From Gammaproteobacteria bacterium (GTDB lineage Bacteria; Pseudomonadota; Gammaproteobacteria; SG8-11), in contig JAHECY010000016.1 in assembly GCA_024641505.1 (NCBI GenBank), positions 1-52,245 of the forward strand: 52,245 bases of DNA, read 5' to 3'. Of this stretch, positions 1 to 52,245 are shown piece by piece. Positions within the stretch are counted from its first letter, which is position 1; each line of letters starts with the position of its first letter. The position numbers and the translations under genes are program-made. Under the pieces are notes generated by a model. It saw only the letters and a list, made by a program, of their open reading frames with translations, ran no database searches and was not told the DNA's origin.

Positions 1-2
1 TA

Positions 3-446
3 CGCATTGATTCCGACCATGGCTCGGCCGCCGTTGACGCCGCTGACCGCTATGCCTCGGTGGTGTATGACGGTACCCCTACACCCACGGGGACGGTGCT
101 GTTGACCGGTACCCAGGTGGTAGCGACCGTGGGCATGGACCAGCCGCTGGGCGATCTCACCCTGCCGGACGCCGGATTACTCACCGTCAATGTGACCACC
201 GACGGCACCACGCCGGTCAGCGACTACCGTGGGCAGATTCGCAGCGGCAGCGGTGCCGTGGGGGGTGGAGTTAGAATGTTGACCCACCGCACCAATAGCG
301 AGGGATCATTTAAAATGAGCCTGCCGGCCGGCACTTACGGTATCAGAATGATGGAGGACAATGTTACCACTTGTATCGATGTCGTGATCACCGCCGGTCA
401 GTCCGCGACGGTGAATTACCGCACCGATACCGATGTCTGCTCCTGA
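3..446 (+). CDS. C-terminal part of a secreted/surface protein (5' end outside window)
   Basis: The frame is open to the left edge, so only the last 147 codons are seen and the true start lies upstream. The protein is rich in Thr, Gly, Val and Asp and reads as beta-sandwich repeats. The stretch 'TNSEGSFKMSLPAGTYGI', followed by 'VVITAGQSATVNY', resembles the carboxypeptidase-regulatory/CnaB-like fold of extracellular proteins, in which a 'G.f...lpaGtY' strand pair is typical. There is no membrane segment or sorting signal at the C-terminus. A strong terminator follows 22 bases after the stop. The function is not recognised; an adhesin, a large Ig-like surface protein or a secreted lipoprotein are all possible. 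That it is a coding region is well supported; the fold assignment is an inference. Confidence 0.6.
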   Translation, partial: RIDSDHGSAAVDAADRYASVVYDGTPTPTGTVLLTGTQVVATVGMDQPLGDLTLPDAGLLTVNVTTDGTTPVSDYRGQIRSGSGAVGGGVRMLTHRTNSEGSFKMSLPAGTYGIRMMEDNVTTCIDVVITAGQSATVNYRTDTDVCS

Positions 447-467
447 TCGCCAGCAACCCTGACGAGG

Positions 468-497
468 AAAAAGGCCCCGTAACGGGGCCTTTTTTTT
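468..497. terminator. Bidirectional rho-independent terminator
   Basis: A GC-rich stem (AAGGCCCCG at 471-479 against CGGGGCCTT at 483-491) closes a 3-base loop. It has an A-run on the left (468-472) and a T-run on the right (490-497), so it can stop the plus-strand gene ending at 446 and also transcripts of the minus-strand regulator ending at 684. Confidence 0.9.
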
Positions 498-683
498 GCG
501 CCCGATCTGATGAAAACATGATGCCAAGATTTCCCGCCAGTGCTCAAAGTGCAGGCATTGGCCGGCGTTCGGGGAATAGTGGAGCCGGAGGTCGGGCAGA
601 TGCCGGTTCACCTGGCGGCCAGAATCTTACCCGGCAGAGCTCTAGGTGCGCCCGTCGGGCAGCTTCAAGGTTTGCGCCGGCAC

Positions 684-1844
684 TCAGGATTTGTTCCGTT
701 TCAGGTATAAACTGGCCGGACTGGTAAACACCAGTTTGATCAGCTCCGCCTGCCGTTTGACACCGGTCTTGCGGAACACGGACTTCAGTTGCGCGCGCGC
801 GGTGTGGGGGCTGATTTCCAGTTGATCGCTGGCTTCTTTCAGGTCAACTCCGGTGGCGAGCAAATTCACTAATCGGCTTTCCGCAAAACTCAGATTGTAA
901 AGCGCTTTGAGAATGGCATGGGGAATGCCCTGGCGTTGTTCCGGTGCACCGAGAATCAACACACCGTAACATTTTTGGGTATCGATATTCAGATGTTGCG
1001 GCACTTGCTTGCCTAAAGGTGAAGCTAAAATGTGAATCTCACGCGCCTTATCCGCGCCCGGTACGCGCACGGCGGTATCGGCCGAGGGTGTCAATGTTCC
1101 CTGCTGTGTGAACGCGACGATGGTTTGCACCATCAGTTCAATTTTCTTACGCAAGTCAAGTTGCTGGCTGGAAAGTTTCCGATGCCGGATGTATAACAGC
1201 GGATGTTCATCAATAATGGCGCTGGCGCGCGCGTTGAGGTCGATGATACTGCCGGTGGCGTCGAAAAAAATCATGCCGATTGGGGTCTGATCCATCTCAT
1301 GACTGAGCATTTGATGCTGGCTGGATAATTGCTCCATGCGCTGGCTGATGGTGAGCGCGCAATTCAGGTGGGGCATGAGCTGCCGGAGTACACCGGACTC
1401 GCCGTCCGTGAAAGCACCGGCCTTTTTGTCACGAAATGTGCTGATCAGGGCAGATCTACCGCCATTGCGCAGGGCACAGGCGCCGACCAGATGAAAACTG
1501 CCCAAGCGACGCATGTAGTCGTTATAAAGTTCGGTCTTGACCAGTTCGCAATCTGGAATGATTTCCTGACTGCGAACCACCGCGCCAGTGGGAATATTGC
1601 GTGCGTACTGGGTGAAGAGATCGAGTTTTATATAATAGCTTGCATATTCCTTGGCAAGTTCTGGGTGGTAATTGTGGTGTTCAAAGAAAAATATCTGGTT
1701 GCTGTCAATGTCCACCAGCCGCAGCAGCGCCGTATCCGCATCCATCGCTGCCGCCAGTGCTTGCAGAAATTCTTTCAGATGCGCCTGGTCCAGAACGCTG
1801 TGATACAAGTTGTCAAGGAGATTACCAAAAACATCCTGGTGCAT
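684..1844 (-). CDS. LuxR-family transcriptional regulator with N-terminal sensor region
   Basis: A 386-residue protein with a C-terminal LuxR/FixJ-type helix-turn-helix at about residues 305-365 ('LSFAESRLVNLLATGVDL', then 'ISPHTARAQLKSVFRKTG', then 'RQAELIKLV'). The first 300 residues form a GAF/PAS-like sensor half ('PIGMIFFDATGSIIDLNA' is PAS-like). There is no receiver domain with a phospho-acceptor Asp, so it is not a classical response regulator; a small ligand or another protein probably controls it. The frame can be extended to 1946, but that extension has no ribosome site. The start at 1844 is preceded by AGGG about 11 bases upstream and gives the usual N-terminus. It stands alone on the minus strand, 271 bases downstream of the efflux operon, which it might regulate (guess). 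Confidence 0.85.
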   Translation of the reverse strand: MHQDVFGNLLDNLYHSVLDQAHLKEFLQALAAAMDADTALLRLVDIDSNQIFFFEHHNYHPELAKEYASYYIKLDLFTQYARNIPTGAVVRSQEIIPDCELVKTELYNDYMRRLGSFHLVGACALRNGGRSALISTFRDKKAGAFTDGESGVLRQLMPHLNCALTISQRMEQLSSQHQMLSHEMDQTPIGMIFFDATGSIIDLNARASAIIDEHPLLYIRHRKLSSQQLDLRKKIELMVQTIVAFTQQGTLTPSADTAVRVPGADKAREIHILASPLGKQVPQHLNIDTQKCYGVLILGAPEQRQGIPHAILKALYNLSFAESRLVNLLATGVDLKEASDQLEISPHTARAQLKSVFRKTGVKRQAELIKLVFTSPASLYLKRNKS

Positions 1845-2115
1845 TGATACGTATACCCTGAAAATGTTCTTAGTGGCCGCTTCATCATTATGGGCAAAAA
1901 GTGTTACGCCGGAGCAGACAACGGCGCAGATAACATGTCCGAACATACCATATTAATTTAGTACAATATAGCGGCTATTGCTGCCACCGGGGGGACATGC
2001 GAGGCGATGTATCAATATCCCGGTTAATGCCGTGTCGGCGCCGGCGATCAGGGTCTATTGCGCACCGGCTTGTGAACTGAACGGCGCCACAGTCCGGCGG
2101 TTCGCCACGGATTTC

Positions 2116-3321
2116 TTATTCATGCCGTAACGCCTCTATCGGGTCCAGGCGCGCCGCTTTGCGCGCCGGAACAAAGCCGAAAACGACGCCCACCGCGGCG
2201 GAAAACAGGAATGCCAGTAATACGATATGTATATTGAGAATAAACGGCACCTTCATCATTGTGGTTAACTGCCAGGAAGTTATCAACGCCATTACAATTC
2301 CGGTTACGCCGCCCAGGGATGACAGCACCACGGATTCCACCAGAAATTGCAGCAACACTTCCCGTTCCAGGGCACCGATCGCCAGCCGAATACCGATTTC
2401 CCGCGTGCGCTCCGTCACCGACACCAGCATGATGTTCATGATCCCGATCCCCCCCACCAGCAGGCTTACCGCGGCCACGGCGCCAAGCAAAGCAGTCAGC
2501 ACCTGGGTGGTACCACTGAGCATGCGGGAGATTTCCTTCATGTCCATTACGCTGAAGTTGTCATCGCTATGCTCGCCGATATGACGGCGTTCCCGCAGCA
2601 ACTGTTCAATATCCTGCTTGGCCTTTTCCGTGCTCGCGCCCTCCCGCACCGATACCTGAATCAGTTTGATATCCTGATTACCGGCAATGCGTCTTTGAAA
2701 AGTGCGCAGCGGCACCAGTACCAGGTCATCCTGGTCCGAACCCATGGTGGTCTGCCCTTTGTCTTGCAGTACACCGATGATCTGGCACGCGAGTTTTTCC
2801 AAGCGTATTTTACTGTCAATAGGGTCCTGATTACCGAACAACTGGCTACGCACGGTAGCGCCGATGATGCACACCGCGCGCCCGGTGCGCAGGTCGATAT
2901 CGCTGAAGGATCGACCGGCAGCCAGTGCCCAGTTGCGCACGATAAAAAAACGATTGTCGGTGCCGGTGACCGTGGTTGACCAGTTTTCATTGCCATAAAT
3001 AGCCTTGGTCGAACTGGCGGCGGACGGTGCCGCCGCCACGATGTTCGCGATGTCCCGCTCAATGGTGTTGACATCATCCAGATCGAAAGCCGGGGCGTTA
3101 CTGGCCATGCCGAAACCCATGCGCTGGCCGACACGCACCTGCAGCATATTACTGCCCAGGCGCGCGATTTGCTCCGTGACTTGCGCGGTGGCACCCTCGC
3201 CCAGCGTTACCATGATAATTACCGCCGCCACACCGATGACGATGCCCAGCATGGTTAGAAAAGAGCGCAGCACATTACGGCGAATCTCCCGCAAGGCCAG
3301 CAACAGGGCGTTGAGCAGCAT
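2116..3321 (-). CDS. MacB-like ABC transporter permease (FtsX fold)
   Basis: A 401-residue permease with one N-terminal membrane helix (about residues 20-42), a periplasmic MacB_PCD domain (about 45-240) and three C-terminal helices (about 275-390) in the FtsX arrangement. 'RSFLTMLGIVIGVAAVI' and the ending 'GFVPARKAARLDPIEALRHE' are hallmark sequences of the MacB/LolCE superfamily. Its start codon overlaps the stop of the ATPase gene (ATGA), so the two are translationally coupled. The family drives mechanotransmission across the inner membrane to an adaptor protein and an outer-membrane TolC. No TolC gene is visible here. The substrate is unknown; macrolides, peptides or siderophores are known substrates of relatives. 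Confidence 0.93.
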   Translation of the reverse strand: MLLNALLLALREIRRNVLRSFLTMLGIVIGVAAVIIMVTLGEGATAQVTEQIARLGSNMLQVRVGQRMGFGMASNAPAFDLDDVNTIERDIANIVAAAPSAASSTKAIYGNENWSTTVTGTDNRFFIVRNWALAAGRSFSDIDLRTGRAVCIIGATVRSQLFGNQDPIDSKIRLEKLACQIIGVLQDKGQTTMGSDQDDLVLVPLRTFQRRIAGNQDIKLIQVSVREGASTEKAKQDIEQLLRERRHIGEHSDDNFSVMDMKEISRMLSGTTQVLTALLGAVAAVSLLVGGIGIMNIMLVSVTERTREIGIRLAIGALEREVLLQFLVESVVLSSLGGVTGIVMALITSWQLTTMMKVPFILNIHIVLLAFLFSAAVGVVFGFVPARKAARLDPIEALRHE

Positions 3322-4040
3322 CAGACGATTTCTCCGGAGTCTTTGTCGGCCGCGATGCGGCCGTCGATGAAATGTACGACGCGCCCGGCGTATGCCGCCA
3401 TCTCCAGTTCATGGGTGACCATGACGATAGTAATGCCACGGTTGCGGTTAAGGTCCGTCAATAATTCCATGATTTCCCGGCTGCGTTCCGTGTCCAGATT
3501 GCCGGTGGGTTCGTCGGCGAACAACACCCGGGGCGCGGTCACCATGGCACGGGCGATCGCCACCCGTTGTTGCTGACCACCGGACAACTCGCCGGGGGTA
3601 TGATGTTCCCAGCCGGCCAGACCCACGGCATCCAGTGATTGGCGCGCCAACCGATGGCGCTGACCTGCCGGGATACCCCGGTATACCAAAGGCAGTTCGA
3701 CATTTTCCTGCGCCGAGGTACGGTTCAGCAGATTGAAGCCTTGAAATACGAATCCCAGATAATAGCGGCGCAGGAGCGCCCGTTGATTACGCGACAACCC
3801 CCCAACGGCGACGCCTTGGAACAGATAAGCGCCCTCGGTAGGCGTATCCAGGCAACCCAGGATATTCAAACAAGTCGACTTGCCGGAGCCGCTGGGTCCC
3901 ATCACCGCGACAAAGTCTCCGTGCGCGATCTGCAAATCCACACCCCGTAACGCGAACATGGCCGCGCTACCCTTGCCGTAACGCTTGGTAACCTGTTGCA
4001 GTTGAATGATGGGTGCGTCGTTGGGAACGATTGCGGACAT
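3321..4040 (-). CDS. MacB/LolD-type ABC transporter ATP-binding protein
   Basis: A 239-residue nucleotide-binding subunit. Walker A is 'GPSGSGKST' at residues 48-56, the Q-loop is 'FVFQGFNLL', the signature is 'LSGGQQQR', Walker B is 'VLFADEPTGNLD' and the switch His is in 'VTHE'. The frame is open further upstream to 4181, but that part lies over the adaptor gene and is Arg/Gly-rich nonsense. The ATG at 4040 lies two bases after the adaptor stop and starts directly ahead of the conserved 'IIQLQQVTKRYG'. It is the middle gene of the adaptor-ATPase-permease operon. The ATPase and permease are separate polypeptides, unlike the fused MacB of E. coli. Confidence 0.94.
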   Translation of the reverse strand: MSAIVPNDAPIIQLQQVTKRYGKGSAAMFALRGVDLQIAHGDFVAVMGPSGSGKSTCLNILGCLDTPTEGAYLFQGVAVGGLSRNQRALLRRYYLGFVFQGFNLLNRTSAQENVELPLVYRGIPAGQRHRLARQSLDAVGLAGWEHHTPGELSGGQQQRVAIARAMVTAPRVLFADEPTGNLDTERSREIMELLTDLNRNRGITIVMVTHELEMAAYAGRVVHFIDGRIAADKDSGEIV

Positions 4041-4042
4041 GG

Positions 4043-5314
4043 TTATCTGGTCCGGCTCATAACGTCGAGCACCACCTCGGTTCCCGGTTCCAGTTCCCCC
4101 GTCAGCACTTGTGTCGATACGCCGTCGGTGGCGCCGAGGGTGACGGGTATCGACGCCGGTTTTTCCTTCTGAAGCACCCATACCTGATGGCGTCGGTTTT
4201 TCTCGACCGTATCCTTCTTTTTTTCTTCACGCGGCCGGCGCGGAAATAATTGTCCGACCAGACCGCGGGAATCGCCAGTTGCTTGCAGTGGGGGTGTAAA
4301 GCGCAGAGCGGCATTGGGCACCAGTAAGGTGTTCTCCAGCTGTTGCACCACGATCACTGCCGTTGCGGTCATACCCGGTCGCAACAACAAATCTTTGTTG
4401 TCGACGGAGAGCACGGTGCCATAGGTGACCACGCCATTGACGGTTTCGGGGGCGAAACGCACTTGGGTAACGGTGGCGCTAAACACCCGGTCCTGGTAGG
4501 CGTCCACCGTGAATTTGGCCTGCTGGCCGGCGCTGACCAGACCCACGTCGGCCTCATCCACCGCCACCTGCAACTCCATCAGCGCCAGGTTTTCCGCCAG
4601 GGTAAACAACACCGGTGTCTGAAAGGATGCGGCGACGGTTTGTCCCGGTTCAATCTGACGTTTTAATACAATACCATTGATGGGGGATATTATTCTGGCT
4701 TTGGCCAAAGCCGTGCGGTCCACGTCCAACTGGGCCTGCGCCTGGGTCACCTGGGCGGCGGTCCGCGCGCGGCTGGCTTCCGCGCGGTCAAAAGCGGACT
4801 GGGCGGCATCGCACTCTTCCGGCGAACACAGCCCCTTGGTGCGTAGTTCCAGGGAACGACGCAATTTGTTGCGGGTCTCGGTAACGGTGGCTTCCGCTTC
4901 CCGTACCGAGGCCCGAGCCAGTTCCAGGGCGGCCTGGGATTGGCGCAATCTGGCATCCAACTGATTGGTATTGAGCTGGGCCAGCGTCTGGCCCACCTTC
5001 ACCCGGTCGTTGAAGTCGACTACCACCGTTTCCACGGTGCCGGAAATCTCCGAACCCACATCCACTTTCTTGACCGGTTCCAACACCCCGGTGGCGGTAA
5101 CGGTGACCGTCAAAGCTCCCCGCGTCACCGGGGCGGTACGGTAACGGACGGTGGTTTCTTTGTTTCCGGAAGCATACAGCAATGCTGCCGCGATCAACAC
5201 ACTGGCGGTGATTGCAGCGCTGATCCAAACCCACCGGTGGCGCTTAGCTGCGGAATTTTCGATACCCAAATCAAGAAGAATATCCTGTGACTGTTCGCGC
5301 GGTGGCTGGGTCAT
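4043..5314 (-). CDS. Efflux RND/MacA-type periplasmic adaptor subunit
   Basis: A 423-residue HlyD/MacA-family membrane fusion protein. It has a short cytoplasmic N-terminus, a single membrane anchor (about residues 31-51), a lipoyl half-motif ('VGSEISGTVETVVVDFND'), a long alpha-helical hairpin rich in Ala, Arg and Gln (about 100-185), a second lipoyl half ('ISPINGIVLKRQIEPGQ') and beta-barrel and membrane-proximal domains. Two cysteines sit near the hairpin tip ('LCSPEECDAA'), which is unusual. A start at 5392 is possible, but only the ATG at 5314 has a purine-rich site (GAG 9 bases upstream). It is the first gene of the minus-strand operon and would bridge the permease to an outer-membrane channel. 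Confidence 0.92.
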   Translation of the reverse strand: MTQPPREQSQDILLDLGIENSAAKRHRWVWISAAITASVLIAAALLYASGNKETTVRYRTAPVTRGALTVTVTATGVLEPVKKVDVGSEISGTVETVVVDFNDRVKVGQTLAQLNTNQLDARLRQSQAALELARASVREAEATVTETRNKLRRSLELRTKGLCSPEECDAAQSAFDRAEASRARTAAQVTQAQAQLDVDRTALAKARIISPINGIVLKRQIEPGQTVAASFQTPVLFTLAENLALMELQVAVDEADVGLVSAGQQAKFTVDAYQDRVFSATVTQVRFAPETVNGVVTYGTVLSVDNKDLLLRPGMTATAVIVVQQLENTLLVPNAALRFTPPLQATGDSRGLVGQLFPRRPREEKKKDTVEKNRRHQVWVLQKEKPASIPVTLGATDGVSTQVLTGELEPGTEVVLDVMSRTR

Positions 5315-5763
5315 TACGGCATCTCGGTGGCTGATAAGATCGATTGTGACTAATTGTGGATTCTCTATAGTGCAACTAGTTTCCTGTAACATAAACTATT
5401 TATGACAACTATTTGAATGGGATGCCGTTTAACTGAACACCCCATGCGCTGGAAGGCTTTAATAGTTTCGGCAATTTATTAATTGTACAGTCAGTTTGGT
5501 TTGCAACTAACAAAAAATTACAATCCGGTTTGGCCTGGATGCAGATGTTCCCGGTGCGTCAATAACAGTTGAAATACATTGTTTACTGGATTCGGAGAGC
5601 GAGATTTAGCGTTATTTTCAGTCAAATTTCGCATACCCGGGTCGTGAAACCTTGGTCTACGAGCCACCAGCTCCGCCACTTCTCGACTCAAGTCAAAGGC
5701 TACTGACCCGCTAATAACCACAAGCAAAATTATTGACTGAATACACATGGCTGCCTGGGCTGG
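5315..5763. other. Intergenic region between divergent genes
   Basis: This AT-richer 449-base stretch separates the divergently transcribed adaptor gene (minus) and diguanylate cyclase gene (plus), so it must carry promoters for both. No well-formed operator or promoter could be fixed by eye. A minus-strand frame at 5518-5775 has no ribosome site and no family features, and is not called. Confidence 0.5.
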
Positions 5764-8340
5764 ATGAAATTGCAATCGAACAAAACGAATATTTTACATT
5801 CCGCAACATCGACACCTAACAGATGGGCAGTGATGATGCTGCATCCTGGAATGTTTTCGGTGGTGATGCTGAGTCTGGGTTTGTTGACCTGGTTTGCCTG
5901 GTATGTCACGGCACAAGCCGTGGATGCACAGCTGCAACTGGAGTTTGACGTCCAAGTCGAGGATACCCGGATTGCCATTGAGAAAAGATTACATGTGCAA
6001 GAACGCGCTCTACTCGGTGGCAAAGGATTGTTTGCCGCGTCCAAGAGTGTGGAGCGCGACGAATGGAAAGCCTATGTGGACGCGCTGAAATTGGAAGATA
6101 ATTATCCGGGCATGCAAGGCATCGGTTACAGCGAGGTGATTAAGCCTTCAGACTTGACCGCGCATGTGCGCGCGCTCCGCGCCCAGGGATTTCCAGACTA
6201 TGATGTACGTCCGCCGGGTACACGTGATATCTACACCGCCATTGTCTATCTGGAGCCGTTCGATTGGCGCAATCAACGCGCCTTCGGCTTCGATATGTTT
6301 TCCGAGCCGGTGCGTCGCGAGGCGATGGAGCGGGCGCGCGACTCCGGCGATGCCGCAATGTCCGGTAAGGTAACGCTGGTACAGGAAACTAAAAATGATA
6401 TTCAGAACGGATTCCTGATTTATCTGCCGATTTACCGCAAGAACGTATCATTGGGCAGCGTGGAACAGCGGCGTAACGCGCTTCTCGGATACGTCTACAG
6501 TGCTTTTCGGATAAAGGACCTGATGATCGGCACACAGAACGGACGCGGCAATAACGTGAATTTCGCAATTCATGACGGTACGGAAATTTCGTCGGAGACA
6601 CTGCTCTATACTAATATCGAGCGTGACAATTCGACAGCAACCAGTGAGCAATCGCAATTCACGAAAAAGATACCCCTGGTGTTTGCCGGGAACAGTTGGC
6701 TGCTGGTTTTTCTCCCTGCTGCGGAATATGCCACAACCGGTACCCGCAGCCAACCACTCGTTGTTGCCGGGGCAGGAATCATTATCGATCTGATGTTGAT
6801 CATATTATTCACCTCCATGCTGCGCCAACACAAGAGATCAATAGCGCTGACGGCGCGTCTCGAAAGCGCGGCTTCCAGCAGTGAGGCGCATGTCCAGGCC
6901 ATCGCAAATACCGTTATCGACGGCATTATCACCATTGATGAAGTCGGCACCATCGAATACATAAATCCCGCCGTTACCGCATTTTTTGGTTATGGCGCGG
7001 AAGAATTGTATGGAAAGAACATCAAGATGCTGATGCCCGAGCCCTACCATAGCCAGCACGATGGCTATCTTCATGCGTACCAAAAAACCAATGTCGCGAA
7101 AGTTATCGGTATAGGTCGTGAGGTGTCCGGACTGCGCCGGGACGGAACCACGTTTCCCATAGATCTTGCGGTCAACACCATGTCGTTCAACGGGCGCAAA
7201 GTCTATGTCGGACTACTTCGCGACATAAGTGACCGTGTGGCAACGTCGAAAAAGCTTATATCCACCATTAAAGAATTGGAAGAGCGTGCACGCGAATCGG
7301 CGCAACTCAGCGCTTTGAGTGACATTCTCCAAACCTGCAAGGACCTTGACGAGGTCTACCGAGTGGTGAGCATGGCGTTGCCGAAAATGCTGCCCGAATG
7401 CGCCGGCGTGCTTTATGCCACCTCGGGAAAGTCCAAGTTAATGGAATTGGTCTGTCAGTGGGGCGTGGATACACAAAGCCGCGAGATCGAGCGGCACGAT
7501 TGTATGGCGGTACGCCGCGGCATCCCCTATCTAGCATCCACTGGTCAGGCGGTATTGCGATGCCAGCATTTTATTCCATACGAGCCGGATGTTTCCTACT
7601 GCGTTCCGCTGCTTGCGCAAGGCGCGATTATAGGAATGCTCAGCCTGTTTGACCGGGAAATCCAGAAACAGGCGGTAAGTACCTTAATGCGAAAGCAGCA
7701 ACAGGATTTTATCGAGACCGCCAGCAAGCAGATCGCCATGGCGATTGCCAACTTGACATTGCGCACGAGCCTGGAACAACAGTCAATTCATGATGCGTTG
7801 ACGGGGCTGCACAATCGCCGATTTATCCAGGAAATGCTCCCGCGCGAAATACAACGCAGCTTGCGCAACCAAAATCCATCATTAGCAGTGCTAATGATGG
7901 ATATCGATCACTTTAAGAAAATTAACGATACCTACAGTCATGCCGCTGGTGATCGCGTGCTTATCGAAGTGGCGCACCTGCTGAGCATCAATACGCGGCG
8001 CGAAGATTTGGTCAGTCGCCATGGCGGGGAAGAATTTCTTGTGGTAATGCCAAATATCGATGCCAAATTTGCGGTCGAGCGCGCCGATCGGATCCGGATT
8101 GCGGTCAAAAGCTTGAAGTTGGATCATAACGGTATCAGGTTGCCGCCGGTCACGATATCGATTGGCATCGCCATGCTGCCGGAACACGGTGTTTTGGACG
8201 AGCAACTTTTGCACTACGCCGACCAAGCCCTCTATGCCGCGAAAGCGGCTGGACGCGATCGTGTCATCCTTGCCGGGGCCGATACTGATTCCGCGCAAGT
8301 GGAAGATTCCGCCAACCGGCAATATGTGTCCGGTAACTAG
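5764..8340 (+). CDS. Membrane diguanylate cyclase: CHASE, PAS, GAF and GGDEF domains
   Basis: An 858-residue c-di-GMP synthase. Order: membrane helix at about 28-50; periplasmic CHASE sensor at about 60-325 (with 'GYSEV' and 'RAFGFDMFSEPVRREAM'); helix at about 330-352; PAS at about 375-490; GAF at about 515-660; GGDEF domain from 'HDALTGLHNRRF' (about 676) to 845. The active-site motif is GGEEF at 754-758, a functional variant. An inhibitory site RxxD (R745, D748) lies five residues upstream, so product inhibition is expected. There is no EAL domain. The start has only a weak ribosome site; in-frame ATG codons about 66-70 bases later are an alternative. It is monocistronic, with 265 bases before the hydrogenase operon. 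The periplasmic ligand is unknown. Confidence 0.93.
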   Translation: MKLQSNKTNILHSATSTPNRWAVMMLHPGMFSVVMLSLGLLTWFAWYVTAQAVDAQLQLEFDVQVEDTRIAIEKRLHVQERALLGGKGLFAASKSVERDEWKAYVDALKLEDNYPGMQGIGYSEVIKPSDLTAHVRALRAQGFPDYDVRPPGTRDIYTAIVYLEPFDWRNQRAFGFDMFSEPVRREAMERARDSGDAAMSGKVTLVQETKNDIQNGFLIYLPIYRKNVSLGSVEQRRNALLGYVYSAFRIKDLMIGTQNGRGNNVNFAIHDGTEISSETLLYTNIERDNSTATSEQSQFTKKIPLVFAGNSWLLVFLPAAEYATTGTRSQPLVVAGAGIIIDLMLIILFTSMLRQHKRSIALTARLESAASSSEAHVQAIANTVIDGIITIDEVGTIEYINPAVTAFFGYGAEELYGKNIKMLMPEPYHSQHDGYLHAYQKTNVAKVIGIGREVSGLRRDGTTFPIDLAVNTMSFNGRKVYVGLLRDISDRVATSKKLISTIKELEERARESAQLSALSDILQTCKDLDEVYRVVSMALPKMLPECAGVLYATSGKSKLMELVCQWGVDTQSREIERHDCMAVRRGIPYLASTGQAVLRCQHFIPYEPDVSYCVPLLAQGAIIGMLSLFDREIQKQAVSTLMRKQQQDFIETASKQIAMAIANLTLRTSLEQQSIHDALTGLHNRRFIQEMLPREIQRSLRNQNPSLAVLMMDIDHFKKINDTYSHAAGDRVLIEVAHLLSINTRREDLVSRHGGEEFLVVMPNIDAKFAVERADRIRIAVKSLKLDHNGIRLPPVTISIGIAMLPEHGVLDEQLLHYADQALYAAKAAGRDRVILAGADTDSAQVEDSANRQYVSGN

Positions 8341-8481
8341 TTGAAATTATTATTTTTCATCGTTCCGGCAAAAACTTCACCGCCCCCCTCTCACGGTACT
8401 ACGAGAAGAATCCCTCATAACAAATGACGTCACGCCGAACCAGCATGGCGGAAATTGCTGAGATGACGAAAATCTGATCAC

Positions 8482-8497
8482 TGGCATTGCAATCGCA
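8482..8497 (+). promoter_or_regulatory. Candidate sigma-54 (-24/-12) promoter for the hydrogenase operon
   Basis: TGGCAT-N5-TCGCA has the invariant GG and GC with the correct 10-base spacing between them. It differs from the TGGCAC-N5-TTGC consensus at two less critical positions. It lies about 110 bases upstream of the first gene. Sigma-54 control with an NtrC-type activator is well known for uptake hydrogenase operons. No activator site or activator gene is visible here. Confidence 0.4.
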
Positions 8498-8522
8498 CCT
8501 TTCGAGTACGCATTTTTTCGAA

Positions 8523-8550
8523 TTGTTTTGCTTATTTATCCTTCTACACT
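8523..8550 (+). promoter_or_regulatory. Alternative sigma-70-like promoter
   Basis: TTGTTT (8523-8528) and TACACT (8545-8550) are separated by 16 bases, about 55 bases before the protease start codon. It is a moderate match and competes with the -24/-12 element just upstream as the operon promoter. Confidence 0.3.
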
Positions 8551-8605
8551 CCTGTTATCCAGTCCCAAATAGCATATTAATTCTGTGTTTCAGCCGGGAG
8601 GTTCC

Positions 8606-9082
8606 ATGCACACTGTTGTGTTAGGCATCGGGAATACATTACAGAAAGATGATGGTATCGGCGTTCATGTTACCAACTATATGCGGCGCCAACTCGGCTT
8701 ACTTCCGGGGGTCAGCTTCATTGACGGTGGTACTCTGAGCTTCACCCTGGCTCACCTGATCGATGATGCGACGGCGTTGGTGGTGGTCGATGCGACGGAA
8801 TTACATCACACACCGGGCACCATGAGCATTTTTCTCGAAGCAGAAATGGATCGCATGCTCTACAACAAAAAGCACTCCAGCGTACATGAGCTGAACCTCA
8901 TGGACTTGCTCGACATTATGCGCATCACCGGCCGTCTCCCCGCGCACCGGGCACTGGTGGCTATCCAACCCGGGGAGATCGACTGGGGTGAAAAGCCTAC
9001 CGCCGCCGTGTGCGCGGCGATTCCCAATGCCAGCGAAGAGATTCTTTTATTACTGCGGGAATGGCAAGCATGCGCGGCTTAG
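8606..9082 (+). CDS. hupD: [NiFe]-hydrogenase maturation protease (HyaD/HupD family)
   Basis: A 158-residue endopeptidase of the M52 family. It removes the C-terminal tail of the hydrogenase large subunit after nickel insertion. The N-terminus 'VVLGIGNTLQKDDGIGV' holds the first metal-binding acidic position, 'FIDGGT' the second Asp and 'SSVHELNL' the His, so the Ni-sensing triad looks complete. The frame is open seven codons further up from a GTG, but a perfect GGGAGG stands 5 bases before the ATG at 8606. It is the first gene of the operon and its end overlaps the next gene by 13 bases. Its expected substrate is HynL, encoded four genes downstream, which carries a cleavable tail. In Thiocapsa the equivalent is called HynD. 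Confidence 0.92.
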   Translation: MHTVVLGIGNTLQKDDGIGVHVTNYMRRQLGLLPGVSFIDGGTLSFTLAHLIDDATALVVVDATELHHTPGTMSIFLEAEMDRMLYNKKHSSVHELNLMDLLDIMRITGRLPAHRALVAIQPGEIDWGEKPTAAVCAAIPNASEEILLLLREWQACAA

Positions 9083-9486
9083 CCGACATTCCGGTGCGCA
9101 TCGCCCGCCATGCCGCACCTGACACCGCACCCTCGCCCCAGGTCGGCGCCTTGCTCCAGGAACTGCACGCCTTGATCACGGCATTGCAGACCACGGAGAA
9201 GGGAGGAACCATCGATATACGTAGTTATCCCTTGTCTCCCCAGGACCGGGAACAACTATATTTAATATTAGGAGAAGGTGAAGTGAGCGCCCGGATTGAT
9301 GCGCTCGGTCCCAGCGAAATACAGGAAACACGGATACCGGGCATCTGGCGCGTCACTCATTACAATGAACACCGAAGTATGCTGACGGAACATGTGGTGG
9401 TAACTCGGATTCCTGACATTCTGATGACGGATCCACGGGATTTGTCATCGAGTCTCGACCAGTTAACAAGGCTGCTCGATCCCTGA
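9070..9486 (+). CDS. HupH/HyaF C-terminal-type hydrogenase formation protein
   Basis: A 138-residue protein matching the C-terminal domain of the HupH/HyaF family ('GTIDIRSYPLSPQDREQL', then 'LGEGEVSARIDALGPSEI', then 'GIWRVTHYN'). Family members help assemble small-subunit Fe-S clusters or act as accessory factors. Full-length HupH proteins are about twice as long and carry a second copy of this domain, so this is a single-domain form. The start at 9070 is chosen because GGGA lies 9 bases upstream; the ATG at 9061 would abut that site. Translation is probably coupled to the protease gene because the genes overlap. It lies 34 bases ahead of the small subunit. Confidence 0.85.
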   Translation: MRGLADIPVRIARHAAPDTAPSPQVGALLQELHALITALQTTEKGGTIDIRSYPLSPQDREQLYLILGEGEVSARIDALGPSEIQETRIPGIWRVTHYNEHRSMLTEHVVVTRIPDILMTDPRDLSSSLDQLTRLLDP

Positions 9487-9520
9487 ATGTAAAGGGACGC
9501 TCACGGCTAAGGAGGGGTGC

Positions 9521-10609
9521 ATGAACCAAGAAGATACCATCGCTGCGCTGCTGGCCAGACAAGGTGTCAGCCGGCGCGGTTTTTTGAAGTTTTGCACGTC
9601 GTTGGCGTCACTCATGGCATTGCCACCCGCCATGGTGCCGATGATCGCCCAGGCCCTGGAAAAAGCGCGACGCCCGTCGGTTATTTGGTTGTCCTTTCAG
9701 GAATGTACCGGTTGCACTGAATCTCTCACCCGTTCCCATACACCCAGCGTTGAAAGCTTGATTCTGGATGCCGTGTCCCTGGATTATCACCATACTCTAC
9801 AAGCGGCCGCGGGCACGGCGGCGGAAGCCGCCCGGGTACAGGCGATGGAGCAGGCCTATGGCAAATACCTGTTGATCGTCGATGGCTCCGTTCCATTGAA
9901 AGACAATGGGGTCTATTCCACCATCGCCGGTATCAGTAACGTGAGCATGTTGCAGGAAGTGGCCAAGGGAGCCGCGGCCATCATTGCGGTGGGTACCTGT
10001 GCCGCCTACGGCGGCATCGGCCATGCGCAACCCAATCCCACCGGCGCGGAACCGGTGACGGCCGTGATCCACGACAAGCCGATTGTCAATATTCCCGGTT
10101 GCCCGCCGATCCCGGTGGTCATCACCGGGGTGCTGGCCCACTATCTTACTTTCGGCACCCTGCCCGCGCTGGATAAACTGCACCGACCTTTATCGTTCTA
10201 CGGTGACACCATCCATGACCGCTGCTACCGGCGGCCGTTCTACGATCAGGGTAAATTCGCCAAGACTTTCGACGATGCCGGGGCACGCAATGGTTGGTGC
10301 CTGTATGAGCTGGGATGCAAAGGTCCGGTCACCCACAATGCCTGCGCCACGGAAAAATGGAATAACGGGGTCAGCTTTCCCATTCAATCCGGACATCCCT
10401 GCCTGGGTTGTTCGGAACCGGATTTCTGGGACGGCGGTGGATTTTACCGGCCGTTACCGGCCCCGGAAACCAACATCGGTAAAGTCGCGGTGGCCGCGGT
10501 CGCCGCGGGAGTCGCCGGCGGTGTGGCGTTTGGACTCTATGATCATCAAAAACGGAAAAAGGCGGCACGGCAACACGAAAAAATCACCACCAAGGACATG
10601 GCGCCATGA
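9521..10609 (+). CDS. hynS: [NiFe]-hydrogenase small subunit, Tat-exported (Isp-type, group 1e)
   Basis: A 362-residue Fe-S subunit that carries electrons from the Ni-Fe site. The Tat signal 'SRRGFLKF' is at residues 17-24. Cysteines for three clusters are present: 'ECTGCTES' (C62, C65), 'GTCAAYGG' and 'PGCPPIP' for the proximal cluster, then distal and medial ligands in 'CYRRPF', 'CLYELGCKG' and 'GHPCLGC'. The extra cysteines that mark O2-tolerant group 1d enzymes are missing at the proximal site (CTGC, not CTCC). A C-terminal helix ('VAAVAAGVAGGVAFGLY') followed by a basic tail anchors it in the membrane. Start: TAAGGAGGGG just upstream of the ATG. It overlaps isp1 by four bases. The order hynS-isp1-isp2-hynL is the signature of this hydrogenase class. 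Confidence 0.96.
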   Translation: MNQEDTIAALLARQGVSRRGFLKFCTSLASLMALPPAMVPMIAQALEKARRPSVIWLSFQECTGCTESLTRSHTPSVESLILDAVSLDYHHTLQAAAGTAAEAARVQAMEQAYGKYLLIVDGSVPLKDNGVYSTIAGISNVSMLQEVAKGAAAIIAVGTCAAYGGIGHAQPNPTGAEPVTAVIHDKPIVNIPGCPPIPVVITGVLAHYLTFGTLPALDKLHRPLSFYGDTIHDRCYRRPFYDQGKFAKTFDDAGARNGWCLYELGCKGPVTHNACATEKWNNGVSFPIQSGHPCLGCSEPDFWDGGGFYRPLPAPETNIGKVAVAAVAAGVAGGVAFGLYDHQKRKKAARQHEKITTKDMAP

Positions 10610-11271
10610 CCATGAGCGACTTGGAATTACTGGCATGGCTGCGCGGCCCGGGGCTGCAATGGTCCTTGATTATCTTTATCGCCGGCTTGATTTTCCGTGT
10701 CGCGGAGAATCTTGCCCTGGGCCGCACGCCTGATCTGGCGACACCCCGAAGCCCGGTGTTTGCCGCCGGCTTGGCCACCGTATGGCGCCGTTCTCTGTTT
10801 CACCCGGGCATGAGTTATCGGGGGTACTTCACGTTGATCGCGGGTTATACCTTTCATCTGGGACTACTGATCACCCTGTTCTTTCTCAGCCAGCACATCG
10901 TCATGTTTCGCGCCATTCTGGGTTTCGGCTGGCCGGCATTGCCACCGAGTATTATTGATTTCTGTACCTTGCTGAGCATAGCTGCCCTGATCACCATATT
11001 GATCCACCGTATTACCGATCCGGTGGTCCGCAGTATCAGCGACTACCAGGACTATCTGGCCTGGCTGTTGACCCTGCTACCCTTGGCCACGGGTTTTCTC
11101 GCCATGCATCCCCTGGGCATGGCCTATATCCAGGCCCTGACGCTGCACCTGATGAGCGTGGAAGTGTTGCTGATCGCAATACCATTCACCAAACTCAGCC
11201 ACATGGCCAGCATTTTCATATCCCGCTGGTATAACGGCGCCCTGGCCGGAGTTCGAGGCGTAAAAGCATGA
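10606..11271 (+). CDS. isp1: Isp1: NarI/DsrM-like b-type cytochrome membrane subunit
   Basis: A 221-residue integral membrane protein with about five helices and homology style of NarI/DsrM/HdrE. It probably passes electrons between the hydrogenase and quinones. Candidate haem-b histidines are in 'GYTFHLGLLITLFFLSQH' and in 'LTLHLMSVEVLL...TKLSH', about 14 residues apart within helices as in NarI. It starts inside the end of hynS (ATGA) and ends inside the start of isp2 (four bases), so all three are translationally coupled. Thiocapsa and Allochromatium have the same gene at this place, and deletion of isp genes there impairs hydrogenase function (established knowledge). It replaces the HupC/HyaC cytochrome b of other uptake hydrogenases. 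Confidence 0.92.
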   Translation: MTMSDLELLAWLRGPGLQWSLIIFIAGLIFRVAENLALGRTPDLATPRSPVFAAGLATVWRRSLFHPGMSYRGYFTLIAGYTFHLGLLITLFFLSQHIVMFRAILGFGWPALPPSIIDFCTLLSIAALITILIHRITDPVVRSISDYQDYLAWLLTLLPLATGFLAMHPLGMAYIQALTLHLMSVEVLLIAIPFTKLSHMASIFISRWYNGALAGVRGVKA

Positions 11272-12539
11272 CCGCCCTGGCCGCTAAAGCCATCAATGCA
11301 TTTCTGGAGCAAATCGACGCGCCCACCGCCAGCTTTTTCACCAGTTGTACCCATTGCGGCATGTGCGCCGATGCGTGTTTGTTCTATACGGAAACCCAGG
11401 ACCCCAAGTACACACCCATCCATAAATTATTGCCTTTGCGACGCATCTGGCAGCAGGAGTACACCTTCTGGGGCTGGTTGATGAAAACACTCGGCCTGAG
11501 CCGCAAAGTCAGCGACGAGGATCTTAGCCAATGGGAGGAACTGGTATATGACAGCTGTACCTTGTGTGGCCGTTGTTCCCTGGTGTGCCCCATGGGAAAT
11601 GACATCACGTATATGATACGTAAAATGCGCGAAGGCATGGTCGCCGCCGGCCATGCTCCCGAAGGTTTAAAAGGCGCCATGGTGCGCGCCATGGAAACCG
11701 GCAGTCCCATGGGCGTGACCCTGCAAACCCTCAAGGCGCAGATCGTACATGCGGAACAGGAAACAGGCCTGAAGATCCCGCTGGATAAATCGGGAGCGGA
11801 ATTTCTGATGTTGCTGTCCTCGGCGGAAATCGCGCAATTTTCCGAAATCATCGGCGCCGTGGCGCGCATCTTCCATCAGGCCGGCGTGTCCTGGACCCTC
11901 AGTTCCAAGGCGTTCGAAGCCACCAATACCGGTATTCAAATCGGTGCGGCGGATCTGGCGGCGGAACTCGTCGAACGCATCATCAGCGCCGCCGAGTCAT
12001 TACAGGTAAAGACCGTGATTTCGCCCGAATGCGGTCACGCCTATGTCGCCCTGCGCTATGAAGGGCCCAATCTGGTGGGTCGGCCGTATCCGTTCAAGGT
12101 CATGCACATCGTGGAAGTGCTCGATCAATTACGACGGGAAAACCGCCTGCCGATCAAGGATCGGGAAACCACCCGCATGACGTTTCACGATCCCTGCCAG
12201 TTGGTGCGCCGGGGCGGTCTGGAGCAACCGCCGCGCGCTCTGCTGGCACTGGTGGCGGACAATTATGTGGAGATGCGGGAACACGGTATTTATAACTGGT
12301 GTTGCGGTGGCGGTGGTGGCGTGAGCGCCAATGAACGCGCCACACCTTTGCGGCTCAAGGTGTTCAGCCGCAAAAAGCAGCAAGTCGACGCACTGGGTGT
12401 GACTACCATCGTTACCGCCTGTTCCAACTGTCGCAATATGTTGGAAGATGGCCTGGAACACTACCACATGGATATCAACGTTGTCGGCCTGACGGAGACC
12501 CTGGCACGGCATCTGGACACCACATCGACAGGAGCATAG
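11268..12539 (+). CDS. isp2: Isp2: heterodisulfide-reductase-like (HdrD/DsrK) Fe-S subunit
   Basis: A 423-residue cytoplasmic or peripheral protein. Two 4Fe-4S ferredoxin motifs come first (C27, C30, C33, C37 and C97, C100, C103, C107). Two CCG-type domains follow: the first around 'SPECGHAY', the second with 'FHDPC', 'CCGGGGG' (C345, C346) and 'ACSNC', the ligands of the unusual cluster in HdrB/DsrK. The layout is that of HdrD, DsrK and GlpC-type proteins. In Isp-type hydrogenases it pairs with Isp1 and could catalyse thiol/disulfide or quinone chemistry; the real substrate is unsettled. It overlaps isp1 by four bases and lies three bases before hynL. All expected cysteines except part of the first CCG set are clearly visible. 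Confidence 0.94.
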   Translation: MTALAAKAINAFLEQIDAPTASFFTSCTHCGMCADACLFYTETQDPKYTPIHKLLPLRRIWQQEYTFWGWLMKTLGLSRKVSDEDLSQWEELVYDSCTLCGRCSLVCPMGNDITYMIRKMREGMVAAGHAPEGLKGAMVRAMETGSPMGVTLQTLKAQIVHAEQETGLKIPLDKSGAEFLMLLSSAEIAQFSEIIGAVARIFHQAGVSWTLSSKAFEATNTGIQIGAADLAAELVERIISAAESLQVKTVISPECGHAYVALRYEGPNLVGRPYPFKVMHIVEVLDQLRRENRLPIKDRETTRMTFHDPCQLVRRGGLEQPPRALLALVADNYVEMREHGIYNWCCGGGGGVSANERATPLRLKVFSRKKQQVDALGVTTIVTACSNCRNMLEDGLEHYHMDINVVGLTETLARHLDTTSTGA

Positions 12540-12542
12540 ACC

Positions 12543-14306
12543 ATGAACCAGCGTGTCGTTGTCGACCCCATCACCCGTATCGAAGGACATTTGCGCATTG
12601 AAGCGAAAACCGATAACGATACCATTACCGAGGCCTGGTCGTCGGGCACCATGGTGCGGGGTATCGAAATTATTCTGCGCGGCCGAGATCCCCGGGACGC
12701 CTGGGCATTTACCCAGCGATTCTGTGGTGTGTGCACTTTAGTACATGCCATTGCCTCGATCCGGGCGGTGGAAAACGCCCTGCATTACACCATTCCCCCC
12801 AATGCCCAGTTGATCCGCAACCTGATGATCGGCGCGCAATATGTGCACGATCATGTCATGCACTTCTATCATCTGCATGCCCTGGACTGGGTGGACGTGG
12901 TGTCTGCACTGAAGGCCGACCCCAAGGGCACCTCGGCATTGGCGCAAGCCGTCAGTCCTTCCAACCCACGAACCTCTCCGGGGTACTTTGCTGATATCCA
13001 GAAAAGAGTGAAAACATTCGTGGAAACCGGTCAACTGGGCATTTTCGCAAATGGCTATTGGGGCCACCCGGCCTACAAGTTGCCTCCGGAGGCGAACCTC
13101 ATGGCGGTCGCCCATTATCTGGAAGCACTGGAATGGCAACGCAATGTGGTGCAGATACACACTATCCTGGGGGGCAAGAATCCTCATCCCAATTTTCTGG
13201 TGGGGGGCGCGCCCGCGGCCATCAGCATCGACCCCAGCGGCGCGGCGCAATCGGATTCTGCCCTGGGCGGCGCCAGTGCCACGGCCTTGAACCAACGGGG
13301 GTTGCAGGAAATCCAGAACGTCATCAATAATATGAAAACCTTCGTCGATCAGATCTATGTACCGGATACCCTGGCCATCGCCGGTTTCTACAAAGAATGG
13401 GCGCACCAGGGCGAAGGTACCGGCAATTTTCTCACTTATGGTGATTTTCCCTCCGGGGATACCGACGATGTCAGCAATTTGCTGGTACCTCGGGGCGCGA
13501 TCCTGAACCGTAACCTCAACGAGGTGCTGCCGGTGGACTTTGATGATCCGGAACAGATTCAGGAATATGTCAGTCATTCCTGGTACCACTATCAGGGCGG
13601 CAAGGATCAAGGCTTGCATCCCTACGTGGGAGAAACCGAACTCCACTATGATGGTCCGCAACCGCCCTATGATTACCTGAACGTGGACCAATCCTACTCC
13701 TGGCTCAAAGCGCCGCGCTGGCGTGGCAAGCCCATGGAAGTAGGTCCCCTGGCCCGGGTGCTCATGCTCTATGCCAAAGGCCATGAACCGACGCGGGAAC
13801 TGGCACAAATGGCCCTGAGTAAACTGGACCTGCCCATCGAAGCCATGTTTTCCACCCTGGGTCGTACCGCCGCCCGTACCCTGGAAACCAAGTTGTTTGC
13901 CGATGCCTTGCAAGGCTGGCAGGATCAACTCATCGCCAATATCAAAGCCGGCGATTTGCGCACATTCAACGACACCTTGTGGGAACCCTCCACCTGGCCC
14001 CGGGAAGCCAGAGGTGCCGGGTATATGGAAGCCCCGCGTGGCGCGCTGGCGCACTGGATCGTGATCAAGGATGGCAAGATCGATAATTATCAGGCCGTGG
14101 TGCCCAGCACCTGGAACGCCGGGCCCCGTGACGCCATGAATCAACCCGGACCGTATGAAGCCGCCCTCGTGGGTCACAAACTGGTGGACCCGAAGCAACC
14201 GGTGGAAATCCTGCGCACCATACACAGTTTTGATCCGTGTATTGCCTGTGCAGTGCATGTTACAGACCCGGACGGCGAAGAATTAGTGCGCGTAAAAATA
14301 TTATAA
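12543..14306 (+). CDS. hynL: [NiFe]-hydrogenase large subunit (group 1e)
   Basis: A 587-residue catalytic subunit that oxidises H2. The L1 motif begins with 'ITRIEGHLRI' near residue 12 and holds 'RFCGVC' with Ni ligands C61 and C64. The L2 motif 'DPCIACAVH' gives C566, C569 and H572. A 15-residue tail starting with Val follows H572 and must be removed by the maturation protease. The isp2-hynL gap is three bases, so expression is coupled. The subunit lacks a signal of its own and is co-exported with HynS. The order with isp1 and isp2 between the two subunits, plus the sequence style, places it in group 1e with the Thiocapsa and Allochromatium enzymes. Group assignment needs a tree; the enzyme identity is firm. 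Confidence 0.97.
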   Translation: MNQRVVVDPITRIEGHLRIEAKTDNDTITEAWSSGTMVRGIEIILRGRDPRDAWAFTQRFCGVCTLVHAIASIRAVENALHYTIPPNAQLIRNLMIGAQYVHDHVMHFYHLHALDWVDVVSALKADPKGTSALAQAVSPSNPRTSPGYFADIQKRVKTFVETGQLGIFANGYWGHPAYKLPPEANLMAVAHYLEALEWQRNVVQIHTILGGKNPHPNFLVGGAPAAISIDPSGAAQSDSALGGASATALNQRGLQEIQNVINNMKTFVDQIYVPDTLAIAGFYKEWAHQGEGTGNFLTYGDFPSGDTDDVSNLLVPRGAILNRNLNEVLPVDFDDPEQIQEYVSHSWYHYQGGKDQGLHPYVGETELHYDGPQPPYDYLNVDQSYSWLKAPRWRGKPMEVGPLARVLMLYAKGHEPTRELAQMALSKLDLPIEAMFSTLGRTAARTLETKLFADALQGWQDQLIANIKAGDLRTFNDTLWEPSTWPREARGAGYMEAPRGALAHWIVIKDGKIDNYQAVVPSTWNAGPRDAMNQPGPYEAALVGHKLVDPKQPVEILRTIHSFDPCIACAVHVTDPDGEELVRVKIL

Positions 14307-14330
14307 ACAACGAAATTTGGGGAGACCGTT

Positions 14331-14534
14331 ATGCGATTGATGATGATTACTGCGTGTTTGGGCTTATTGGGCACCGGTAGTGCCTATGGACACTCGGGCA
14401 CCCATGACATGAACTGGCAACAAGCCTTGTGGCACATCCTGACTCAAGGGGATCATCTGGGGCTGCTATTGGTGGTGATCTTACTGGTTATAACCCTGGT
14501 TGCCGCCTTCAACATGCGGCATCACGGACTGTAG
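14331..14534 (+). CDS. Small membrane protein after hynL, HupE-N-terminus-like
   Basis: A 67-residue protein with a signal-like N-terminus ('MITACLGLLGTGSAYG'), a His-rich start of the mature part ('HSGTHDMNW') and one membrane helix ('LLLVVILLVITLVAAF'). The piece 'GHSGTHD...WHILTQGDHLGLLL' recalls the beginning of HupE/UreJ nickel permeases, where an 'H-G-H' stretch precedes 'HPLTGLDHLL', but only one helix is present instead of six. It follows hynL after 24 bases with a GGGGAG ribosome site, so it belongs to the operon. Possible roles are nickel handling or membrane anchoring of the hydrogenase complex; neither is shown. The gene is well supported; the function is a guess. Confidence 0.75.
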   Translation: MRLMMITACLGLLGTGSAYGHSGTHDMNWQQALWHILTQGDHLGLLLVVILLVITLVAAFNMRHHGL

Positions 14535-14679
14535 GGTGCGTATTACGCACCGCTGTATTACGACCGGATAACAGGATTTTGGTCACACCACGGGAGCCGG
14601 TGCGTCAAACGCACCGCTGTGTTATGACCGGATAACAGGGGTTTGTTCAAGCCGCAAGAACCGGTGCGTTATACGCACC
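14535..14679 (+). repeat. 64-bp tandem repeat, 2.3 copies, each starting with a GGTGCGT palindrome
   Basis: Unit 1 is 14535-14598, unit 2 is 14599-14662 and a partial unit 3 is 14663-14679. Each full copy starts with GGTGCGTnnnACGCACC, a short inverted repeat, followed by a common part with GACCGGATAACAGG. The array begins directly at the stop of the small membrane protein and ends 42 bases before the prenyltransferase start. It may form RNA hairpins that separate expression of hydrogenase and prenyltransferase. Confidence 0.9.
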
Positions 14680-14721
14680 CGAGGCGTCGTTCACGATATG
14701 GAATCAGAGGAGATGACCCAT

Positions 14722-15663
14722 ATGCACCTTCCACAGACTTTCTTACATCTGCACGATGCCGCGCCGAAACATTATCTGCTGGCTACCCGGCCGATGTTTT
14801 TCGCTGCCTCCGTGCTCCCGGTGCTATCGGGAACCGCGCTGGGCTATCAGCTGAGCGGTGAACTGGATGGTCTGGCGCTGTGCCTTGCCCTGATTGCCAT
14901 CATCCTGGTCAACGGCGGCATCAACGTCCTCAATGATGTCTACGATGACATCAATGGCACCGACCGGGTAAACACCGATCGTGTTGCGCCTTTTACCGGT
15001 GGTTCACGCAGCATTCAAGACGGCATCCTGGACCGTGATCAGATGCGTACCTGGGGAGTATTACTGCTGCTGGGAGCGTTAACGACCGGTGTTCTGTTAA
15101 CCTGGTACAAGGGGTGGGAAGTGCTGTTCCTGGGTTTCGCTGGCATCTTTCTAGGCGTCGGCTATTCCCTGCCGCCGCTGCAACTCGGCAGCCGTGGCAT
15201 GGGTGAGACCGCAGTGGCTCTGGGGGTAGGAGTGTTGCCGGTCACCGGCGCCGCCTGGCTGCAAACGGGGAACTTCACCTGGGTTTCGCTGTTGCTCGCC
15301 GTGCCTGTCAGTCTTTGGGTGATGAACATATTGCTGGTCAACGACATTCCCGATACTCAGGCCGACGCCAGCGTAGGTAAACGTACCCTCGCGGTGCGCC
15401 TCGGCGTAGCGCGCGCAGTGTCGATCTATTTAGCGGCGAACATCGTCGCTTTTATCGCCGTCAGCATGCTCGCGCTATTTGGCTATGTTCCCACGTGGAC
15501 GATTGTGGTGCCGCTGGTGATGCTACTGCCTGCATTTATCTCAGCGCCTGCCGTGCGACGTTGGCCCGAAGACAAATTTGGCATGCGCAATGCCATCCGC
15601 ATTACCATAGCCATCCACGTGGTCAACGGCCTTTGGCTGGCGCTATGGCTGGGGCAGACCTAG
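14722..15663 (+). CDS. UbiA-family prenyltransferase (MenA-like)
   Basis: A 313-residue polytopic protein of the UbiA superfamily with about nine helices. The first Asp-rich motif is 'NVLNDVYDDINGTD' and the second is 'NDIPDTQAD', both needed for Mg-diphosphate binding. The family transfers polyprenyl chains to aromatic acceptors in quinone (MenA, UbiA), haem O or chlorophyll synthesis. 'GGSRSIQDG' after the first motif and the overall layout are closest in style to MenA-like proteins. The upstream ATG codons at 14698 and 14713 are less likely, since AGGAG is nine bases from the ATG at 14722. It is followed 39 bases later by the multihaem cytochrome. A role in making a low-potential quinone for H2 oxidation is an inference. 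Confidence 0.88.
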   Translation: MHLPQTFLHLHDAAPKHYLLATRPMFFAASVLPVLSGTALGYQLSGELDGLALCLALIAIILVNGGINVLNDVYDDINGTDRVNTDRVAPFTGGSRSIQDGILDRDQMRTWGVLLLLGALTTGVLLTWYKGWEVLFLGFAGIFLGVGYSLPPLQLGSRGMGETAVALGVGVLPVTGAAWLQTGNFTWVSLLLAVPVSLWVMNILLVNDIPDTQADASVGKRTLAVRLGVARAVSIYLAANIVAFIAVSMLALFGYVPTWTIVVPLVMLLPAFISAPAVRRWPEDKFGMRNAIRITIAIHVVNGLWLALWLGQT

Positions 15664-15702
15664 TCCGTCACCTAACCATATACAAACCTAGACAGGTGGA
15701 AT

Positions 15703-16530
15703 ATGCTGCGCTGGTTAATGTCGCCGAGCTCCCGCTTCTCGATCCTGACCCTCATCATCCTCGGCCTGGTGGTCGGAGTCACCGGCACGGTGTTTACCCT
15801 GGTAACCGTGGAGGCCACCGGCAGCAACGCTTTCTGCCTGAATTGCCACGAAATGCAAACCGTTTACGATGAATATACGAAATCGAGTCACTACACCAAC
15901 AGCAGCGGCGTCAACGCCGCGTGTGCCGATTGTCACTTGCCCCATCACTATCCCGAAAAACTGATCGTCAAGACTCTGCGACTGGCGGAAGTCTGGTATC
16001 ACCTGCGTGGTACCATTAATAGTGTGCAGAAATTTGAAGACAAGCGCTCGACGCTGGCGGCATCGGTGTGGAAGGAATTGGCGCAAAACGACGCAGCACC
16101 CTGTCGCGCCTGCCATGATGCGCAGCGCATGAACCAGGCTGAGCAAAGCCAACATGCCCGCAAGGCCCATGCCCGGGCGCGGCGCACGGCACGTGTTTGC
16201 ATCGACTGCCATATCGGCCTGGCTCACAACCTGCCTCCAATGACACAACTGCCCGAGGCTCAAGCTGCCGGTGACGACGCGCCGGTTGTTTGTAACGGTT
16301 GTCATGCGGACTTCAGTCTGGCGTTGGCGGACAATCACCCGGCGGTATCGGAACCCGTCCTGAAAAAATGTTTTGTATGTCATGTTCCCGGCATTGGGGC
16401 GCGTGCCAAAAACAGCTACTTTGTGTTCCTGCATGCCAGCCACAAACAACGTTTGTCGTGCGTCGCCTGTCACGAAGCGAATGCGTTGCAGGGCATGAAA
16501 CTGCGAGGATATTCACCACCGGCGCCCTAG
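15703..16530 (+). CDS. NapC/NirT-like quinol dehydrogenase cytochrome with seven haem-c sites
   Basis: A 275-residue protein with one N-terminal anchor (about residues 14-36) and seven CxxCH motifs at C45, C74, C134, C166, C197, C223 and C253. The first four, with the 'NAFCLNCHEMQTV' beginning and 'ACADCHLPH', match the tetrahaem NapC/NirT/CymA module that takes electrons from quinol. The last three are packed into 60 residues with extra His residues and resemble a c3/c7 or flavocytochrome-type electron carrier. TorC-like relatives have five haems, so seven is unusual. AGGTGG stands just before the start. It faces the hyp operon tail to tail. It probably passes electrons from quinol to periplasmic partners; direct electron exchange with the hydrogenase is another possibility. 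Confidence 0.92.
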   Translation: MLRWLMSPSSRFSILTLIILGLVVGVTGTVFTLVTVEATGSNAFCLNCHEMQTVYDEYTKSSHYTNSSGVNAACADCHLPHHYPEKLIVKTLRLAEVWYHLRGTINSVQKFEDKRSTLAASVWKELAQNDAAPCRACHDAQRMNQAEQSQHARKAHARARRTARVCIDCHIGLAHNLPPMTQLPEAQAAGDDAPVVCNGCHADFSLALADNHPAVSEPVLKKCFVCHVPGIGARAKNSYFVFLHASHKQRLSCVACHEANALQGMKLRGYSPPAP

Positions 16531-16540
16531 GTACGCGGCG

Positions 16541-16632
16541 CGTAACACAGCGGCACTGCGTGCGGGGTGGTTATAACGCACCGGTTTTTGGAAGCGACAA
16601 CGAAGACTACAATACCGGTGCGTCATACGCAC
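16541..16632 (-). repeat. Diverged, inverted copy of the GGTGCGT repeat
   Basis: TAACACAGCGG at 16543-16553 is the exact reverse complement of 14614-14624 in repeat unit 2. It is followed by AACGCACCGG (16575-16584), and a second palindromic block CCGGTGCGTCATACGCAC lies at 16615-16632. The copy is decayed and interrupted but has opposite orientation to the array at 14535. The two together bracket the prenyltransferase and cytochrome genes. The region also separates two convergent transcripts. Confidence 0.6.
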
Positions 16633-16688
16633 TCTGCATTGCTTGCCCCTGATGCGTACCCACGGAGGTTATTACACAGTCTCGCCCC

Positions 16689-18968
16689 CTATCGGAGGCT
16701 TTGATCGCGAGTCGTGGCGGCTGCAAAATGACTGTGCACGATCTGTCCGAACGCCAGACCGCCGTCGTTTACCGGCAGACGTTCCGGCAGATAACACCGC
16801 AGCCCGGCACCCTGCAACAAATCCATGACACGCCCGGCAAGCAAACGATTTTGAAATACGCCACCGGTCAGCCCCACCGCAAATTCCCCGGCGAATTTTT
16901 TTAGCATCAGGGCCTGTTGCAGCAGGGCATGCGCCAGTGTCTCATGAAAACAACGCGCCCGCAGCGTCGGTGGCAAACGGGTGTCGGTTAACACCGGCAA
17001 CAAGGGTTGCCAATCGGTAATCCAGGTCCCCTGCTGATTACGGGTTAAAGGCAATGCTATGAATTCCGCATCGCCCTCTGCGGCCAAGGCTTCCAGCTCC
17101 ATCGGCCCCTGGCCCTCAAAACTGCTCTGGTGTCGTTGCATGATCAATGCTGCCGCGGCATCGAACAAACGGCCTACCGCGGAGCTTTGGGCGCAGTTGA
17201 GATGCTTTTCCCAGGCTTGGCGCACCAACTCGGCACTGGCGATGGGTGCTTGCCAAGAAACGCGGGTCTCCCAACACAGGGCGGCGGCACTGCGCCATGG
17301 TTCGCGACCGGCCCGATCGCCGCCCGGCAAGCGAAACGGCCGCATGCTCGCTGCGCGTTGCCAGTGTCCGGCTTCGCCCAACAACGCTTCTCCGCCCCAT
17401 AAGGTCTGATCCGCACCCATACCGGTGCCATCCCAGGTAAATACCAGCCAACGCTGTTCCTGGGGATATTCCCCCGCAACGGCGCTGGCGTGGGCGTGAT
17501 GATGCAATACCAGGCTTAGCGGCAAGCCGGTGTTACGCGCCCAACGGCTGCTGCCATAGTCCGGATGGGCGTCGCATACCACACGCTCCGCCGTTACCTG
17601 ATACAAGTGTTGCAAATCCTCAACGACTTGTGCGAATACATTGCGGCTGCGCGGCGCATCCAGATCCCCGATATGCGGTGACACCACGATACGCCGATCC
17701 CAGGCCAGGGCCACGGTGTTTTTCATGTGACCGCCGGTGGCTAAAGTTGGCGACGCCACGGTAAACGGTAAGTCGATTTCCAGGGGGCTGTTACCACGCC
17801 CCAAGCGCAATGGCCGGACTTTTCCGGCGATATCTCGATATACCGCATCATCGGCAGGGCGCACGATGGCCCGGTTATGATGCAGGCACGCGTCGAACAC
17901 ATGGTCCAGACGTTGATGCACGCTCAAATTGTCGGTGAGCACCGGCTCGCCGCTGATATTGGCGGACGTCGCCACCAGTGGCCCCGGAAAATGGTGTAAT
18001 AACAGGACATGTAACGGGCTATAGGGCAGCATTACGCCGACTTCCCGCAGTCCCGGCGCGATAAGCGCCGACAGCGGATCGGGTTTTCTTTTTTTTATCA
18101 GTACGATAGGATGCACGGGGCCGTGCAAAAACCTCAGTTGTTCTTGGTTCGGCGCCACATAGTCCGGCACCTGCATTGGTGCCAGCATTACCGCCAGGGG
18201 TTTGTGGGGCCGTGGTTTGCGCACGCGTAATCGTTCAACAGCCTGGTCATTACGGGCATCGCACATCAAATGGTAACCCCCCAACCCTTTGACCGCGACA
18301 ATAGCGCCTTCCCGTAACGCCTGTACGCACGCCGCCAACGCCGCGCCGCTCTCATGCTGGTGGAAAAATTTATCCTGATATTCCAAGGCCGGCCCGCACA
18401 CCGGGCAAGCGGTGGGTTCCGCATGAAAACGCCGGTCCTCGGGATCGCTGTATTCGGCCGCGCAGGCTTCACACAGGGGAAATGCCTTCATGGTGGTGTT
18501 GGCGCGATCATACGGCAGCTGTTCGATTAGGGTATAGCGCGGACCGCAATTTGTGCAATTAATGAAAGGATAGTGAAAACGACGATCCAAGGCGGTAAAC
18601 AACTCGGTGCGGCAGCTGGCGCATACCGGCAAGTCGGGAATGATGCGAATATCACACTCCGAAGCGCTGCTGCTGGCACGAATTACGAATTGAGGATAAG
18701 CACGGGTCGCGGTATTCCGGGCCTCTTTAAGAATTGGTGCCGCGTTCATCGGTGCACGAGCCGTCAGATTCTGCTCAAATTGTTGCACATCGCGCGCCCT
18801 ACCCTCCGCATGTATGGCTACCTGGCCAATGCGATTTTCCACCCAGCCGGTGATGCCGAACTCGCTTGCCAGGCGATAAACAAAAGGCCGGAAACCAACG
18901 CCTTGCACGTGACCGCTGAGCAACAGGTAACGCGCATAATGGGCCCCTGAATCCTGATGTTCAATCAT
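16689..18968 (-). CDS. hypF: Carbamoyltransferase HypF
   Basis: A 759-residue enzyme that turns carbamoyl phosphate into the thiocarbamate precursor of the CN ligands of the Ni-Fe site. Domains in order: acylphosphatase ('SGHVQGVGFRPFVYRLA', about residues 15-100), two zinc-finger-like Cys blocks ('CASC', 'CTNCGP', 'CEAC', 'CPVCGP', about 105-190), a YrdC-like domain (about 200-380, 'SANISGEP') and a Kae1-like carbamoyltransferase domain ('HHHAHASAVAGE', 'GTGMGAD', 'TGGVFQNRLL'). The frame extends 58 codons upstream, but the ATG at 18968 overlaps the hypD stop (ATGA) and gives the usual N-terminus. It is the last gene of the hypCABDF operon. Length and motifs are normal. Confidence 0.97.
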   Translation of the reverse strand: MIEHQDSGAHYARYLLLSGHVQGVGFRPFVYRLASEFGITGWVENRIGQVAIHAEGRARDVQQFEQNLTARAPMNAAPILKEARNTATRAYPQFVIRASSSASECDIRIIPDLPVCASCRTELFTALDRRFHYPFINCTNCGPRYTLIEQLPYDRANTTMKAFPLCEACAAEYSDPEDRRFHAEPTACPVCGPALEYQDKFFHQHESGAALAACVQALREGAIVAVKGLGGYHLMCDARNDQAVERLRVRKPRPHKPLAVMLAPMQVPDYVAPNQEQLRFLHGPVHPIVLIKKRKPDPLSALIAPGLREVGVMLPYSPLHVLLLHHFPGPLVATSANISGEPVLTDNLSVHQRLDHVFDACLHHNRAIVRPADDAVYRDIAGKVRPLRLGRGNSPLEIDLPFTVASPTLATGGHMKNTVALAWDRRIVVSPHIGDLDAPRSRNVFAQVVEDLQHLYQVTAERVVCDAHPDYGSSRWARNTGLPLSLVLHHHAHASAVAGEYPQEQRWLVFTWDGTGMGADQTLWGGEALLGEAGHWQRAASMRPFRLPGGDRAGREPWRSAAALCWETRVSWQAPIASAELVRQAWEKHLNCAQSSAVGRLFDAAAALIMQRHQSSFEGQGPMELEALAAEGDAEFIALPLTRNQQGTWITDWQPLLPVLTDTRLPPTLRARCFHETLAHALLQQALMLKKFAGEFAVGLTGGVFQNRLLAGRVMDLLQGAGLRCYLPERLPVNDGGLAFGQIVHSHFAAATTRDQSLR

Positions 18969-20080
18969 GCGGACACCGTGGGTGCAGTTGGTGCCCGCAG
19001 CCCTCCGCTCCACCAGATTCGACAGGCGCCTTCTTCGGATACCATGCACGGTCCGACCGGGTTGCGGGGCGTGCATGCACGCCCATAAAGTCGACATGCG
19101 TTCGGATAAATGCGCCCCAGTACCACACGCGCGCAATCGCATCCCGGCGGCATAGCGCCTGCGCGTTTGCGTTGTGTATGGTCCACGGTATGCGCGAACA
19201 GCACGCGGGCATCATGGGCACGGTAGGCGGCTTGTAACGTGAATCCGGAGGCCGGAATAATACCTACGCCACGCCAGTTAGCGTCAGTGACACTAAAAAC
19301 ATCCTGCAAAATCTCCTGGGCCCGATGATTTCCCGTGTTGCTGACCACGGTGCCATAACAATTGTCGAGAAACACTTTACCGGATTCGAGTTGTCTTAAT
19401 ATTGAATAGAAAGCCGCCAACAGGCTCTCGGCCGTGAACCCAGCCACCGCGGTTGGAATGTGATAATGTTGCGGCACGAATTCCCATTCTTGCGCGCCCA
19501 TTACCGTGGATACGTGCCCCGGCGCCACCAAACCGTGAAAACCCGGTGTATCGCTCGCCAATAACATAGCGACCGCCGGCCAGGTCAAACGACCCGACAG
19601 CAGCAGACTGAGATTCTCAGGCATGCCGGCGGCCACCATGGCCGCAACCGGCGCCATGGTGGTTTCGAAACCGGCGGCAAAAAATACCACGTGCTTGTCT
19701 GGAACCGCATGCGCCAAAGCAATGGCTTCCTGCGGTGACGCAATGGGGCGAATATCAGCGCCGGCGGCCCGCGCCTGTTCCAGGGTATGTGCCTCACCCT
19801 TGGGCACGTTAACCGGTACGCGCAACATATCACCGAACGCCACCAGAATAATGTTCTCCTGCAATGCCAACTGGATGGCCTGGTAAACATCTTCTTCCGG
19901 GCACACACAAACCGGGCAGCCGGGGCCGGGAATCAATTCGATAGTCGATGGCAATACACTTCGTAACCCGGCCATGGTGATGGAACGCTCATGACCTCCG
20001 CAGACATTCATGATCCGCGTGCGCTGTGTCAGGTGCAGCGATCGAATTTGTCGCAGCCAATAGGCGGCATCGTGGCTCAT
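18965..20080 (-). CDS. hypD: Hydrogenase maturation scaffold HypD
   Basis: A 371-residue Fe-S protein that, with HypC, holds the iron while CN and CO ligands are attached. Conserved elements are present: 'MNVCGGHE' (C27, H30), 'GPGCPVCVCPEED', 'FAAGFETT', and the C-terminal 4Fe-4S set in 'CDCARV', 'NACRLYGRACTP' and 'GPCMVSEEGAC'. It ends with a short Pro/Ala/Thr tail after the last motif. Start: the ATG at 20080 overlaps the hypB stop (ATGA); an open extension to 20239 covers hypB and is ignored. Coupled on both sides to hypB and hypF. Confidence 0.97.
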   Translation of the reverse strand: MSHDAAYWLRQIRSLHLTQRTRIMNVCGGHERSITMAGLRSVLPSTIELIPGPGCPVCVCPEEDVYQAIQLALQENIILVAFGDMLRVPVNVPKGEAHTLEQARAAGADIRPIASPQEAIALAHAVPDKHVVFFAAGFETTMAPVAAMVAAGMPENLSLLLSGRLTWPAVAMLLASDTPGFHGLVAPGHVSTVMGAQEWEFVPQHYHIPTAVAGFTAESLLAAFYSILRQLESGKVFLDNCYGTVVSNTGNHRAQEILQDVFSVTDANWRGVGIIPASGFTLQAAYRAHDARVLFAHTVDHTQRKRAGAMPPGCDCARVVLGRIYPNACRLYGRACTPRNPVGPCMVSEEGACRIWWSGGLRAPTAPTVSA

Positions 20081-20922
20081 GGTGGCAATAACGCCGTGTG
20101 CGTGGATACCTGCCGATAGCGCGGCGTCGCCTCCGCGGGCGAGGTGGCGGCTGTGTTTTGCATCCTGGGGCGAGGACTGTTTCCGTGAATAAGGCCTTCC
20201 TGGAACTGACGATATTCCTCGCGCAACCAATGAAGCCAAGGATCGATTTGCGCACCATGACGCACCGCGATTTGCATGATTGGCGCGTTATTGGCCAAAT
20301 GGCGCATATGCTGCTGTACTTGCTGCGGATTGAAATCGTCGAATACCGGCAATAGGTCGATTTTAGAGATCAGAAGCATATCGGTACCGCGAAACATGAC
20401 CGGATATTTGGCCGGTTTGTCGTCGCCCTCGGTTACCGATAACAGCGTGACATTACGGTGGTGTCCCAGATCAAAACTGGCGGGACATACCAGATTACCT
20501 ACATTTTCGATAAATACGACATCCAGCTTCGCCAGTGGCAGCTGATGCAGGGCATGGTGCACCATATGCGCATCCAGATGACAGGCGCTGCCGGTACTGA
20601 TTTGAATCGCGGGAACTCCCTTGGCGCGTATGCGCCGGGCATCGTTTTCCGTTTCCAGATCACCTTCGATGACGCCGATCCGGAACTCCGCCTGCAATAG
20701 ATCAATGGTGGCTTCCAATAAGGACGTCTTACCGGCGCCCGGTGCGGACATGAGATTGATGGCCAAAACCCGGTGCTGATTAAGGTGCGTCCGATTATGC
20801 TCGGCGGCTCTGTCATTTGCGGACAACAATCCCTGTAGTACGTCGATCGCGGTGCCGTGGGCGGGAGCGTCCAGCAAATGCCGGTTGCCGGGTGTTATAT
20901 TGCATCCGCAAGTGTCACACAT
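20077..20922 (-). CDS. hypB: Hydrogenase nickel incorporation GTPase HypB
   Basis: A 281-residue SIMIBI-class GTPase that delivers Ni to the large subunit together with HypA. The N-terminal high-affinity metal site 'CDTCGC' (C2, C5, C7) is present. The usual His-rich nickel storage stretch of many HypB proteins is absent; only a short His-containing linker follows. The P-loop is 'SAPGAGKTS'; 'GDLETENDA', 'ENVGNLVCPA' and 'SKIDLLP' are the other nucleotide and metal-site motifs. The C-terminus carries an extra tail of about 40 residues rich in Pro, Arg and Thr beyond the conserved core. GGAGG precedes the ATG. It lies 12 bases after hypA. Confidence 0.96.
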   Translation of the reverse strand: MCDTCGCNITPGNRHLLDAPAHGTAIDVLQGLLSANDRAAEHNRTHLNQHRVLAINLMSAPGAGKTSLLEATIDLLQAEFRIGVIEGDLETENDARRIRAKGVPAIQISTGSACHLDAHMVHHALHQLPLAKLDVVFIENVGNLVCPASFDLGHHRNVTLLSVTEGDDKPAKYPVMFRGTDMLLISKIDLLPVFDDFNPQQVQQHMRHLANNAPIMQIAVRHGAQIDPWLHWLREEYRQFQEGLIHGNSPRPRMQNTAATSPAEATPRYRQVSTHTALLPP

Positions 20923-20934
20923 GGCTCGCCTCCG

Positions 20935-21285
20935 TTATTGTTCCGTATTGAGAACCACTCGTAGCAACAGAAGTTCGTCACCGCTCAATAATTGCGTGCG
21001 CCAGTCTCCGCAGCTACCACACACCAAATGATTTGGCGTGGTGTCGGTCTGAGCGCCACACTGGCGGCACTGCACACGCACCGGACAGGTGTCGATGATT
21101 AAACTGGCATCTTCGGCGATGCTATGAAGGCGGGCTACACTGAATGCCGATTGCAGCAATTCCGGTACCACGCCGGACAATGGGCCTATTTGAAGGTGGA
21201 TACAGTCAACGGCGCGAGCCTGGTGCTGCGCGGCGATCTCCTGTACCTGGGTAATCAGGCCCTGGCACAAAGACAACTCATGCAT
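20935..21285 (-). CDS. hypA: Nickel chaperone HypA
   Basis: A 116-residue protein starting 'MHELSLCQGL', whose His2 is the Ni ligand of the family. A zinc domain follows, with C73-x2-C76 and C89-x2-C92. It passes nickel to the hydrogenase large subunit with HypB. An upstream extension to 21417 would lie inside hypC and is not used. Its start overlaps the end of hypC by eight bases. Confidence 0.95.
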   Translation of the reverse strand: MHELSLCQGLITQVQEIAAQHQARAVDCIHLQIGPLSGVVPELLQSAFSVARLHSIAEDASLIIDTCPVRVQCRQCGAQTDTTPNHLVCGSCGDWRTQLLSGDELLLLRVVLNTEQ

Positions 21286-21520
21286 AGCCGCCCTGCTCCT
21301 GCACGCGCAGTACCTCATCAAACAGTTCCCAACTGGAGCGGGCTTCGACTTCAGAGATTTTTTGAATGGCATAGCCCACATGCACCAGTACGAAATCGCC
21401 CGGTGCCAGGGCGGCATCCTGCATTAAAAACAGGTTTACCTCCCGACGCACCCCTTTGGCTTCACAACGGGCGTTGTAGCCATTAATGTCGGTGATTTGC
21501 ATAGGTATACCGAGGCACAT
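21278..21520 (-). CDS. hypC: Hydrogenase maturation chaperone HypC
   Basis: An 80-residue protein starting 'MCLGIP'; Cys2 is the conserved residue that binds iron and the large-subunit precursor. 'APGDFVLVHVGYAIQKI' is the usual OB-fold signature. It is the first gene of the hypCABDF operon, so the promoter should lie between 21521 and about 21800. A purine-rich AGAG sits a few bases ahead of the ATG. Only one HypC/HupF-type chaperone is seen in the window. Confidence 0.95.
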   Translation of the reverse strand: MCLGIPMQITDINGYNARCEAKGVRREVNLFLMQDAALAPGDFVLVHVGYAIQKISEVEARSSWELFDEVLRVQEQGGYA

Positions 21521-22333
21521 AATCTCTGCTTGTCCTGGTTTCAGTCAGTAAGCGCCATAAACCGACCCCTGTTACCGGTAGTATCAAGTCTAGCCCCGAT
21601 CCTTTACGTATATATCCGTATTTTCACTGATTTAAATGACTGAATTTCACCCATGATGTCAGTCACATCCGAGTCGGGTTCCGGTTCCCGATTCTGGATA
21701 TATATCCGTAATCGGCAGCCCCTGGACGATAACGCCGGTAACACGGGTTGCAACACGGTATCGGGTGGTACCTTGAGCCCGTGCCTGGTCATCACGCAGA
21801 CACATGCGGTCCAGAAAACCTGTCCGTTATCCTTAGTGTGCGAGTATAGCGCGAACCAATAAATTTATTGCACCATGTTGCCCTAACATCCATGCAATTT
21901 TTACATGCACCCAACTGATACTCGGCCCTGACCGGCGTTGAGCAAGATGAATCATTTCCAATTTTCAGCGCCACCTAATTATCTTAAACGGACATGTTCC
22001 CGGAAATTTCCATTAACTTTTTTGCTTCAATCGAAGCGACAGCTCCAACTGATATTTATGGCCCGATAATGTGAGCTTGAGCCAGGGAATTCATTCGATG
22101 AATCTTAAGCCTGCATGAAAATAAACTGAAAGTACCCTTATCATTGATTTTAAGAGGTTGTTAATAATTGTTCTTTTAAGGCATTGTATGCCAAGCCTAC
22201 CGGAAAGGGTTATAGGTTGTTTACTCTTGTTGTCCATCAAGGCAAGTTCAAGCACGGGCTCGTACTGCAAAAGACAAGAAAAATGTGTGCCACAAGGTAA
22301 CCAGTCTATTTTTTCAACAATGAGGGACAGAAA
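21521..22333. promoter_or_regulatory. Divergent intergenic region upstream of hypC with a repeated TATATATCCGTA element
   Basis: This 813-base gap separates hypC (minus) from an unknown plus-strand gene. The 12-base word TATATATCCGTA occurs at 21609-21620 and again at 21699-21710, about 90 and 180 bases upstream of hypC. The second copy is part of a perfect palindrome GGATATATATCC (21696-21707). These could be binding sites for a regulator of the hyp operon. A minus-strand frame at 21604-21795 covers both copies but has no coding features. The rest (21720-22333) shows nothing recognisable. Confidence 0.35.
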
Positions 22334-22858
22334 ATGAGCGTTTTCAAAAAAAAATACAACACCCTGCCATCAGATTTTGAAATGGTCGACGATGATGCGC
22401 CCATGGAGAACAAGATCGAGGTTAGTTTGAATTTCTCCCGCCCAAGACCGGTGCGCTACACCATAGATCAGGCGGCAAAGCTGGTGCATTCGCTCAAAGA
22501 CCATAATGTCAGCGCCCGGGTTATCGCGGGTATCATGAAAAAAACGCTCGAATCCGTGGATATCAATATTGTCGATATCATTGACGATGCGAGACTGAAA
22601 GAAGCCGCGATTAACACGGAAACTGCACGTCAGGATGAAATGATTGAAAGCCTGATCAAGAAGGTCGACGCATTACAACACGAAAAATTAAGATTCCAAA
22701 AGGAGTTGGAGAAGACCGTCTATGTACGCGAATTTCTGCAACAGGCTCTGGATACGTCCGATACGGCCACCAGCGCCGCCAGTCAGAAAGACTTCCCCCG
22801 GCTGTCGCCGGAAAAAGTCGCCAAAACCATGTCGCCTGCAGCCAACCCCGCCGTCTGA
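22334..22858 (+). CDS. Uncharacterised cytoplasmic coiled-coil protein
   Basis: A 174-residue protein with no signal peptide and no membrane helix. The N-terminus is acidic ('MVDDDAPMENK'). A mixed region (about residues 28-70) contains 'YTIDQAAKLVHSLKDHNV' and 'ARVIAGIMKKTLESVDI'. A likely coiled coil runs from about 85 to 135 ('IESLIKKVDALQHEKLRFQK'). The tail is Ser/Ala/Pro-rich. A good GAGGGA ribosome site is 7 bases upstream. No family is recognised. It may pair with a structural or regulatory partner. The gene stands alone between the hyp operon and the multicopper oxidase and ends in front of a strong hairpin. A real gene is likely; the function is unknown. Confidence 0.75.
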   Translation: MSVFKKKYNTLPSDFEMVDDDAPMENKIEVSLNFSRPRPVRYTIDQAAKLVHSLKDHNVSARVIAGIMKKTLESVDINIVDIIDDARLKEAAINTETARQDEMIESLIKKVDALQHEKLRFQKELEKTVYVREFLQQALDTSDTATSAASQKDFPRLSPEKVAKTMSPAANPAV

Positions 22859-22877
22859 ACCCAATGCATTTTGAACC

Positions 22878-22923
22878 TGCGTACACGCACCCCCAATAAA
22901 AAAGGGTGCGTGTACGCACCCTT
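22878..22923. terminator. Strong hairpin between convergent genes, built from the GGTGCGT palindrome
   Basis: A perfect 15-base stem (22878-22892 against 22904-22918) closes an 11-base A-rich loop. The right arm is itself part of a second perfect palindrome, AAGGGTGCGT-GT-ACGCACCCTT (22902-22923). There is no T-run on either side, so termination would rely on the stem alone. The core GGGTGCGT is shared with the repeats at 14535, 16615 and 35225. Confidence 0.6.
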
Positions 22924-22947
22924 CGGATATTACTCTGCAAAGAGCGT

Positions 22948-23985
22948 TTATGGTGTGATCTGATAGGTTGTGGTCATACCGGCCGCGATATGATCGGCGA
23001 CATGACAATGGAATATCCATTCCCCGGGATTATCAGCGATCATCGTGGCTGACACCATGGATGCAGGTAACAGGTTCACGACGTCGGTACGTACCGTCGC
23101 GGCTTCTGAGCCAACGGTCACGGTTTTACCGTGCCAATGGGGCGTATGCAGATCAACTTCATTACCCATGCCCAGAAGATGCCAGCGTACCGCCGTTTGA
23201 TTTTTTGCGATCAGCCCCTTGAGGTTACCGTAGATGTAGCCGTTCATGGAATGCATCAGCCCCGCCTCTTCCCCCTCCAGTTCATCGAACACAAAAAATG
23301 CGACCACGAATTCCTGGGCTACATCCTTCGGGCTGCCATCTGCTTTAGCCTTGCCTTGTTTGGTGACGATAATCGGACCCAGCAGTCCGGCGTTGGTTTC
23401 AGCCGGCTCATCCACATGGGAGTGATACCACCAGACTTTAGAGCTGGCATCACCTACCGCGGGGCCACTGTCGCCGTCGGCCACCCAATTATAATCATAG
23501 CAAGCACCCGGTTGAATATCGGCGCCGGCGCCGGCCGGAGTACCCGCATTCACCCCGGTATAATGCGCGCCCTCGTCATCTTTGGAGTAGCGTAAGCCAT
23601 GCGGATGCATACCAAAGGCGCCTTTATTGGAGCGATTGCAAAAATGCACCAGCACTTTGTCACCCACCTCCGCGCGTATAATAGGCCCCAGGATACCCAG
23701 CCAAACGGGTTGGGGTTTGGTCACCGTAAATGTCGCGTCCGTGTATTCGATATAACGTATTTTATCGAACACATGACTGTTGGTCCAGGGCTGCGGTATA
23801 TTACACGGTGCCGGTTGGTTCATGCAGTGCACAAGATTTTGACCGCTGGGCGCATAGTCCCATAACACATCCTCGGCCGCGATATAATATTCTCGCAATG
23901 CACCACCGGCCTGCGCTGATGTCGCGATGCTGAAGAATAATAGTGCCGCAATACCGCTGATAATCCATTTTGATCTGTTAAACAT
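22948..23985 (-). CDS. Periplasmic two-domain multicopper oxidase
   Basis: A 345-residue secreted enzyme with a signal peptide cleaved near residue 26 (AQA-GG). All four copper motifs are present: HxH at H127/H129, HSH at H188/H190, HxxHxH at H280/H283/H285 and HCHxxxHxxxxM at H326-C327-H328, H332 and M337. The type 1 copper Cys is only in the second domain, so this is the small laccase-like two-domain class that works as a trimer. It probably oxidises metal ions (Cu(I), Fe(II), Mn(II)) or phenols with O2. It is not a nitrite reductase, whose type 1 site is in domain 1. GGAGG stands before the ATG. It is monocistronic and converges on the unknown coiled-coil gene. Confidence 0.93.
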   Translation of the reverse strand: MFNRSKWIISGIAALLFFSIATSAQAGGALREYYIAAEDVLWDYAPSGQNLVHCMNQPAPCNIPQPWTNSHVFDKIRYIEYTDATFTVTKPQPVWLGILGPIIRAEVGDKVLVHFCNRSNKGAFGMHPHGLRYSKDDEGAHYTGVNAGTPAGAGADIQPGACYDYNWVADGDSGPAVGDASSKVWWYHSHVDEPAETNAGLLGPIIVTKQGKAKADGSPKDVAQEFVVAFFVFDELEGEEAGLMHSMNGYIYGNLKGLIAKNQTAVRWHLLGMGNEVDLHTPHWHGKTVTVGSEAATVRTDVVNLLPASMVSATMIADNPGEWIFHCHVADHIAAGMTTTYQITP

Positions 23986-24795
23986 GCAACCCTCCTGAAT
24001 AAGGTTCGTGACGCGGAATAGTTATTGAAATATAGATTGATCCATAGCAAACAGGTGCCGTTAAAAGGCACAATGCGGATACCGATCAATTGTGATTACA
24101 GATACAGATACAGATACAGATAAGCGTTGTTGATCCGCATTACCCAGCGTGTGCTGAATGATACATAGTGGCGGCAAATGCCGCGGACAAAACTGCCGCC
24201 ACGCAACACTTATAAATACAAATCGGTGCGCAGGCAAGAGTGCGGAAAATCCATTAATGAATTTTTAATATGGTGTACTGACATATATAATTTTCGGTCA
24301 TATTGCCAGACCGATAAATTATAAGATCAAATCTTATCAGCGCACTTCACTCACAAGTACGTTATCATTCGCGAGTGACCGATAACTTCCCGGATTTTGT
24401 CGGCTGCAACACATCGCAATCGCTGAAGAATGCGGGAAGCTGTTGACCGATGATTGTGAATAAATGAGGACGTGACGAAATGGTACGGTAACGTAAATTT
24501 TGATAGCGACCCAATGCACTCTAACCGGCAACGGCAAATCAGCCGGCGTCGCTGCGTTCACCGTATTGCAGAGAGCATCCGATAGCGTTGATCATCAGAA
24601 AATAATTTGACGTAGTTGGTTAGCGCTGACACACCACAGGACCTACCGCAACAACAATCGCGGCTGCGTGTCGAAGGCTGTCCACCCGATTCCGGCCAAC
24701 CTGCGAGCCTCGGACCGTCGCCTTAACGCGCAACCCCGCCCCAGCGGTCGATGTAATTTTCCATCGATCGCTGGAACGATCTCGGCTGGTCCAGC
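23986..24795. other. Intergenic region with a short hexamer repeat
   Basis: This 810-base AT-rich region lies between the oxidase promoter side and the Hsp20 stop. It contains four copies of ACAGAT (24098-24121). Frames at 24337-24561 (minus) and 24668-24955 (plus) have no ribosome sites or family features and are not called. Nothing else is recognisable. Confidence 0.5.
24098..24122 (+). repeat. (ACAGAT)4 simple tandem repeat
   Basis: Four perfect hexamer copies plus one base, located 113 bases upstream of the oxidase start codon. Such tracts can change copy number by slippage. It is outside coding sequence and could affect the spacing of the oxidase promoter. Confidence 0.85.
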
Positions 24796-25311
24796 CTATT
24801 CAACTTTAATGGTGTGCTTCTGCGCCTTTACGAGTTTCGGGAGCACCAACTCCAGAACTCCGTCTTTGAAGCTGGATTTCACTTTTGCGATATCAACCGC
24901 GCAAGGCAGAGACAACGTTCTGGAAAATGTCCCACTGGTAATTTCCGAACGATAGTAGTGTGATTTTTCCTCGGTTTTTTCTTCCTTGGTGCTGGTTTTA
25001 ATCGTCAACAGATCTTCCTGCAAAGAAACATCCAACTGATCCTTCTGAACGCCAGGTAGTTCCGCCCTGATCAGCAACTCATCATCGTGGTCCACGATAT
25101 CCACTGCTGGCATCCGATCCTCCATCTGCCAGTCTGCGGGCTGGAATAATGGCCTGTTTAACATACCGGGCCACAGCCAATTGCGGAAAAACATACGGTC
25201 CATCAATTGTGACATTTCATCGAAAGGCGACAAGAATTTCTCATGCATCACCTTCGGCGCCTTACGCTCCTGGATTTTGGTGATGTCATGAATTTTTGCA
25301 GATTTGCCCAT
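24796..25311 (-). CDS. Small heat shock protein (Hsp20/alpha-crystallin family)
   Basis: A 171-residue holdase chaperone. The alpha-crystallin domain runs from about residue 65 to 160 ('PAVDIVDHDDELLIRAELPG', then 'SEITSGTFSRTLSLP', then 'SSFKDGVLELVLPK' with the usual G-x-L motif). The N-terminal arm contains 'FDEMSQLMDRMF' and Trp-rich sequence. The C-terminus lacks a clear I-x-I motif but ends 'HTIKVE'. GGAGG precedes the ATG. It is monocistronic on the minus strand; no heat-shock sigma-32 promoter could be fixed by eye. Confidence 0.94.
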   Translation of the reverse strand: MGKSAKIHDITKIQERKAPKVMHEKFLSPFDEMSQLMDRMFFRNWLWPGMLNRPLFQPADWQMEDRMPAVDIVDHDDELLIRAELPGVQKDQLDVSLQEDLLTIKTSTKEEKTEEKSHYYRSEITSGTFSRTLSLPCAVDIAKVKSSFKDGVLELVLPKLVKAQKHTIKVE

Positions 25312-25633
25312 GACAACCTCCTGAGATTTCTCTCGTAAACCGCATCGTCGCTCGTCAATCTACTCTTCACACTGACGTCTTGATGCTCTCCTGTAAGAGT
25401 ACGCCCATGGCTGTCTATTAGAATTCGTAGATGTACTTATCAGGAAGGGACCGGCACGAAAACACTCGGTCAATGGGCAATGCCGGAGTCTTTGACAATA
25501 TTGGGGACGGTGCGGAGACCTCCACATTCACCAATCAAGAGGCATACCAGCGCCTCGGATCATATCAGCGCTCACTTGACCGGTTGCAACTCACGGTATT
25601 CAGGGTTCAAGTGATTCTTATCCACCCCTACCC

Positions 25634-25666
25634 CTGTCGACAGACTGTTGGCACATCTGTCGACAG
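25634..25666. promoter_or_regulatory. Twin CTGTCGACAG palindromes, possible operator
   Basis: Two identical 10-base palindromes (25634-25643 and 25657-25666) have centres 23 bases apart, close to two helical turns. They lie 26 bases past the stop of the minus-strand secreted protein gene and about 320 bases upstream of the hsp20 start. There is no T-run, so a terminator is less likely than a protein-binding site. The spacing does not fit a LexA box. Confidence 0.4.
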
Positions 25667-25691
25667 CGGCTAACAGCTACCGACTGTGAAT

Positions 25692-26189
25692 TTACTCCGT
25701 CTTGATTTCAGTCAGATGCATTTCCACATCGGTCGGATTGATCAGATTCGTGATACCTGAGGTATCGATCATATCGCCATAGCGCACCGAAGCTTTTGAA
25801 CCCGGCTGCATAACCATGACCATGCGCGCGTACAAAGGCACCGCAAAACTGAACTCTTTACTGCCATTCAACTCGGGCACCACGATATTGAAATCTATGG
25901 TCGCCTTCATCTCGCCATTATTCAGTTTCAATTTACTGTTTTTCGACGTGGATACTTCATCCTTATACATCACCGCCAAATCCGACAGGTAGATGGTGCC
26001 TTTAAGTTTCCCGTGGTACGCCCTTACATGCCATGTCAGATCAGAACAATCCTGCCATACCATGAGTGTATGCTGTCCATAGGGTTTTAACGGTTGCTTG
26101 GGTTCGCCACAGGGCACCTTGGATGCACCCGCATAACCTGACAATAAAAAAAGTATAACGCTAAAAGTCAATTTAGTAGCAAGTTTCAT
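25692..26189 (-). CDS. Secreted protein of unknown function
   Basis: A 165-residue protein with a clear signal peptide (hydrophobic 'FSVILFLLSGYAGA', cleavage near residue 22). The mature part has two early cysteines ('VPCGE', 'QDCSDLTW') that may form a disulfide, and otherwise looks beta-rich ('LKGTIYLSDLAVMY', 'NNGEMKATIDFNIVVPEL'). No known family is recognised. It is monocistronic; a purine-poor region precedes the ATG. A periplasmic or outer-membrane-associated role is likely from the signal only. Confidence 0.75.
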   Translation of the reverse strand: MKLATKLTFSVILFLLSGYAGASKVPCGEPKQPLKPYGQHTLMVWQDCSDLTWHVRAYHGKLKGTIYLSDLAVMYKDEVSTSKNSKLKLNNGEMKATIDFNIVVPELNGSKEFSFAVPLYARMVMVMQPGSKASVRYGDMIDTSGITNLINPTDVEMHLTEIKTE

Positions 26190-26465
26190 AAGGTATCTCT
26201 GTAGGTTAATTACATTAATTATATTGGCGGACTAGCCACCCATACCTTATGACTATAGTGCGTGTTTAAGGGTTTTGCCAGCTTCACCGGCGGATACATT
26301 GCTGATTGCGCACATGCTATCCGACTGTCTTGGCTGCGACCGGGCGTGTGAATTCAGATCGGCTTGAGAAAAATTGCCATCCAACCGTTTTATGTCGCCC
26401 AGAGCGGGGAGTATGCGCTTAACCGAGGAGTGCAGATGATTGCATGACAATACCATGCACAAGAT

Positions 26466-26951
26466 TCAATAATGACGATTGACTTTTTTGAAGTAGTCGT
26501 TCAACTCTACAATATTGTCGTCAAGCCGTTTTACGATTTCCAGACTGTCACGCACCAAAGAACACATGACTTTATACACCACATGAGGCTGGGTGGTGAT
26601 CAATTGTTGAAACTTCTCGCGCGAGATCGCAATAACTTCTGTTTTTCCAAACGCCTGCATGTCCGCCAGGCGTTTCTGATGGTCGACAAATGCCGAAATA
26701 CCCGCAAGTTCATAGCGTTCCAGTCGACACAAGATTTCCTGGCCACCGCCCGGCATTTTCTTCAATATCGTCAAGCTTCCGGACATGATAATGTACAAAT
26801 AACCATCCTGATCACCCTCGATCGCGAGATAATCACCATTTTCAAGGATTCTAACTTCGGCAATCTCCGCCAGTGCCTTGATATCACTTTCCGACCAGCC
26901 TTCAGACATGGGTGACTGTTTGATTGTTTCCTGCACATTTTTTAGTGACAT
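26466..26951 (-). CDS. Cyclic-nucleotide-binding domain protein (Crp-like sensor without DNA-binding part)
   Basis: A 161-residue protein with a cNMP-binding beta-roll at about residues 30-130 ('LENGDYLAIEGDQDGYLYII', 'GSLTILKKMPGGGQEIL', 'YELAGISAFVDHQKRLADMQAFGKTEV'). Long helices follow. The helix-turn-helix of Crp/Fnr regulators is missing. The Arg-Ser pair that binds cAMP in Crp is not seen in the phosphate cassette, so cAMP binding is doubtful. The frame opens upstream to 27137, but GGGA seven bases before the ATG at 26951 and the start of homology favour this shorter start. It stands alone; it could act through protein contacts. Confidence 0.82.
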   Translation of the reverse strand: MSLKNVQETIKQSPMSEGWSESDIKALAEIAEVRILENGDYLAIEGDQDGYLYIIMSGSLTILKKMPGGGQEILCRLERYELAGISAFVDHQKRLADMQAFGKTEVIAISREKFQQLITTQPHVVYKVMCSLVRDSLEIVKRLDDNIVELNDYFKKVNRHY

Positions 26952-27424
26952 AAGATTTCCCATCATGATCTGAGGCGTCTGCACCCATATCGACGGTTTT
27001 ACTAAAAAGTTTAAAGAATTGAGGCATGGCAGGCTCTGTACCCAAGCGATCCCAACATAAATAGGGATCTTTTCCTTGTGCATCACCTTATTAGCACCCA
27101 TTACGGCGAGTGCGTGGCGGCGTATTTCTGCAGCCATGCCGAGAATTAGTACAATATTCCCCCAACAATTCCGTATGATGTATGGTCATAGCCGCTGGAG
27201 CACAGAACATCGGGGTCTAGCAGCCACCACACAATAGTATTACCGCATTATTAATAGTGTAGTCATCCCGGGCAGGGGCAGGTGTTAACTCACGCGTAGT
27301 TTTTCATGGTAATTGGCCATGCACGGGAACCCTGGAGTATGACGGCGTCAACATCCAATGCCGGTGGGACGTACCGCATCTGGATCTGGTGCACGGCACC
27401 TGCAAAGGCACCGCCGGCGTCAAG
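26952..27424. other. Intergenic region, nothing recognisable
   Basis: This 473-base gap lies between the cyclic-nucleotide-binding gene and the 3' end of the truncated binding-protein gene. Short frames on both strands near 27300-27520 are shadows. No repeat, RNA gene or clear promoter was seen. Confidence 0.5.
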
Positions 27425-28260
27425 TCACTTTCGCCCGGAGTCATGTATCCAGACTTCGACGCGCCGGTTTCGAATACGGCCCAGTTCGGTTTGATTGCTT
27501 GAAATCGGCATGTCCTGTCCATACCCCCGCACCCGATCCGGTACCATTTTATAGCTCAACATTTTATCGGCCACGGCATCAGCACGCTCAATGGACAGAC
27601 TAAGGCTGACGTAGGGAATCGACTCGTTACTATCGGTGAATCCGAATAACATGAGTCGTTTGCCATTATTCTCCGGCTTGTGCATATAGCTGATCAATCT
27701 ATCGACGTCGTGCAAGGCTTTGTTATCCATACTCCGCTGCCCCGGGTCGAAACGAATATTCAACGACAAACGCTTGGCACCATTGACCAACTGCCGATAT
27801 TCGTCCGGCGCTCCGTCATAGGGTTGTTTGTCAAAAGCGATGACTGCCTGGGACACAAAACCCACCTGTGCGGCGATTTTCTGTCCATTCTCGGACTTGG
27901 TATAATCCGCAAATTCCTTGGCCAGAGGATGCCGCTGTACTATTGGCACATATAAATACAAGCGGCGCGACAATGCATAGTCTTCGGTGGCGACATTGAA
28001 TTCGCTGGGAGATAAAGCTGCGGCATTTTCATCGGTGATGGCGAGCGCGCGCGACTGCCGCACGTACGCCAGCCCCACAAACCCGATTCCATTGGGGTCC
28101 TTAGCGACGTCATCGGAAAGCCTGGCATTGGATTCGTAGCGACGCGCGGATTTCAGCAGCGGCGTTTCCTTGCTTAACACCAAATGTTTAAACGTGTCAT
28201 AGGTGCCGGATTTGTCATCCCGCGCATAGACATTAGCATTGGCACTGTACCGAATTGACT
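27425..28260 (-). pseudogene. 5'-truncated phosphate-type binding protein / OmpA fusion
   Basis: The readable part has two modules: the second half of a PstS-like periplasmic binding protein ('VYARDDKSGTYDTFKHLVL', 'GIGFVGLAYVRQSRAL') and an OmpA/MotB peptidoglycan-binding domain ('LMLFGFTDSN', 'RADAVADKML', 'RIRNRRVEVWI'). The binding-protein half should begin about 200 residues earlier with a signal peptide and phosphate-type loop, but the frame is closed by a TAG at 28259-28261 just before the conserved 'VYARDDKSGT', and the upstream DNA belongs to another gene on the plus strand. The only starts inside are a TTG at 28183 and later codons, none with a ribosome site. I read it as a remnant left by a deletion. 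A short functional OmpA protein is possible but less likely. Confidence 0.75.
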
Positions 28261-28398
28261 AAATATGCGATAACGTCGTACACGCCAATGTCGGCGTTAT
28301 CCGTGATGCCGCCAAGTTGAATGCCGGAGTGGTTTGGTAGGTAACCCGTGCTGCCCGGATAGACTGTACAAATATAACAATCAAGAGGGGGCCTTCCG

Positions 28399-29286
28399 AT
28401 GAAACCACGTGCAGCAACTGCAATCCTATTGCTGACCATGACCGTTTTGAGCCACGCCGCGGAATCAGAACCACAAATGTCGCCCGAAGAATTCATGGCG
28501 TCACTCAAGTTTCAGCAAGACACCGTCACCTTGCCCGGCGGCAAGGCGACCCTGCAAATACCGTCTTCGTTTCGCTATCTCGATCCACAGGACACCGAGC
28601 GGGTACTGGTAATGGCCTGGGGCAACCCGTCCGGCGACGGTACCCTTGGCATGCTGTTCCCCGCGGAACTGGGGCCGCTGGACGATCAAGGCTGGGGGGT
28701 GGTGATTTCCTATGATGAAGACGGCCATGTATCCGATCAAGACGCGGATGCAATTGACTACGCAGATCTGCTGAAGGATATGCAACATAGAATAGACGAA
28801 GAAAACGCGGAACGGGTCCAAGCCGGATATGGCGCGTTAAATCTCGTGGGTTGGGCGGAACCTCCGCAGTACGACAAGGATACGCGCAAAATGTATTGGG
28901 CGAAGGAACTGCAATTTGACGGGGCACCGGAAAATACCCTGAATTACAATGTACGAGTACTGGGCCGTGATGGGGTCCTGGTGCTCAATGCCGTGGCCGG
29001 TATGTCCCAACTGGCGCAAATCAAGGAACATATGCCGACCGTCATCGCCTTCACCAACTTTAGCGATGGTAGCCGTTATACGGATTTCAATCCTGATACT
29101 GATAAATTGGCCACCTATGGATTGGCGGCTCTGGTCGGAGGCGCAGTGGCGGCCAAAGCCGGATTGTTCGCCAAACTTGGCGTACTCTTGCTGGCCGGCA
29201 AAAAATTCATCATCATTGCCCTGCTGGCCATTGGTGGCTTGTTCGCCAAGTTTTTTAAACGCAAAGGTTCCACCACCCCGGAATGA
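28399..29286 (+). CDS. DUF2167 family membrane protein
   Basis: A 295-residue protein with an N-terminal signal peptide (cleaved near residue 20, 'SHAAE'), a periplasmic DUF2167 domain at about residues 35-225 ('FRYLDPQDTERVLV.AWGNP', 'GWGVVISYDEDGHVSDQDA', 'VGWAEPPQYD', 'LNYNVRVLGRDGVLVLN') and C-terminal hydrophobic segments (about 240-285) followed by a basic end. The family is common next to a site-2-protease-like gene, as here 20 bases downstream, which suggests joint work in membrane protein or stress handling. The molecular function is unknown. GAGGGGG precedes the ATG. Its 5' end abuts the truncated binding protein fragment on the other strand. Confidence 0.9.
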   Translation: MKPRAATAILLLTMTVLSHAAESEPQMSPEEFMASLKFQQDTVTLPGGKATLQIPSSFRYLDPQDTERVLVMAWGNPSGDGTLGMLFPAELGPLDDQGWGVVISYDEDGHVSDQDADAIDYADLLKDMQHRIDEENAERVQAGYGALNLVGWAEPPQYDKDTRKMYWAKELQFDGAPENTLNYNVRVLGRDGVLVLNAVAGMSQLAQIKEHMPTVIAFTNFSDGSRYTDFNPDTDKLATYGLAALVGGAVAAKAGLFAKLGVLLLAGKKFIIIALLAIGGLFAKFFKRKGSTTPE

Positions 29287-29306
29287 TCTGACCGGGAACC
29301 CATTCA

Positions 29307-30014
29307 ATGAAATTTCTTTTGCTGTTATTCAGCGGCCTGAAACTCGGAAAGATATTTACTTCCGGGGGCACGATGCTGTTATCGGTATTCACCTACGCCC
29401 TGTTGTTCGGGTGGCGGTATGCCGCAGGTTTCGTGGGTCTCATCTTTGTCCATGAAATGGGTCACTACCTCGCCGCTCGGCAACGGGGACTGAATGTGGG
29501 TTTGCCCATGTTCATTCCATTTGTCGGCGCTTGGATTCAACTGAAAGAATTACCCCACAATGTGGAAACAGAGGCCTATGTTGGTTTGGCGGGTCCGGTC
29601 TTTGGCACCATCGGCGCCATCGGTTGCTATTTGCTCGGACGTCATCTCGACAGCACTCTGATGCTGGCCTTGGCCTACGCCGGTTTTTTTATCAATCTGT
29701 TCAACCTCATTCCGATATCGCCCCTGGATGGCGGCCGTATCACGGCAATTATTTCTCCGAAACTATGGCTGGTGGGTGCGCCCGTGCTGATCGGGATATT
29801 TGTCCTCCATCCCAGCCCTATTCTGGTCCTGGTGGCGATACTCGCCGCGCCGCAATTACTGGCATTATGGCGTTCCCGTCATGACGTGAAGAAACCGTAC
29901 TATGAGGCGTCGCTTAATCATCGGATCGTCTATGCGATCTGGTACCTGGGGTTACTGGTTTTTCTGGCGATCATGAGTTTCCAGGTGCACGATATGATCT
30001 CCCCCGGCCAGTAG
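29307..30014 (+). CDS. Site-2 protease family (M50) membrane metalloprotease
   Basis: A 235-residue polytopic membrane protein. The zinc motif HEMGH is at residues 49-53 inside a helix, and the second ligand motif 'PLDGG' is near D141 in 'LIPISPLDGGRI'. Family members cut transmembrane helices of other proteins. There is no PDZ domain. It lies 20 bases after the DUF2167 gene and probably shares its transcript. The substrate is unknown; the DUF2167 protein with its C-terminal helices is an obvious candidate. Confidence 0.9.
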   Translation: MKFLLLLFSGLKLGKIFTSGGTMLLSVFTYALLFGWRYAAGFVGLIFVHEMGHYLAARQRGLNVGLPMFIPFVGAWIQLKELPHNVETEAYVGLAGPVFGTIGAIGCYLLGRHLDSTLMLALAYAGFFINLFNLIPISPLDGGRITAIISPKLWLVGAPVLIGIFVLHPSPILVLVAILAAPQLLALWRSRHDVKKPYYEASLNHRIVYAIWYLGLLVFLAIMSFQVHDMISPGQ

Positions 30015-30379
30015 CGTAGACGCCAATTCGCACCGAACTCCAATGTGAAAGCCAATAACGGTTGGAAAGCCAGAGACTTCATAGTGTCAGAGGTACCACA
30101 TTGAATATGGTGGATGCCGAGATTTTCGTTAGATAATAAGCCGGCGCAATGAACGGTATTAGCGCCACAATAACTTGAACGAATTAGTACCTCCGATACC
30201 GGCTTAAATACCGCTTATGGACTACGTCATACATTAAAATATTCTGCTTAGTGTATTACTGCACTGCCAAATATGGGGTGCTAGACTGCTTCAGAAAATT
30301 TAAATGCACATATCTCATAACGGCGTGATAGTGTAAGCGGCACAAAGAATCAGTTAATAATAAAAGTGAGGTACAAGTG
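30015..30379. other. Intergenic region upstream of the pyrophosphatase
   Basis: A 365-base AT-rich stretch without a convincing frame. It must contain the promoter for hppA, but no good -35/-10 pair stood out. No repeat was seen. Confidence 0.45.
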
Positions 30380-32404
30380 ATGTTAATGGGGATGATTCTC
30401 GTTTTATCTTGCGCACTCATTGCGTTGGCTTACGGTGGTGTTTCCGTTCTTTGGATAATCGCCAAACCGGACGGTAATGATGCAATGCGCGCAATCGCCC
30501 AAGCCATACAAATTGGCGCGTCCGCTTATCTCCGGCGGCAATATGCCACCATCGCCATCGTCGGCGTCTTGATATTTATCTTATTGTTTATTGTTCTCGG
30601 CCACCTCACGGCGCTGGGTTTTGCCCTGGGCGCGGTTCTCTCCGGCATGGCGGGTTTTATCGGTATGTTCGTGTCGGTACGCGCTAATGTACGTACCACG
30701 GAAGCCGCAAAATCCGGGTTAAAGGCGGCCCATGAAGTTGCGTTTCGTGGTGGCGCGGTCACCGGAATGCTGGTGGTGGGACTGGGATTGCTGGGCGTTG
30801 CGGGTTACTACTCGGTGCTGGCCATGCTGACCCCGGATGGGAGTAATGTCAGTCTGGCACCGTTGGTGGGTTTTGCTTTTGGAGGCTCGCTGATATCAAT
30901 ATTTGCGCGTTTGGGTGGCGGTATTTTCACCAAGGGCGCCGATGTTGGCGCCGACCTGGTGGGTAAGGTGGAAGCCGGCATTCCCGAGGACGATCCCCGG
31001 AATCCGGCGGTTATCGCTGATAACGTGGGCGACAATGTCGGTGATTGCGCGGGCATGGCCGCCGACCTGTTCGAAACCTATGCCGTGACGATCATTGCTA
31101 CCATGATGCTCGGTGTGTTGGTACTGGCGAACTTCCCCGAACGCGCGGTACTTTACCCGCTGGTATTGGGTGGGATTTCCATAATCACTTCCATAATTGG
31201 CACGTTCTTCGTTGGCATCGGCACGGACGGCAAGGTGATGAAAGCCCTGTACCGGGGCCTTATCGTCGCCGGCGGCCTGGCAGCCATTGCGTTTTACCCG
31301 ATCACGATGTGGATGATGGGGGACATACCCGAGGTATCGGCTATTCACCTTTATGGGGCCACCCTGGTGGGTCTGTTCGTGACCGGCGCCATCGTGGTCA
31401 TTACCGATTACTACACCGCCACTAATTATGCGCCGGTGCGCGCCGTGGCGGCCGCTTCCACCACGGGACATGCTACCAACATGATCGCCGGCCTGGCGCT
31501 ATCCATGAAGTCCACCGCCGGACCGTTGCTGGTTATCTGTTTGGGAATTTGGGGTGCCTTTGAATTGGCGGATCTATACGGTATCGCCATTGCCGCCACC
31601 GCCATGTTATCCATGACCGGTATCGTGGTGGCGACCGACGCCTATGGCCCGATTACCGATAACGCCGGTGGTATCGCGGAAATGGCCGAATTACCTAACG
31701 AGATCCGCAAAGTCACCGATGCCCTGGACGCGGTAGGTAACACCACCAAGGCGGTGACCAAAGGTTACGCCATCGGTTCGGCGGGCTTGGCCGCATTGGT
31801 GCTGTTCGCGGACTATACCCGGGATTTGGCCGTACACACCGGAATCACGACGAAATTCGATTTATCCGATCATCGGGTGATCATCGGCCTGTTCATTGGC
31901 GGATTGATCCCTTATCTGTTCGGAGCCATGGCCATGGAGGCTGTGGGACGGGCTTCCGGCTCGGTAGTGCGAGAGGTGCGCAGGCAGTTCAAGGAGATCG
32001 CAGGCATCATGGAGCGCACTGCCAAGCCGGACTATTCACGCGCCGTGGACATACTTACCCGCGCCGCAATTCGTGAGATGATCATACCCTCCTTATTGCC
32101 GGTGTTCGTCCCGGTACTGGTCGGGGTGATCCTCGGGCCAGAGGCATTGGGTGGCGTGTTGCTGGGTTCCATCGTAACCGGCCTGTTCGTGGCGATTTCC
32201 ATGACCACCGGGGGCGGCGCCTGGGATAATGCCAAGAAGTATATCGAAGATAACAACTACGGCGGCAAGGGTTCGGAAGCTCATAAAGCGTCGGTCACCG
32301 GTGATACCGTCGGCGATCCCTACAAGGATACCGCGGGACCCGCGATCAATCCCCTGATCAAGATCATTAACATCGTCGCGTTATTGATGATACCCTTGTT
32401 GTAA
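30380..32404 (+). CDS. hppA: K+-independent membrane H+-translocating pyrophosphatase
   Basis: A 674-residue protein with about 16 membrane helices that couples hydrolysis of pyrophosphate to proton export, or the reverse. The catalytic loop '[14 protein letters not shown]' and '[19 protein letters not shown]' bind Mg-PPi. The end loop '[21 protein letters not shown]' is also complete. In '[10 protein letters not shown]' a Lys is found at residue 457, the marker of the K+-independent, H+-pumping class; K+-dependent enzymes have Ala there. The ATG at 30380 is preferred to a GTG three bases upstream because GAGG lies nine bases before it. A small gene follows 27 bases downstream. Such enzymes occur in phototrophs and chemolithotrophs, where they save energy. 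Confidence 0.97.
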
Positions 32405-32431
32405 ACTATCGATATAAAAAAGGAAGGGCTT

Positions 32432-32662
32432 ATGAAAAAAATTCGTCTCCAGCTCGCTCCGGAAATCGAGTTCAAAATGGAAATCGAGGTTCCGGGTATC
32501 GACCCCGACACGCGGGACTATGATGTGCAGCAGCAGAAAGTGGAAGTCTATCAGGCGTTCCTGGCACGGTTACAGAAGGCCTTCCCCGAAGGTTTTGTAA
32601 TTCATACCTTTGAATTCGGCATCGACCGGGGCTGGCATGAAGAATTGAAGAAACAATCCTGA
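32432..32662 (+). CDS. Small protein of unknown function downstream of hppA
   Basis: A 76-residue, charged, soluble protein ('KIRLQLAPEIEFKMEIEVPG', 'VYQAFLARLQKAFPEGF'). It has no signal, no cysteine and no membrane segment. AAGGAAGG precedes the ATG and it starts 27 bases after hppA, so co-transcription is likely; a GC-rich hairpin follows directly. It is not FeoA, despite the FeoB-like gene downstream. No family is recognised. Confidence 0.65.
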   Translation: MKKIRLQLAPEIEFKMEIEVPGIDPDTRDYDVQQQKVEVYQAFLARLQKAFPEGFVIHTFEFGIDRGWHEELKKQS

Positions 32663-32673
32663 CGCGAAACCCG

Positions 32674-32706
32674 CCCGCCCACCGGGATTGAGACTCGGTG
32701 GGCGGG
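32674..32706. terminator. GC-rich hairpin after the hppA unit
   Basis: An 11-base perfect stem (CCCGCCCACCG at 32674-32684 against CGGTGGGCGGG at 32696-32706) with an 11-base loop lies 11 bases past the small gene's stop. No T-run follows, so it may stabilise or attenuate the transcript rather than act as a classical terminator. From 32707 to 32997 nothing else is recognisable. Confidence 0.6.
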
Positions 32707-32997
32707 TCGGGCGATGCTCCGATCGAAACCTGTGGGAGGCCGGGTTGACCGCGGGGTGGCATTGCTAATGATTCTGCCTGCCACTTTGAGCCACCAGTGG
32801 CCACACAAACTCCGATTGCCCACTGCACTAACGTCCGATACTGAATAGCAGATAAATCAAACGATTGAGCTTTCCTGACACGCTTCACAGGGTCAAAACC
32901 GTTATGGTTTCTGTACTTAACATCGTCAAGCTGTGATAATCAGCCCCATGACCCGTCTTTCCAGCCACAACCCCGATTAACCGATAGTTTCATTTCA

Positions 32998-35061
32998 ATG
33001 CCGGTCAAACCCAAGCCCGTTTCCGTTGCTTTTCCATCGTGGCCGTTCAAGGGTGAGCGCCGGCTGCGCGTCGCCCTGTTGGGCATGCCCAACAGTGGCA
33101 CCCGCACCCTGTTCGATGCCGTCGCCGCCACTCATGTGGATACCGGTGACCTGGGGGGCACCCATGCGCCATTCCAGGCCTGCCGTGTGCAGTTCGGGGT
33201 GCACGAGGCGGATTTGATCGCCCTGCCCGCTTTACCCGGCACCCATCACTTGCCGGCCGACGCCTTGAGCACCTTGAAATACCTGCTGTGGGGCAATCAA
33301 CTCCCGTTGATTTCCGCCCATGACCCCGCCCACTCCCCGGCCCCTTTTGGTGCGCCCGATGTGATCGTACAGGTGATCGATGCGACATCGCTGCACAGCC
33401 ACCTGGAGCTGACCCTGGAGCTTTCCCAATTGGGGCGCCCCATGGTAATCGCGCTGAATATGATGGATCAGGTGCGGGACAAAGGCATGCACATTGATAT
33501 CAAGCGCCTGCAGGCAATGCTGGGCATTAGTGTGGTGCCGGTAACGGGCAATATGGGGCAAGGTATCACCCAGCTTTTCGACGCCGTGGTACGCACTGCT
33601 CAACACAAGTCCTGTCCGTTGCCACAATCCGTGAGTTCCCATCTTGTGGACAGCCTGCAACCCCTGAATACCGCTATTCAGTGGCCGGAAATACAACAGG
33701 CCTTTCGTGTCGCTCATCCCTTTCTGTTATATCAACTGGCGGTGGGTGATCAATATTTTATCGAAGAATTTACCCAACATTTTCCTGACCACACGCCGGC
33801 GTTGCTGGCGTTACGTGCCGAGGCCAGTCAGCAACTGCCGCGCGCTTTAGAAGAGGAAATTCATGCGGATTGGCATCATCGCGCGGCCAACATCAAGGAA
33901 GCCGTGACCCGTATCGGCGCCCCCCACGCCGGACGCGGTTGGAGTTACTGGCTGGACGAATTGTTTTTGCACCCGCGGTGGGGATTAATCGGCAGTATGT
34001 TGGTGTTCGCCACAGTTTTATTCGTGGTTTTCAAAGTCAGTTCCTGGCTGGATGCTGTGTTCATGACCTGGTTGATCACACCCTTAAGCGGCTGGCAACC
34101 GGACTCGGCCGCCGGGGTCGTCGGTCGCGGTATTGCGGATGGTCTGGTCGGCCTGGTCGGAATCGTGGTGCCCTATATGATACCCCTGGTATTGTTACTG
34201 GTAGCGCTGGAGGAGTCCGGCATCATGCACCGCATCGCTTTTATCGTCGACCGCTGGTTTCATCACATCGGCTTGCATGGCAGCGTCGCCGTGCCGTTTC
34301 TGTTGGGACTGGGTTGTAACGTGCCTGCATTGTCAGCGACTGCCCTGGTAACCGAAGGCCGGCAACGCCTGATTGCTTCGGTACTGGTCACCTTCGTCCC
34401 CTGCTCCGCACGCTCGGCGGTGATTCTCGCGATTGCCGGTAAATACCTGGGTGGTCTGGGCGTGTTCGCCATATTCATGATTACTTTATTGGTGATCGCC
34501 CTGCTTGGCCAAGTGCTGAAACGTTACTTCGGTGACAGCGGTCCCGGCCAGATTCAGGATATACCCGCGTATGCGTGGCCTCACTGGCAATCCATGCTGA
34601 CAAAAACGGCGGACCGCACCCGTGACATTCTCACCATTGTCACCCCATTGTTGGTGGGTGGCAGCGTTGTGCTGGCACTTATGACCTTTTTCGGCGGCGA
34701 CACCATCATCAACACTTTGCTGACACCGGTCAGTGTCTGGTGGTTGGGTTTGCCGGTGATCCTGGGCGTACCCATATTGTTCGGTATTTTGCGCAAAGAA
34801 CTGTCCCTGTTGATGATCTACCAGGCGTTGGGTACGTTCGACGTGGGTCTGCATCTGGATTGGGTTCAAATCATGACATTCCTGATTTTTCTGTCGTTCT
34901 ATGTGCCCTGTATTTCGACTTTCGCGGTAATGCTGAAGACCATCGGTCGCCGGCAAGCGTTTATTTCCATTGGGATCTCGGTAAGCGCCGCGCTGCTGGT
35001 GAGCGGCGCCGTCCGCCTGGTGCTCGAAGTCGCGCGCTATCTGATACCTTCCAGCGCTTGA
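32998..35061 (+). CDS. FeoB-like ferrous iron transporter with degenerate GTPase domain
   Basis: A 687-residue protein with an N-terminal G-domain-like part (about residues 22-200), a linker, and a C-terminal permease (about 335-680). The permease keeps the FeoB gate motifs 'LLVALEESGIMHRIAF', 'GLGCNVPA' and 'FVPCSAR', and conserved Cys residues. The G domain is changed: the P-loop reads 'GMPNSGTRTLF' (residues 29-39), so the essential Lys is Thr35 and the following Thr/Ser is Arg36; the G3 motif lost its Asp ('ALPG' for 'DLPG'). G4 'NMMD' (154-157) is intact. GTP hydrolysis is therefore doubtful. There is no FeoA or FeoC nearby. The start has only a weak ribosome site. It might carry iron or another metal. 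Confidence 0.88.
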   Translation: MPVKPKPVSVAFPSWPFKGERRLRVALLGMPNSGTRTLFDAVAATHVDTGDLGGTHAPFQACRVQFGVHEADLIALPALPGTHHLPADALSTLKYLLWGNQLPLISAHDPAHSPAPFGAPDVIVQVIDATSLHSHLELTLELSQLGRPMVIALNMMDQVRDKGMHIDIKRLQAMLGISVVPVTGNMGQGITQLFDAVVRTAQHKSCPLPQSVSSHLVDSLQPLNTAIQWPEIQQAFRVAHPFLLYQLAVGDQYFIEEFTQHFPDHTPALLALRAEASQQLPRALEEEIHADWHHRAANIKEAVTRIGAPHAGRGWSYWLDELFLHPRWGLIGSMLVFATVLFVVFKVSSWLDAVFMTWLITPLSGWQPDSAAGVVGRGIADGLVGLVGIVVPYMIPLVLLLVALEESGIMHRIAFIVDRWFHHIGLHGSVAVPFLLGLGCNVPALSATALVTEGRQRLIASVLVTFVPCSARSAVILAIAGKYLGGLGVFAIFMITLLVIALLGQVLKRYFGDSGPGQIQDIPAYAWPHWQSMLTKTADRTRDILTIVTPLLVGGSVVLALMTFFGGDTIINTLLTPVSVWWLGLPVILGVPILFGILRKELSLLMIYQALGTFDVGLHLDWVQIMTFLIFLSFYVPCISTFAVMLKTIGRRQAFISIGISVSAALLVSGAVRLVLEVARYLIPSSA

Positions 35062-35224
35062 TCCCGTAGTCTCCTCAAGCGCTTCATGCCAGAAATCTTG
35101 TGCGTAGCTACCCGCCGGCTGGTCAATCGAGAATGACACCATTAACAGATATCTTGCAAACTTCTACGGCAGCCACTTCGTGGTGGATTTCCCCACTGCC
35201 ACCGCAGGCGGAAAAGGAACAAAC

Positions 35225-35250
35225 GGTGCGTAGGGTGCGTATCACGCACC
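35225..35250 (+). repeat. GGTGCGT palindromic repeat copy
   Basis: GGTGCGTATCACGCACC (35234-35250), preceded by another GGTGCG at 35225, is the same palindrome type as the units at 14535. It lies in the 303-base gap between the FeoB-like gene and the DUF1439 gene, which converge on it. The rest of the gap (35062-35364) holds nothing recognisable. Confidence 0.75.
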
Positions 35251-35364
35251 ATTTTTCATCCGCGACCGAAGCAGTAGCGACAACGTTTCGTCGCCGCATA
35301 ACAAAACATGTCGAGGTAACATGGCTCGGTGGAGAAGGCGGAATTCCCAAGACGCACCCGCTGC

Positions 35365-35895
35365 TCAAAATTGCATATACAGCGCCAGTTTCCCATTTAT
35401 TACCGCCACCGACTTCAACACCGCCTTGGCGAGTTTCTGTTTGAGATCCTTATCGTCAAGTGTATAAACAGGCTTGGACGCCAGCGCCTGTTGTGCGGCC
35501 GTGTCCGCCAATTGACGCAAGGTTTCTTGAACCTGTGGCGCCATGCCGGCGACTTTCAGGCTTTGTACTTTGGGATTGACGAGATGGAACTCACCTTTCA
35601 CCTTATCGAATACTATATTGCCATCAATGGTGCCGTGTCCCTTGGTGGGATTCGATCCCGCCACGGTGAATAACAAGTCGGTTTCCATGCCCAGTCGGTC
35701 GCTGTTTTCCTGCAGCACCACGACCGGATTAGATAACACCAGCGTCGCGAACATTTTCTCGACTTTTACCGGCATTTTAGCTTGCACGGCCTGTTGCAAT
35801 TGTTCTCGAGTCAACTCCAAGGTGTAATCAAGCCCCCAGGCATGAGTGGAACCCGTGGCGACCAACGCCAACAACAAGTAACGCGACATTTTCAT
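35365..35895 (-). CDS. DUF1439 family periplasmic protein (YceB-like)
   Basis: A 176-residue protein with a signal peptide ('YLLLALVATGSTHAWG', cleavage about residue 20) but no lipobox Cys, unlike E. coli YceB. The mature part follows the DUF1439/LEA-like fold: 'YTLELTREQLQQAVQAKMPV' at the start, 'LSNPVVVLQENSDRLGMETD' in the middle and 'KPVYTLDDKDLKQKLAKAVL' near the end. Function unknown; the family is thought to bind lipids or hydrophobic ligands. Start: GGAGT about 7 bases before the ATG at 35895; upstream codons in the frame lack a site. Confidence 0.85.
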   Translation of the reverse strand: MKMSRYLLLALVATGSTHAWGLDYTLELTREQLQQAVQAKMPVKVEKMFATLVLSNPVVVLQENSDRLGMETDLLFTVAGSNPTKGHGTIDGNIVFDKVKGEFHLVNPKVQSLKVAGMAPQVQETLRQLADTAAQQALASKPVYTLDDKDLKQKLAKAVLKSVAVINGKLALYMQF

Positions 35896-36521
35896 ATACA
35901 ACACTCCAATTGATGACTCGACAGTTAATGACACGCCAGTAAAGCTATCGTGATAGAGACTTAGCGCACGCCATGGTTAAAGCACGGAAAAATCCGATCA
36001 TTTTTGCTAGTGTAACAAGCATCCGTCTCACGCGGTAACTAAAATGTGGAATGTTTTTCCGGTAATACACTGTTTTGTTTGCGTACCAGGTCTGAAACCA
36101 ATTCCGTGCTCATGACAACCTGGATGTTTTATTAACAGGAGATTATTCAAGGCCCATGTTGTTTGTTAATACCTCGATCAATATCACTATTAGCTTGCGA
36201 TTAGCATTAAGCACTTATTAAGTTGCCTCTGGTACTTCATAGTTACCGTGTTGTATTAATTCGGTGCTTAACCAAAAGAGCACCCGGTAAACGGAGCATT
36301 AAGGTCATGGATGTCACTTCCTGTTTTCGCGTAGTACGCAAACAATTTTGTTTACGCCTGAGCGAAGGATTTGCAACCCTTAACCGTGAAATTGATTTTT
36401 CTCATACCACACCGTGCCGTGAGCTGTTATCAAGGGACATCTGTCCCAAATAAATTGCGGCATACGAGCGTTGGTCATGAGCGGAACAGGTGTCGTATCA
36501 ACAACTTTCAAGGAGATGAAC
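35896..36521. other. Intergenic region, no convincing gene
   Basis: A 626-base gap between divergent genes. A small frame 36307-36453 (48 residues, Cys- and Arg-rich, GGAG ten bases upstream) was considered but has no support. The region should hold promoters for both neighbours; none could be fixed by eye. Confidence 0.45.
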
Positions 36522-37040
36522 ATGGGAAGACAAATAGTAAATGGTCTGTTGACCGCGAGCGTACTCTTGGGTCTGGTCACGATTGCGAATGCAGGCGAAT
36601 TCGACAAGTTCAAAGAACTGGCACAGGAAACAATAAAACAGGTCAACGGCGGCAAGGTAAGCGACGTTGACAAGCTCATCAAAATGCAGGAAGAAATGAT
36701 CGCCATTGGCACCGCCGCTTGCCAGGAATATGCCGCGAAGCGCCCCGATGATGCCAAAATGTTAAACCTGGTCGCCACCAATGCCGCGCACATGAAAGGC
36801 ATGACGCTGACTGAAATCGAGGCTCAGTGGCACGAGAAGGCGTTCCTGAAAAATGAAGGCATTGCCGCGGCACAATTGGAAGAAAAGAGCATCACCGGCA
36901 GCCTGATGGATACCGTGGTGCATCCCGCAACCACCTTCATTGCTCTAAATGAATATAAAAAGACGCAAAACAAACAGCTGCTTACCCAAGTCAATAACGA
37001 ACTGGACGAAGTGCTGCACCATATAGAACACATCAAATAG
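36522..37040 (+). CDS. Small periplasmic helical protein of unknown function
   Basis: A 172-residue protein with a clear signal peptide ('LLTASVLLGLVTIANAGEF', cleavage after ANA at about residue 24). The mature part is almost fully alpha-helical and charged ('KFKELAQETIKQVNGG', 'DVDKLIKMQEEMIAIG', 'LLTQVNNELDEVLHHIEHIK') with one Cys and several His residues near the C-terminus. AGGAG is six bases upstream of the ATG. It is a single-gene unit ending in a good terminator. No family is recognised; it might bind a metal or haem, but no CxxCH is present. Confidence 0.82.
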   Translation: MGRQIVNGLLTASVLLGLVTIANAGEFDKFKELAQETIKQVNGGKVSDVDKLIKMQEEMIAIGTAACQEYAAKRPDDAKMLNLVATNAAHMKGMTLTEIEAQWHEKAFLKNEGIAAAQLEEKSITGSLMDTVVHPATTFIALNEYKKTQNKQLLTQVNNELDEVLHHIEHIK

Positions 37041-37055
37041 TATTCATTGGTCCCG

Positions 37056-37104
37056 ATCCCCGGTCGTTCGTCGTCAGCATGATCCGTGACGACCGGGGAT
37101 TTTA
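37056..37104 (+). terminator. Rho-independent terminator
   Basis: A 12-base perfect stem (ATCCCCGGTCGT at 37056-37067 with ACGACCGGGGAT at 37089-37100), a 21-base loop and a short T-run directly after the stem, 15 bases past the stop of the periplasmic helical protein. Confidence 0.8.
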
Positions 37105-37301
37105 TCCTTATCGGTCGCGCACCATCCACCGCTGGAGTTACGGGAGCTTACGACCACATTCCTTGTGGGAGGAAGCCGCCCTGAAAACGGTGCACCCCCT
37201 CTAAAACTGCATTATATATACGGATTGGTGCTATGTATTTCCAAGCACTCTGTGGCATAATGCGCGTCCTTTTTATCTGCATGTAAATCCGGACATTTCC
37301 C

Positions 37302-38933
37302 TTGATCACGACCGCCAATATCACTATGCAATTCGGGGCTAAGCCCCTGTTCGAAAATATTTCCGTCAAATTTGGCAATGGCAACCGTTATGGGTTGATT
37401 GGCGCCAATGGATGCGGGAAATCCACCTTCATGAAAATCCTCGGTGGCGACTTGCCACCCACGGCCGGCAATGTTTCGGTGGACGTTAATGAACGTGTCG
37501 GCAAGCTGCGTCAGGATCAGTTCGCGTTTGAAAACAATACGGTTCTGGACACTGTTATTATGGGACACGACCGTCTGTGGCAGGTGAAGAAAGAGCGCGA
37601 CCGTATTTATGGCCTGCCTGAAATGACTGAGGAAGATGGCATGACGGTGGCCCATCTTGAGGTGGAATTCGCCGAACTCGACGGTTACACCGCTGAAGCT
37701 CGCGCGGGCGAGTTGTTACTGGCGCTCGAAATTCCCGTGGCGCAGCATGATGGCCTGATGAGCGCCGTCGCGCCGGGATGGAAATTACGTGTGCTACTCG
37801 CGCAGGCCCTGTTCGCCGATCCGGACATCATGCTGCTGGATGAACCGACCAACAACCTGGACATCAACACCATACGCTGGCTGGAAAAAGTGCTTAACGA
37901 GCGCAACAGTACTATGGTTATCATTTCCCACGACCGTCACTTCCTGAACAGCGTCTGTACCCATATGGCGGACCTGGACTACGGTGAACTGCGCGTTTAT
38001 CCCGGTAATTATGATGATTACATGACGGCAGCCACACAGGCTCGAGAGCGTTTACTGTCCGACAACGCGAAAAAACAGGCCCAGATCTCTGATTTGCAGT
38101 CGTTCGTCAGCCGGTTCTCGGCCAACGCATCCAAAGCCAGACAAGCCACCTCGCGCGCCAAACAAATCGAAAAAATTCAGCTCGAGGAAGTCAAGATTTC
38201 GAGTCGCCAGAGTCCTTATATCCGTTTTGAACAGGATAAAAAGTTGTACCGAATCGCCCTGGAAATCGAGGCATTGAGCAAGGGATACGGCGGCCAACCC
38301 CTGTTCAGCGACCTCAACCTGCTGGCCGAGGTGGGCGAACGCATTGCGGTGATTGGTCCTAACGGTATCGGCAAAACCACATTATTACGCACTCTGGTCA
38401 ATGACATTACACCGGACAGTGGCAAGATAAAATGGTCTGAGAATGTCAATATCGGCTATTATGCGCAGGATCATTCGGCGGATTTCAGCAAAGATCTGTC
38501 CTTGTTCGATTGGATGAGTCAATGGAAGAAACCCAGCGACGATGAGCAGGCAATCCGCGCCATTCTCGGACGCATGTTGTTTTCGCAGGACGAAATCAAG
38601 AAATCGGTAACGAAGATTTCCGGCGGCGAACAAGGGCGCATGCTCTTTGGAAAAATCATGCTGCAGAAACCCAATGTTCTGGTGATGGATGAACCCACCA
38701 ACCATCTCGACATGGAATCAATTGAGGCGCTGAACCTCGCGTTGGAAAACTACCCCGGCACATTGGTATTTGTCAGCCATGACCGGGAATTCGTTTCATC
38801 ATTGGCGACGCGCGTTATCGAATTATCGCCGACCGGCATCACCAACTTCAGCGGCACCTATGAAGATTACTTGCGCAATCAAGGCATGACGCAAGCCATT
38901 TCCCCCGTGCGTCAGCAACGATCGCCAACCTAG
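37302..38933 (+). CDS. ybiT: ABC-F family ATPase YbiT
   Basis: A 543-residue soluble protein with two ABC domains joined by the ABC-F linker, acting on the ribosome. The first Walker A is 'GANGCGKST', the second is 'GPNGIGKTT'; both Walker B regions read 'LDEPTNNLD' or 'MDEPTNHLD', and the second signature is 'ISGGEQGR'. The N-terminus '[22 protein letters not shown]' and '[18 protein letters not shown]' match E. coli YbiT closely. The start codon is TTG at 37302; no ATG in this frame fits the conserved N-terminus. The dbpA gene begins 11 bases downstream, so the two RNA/ribosome-related genes probably form an operon. Confidence 0.96.
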
Positions 38934-38944
38934 GCGGTGAGCGC

Positions 38945-40327
38945 ATGACGACGACAAATTTCTCAACATTGCCGATTGCAGCGGAACTGTTATCCGCCAT
39001 TCAATCGTTGGACTACCGTGACATGACGCCAATCCAGGCCCAAAGTCTGCCCGCCATTCTTGAAGGCAGGGATTTACTGGCACAGGCAAAGACCGGTAGC
39101 GGGAAAACGGCGGCGTTTGCCATCGGCATCCTTCATAAACTTGAAGTACGCAGCTACCAGACCCAGGCACTGGTGCTATGTCCGACCCGCGAACTGGCCG
39201 AACAGGTCAGCAATGAGATACGCCGTCTGGCGCGCGCCATCCCTAATATCAAAATAACAACTTTATGTGGCGGCAGACCGCTGGGTCCGCAACTGGCATC
39301 GCTGGAACATCCGCCGCACATCGTGGTTGGTACGCCGGGGCGCATTCTGAAACATCTCGAAACCGAAACGCTGAAACTGCAGGCATTGACCACTTTGGTG
39401 CTGGATGAAGCCGATCGCATGCTCGACATGGGATTTCACGATGATATCTTGCGCACGATTGCTATGACGCCGCGCAACAAGCAGACTCTGCTGTTCTCAG
39501 CGACCTACCCCGAAGAAATATCGCGCATCAGCAATACCATACAGCGCAATCCGTTGGACGTGCGCGTGGCGACCATGCATGACGATACGATTATCCACCA
39601 GGTATTCTATGAAATATCGAATGGTGAAAGGACCACGGCGCTGATAAATCTGCTGCAACGTTACCAGCCGGAGTCTGGCATTGTATTCTGCAACCGCAAA
39701 CAACAATGCCAGGAACTGGCTGAGGAACTCACGCAACGAGGATTTCATGCCCTCGCCTTGCACGGTGATCTGGAACAGAAAGAACGCGACCAAATACTGG
39801 TGCAGTTTGCCAATAAAAGCTGCGCCCTGCTTATCGCCACCGACGTCGCGGCTCGTGGCCTTGATATTAAGGATTTACCCGCGGTCATCAATTACGAAAT
39901 ATCACCGGATCCACAGGTCCATATTCACCGAATCGGCCGTACCGGTCGCGCCGGCAACGAAGGCCTGGCTCTCAGTCTATTCATGGCCTCGGAAGCGAGC
40001 AAGGTAAATACCATCGAAGAGTATCAACATCAGCCTTTAATCATTGAGCAGCTTTCCACGTTGGAAACACGCGGCCCTTACACACAGCATCCGCCGATGG
40101 CAACCCTGGAAATCAGCGGTGGTCGTAAAGACAAATTACGAGCCGGCGACATTGTGGGCGCATTAACGGGGAACACTTCGCTGACCGGCACTCAAATTGG
40201 CAAAATCGACATATTCGACAAGCTTGCCTATGTGGCGGTTGCCCGTCCGGTCGTCTCGAAAGCGTTGCGCATACTGACCGAAGGTAAAATTAAAGGTCGC
40301 AAGTACAAAACGCGGGTTCTGCGTTAA
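38945..40327 (+). CDS. dbpA: ATP-dependent RNA helicase DbpA
   Basis: A 460-residue DEAD-box protein that remodels 23S rRNA during large-subunit assembly. Motifs: Q-motif 'MTPIQAQSLP', I 'AKTGSGKT', Ia 'PTRELAEQ', II 'DEAD', III 'SAT', V 'ATDVAARGLD' and VI 'HRIGRTGRAG'. The C-terminal RNA-recognition domain that binds hairpin 92 is present ('GGRKDKLRAGDIVGALTG', ending 'GRKYKTRVLR'). GGTGAGCGC precedes the ATG. It lies 11 bases after ybiT. Confidence 0.96.
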   Translation: MTTTNFSTLPIAAELLSAIQSLDYRDMTPIQAQSLPAILEGRDLLAQAKTGSGKTAAFAIGILHKLEVRSYQTQALVLCPTRELAEQVSNEIRRLARAIPNIKITTLCGGRPLGPQLASLEHPPHIVVGTPGRILKHLETETLKLQALTTLVLDEADRMLDMGFHDDILRTIAMTPRNKQTLLFSATYPEEISRISNTIQRNPLDVRVATMHDDTIIHQVFYEISNGERTTALINLLQRYQPESGIVFCNRKQQCQELAEELTQRGFHALALHGDLEQKERDQILVQFANKSCALLIATDVAARGLDIKDLPAVINYEISPDPQVHIHRIGRTGRAGNEGLALSLFMASEASKVNTIEEYQHQPLIIEQLSTLETRGPYTQHPPMATLEISGGRKDKLRAGDIVGALTGNTSLTGTQIGKIDIFDKLAYVAVARPVVSKALRILTEGKIKGRKYKTRVLR

Positions 40328-40696
40328 CATCTCCACCCCTCCCCTGCACCTACCCAGCCATAAACCATTTGTAATTAGTTGTTGTAACCGGGTCTGCGCC
40401 AGCGAAGACTCCTGACAAACCCGTGGCTTGGGTTGGCTGCGTTTTCTTGTACCACCCTGATGTGTAGGTAGGGAATGACGGTGCCGCCAGTGGAGCGCCA
40501 GACCACTCTCGCTGCTTACCACATGCAGATCACCGTCGGTGCCATCTGCAACAGTCTAAGAAATACACCTCACGATTCCATGGTTTTGTCTCCGAAGAAG
40601 TACTTACACCCATTGTTTCAGGGGCATATTGTTAAAGTTTACGATGTTGATGACCGATAACTAACATAAACAATAAGGTTCTAAACCGGATATCCC
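40328..40696. other. Intergenic region, nothing recognisable
   Basis: A 369-base gap between dbpA and the hydrolase gene. A frame at 40475-40660 lacks a ribosome site and family features. No clear terminator follows dbpA. Confidence 0.45.
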
Positions 40697-41572
40697 ATGA
40701 GCTTGCTTCGATCCTCTGTACTGTTCGTAGGCTTGGCGTGCCTGTTATTAATCGGCGCGACACGTCAGTGTCTTGCTGAAACATTGACTGAGCAATTACC
40801 TAATAAAATTACCGTCAATGCTGAATTCCTGCCCGCAGACACCCAGAAACCCGCAATCTTGATGATTCACGGTTTTTTACAGACTTATGAATTCATGTCG
40901 ACCTGGAATATCGTCACCGGTCTGGCTTCCATGGGTTATACGGTGCTGGCTCCCAATCTTTCCTTAGGTGTGCCAAATCGCAAGCAAAGTGTTCAATGCA
41001 AAGCAGCTCATACACACACATTTGGCGACGATTTAGTGGAAATCGATTATTGGGTGCAGTGGTTGGCGAACAAGGGCTATAAATCCATTATCCTGATCGG
41101 TCACAGTTGGGGCAGTCAATATCTCCTCGGGTATTCGCTCACACACCCCAAGGCGCCCATTACCGCCATCATTGCCATCAGTCTGGTACGTACCCACCAG
41201 GCCGGTAATATCCACCGCCTGCAAATCAAGGAGGCCGGCTTACGCCTTAAGAAACACGACACCTCTCTACACTCTTACAAATTGAGTTTCTGTGACGCAT
41301 TTATGGCCGCACCACAAACTTATTTGTCCTATGCAGAGTGGGACGATCAACATGTATTGGCAGCACTCGATACCTTGCACCGCCGGCAGGTGCCGGTGCA
41401 TGTCATAATCGGCGATCAGGACAAACGAATCGATAAACAATGGATAAAGGAGGTGGAACCTAAAGTTTCAAAATTGACGGTCGTCGAGGGTGCCAATCAT
41501 TTCTTTTCTGCCATGCATGAATTTGAATTAAATGATCGGTTGGAACAGATAATCAACCAGATCGATAAATAG
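40697..41572 (+). CDS. Secreted alpha/beta hydrolase
   Basis: A 291-residue alpha/beta-hydrolase fold protein with a signal peptide (about residues 1-27, 'QCLAE'). The oxyanion part is 'MIHGFLQT', the nucleophile elbow is 'GHSWGS' (Ser near residue 137), the acid is in 'GDQDKR' and the His is in 'GANHFF', so the catalytic triad is complete. Two Cys residues may form a disulfide. The substrate is unknown; an esterase or lipase-like function is plausible. It starts with GGA six bases before the ATG. The next gene (GGDEF-EAL) begins 13 bases after its stop, so they may be one transcript. Confidence 0.85.
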   Translation: MSLLRSSVLFVGLACLLLIGATRQCLAETLTEQLPNKITVNAEFLPADTQKPAILMIHGFLQTYEFMSTWNIVTGLASMGYTVLAPNLSLGVPNRKQSVQCKAAHTHTFGDDLVEIDYWVQWLANKGYKSIILIGHSWGSQYLLGYSLTHPKAPITAIIAISLVRTHQAGNIHRLQIKEAGLRLKKHDTSLHSYKLSFCDAFMAAPQTYLSYAEWDDQHVLAALDTLHRRQVPVHVIIGDQDKRIDKQWIKEVEPKVSKLTVVEGANHFFSAMHEFELNDRLEQIINQIDK

Positions 41573-41585
41573 GCGCGTCATATTC

Positions 41586-43859
41586 ATGTGGTGGCATGGT
41601 ATCAAGAGACGATATTACCCGATCTCGCTCTATCTCTATATCTTCGTATTGCTGGCCATTACACCCGCTGCAATCACCACTTATTTATCAGTCAACAATG
41701 CCAACAAAATTCAAGAGCAAGCCGAGAACGATAATATCCATCGTGCTTCGGTTGAATTGCGGCGCGAAGTACATCGCCGTAGCGACGAATTGTTGAAACT
41801 CGCCACAAGCCTCGCCAATTGGGATGAAACTCGCGCCTTGTTTGTCGATGCGACCTATTACAACTACTGGCGGGACATCAGAATCAAAGATGTGGCGCAA
41901 TACAAAAGCTTGCTGGATGCCGCCGACTTATATCAGGCCGACGGCGCCGCCTTGACTACCGACCATGTGCTGTCGCCGCAAGTGTCTCCAGAGGCGACCT
42001 CAAGTCCGGCGATCATCCGTCATGACACCTCTTTCTATTTGATTTACTATCGTCCCATCATCGACGACATTTCACCGCAAAAAATACTGCTCGGCTATAT
42101 CGGCGCGCGCATGAATCTGGATATTGCCACACAGGCACTAAGCAATGCGGAAAACTCCTATATATACGGCATCCAATGGGTGATTCCGAATCATCAATTA
42201 GTTCCGCTGGATCAGGCGCTCAGCAGCGCCCGACTGGAAGTGGCGCCGATACCGGAAATCAAAGAATTCGGCAAGATCATTCGCAACGGATTTACGGAAT
42301 TCCTCATTTATACCGTCACTCTGGTGATATTGATGACGATTCTGCTGTCGTTGTCGATTGCCAGACCCTTGGCGCGTCTGGCGAAGTACTTACAGGAAAT
42401 ATACTCCGGTCAAGCTGAAACGATCCCCGTAAATTTTCATGGCGCCATCAGGATCCGGGAGTTGGAGGATGTGCGTCAGGCCATCAATGACTATAAAAAT
42501 CGCTTTCAGTCCGCGACCGAAACCTTGGAGGAAAAAAACAAGGAGTTGATGCACCTGACCTATCATGATCCGCTGACCGGCCGCTATAATCGGCGCGCCT
42601 TTGTCGCGCGTATGGAGCATGCGCTGGAAACCGCCGTAATCGAGAACAAACAACACGCTTTATGCTATATCGATTTGGATCAGTTCAAGATCGTGAACGA
42701 TACCTGCGGACATATCGCCGGCGACGAACTGCTCAAACAAGTTGCAATCCTGCTGGAGAGTGAAATACGCGATTCCGACATGTTGGCCAGGCTCGGAGGC
42801 GATGAATTTGGCGTACTGCTCGAAGGTTGTCACGTGGAGAAGGCGCAAATGGTAGCGGAAGCGATGCGTCTCAAGATCAAAAAATATCGATTTATCTGGC
42901 ACGAAAAACCTTTTGATATCGGCATCAGCATCGGACTGGTTCCGATCACATCTGCCAACGCCAATCTCGGCGAAATATTGCGCAACGCGGATGCCGCATG
43001 CTACGTCGCCAAGGATTCCGGACGGAACAGACTGCATGTCTACCAGGAACATGATACCGAATTGGTGCAACGCTACGGCGAGATGCAATGGGTATCGCGC
43101 TTGAAGCAAGCGCTTGACGAGGACCGGTTCGAACTCCACGCTCAGCTAATCAAACCACTGGACAGCGTGGATGACAGCGTTCACTACGAAATATTGGTGC
43201 GATTACGCGAGCGTAGCGGTGAGTTGATCATGCCCATGGCATTTATCCCCGCGGCTGAGCGCTATAATGAGATGCCGGAAGTCGATCGGTGGGTAATCAG
43301 AAATACCCTGAGAAATATCAAAAAAATGACGCGCTATCACGGCAAGAACGTTTTCTTATCCATCAATCTGTCAGGCCAGTCAATTGGCAACGACGAAATC
43401 CTGCACGTCATAAAATCCGAGATCGACGCCAACAACATCGATCCCAGGCATCTGTGCTTTGAAATTACGGAAACCGCCGCCATGACTAACTTGACGGCTG
43501 CCATGCACTTTATCCGCAGCCTGCGTGCCATGGGTTGCAAGTTCTCGCTGGATGACTTCGGCAGCGGTTTGAGCTCGTTCGGGTATCTCAGCAATCTGGA
43601 AGTGGACTATATCAAGATCTATGGCGAGTTTATCCGGTATATTCAAAGCGACGCCTTGAGCTACTCTATTGTCGGCGCTATCAACCAGATTGGTCACGTG
43701 ATGGGCGTCAAAACTATTGCTGAATTCGTTGAAACCGAAGCGCTGGTTGGTCTGCTGGCAGACATCGGCATCGACTATATTCAGGGATTTGCCGTTCATA
43801 AACCGCAACCCGTAAGCCAATTGATAACCACTTCAGCGTTACACGTTAAACCGGAGTAA
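41586..43859 (+). CDS. CHASE4-like GGDEF-EAL c-di-GMP enzyme
   Basis: A 757-residue membrane protein: helix at about 15-35, periplasmic CHASE4-like sensor at about 40-230 (with 'ATSLANWDETRALF'), helix at about 240-262, a HAMP-like linker, GGDEF domain at about 325-490 and EAL domain at about 510-750. The GGDEF motif is intact at 404-408 with an RxxD inhibitory site (RDSD) five residues before it. The EAL motif reads EIL (535-537). The phosphodiesterase residues are also present ('SINLSG', 'EITETA', 'DDFGSG', 'VETEA', 'QGFAV'), so both activities are possible. It follows the secreted hydrolase by 13 bases. Ribosome site weak. Confidence 0.93.
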   Translation: MWWHGIKRRYYPISLYLYIFVLLAITPAAITTYLSVNNANKIQEQAENDNIHRASVELRREVHRRSDELLKLATSLANWDETRALFVDATYYNYWRDIRIKDVAQYKSLLDAADLYQADGAALTTDHVLSPQVSPEATSSPAIIRHDTSFYLIYYRPIIDDISPQKILLGYIGARMNLDIATQALSNAENSYIYGIQWVIPNHQLVPLDQALSSARLEVAPIPEIKEFGKIIRNGFTEFLIYTVTLVILMTILLSLSIARPLARLAKYLQEIYSGQAETIPVNFHGAIRIRELEDVRQAINDYKNRFQSATETLEEKNKELMHLTYHDPLTGRYNRRAFVARMEHALETAVIENKQHALCYIDLDQFKIVNDTCGHIAGDELLKQVAILLESEIRDSDMLARLGGDEFGVLLEGCHVEKAQMVAEAMRLKIKKYRFIWHEKPFDIGISIGLVPITSANANLGEILRNADAACYVAKDSGRNRLHVYQEHDTELVQRYGEMQWVSRLKQALDEDRFELHAQLIKPLDSVDDSVHYEILVRLRERSGELIMPMAFIPAAERYNEMPEVDRWVIRNTLRNIKKMTRYHGKNVFLSINLSGQSIGNDEILHVIKSEIDANNIDPRHLCFEITETAAMTNLTAAMHFIRSLRAMGCKFSLDDFGSGLSSFGYLSNLEVDYIKIYGEFIRYIQSDALSYSIVGAINQIGHVMGVKTIAEFVETEALVGLLADIGIDYIQGFAVHKPQPVSQLITTSALHVKPE

Positions 43860-43968
43860 TCCGAGTTACAGGTTGAAGTTCCCATCTTTATCGCGGTCTC
43901 CGTCAACACCTCCGGGCGGCAATATTCAGTGGTAGTCGCCTCCGGCGTATGTTAGGCGCCACCGTCGA

Positions 43969-44919
43969 TTACCGGTTGCGTTCTCCATACACATCCGGTC
44001 GTCCAGGGGGCAGGTGCTTAAACCTTCGGTGCACCCACAGGTATTGCTCGGGAGCGAGCCGAATATTTGCCTCCAGCAAGGCATTACATCGCGAAATATC
44101 CGCAATAACGTCATCCGAAGGAAAATCTTCCAGTGGCGGACAAATTGTTATGATATATCCTTCATCATTTTCACCGCGGCGTACGTAAAACGGCACCACC
44201 GCGGCTCCGGTAATCTTGGCCATGCGGCTGGTCGTGGTATGTGTGGAAACAGGAATGCCAAAAAACGGTATGAATTCCGCCAGCTTGCCACGGTATCCCT
44301 GGTCGGGCGCATACCACATGACATTGTTCTGTTTCAAGGTTCGGATCATTGATCTAACATCATTATAATCGGCGGCACCCAGTCCATGACGCACCCGATT
44401 TGCGGTAATGAGCTTGTCGAGTATCGGATCATTGTGAGGCCGATAGGTCATGTAGATTGGCGGACGTAAATTAACAATAATGAGCCGGACGCCAATATCC
44501 ATCGTCGTATAATGACTCCCAAGAAATATTACGCCCTTGCCTTTCGCCAGACCCGCATCCAGGTTGGTGGCGCCCTCGATAGTCACGGGTATTTTTTTAA
44601 TCCTGCGATCCGCCGCCCACCAGGTCATCGCCATCTCAAACAGGCTCATTCCCAGGGACTCGAAATGCTTGCGCACCAGACGCTTCTGCTCGGCATCGCT
44701 CAATTCGGGAAAGCAAAGCCTGATATTGGTGTGGGCGATGTGATAGCGCCGTTGGCTCATGCGCATCAGGACGCGGCCGACCAAACGCCCCAGTTTCAGC
44801 TGTATCGGAAATGGCATCCAGCTCAATATCCGGAGCACGACAAAGGCGCTCAGCAACGGCCAGTAGCGGGGATAACAATAAACAATATTCGAAATCTGTG
44901 ATTTATTTCTCTTTTTCAA
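43969..44919 (-). CDS. lpxL: Lipid A biosynthesis lauroyl/myristoyl-type acyltransferase (LpxL/HtrB family)
   Basis: A 316-residue inner-membrane acyltransferase with one N-terminal helix (about residues 20-40). The catalytic H-x4-D motif is 'SHYTTMD'. 'APDQGYRGK', 'FIPFFGIPVSTHTTTSRMAK' and 'AAVVPFYVRR' are hallmark sequences of the family. It adds a secondary acyl chain to lipid A. LpxL, LpxM and LpxP cannot be told apart by eye, so the symbol is tentative. The start codon is TTG at 44919 with AGAG about ten bases upstream. It converges on the GGDEF-EAL gene. Confidence 0.9.
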   Translation of the reverse strand: MKKRNKSQISNIVYCYPRYWPLLSAFVVLRILSWMPFPIQLKLGRLVGRVLMRMSQRRYHIAHTNIRLCFPELSDAEQKRLVRKHFESLGMSLFEMAMTWWAADRRIKKIPVTIEGATNLDAGLAKGKGVIFLGSHYTTMDIGVRLIIVNLRPPIYMTYRPHNDPILDKLITANRVRHGLGAADYNDVRSMIRTLKQNNVMWYAPDQGYRGKLAEFIPFFGIPVSTHTTTSRMAKITGAAVVPFYVRRGENDEGYIITICPPLEDFPSDDVIADISRCNALLEANIRLAPEQYLWVHRRFKHLPPGRPDVYGERNR

Positions 44920-45262
44920 TCAGTTACGTCTCTAACTGCAGGTGACTTACAGTGTATTTCTAAGGTGCTTTCTCAAGAACCCCACGGTCAATGCCCAGGC
45001 CGAAGCCCGGAGCAGAATTGTAGCATAATGCCGGGATCTGCGCGGCCGCAGCAGCCGTGGAATCTATTGCGCCACCTGATCAAAACCGCAACAACGTGCC
45101 TGATTCCGCAAGGTGCCGGGCTTCCGCCTCCAACTGAAGCCCGGCGCGGGGCCATGATTTGATTACGGGCTGCGTGTGTTAGGATAATTATTGCAGGCAA
45201 CGCAGTCATAGCCTGAGCCACAACTTAAATCCCTGTACGCCCGTTCCAGGACGGATAACCTT
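44920..45262. other. Divergent intergenic region with a perfect hairpin
   Basis: This 343-base gap lies between the acyltransferase and the sugar dehydrogenase. A 10-base perfect stem GCCGGGCTTC / GAAGCCCGGC (45115-45124, 45136-45145) with an 11-base loop lies between the two divergent starts, so it is not a terminator for either. A second AAGCCCGG word occurs near 45003. The frame at 44988-45221 is not coding. Confidence 0.5.
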
Positions 45263-46666
45263 ATGCATATTCTACGTTACGTTGTGCCGGTGCTGATGTT
45301 TTACCTCGCCGTAAGCAGTTCCAATGCCACAGAAAGTCAACAAAACGATGCGGACATTACCGGTATTGATCGACGTCCCGCCACTATCAATTGTGTAGCC
45401 GGGGTGCCTGATGTAACGTTACACCGGGTATTGGATATCGACGCCGCATTCAGCAATCTCAGGTTTACGATGCCGGTGGCTATCCTACAAGCACCGCTAG
45501 ATGACAGCCATTGGTTCGTAGTGGAGAAGCGTGGGCGGGTGCGCGCCTTTCCTAACCGGGCGGACGTGCACAGTGCGCAACTGACCACGGTCATCGATCT
45601 AAGCGCATCGCGGGTCGACGCCCTGGATGGCGGTTTCAGTTCTGAAGCCGGTTTACTCGGCATCGCGTTTGATCCCGACTATCAAAGTAATAGCTACGTA
45701 TACTTGTCTTTTACTGCCACGAACATCACGCTTGGGTTTCATTCCGTCATTTCCCGATTCACCATGGATAAAAATAGACTGAAACTGGATCCGGCCTCGG
45801 AACGCATCATCCTTACCATCCCCCAACCCTTCAGCAATCATAACGGAGGCGATATCGCTTTCGACCGCGCCGGCCTGCTGTTGATCGGCATGGGTGACGG
45901 TGGCGACGGTGGCGACCCACGCAATCACGGTCAGAATACCGCCACACTATTGGGCGCCATGTTGCGCATTAACGTCAATATTCCGGAGCAGAAGCAGCTA
46001 ACCGGTAAACCCTATCGCATTCCTGAAGACAATCCTTTTGCCGCCAGCGTCTCCTGCGCCGCCGGCGCCTGTCCTGAAATATTCGCCTGGGGATTGCGCA
46101 ATCCCTGGCGCTGGAGTTTCGATCGCCAGTCCGGAAAATTATGGGCCGGCGACGTCGGGCAGCACAGTCATGAGGAAATAGACCTGATAGAGGCGGGTAA
46201 CAATTACGGTTGGAGTTGCTATGAAGGTAATGACCGGTATCTGGACGAAAATTCCAAAAGTGGCGCACGGTGTACCGGTCGTTACACGCCGCCGGTACTT
46301 GACTACGGTCGCGCTGATGGCTATTCCGTTACCGGTGGCTACGTGTACCATGGCACGGACATCCCTGCCTTGACAGGCGCCTATGTGTTTGCCGATTTCG
46401 GCAGCGGGCGTATCTGGGCGGTTTTTGACCCTTACCATGAGCCACAACGCCGACTGCAAGCCGAAACCGGTTTGCACATCAGCGCCTTCGGGGAGAGCAA
46501 CCAGGGTGAGTTGTATTTTCTGGCGTACGGCGATGGAACGATCAAAAAACTTGTGGCAATGGCGGATACGGCCGAAACCGCAAGCGGCTCTAATTCACCT
46601 GTTTCAGGCACCGGATGCGCCGATGCCACCAATCCGAAGCAACCATCGTCGATATCGCCGCGTTGA
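45263..46666 (+). CDS. PQQ-dependent sugar dehydrogenase family (GSDH beta-propeller), shortened C-terminus
   Basis: A 467-residue secreted protein: signal peptide (about residues 1-23), then a six-bladed soluble glucose/sorbosone dehydrogenase propeller. Typical segments are 'EAGLLGIAFDPDY', 'NHNGGDIAFD', 'MGDGGDGGDPRNHGQN', 'WGLRNPWRWSFD', 'GDVGQHSHEEIDLI' and 'NYGWSCYEG'. The family oxidises aldose sugars at PQQ in the periplasm. The ending 'GTGCADATNPKQPSSISPR' resembles the beginning of the C-terminal cytochrome/SO2930-like extension found in longer relatives, but it stops there. It appears to be either a complete short form or a truncated long one. It is monocistronic. Confidence 0.87.
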   Translation: MHILRYVVPVLMFYLAVSSSNATESQQNDADITGIDRRPATINCVAGVPDVTLHRVLDIDAAFSNLRFTMPVAILQAPLDDSHWFVVEKRGRVRAFPNRADVHSAQLTTVIDLSASRVDALDGGFSSEAGLLGIAFDPDYQSNSYVYLSFTATNITLGFHSVISRFTMDKNRLKLDPASERIILTIPQPFSNHNGGDIAFDRAGLLLIGMGDGGDGGDPRNHGQNTATLLGAMLRINVNIPEQKQLTGKPYRIPEDNPFAASVSCAAGACPEIFAWGLRNPWRWSFDRQSGKLWAGDVGQHSHEEIDLIEAGNNYGWSCYEGNDRYLDENSKSGARCTGRYTPPVLDYGRADGYSVTGGYVYHGTDIPALTGAYVFADFGSGRIWAVFDPYHEPQRRLQAETGLHISAFGESNQGELYFLAYGDGTIKKLVAMADTAETASGSNSPVSGTGCADATNPKQPSSISPR

Positions 46667-46848
46667 CCGCATGCTTATCAATCTCCATCATCAAGTGCCG
46701 TGACATCTTTCAACAGTACATCGGGTGAGAGCTGGTGGCACGCGCGGATACTGTTTTTCTTCGCGCATGACGACAGATAGTTGCCAGTAACAAATCGTAA
46801 CAGTTACAAAATACCAAACGATTTAGAATCGCAAGTTTTGTTCGATAC

Positions 46849-48513
46849 ATGAGTAACTTACTCTTATTTAATACACTGTCCAGCCCAATGGAATCAAGAA
46901 GCATGTCAGCTCTCGGATTGTTAAAAAAAGTCAGACTATTAGCCGGCGTGATTGTTATGGTGTTAATTGTTGCGCTCATACATATAGTGACCGTCGGTTC
47001 CGAGATTAGAACCCAAAGTGCTGACCTGACAAATACGGATATTCCGGTACTGGAAAAGGCCTATCAAATCAAAATCGCCATCATTCAGGTTCAGCAATGG
47101 TTGACTGATATCAGCGCAACGCGCGGCTTGGACGGGCTGGACGACGGGTTTGTCGAGGCCCAGAAAAATGCCGACAGATTCTATGAGTTGATGTCTCAGC
47201 TAGACGTCTTATTGCCTGAGAATAGACAAATCCATGCAGACTTACGCGAATATTTTTCCGTCTATTATACTGAAGGCAAGCGCATGGCTCAGGTTTATAT
47301 CGATCAGGGCGCATCCGGCGGCAACAAATTCATGGATCGCTTCGACCACGCCGCCGCGAGTCTTGAAAAATCCGTTACGCCTTTCATGGAAAATGTCACA
47401 AAAAATGCCATTGCCATCAGCCGCAATAATGATGCGTCTACCACGGAAGTCGCTGTTTCCCTGCTGTTTTCATCAGCGGCACTGTTTGGAACTCTCAGTA
47501 TTCTATTGGTAATCGTCGGTCGCGCGCTAGGCGATGTCAAAGCGCTGGGCAAGGAGGTAGCCACGATCGCGGGCGGCGATGTTCGCAAAACCAATTACAG
47601 CATTCGTCGTGGTGATGAGATCGGGCAACTTGCGCATGACATTTTGCATATGCGCGGCAGCCTGAATTCGTTGATATCCGAGATCAAGGTATCGGCCGAT
47701 GAATTAAACGAGGAGTCGTCAATTCTGGATGGCATTATGGAAAAGGCCGGCGCCAAGATGGCCGATCAGCAACGACAAACGTCCGCCGTGGCGGCATCCA
47801 TACACCAACTGGCTGAGTCCGTTGTCACCATCAGTGGCCATACAGGAGAAGCCGCGGCAACGGCAAATCTTGTCAATCATGAAACAAAAGCAAGTTACGA
47901 TATAGTGCTCAATACGCATCAGTTCATGACCAATATTGCCTCAGAGGTCGATAAAACGTCAGACGTCATCGCCACTTTACAGCACTATTCCAAAACCATA
48001 GGTTCAGTTCTTGATGTTATTCGTGGTATTGCGGAACAAACCAATTTACTGGCGTTGAACGCCGCGATAGAAGCAGCTCGCGCGGGTGAACAGGGTCGAG
48101 GTTTTGCCGTAGTCGCGGATGAAGTACGCTCATTGGCATCGCGTACGCAACAGTCCACTCAGGAGATTCATAACGTCATTGAGCAGCTGCAGGCAGGATC
48201 AGTGAATGCAGTTGAGGCTATCACGCATAGCCGTGATCTCGCGCATGCCGGTTCGGAAAAAGCCAAGCAGGCGCAAGACTCGCTTGACAAGGTGCTGAAG
48301 ATGGTTGTCACCATAAATAAGATGAATAGCCTGATATCCGATGCCACGCAACAGCAAAAATCCATTGCGAATTCACTCAGCACCAACATGTCCGGCATGA
48401 ATGAGGTTATTTCCGCGGTCAACAACGATATTACCCAAGTGCTTGGTGCGCGCAAAATTATAATTCAAATATCTTCACAATTGCAGAACGTTGTGGGGAA
48501 ATTCAGGATTTGA
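46849..48513 (+). CDS. Methyl-accepting chemotaxis protein
   Basis: A 554-residue transmembrane chemoreceptor: helix at about 28-50, periplasmic four-helix sensor at about 52-200, helix at about 205-225, HAMP at about 226-280, and cytoplasmic signalling coiled coil. The hairpin tip sequence ('[20 protein letters not shown]', near residue 390) is the CheA/CheW-binding hallmark. The '[18 protein letters not shown]' region could contain methylation sites. No CheA or CheW is near. Start: ATG at 46849; ATG at 46888 or 46903 is possible because ribosome sites are weak. It ends in front of a hairpin and converges on an OmpR-type regulator. Confidence 0.92.
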
Positions 48514-48538
48514 GTGAAATAATATTGGCGCCGTTAAC

Positions 48539-48568
48539 TCAAAGGCGCGAATAATATCGCGCCTTTGA
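48539..48568. terminator. Hairpin between convergent genes
   Basis: A 12-base perfect stem (48539-48550 with 48557-48568) and a six-base loop lie 26 bases past the chemoreceptor stop and 20 bases before the regulator's stop. It has only weak T-runs but is well placed to end both transcripts. Confidence 0.7.
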
Positions 48569-48587
48569 TTGTTGCTTGTGCAAAAGT

Positions 48588-49304
48588 TTAGCCGACGGCC
48601 TGCTGCGCCGGCATTTCATCTTGTTCGATATGTTCCAACCTGTAACCGTGTTGATAAATTGCAGTTAACCGCCAGCCGTTGTCAATGGTCAACCCCAGTT
48701 TTTTTCTGATGCGGCTGATATGCGTATCCACGGTACGGGTATTGAGATTGGCAGAGCGTCCCCATACTGATTCCATGATATGGCCACGAGATAGAATTCT
48801 ACCGGTATGCTTGAGCATGAATACGGACAATTCATACTCCTTGCCGGTCAACTCCACCGCAACGCCATTAACCATCAATTGATGCTTGCTCGAATCTATA
48901 ATGACGTTCCCGATCGAGAGTTGTTCACTGGCATTACCGGCATTCGCGCGACGCCCAAGAGCGGTGACACGCGCTAACATTTCATTGCGTTGCACCGGTT
49001 TGACCATATAATCGTCCGCGCCGTTTTCCAGGGCTGCCACGATGTCCTGCGGATTATTGCGTCCAGTGACAAACATAGTGGGCACCAACCAGTCAATATG
49101 CTCCCTAATCCATAACAGCACCTGGTCACCGTTGATATCGGGCAGCTGCCAATCAATGATCACCAGGTCAAAACTCTCGTGAGACAGAGCCTTGATGCAA
49201 TCTTTTCCAGCTAAAAATATTTGGGTTGTATGGCCTGTTTCGTCCAGCCACATTTTCATTAATTCCGCCTGTTGGGCATCATCTTCCACCAGTGCAATGC
49301 GCAT
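48588..49304 (-). CDS. OmpR/PhoB-family response regulator
   Basis: A 238-residue regulator: receiver domain at 1-115 with the acidic pocket 'VEDDA', phospho-acceptor D51 ('IIDWQLPD'), Thr in 'FVTG' and Lys in 'MVKPV'; winged-helix DNA-binding domain at about 128-225 ('LTGKEYELSVFMLKHTG', 'RTVDTHISRIRKKLG', 'YQHGYRLE'). No kinase directly adjoins it; the nearest is the PAS kinase 276 bases upstream on the same strand, a possible partner. The first base of the ATG is 49304. Confidence 0.94.
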   Translation of the reverse strand: MRIALVEDDAQQAELMKMWLDETGHTTQIFLAGKDCIKALSHESFDLVIIDWQLPDINGDQVLLWIREHIDWLVPTMFVTGRNNPQDIVAALENGADDYMVKPVQRNEMLARVTALGRRANAGNASEQLSIGNVIIDSSKHQLMVNGVAVELTGKEYELSVFMLKHTGRILSRGHIMESVWGRSANLNTRTVDTHISRIRKKLGLTIDNGWRLTAIYQHGYRLEHIEQDEMPAQQAVG

Positions 49305-49371
49305 TGTTTAGCTCCCAGCCATACTATTAGTTAATTTCCGCAGGCGATAGGCCACACCTGATGAGTTCCCG

Positions 49372-49447
49372 TAGGAGCAGGATTGTCATGTGCTGACCAC
49401 TGTTCCGGGTACGAAGTGACGCCGAATACGACTCGCCGCTGCTCCTA
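49372..49447. repeat. REP-like inverted repeat
   Basis: TAGGAGCAG (49372-49380) and CTGCTCCTA (49439-49447) are perfect 9-base inverted arms separated by 58 bases in the gap between the kinase and the OmpR-type regulator. The words resemble 'TAGGAGC' REP elements of many gammaproteobacteria. Confidence 0.4.
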
Positions 49448-49579
49448 TCCACTATTCGGCATTTGCACAACATTTTTTACAGGTATCTGAAGCTTTTCAC
49501 GATCTTTAACATATAGAGCGCCAATGCATTAAGGAAGGGATAACGTTAAAATTATAGGAACGACAGCTGTTAGTACCCA

Positions 49580-50791
49580 TTACTCCTTAAAATACAGACG
49601 GAACTTTGCGCCGCTGCCTTGATCTTGCTGCAATACCACATGCCCCGCACATGAATGCGTCAGTCTGTCAACCAAATACAATCCCATGCCGCTGCCTTGA
49701 TCCTTGGTGGTATACAGTGGCGCGAAGATATCCGAAGCGATCTCGATCGGAACGCCGGCTCCGGTATCCTCCACGCTTAGCACACAATAATTCCCCTGCA
49801 GTTCTTCACCACAGGTAATACAATGCACCATGGGTTGGTGATTAGCATACATACGCACATGAATATTACCCCGATCATTCATGGCCTCGGTGGCATTTTT
49901 CATCAGGCAAACAAGAATACGACCGACATCTCCTTGCACCACTTGCAAACTTGGAGGATCATACACCAGGTCCGTTTCTAATTTTATGTTGGCGGGAAGC
50001 GCCGCATCTATCAATTGCAGCGTTGCCTTCACGGCCTCCCCCAAACTGCTGCGGGCCGTTGCATCTTCACTACCCCTGTTCAGTTTTTGAACACTGGCCA
50101 CCAGTTCTCGAAGCGATGCGCCTGCGGTTTGTGCCATATTGAGAAATTCCGGCAGCTTACTCTGGTTTTCTTTTTTCAAGATCTCTGTGGACAGAAACAA
50201 GTAGCCCAGCGTTGTGGCCAAACTATTATTGATGTCATGGATCAAGACCCGCGCCAGTTGCCGGTTACTTCTGAAAATTTCCAATTCCGCCAAAAGCTCC
50301 AGGCTACGTGCATCGCTATTTATGCCGATATTTTCACGGTCGTCACCCGCGATAAGCAGCATTACCGCTGGTGATCCTCCGCTTTCACAGGTGAGCAATT
50401 TTCCGGTAATCGATATTATTTGTGCACCGCTATCAGCAGTAGTATCTTGTCTCCAAGCAGCGCTGTCATTCTGGAATCCCAAGGAGGCCAGAGCTGCATC
50501 CAGAATTCCGGAGTACTGCGCCAAAATAGCACTCCGCACCGGCATCCCTGACGGGGCATCGTGTGTACTGAGATATTCAACAGATTTGGCATTCCAACTG
50601 ACAATACGAAGCTCATGATCCAGAAAAATTACTCCGTCACGCACACCACTCATCAATTCATGGACGATGTCGGTATGCCAATCAGGCCGTGCTGAGTCAA
50701 CCAAGATTTCGCTCCCATTGTTTACAAATGCTCTTTTCAATAAATCCTTCAGTCCACTGAAATTGGCCTTGGGTACCGTCCACGCCGGCAT
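49580..50791 (-). CDS. PAS-domain sensor histidine kinase (cytoplasmic)
   Basis: A 403-residue kinase without membrane helices. PAS at about residues 45-150 ('VRDGVIFLDHELRIVSWNAK'); dimerisation helix with H185 in 'VLIHDINNSLATTLGY'; ATPase domain with N box 'NATEAM', G1 'DTGAGV', F box 'IFAPLYTTKD' and G2 'GSGMGL'. Two cysteines in 'HCITCGEEL' sit in the lid-adjacent loop, a common feature of soluble kinases of this kind. Start: TTG at 50806 is possible, but the ATG at 50791 has GGAG four bases upstream and is used. It follows the single-domain receiver gene by 81 bases, probably in one operon. Confidence 0.9.
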   Translation of the reverse strand: MPAWTVPKANFSGLKDLLKRAFVNNGSEILVDSARPDWHTDIVHELMSGVRDGVIFLDHELRIVSWNAKSVEYLSTHDAPSGMPVRSAILAQYSGILDAALASLGFQNDSAAWRQDTTADSGAQIISITGKLLTCESGGSPAVMLLIAGDDRENIGINSDARSLELLAELEIFRSNRQLARVLIHDINNSLATTLGYLFLSTEILKKENQSKLPEFLNMAQTAGASLRELVASVQKLNRGSEDATARSSLGEAVKATLQLIDAALPANIKLETDLVYDPPSLQVVQGDVGRILVCLMKNATEAMNDRGNIHVRMYANHQPMVHCITCGEELQGNYCVLSVEDTGAGVPIEIASDIFAPLYTTKDQGSGMGLYLVDRLTHSCAGHVVLQQDQGSGAKFRLYFKE

Positions 50792-50872
50792 CCTGCTCCA
50801 TGGCAATCAGGTTCGTTATTTTCGTGATCGTGAAATATATCAAAGCGGCTCGTGTACCAGTCATATGTCAAT

Positions 50873-51247
50873 TTAACTGTCGCCCAGGACGTGACTCACT
50901 CTTTCTCGCAGTTCCTTAATCGTAAATGGCTTTTTCAACACTGTTCCCGCACCTACCAACTTAGCGATCGCAAGGTAGTCAAATCGTCCCTCAATGCCGC
51001 CCCCTCCCGACATGGCGATGATTTTGGCTTCAGGGCACTCACGTTTCAGTTCCATGATCAAATCGATACCATTCTTGTCGGGCATCACGATATCGGTAAT
51101 GATAAGACTGGTTACGTCCTTCCTAAACGCCTTCATCGCATCGTCACTTGAAGCGGTTTCCACTATCTCGTGCCCAAGGTCGGACATAGCTTCATGCAGC
51201 ATGCTGCGCATTGCTTCATCATCGTCGATGATGATTATCTTAGCCAT
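50873..51247 (-). CDS. Single-domain response regulator (CheY-like receiver)
   Basis: A 124-residue receiver domain without output domain. Acidic pocket 'IDDDE', phospho-acceptor D52 ('ITDIVMPD'), Ser in 'AMSGGG' and Lys in 'LKKPF' are all present. It could relay phosphate from the adjacent PAS kinase or act by protein binding, for example at the flagellar motor. The ATG at 51247 has GGGG six bases upstream; a TTG at 51259 is less likely. Confidence 0.93.
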   Translation of the reverse strand: MAKIIIIDDDEAMRSMLHEAMSDLGHEIVETASSDDAMKAFRKDVTSLIITDIVMPDKNGIDLIMELKRECPEAKIIAMSGGGGIEGRFDYLAIAKLVGAGTVLKKPFTIKELRERVSHVLGDS

Positions 51248-51754
51248 TGAAGCCCCCAACGGTGTATGTTATTAACCAGCGACCATTCCAAACTATCGAA
51301 TACGAAAGACACATGCTGCACTTCTCTTCCTCAATCACTATCCCTACAATTGTCGCTACGACCCCTACCTTGTAGGCTAGTTCGGTATTCGGACCCCAAA
51401 TAAATATCTTGAATATAATTACCTGTATCAGTCTGTGACATATCAAGATTCCGGTAACCACCCGCACCATTGCAAATATTTGTTACACTACCAACATCAG
51501 ATGGAACAATATTACAGGTCTTGTAAATTTACCAATCGCCTTGCGACTAAATTCTTTATCATTTACGGCCTAATTTCATCGATCACAGCACCATATATTC
51601 CTTACCGGAAGGGCTCGAGATTTTTTGCACTGGCATCATGTGCAACACCGATTTTCCACGTTCCGTAAGCCCCATCTCCAGCGGTGAATTCCCTATTGCA
51701 GCTGCCGCATGGCTTGGCAACGGTTCGGTCGGTGGATAATTCGTAGATTGCCAC
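51248..51754. other. Intergenic region, nothing recognisable
   Basis: A 507-base AT-rich gap upstream of the receiver gene. Short frames on both strands (for example 51435-51668 plus, 51583-51774 minus) lack ribosome sites and coding character. Confidence 0.45.
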
Positions 51755-52201
51755 CTAACTTGATCCGAAAGCATTAGCTGCCGGCCATGCCATGACCTTC
51801 CCGGAAAGCTCAGTTACGTCAACCTTAGCACTATCATTACGCATAACCGCTATGTCTCGTAGTAACGCCTCGCCGTTTTTGAAACTCATATACCTGCAAT
51901 TGATTGATGCAGGCAAGATCATACACTCTATCAACGCGGGATCGCTCAATTTGTCGAATGATTCAGAGACTAGTGATGAAAATTTGCAACTCGATTTCTT
52001 TTCGAGTTCAATAATTACATCTTGCCAAATTATGGTGTTAACGCTTTTGTTGTGATGCGGTACTAAGCCATCCGGATAGATGTTTTCACCAGCATTAGTT
52101 GCTTGCGCCAATATCAGCAAGCACCACAACGACACATGTACCGCACAGTACAAGAATTTCGGGAAACGACTTATCCCGTTGTTGTTGCTAACTATCACCA
52201 T
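51755..52201 (-). CDS. Possible secreted protein of unknown function
   Basis: A 148-residue frame with a likely signal segment ('FLYCAVHVSLWCLLILAQA', cleavage near residue 37, 'TNAGEN'). The mature part has three Cys residues ('SSCKF', 'IECMILP', 'INCRYM') and no recognised family. Base composition is more AT-rich than the neighbours and the ribosome site is poor, so this is only moderately supported as a gene. It lies at the window edge with 44 bases of flanking sequence. Confidence 0.4.
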   Translation of the reverse strand: MVIVSNNNGISRFPKFLYCAVHVSLWCLLILAQATNAGENIYPDGLVPHHNKSVNTIIWQDVIIELEKKSSCKFSSLVSESFDKLSDPALIECMILPASINCRYMSFKNGEALLRDIAVMRNDSAKVDVTELSGKVMAWPAANAFGSS

Positions 52202-52245
52202 AAAGCGATAAACCCGGCAATTTCATTTCATTCATCACGTTATCG

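Follow-up and report, generated by a model that had tools for sequence, protein, structure and literature searches.

A seven-haem NapC/NirT-type cytochrome encoded with a group 1e-like [NiFe] hydrogenase in Gammaproteobacteria

Complexes such as Tmc and Qrc of sulfate reducers have c3-type subunits. Isp-type hydrogenases occur in many sulfur-metabolising and other bacteria, and to our knowledge the route that electrons take past Isp1 and Isp2 has mostly been modelled rather than demonstrated. For Acidithiobacillus, a route from Isp2 to quinone has been proposed (PMC7735108). NapC-type proteins exchange electrons with quinone, as has been established or proposed for relatives (PMC6295460). Their tetrahaem members, the NapC/NirT quinol dehydrogenases, belong to terminal-reductase operons, and the pentahaem cytochrome TorC combines a NapC-type domain with a long C-terminal extension (model of 387 positions) that holds one extra haem. 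Seven haems are known from the partly NapC-like inner-membrane cytochrome ImcH of Geobacter, which has seven CX2CH motifs, of which only the first three are NapC-like, and three N-terminal transmembrane helices (PMC6295460).

Here we describe a NapC-type cytochrome with four plus three haems that is encoded in a hydrogenase operon of a gammaproteobacterium. The window (the whole stretch of 52,245 nucleotides that was analysed) and the remainder of its genome were compared with other genomes, and the features that matter for this comparison are the following.

8585-9082, plus strand: hydrogenase maturation protease (HyaD/HupD; TIGR00072, above cut-off)
9010-9486, plus strand: HupH-like hydrogenase expression protein (PF04809, E 1.3e-26)
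9521-10609, plus strand: hydrogenase small subunit HynS (TIGR00391, E 2.9e-129, above cut-off)
10606-11271, plus strand: Isp1, a NarI/TmcC-like membrane cytochrome b (NCBIfam TmcC, 1.6e-36)
11268-12539, plus strand: Isp2, an HdrD/DsrK/TmcB-like iron-sulfur protein (NCBIfam DsrK, 2.4e-68; TmcB, 1.1e-64)
12543-14306, plus strand: [NiFe] hydrogenase large subunit HynL (NCBIfam Ni/Fe-hydrogenase large subunit, E 3e-213)
14331-14534, plus strand: small membrane-protein ORF of 67 aa, matching in position a 98-aa ORF of genome G304 (weakly similar, E 0.004 from one comparison)
14698-15663, plus strand: UbiA-family prenyltransferase, MenA-like (PF01040, 1e-30; synteny)
15703-16530, plus strand: heptahaem NapC-type cytochrome gene (275 aa, seven CxxCH, one transmembrane helix; PF03264, E 1.6e-56)
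15724-16239, plus strand: NapC/NirT domain with four haems, residues 8-179 of the cytochrome (PF03264, E 9.9e-57 in the genome search)
16258-16530, plus strand: three-haem extension, residues 186-275, with CxxCH at 197, 223 and 253 (invariant in four homologues; borderline with PF14537)
16689-19142, minus strand: HypF, convergent (TIGR00143, 1.1e-208)
after hypF to about 21520, minus strand: hypD, hypB, hypA and hypC-like ORFs (TIGR00073; HypD, HypA and HypC by ORF reading and synteny matches in locus L099)

The heptahaem gene is an intact ORF with an ATG start. Its product has CxxCH motifs at residues 45, 74, 134, 166, 197, 223 and 253, which contain all 14 of its cysteines, and its sole hydrophobic segment lies at the N-terminus (19-residue windows with starts at residues 5-20). 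Shuffling its residues 20,000 times gave at most two CxxCH, and a check of all other ORFs in the window found none with more than one. The initial annotation, which had placed a NapC-like protein with seven CxxCH here, with four NapC-like haems spanning C45-H170 and three further haems spanning C197-H257, is thus exact in motif count, coordinates and both spans.

Judged by its profile matches, the protein belongs to the NapC/NirT superfamily as a seven-haem member, and quinol oxidation is predicted for it. PF03264 covers residues 8-179 with 191 bits (Pfam gathering score 24.1), in agreement with the earlier description of a four-haem quinol-dehydrogenase domain followed by three haems, and this is the only PF03264 match that a profile search of the window genome returned. 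The N-terminal helix as single anchor, haem motifs one to four with their spacing, and the Met two residues past the haem-1 His (CLNCHEM) are shared with the tetrahaem proteins (PF03264, TIGR02161), and in a comparison with solved structures NrfH (2j7a) matched the NapC part with an E value of 2e-5. In contrast to the tetrahaem proteins, there are three additional haems and the gene lies in a hydrogenase operon instead of a terminal-reductase operon.

No curated family in Pfam or NCBIfam spans the whole protein, and neither database holds a family with this 4+3 layout, so that the single known seven-haem family with a defined different role, which the initial annotation had considered as a counter-explanation, did not materialise. 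The NCBIfam models for NapC/NirT, NapC, TorC and NrfH match the region covered by PF03264, but none reaches its cut-off. Membership in the NapC/NirT subfamily TIGR02161 was rejected at 190.5 bits (curated cut-off 310.6), as was membership in NrfH (TIGR03153, 64 vs. 134 bits), for which the window genome also has no NrfA partner (PF02335). TorC (TIGR02162) was rejected because the protein has seven haems, not five, and reaches 189 of 478 bits, matching the model only over profile positions 5-189; its three extra haems lie within 90 residues. ImcH, as defined in PMC6295460, has three transmembrane helices before the haem region, whereas the heptahaem protein has one transmembrane segment and four NapC-type haems, and was rejected as well. 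The presence of 4+3 haems on one membrane anchor therefore extends the range of four or five haems covered by the classical NapC/NirT and TorC proteins.

All seven motifs recur in full-length homologues in the gammaproteobacterial MAG G002 (JAUWSG010000192.1; 47% identical) and in G304 (41% identical), and a contig-edge fragment in G003 (JAADIM010000106.1) retains the last four motifs. Intact seven-haem homologues with matching gene neighbours are present in two further gammaproteobacterial genomes, so the gene is a product neither of chance nor of misassembly. It is nevertheless rare: 102 of 369 sampled gammaproteobacterial genomes contain a NapC-type match, and among the matches listed, those reaching across the extension come only from the window genome, G002 and G304, i.e. 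from at least 3 of the 369 genomes, a lower bound with at most six candidates per genome scored. A phylum-level sample of 398 genomes, which overlaps the class sample, contained no further heptahaem case at E <= 1e-58, and a scan of genome contigs gave no match with a single heptahaem sequence and, with the alignment, only the two MAG loci already found. The other NapC-type loci examined encode four haems, seldom five or six. In a tree of the NapC part (rooting arbitrary, G304 row on a long branch), the three seven-haem proteins form a clade with support of 100/99, apart from 42 NapC-type rows with four to six haems. We regard the heptahaem protein as a rare, conserved variant of a well-known family, apparently not described before; no paper treating "heptaheme", "NapC" and "hydrogenase" together was found in the literature searched. 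Both G002 and G304 also carry a separate tetrahaem NapC-type gene, located in G002 beside two cytochrome cd1 nitrite-reductase-like genes (read from the sequence) and adjoining napA-napB in G304, where the heptahaem gene stays with the hydrogenase. Thus, the heptahaem protein appears to have its own job in these organisms.

The last four haem motifs are invariant in the four homologues, the other three of which are 40-47% identical to the window protein, and so are the extra histidines 212, 244 and 247 of the extension, which could suffice as the second His ligand for each added haem. The initial annotation likened the extension to a c3/c7 carrier and proposed an HMM check, which was clear for the NapC/NirT part (PF03264) and borderline or below cut-off for the c3/c7 profiles on the isolated extension: PF14537 gave 24.8 bits (cut-off 25), PF14522 20.8 bits (24.8), and TIGR04257 16.1 bits (40). 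Searched as a whole, the protein reached 41.5 bits with PF14537, but this match is scattered over three stretches. The extension resembles the triheme c7 (nanowire_3heme) domain of TIGR04257 in having three CxxCH close together and further His. However, its HxxH pair stands ahead of the last of its haem motifs; in the separate triheme c7 proteins compared, a pair of this kind lies ahead of the first, and in the relatives the genuine c7 is a distinct gene adjoining the heptahaem gene. Because of this placement of the HxxH pair we term the extension class III-like and not a c7 domain; the PF14537 score weakly suggests a resemblance to class III (c3/c7) cytochromes and, no more strongly, the c3/c7 carrier of the initial reading. 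Descent of the extension from the adjoining c7 was not accepted, as the most similar pair (E 7e-5, composition correction off) owed its score mostly to CxxCH. Comparison of the extension with solved structures returned nothing convincing, and an AlphaFold prediction of the heptahaem protein from three sequences had a mean pLDDT of 37.

Gene order and profile matches indicate that the hydrogenase is a group 1e-like (Isp-type) [NiFe] enzyme, with a core order identical to the hynS-isp1-isp2-hynL of group 1e operons (PMC7735108). In the window, this core follows the maturation protease and HupH-like genes and is continued by the 67-aa ORF, the MenA-like gene and the heptahaem gene, towards which the hyp genes converge. 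This hydrogenase setting, the most telling fact about the protein, is absent from the initial annotation. G304 repeats this order and has a triheme c7 gene directly after the heptahaem gene. The G002 contig begins inside HynL and continues with an SRPBCC ORF, the MenA-like gene, the heptahaem gene and a triheme c7 gene, and in G003 the end of the heptahaem gene is likewise followed by a triheme c7 gene. Wherever a homologous locus includes upstream sequence, the MenA-like gene directly precedes the heptahaem gene. In contrast, the region downstream of HynL showed neither a heptahaem nor a MenA-like gene in 20 other genomes with a HynL about 71-78% identical (a few of these stretches being short at contig ends), so that the window differs from these close loci by an added module of MenA-like and heptahaem genes, plus c7 in the relatives. 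The prenyltransferase and heptahaem genes therefore appear to travel together.

The cluster combines an Isp hydrogenase and a prenyltransferase with a multihaem cytochrome of the quinone type and a triheme carrier, which suggests a path from H2 via quinone and the heptahaem protein to c7, and with moderate confidence we read the protein as the quinone-linked seven-haem electron outlet of the group 1e-like Isp-type hydrogenase operon. HynSL would oxidise H2, the electrons would pass via Isp1/Isp2 into membrane quinone, and the NapC-type domain with its one-helix anchor would exchange electrons with that quinone pool. Its four haems and the three extra ones may form a single chain that leads electrons off the membrane to soluble triheme c7 carriers in the periplasm, and these could deliver them to a terminal acceptor; quinol binding, the direction of flow, the partners and the acceptor are what we infer in this model. 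A separate c7 gene (TIGR04257) lies directly downstream of the heptahaem gene in all three relatives (G002, G003 and G304). No triheme c7 gene adjoins it in the window, and the window genome encodes seven TIGR04257 domains above cut-off elsewhere, in three clusters (L067 on contig C148, L066 on C94 and L065 on C69). The suggestion that the fusion would skip a separate soluble cytochrome is consequently unsupported, because the relatives keep such a gene immediately next door. As an operon-linked, conserved seven-haem cytochrome of the quinone type, the protein is a concrete and directly testable candidate for the periplasmic outlet of Isp-type hydrogenases.

Electrons might instead flow in reverse, with the three-haem, c3-like end taking them from the hydrogenase in the periplasm and the NapC end passing them to quinone, by analogy with the c3-type subunits of Tmc and Qrc. 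For Isp1 and Isp2 the top-scoring models are TmcC/TmcB, HmcE/HmcF and DsrK, from complexes with a multihaem c subunit, and the weak c3-family similarity of the extension points the same way. However, a separate c7 carrier downstream in the relatives suits an exit, and Isp2 already offers a proposed route to quinone in the Acidithiobacillus model (PMC7735108), and we consider reverse flow unlikely. Less likely still is a function as quinol dehydrogenase for the periplasmic nitrate reductase NapA, given that the conserved linkage in other genomes is to the hydrogenase and that napA-napB of G304 has a napC of its own. Nevertheless, the one NapA of the window genome (contig C112; L132 8078-10567) has no recognisable napB, napC or napD beside it, and with the heptahaem protein as the only PF03264 protein of this genome, it may also serve NapA there. 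In the least probable reading, the protein would oxidise quinol as a gate for extracellular electron transfer and thus function like ImcH or CymA, and the hydrogenase would be one donor among several. The seven TIGR04257 domains, some of them on C148 with an 11-CxxCH protein and a 629-aa secreted-looking protein, could speak for this, but there is no proven porin-cytochrome conduit and the C148 genes are unlinked to the heptahaem gene. The C148 cluster, whose 629-aa protein has no family match, also encodes proteins reading like NHL-repeat and PpiC proteins and is a possible extracellular electron transfer island.

MenB and MqnC mark the two known menaquinone routes. In the window genome, a profile search for MenB gave at best 72 of 343 bits and nothing above cut-off, and MqnC was not found. 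Apart from the MenA-like prenyltransferase of the window, no enzyme of this kind was found in the genome, and the NCBIfam models that match the prenyltransferase best, 1,4-dihydroxy-2-naphthoate prenyltransferases, do so below cut-off. A more far-reaching and quite doubtful extension of the outlet reading would see the UbiA-type prenyltransferase, the seven-haem NapC and the triheme c7 as a co-inherited module through which the group 1e hydrogenase becomes a dedicated line for electrons from H2 to the periplasm, possibly to the outside, supplied with a lipid quinone of its own by the adjacent prenyltransferase where MenB and MqnC were not detected.

Finally, palindromic repeats of the sequence GGTGCGTnnnACGCACC directly flank the prenyltransferase-heptahaem pair, with three copies before it (14535-14680) and two degenerate copies after it (16566-16634). 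One more GGTGCGTnnnACGCACC repeat lies elsewhere in the window, at 35234-35250. The number expected by chance is 0.05, and the repeats are perhaps a REP- or MITE-like element. The window also encodes a short multicopper oxidase-like protein (PF07731, PF07732) at 22948-23985 on the minus strand.
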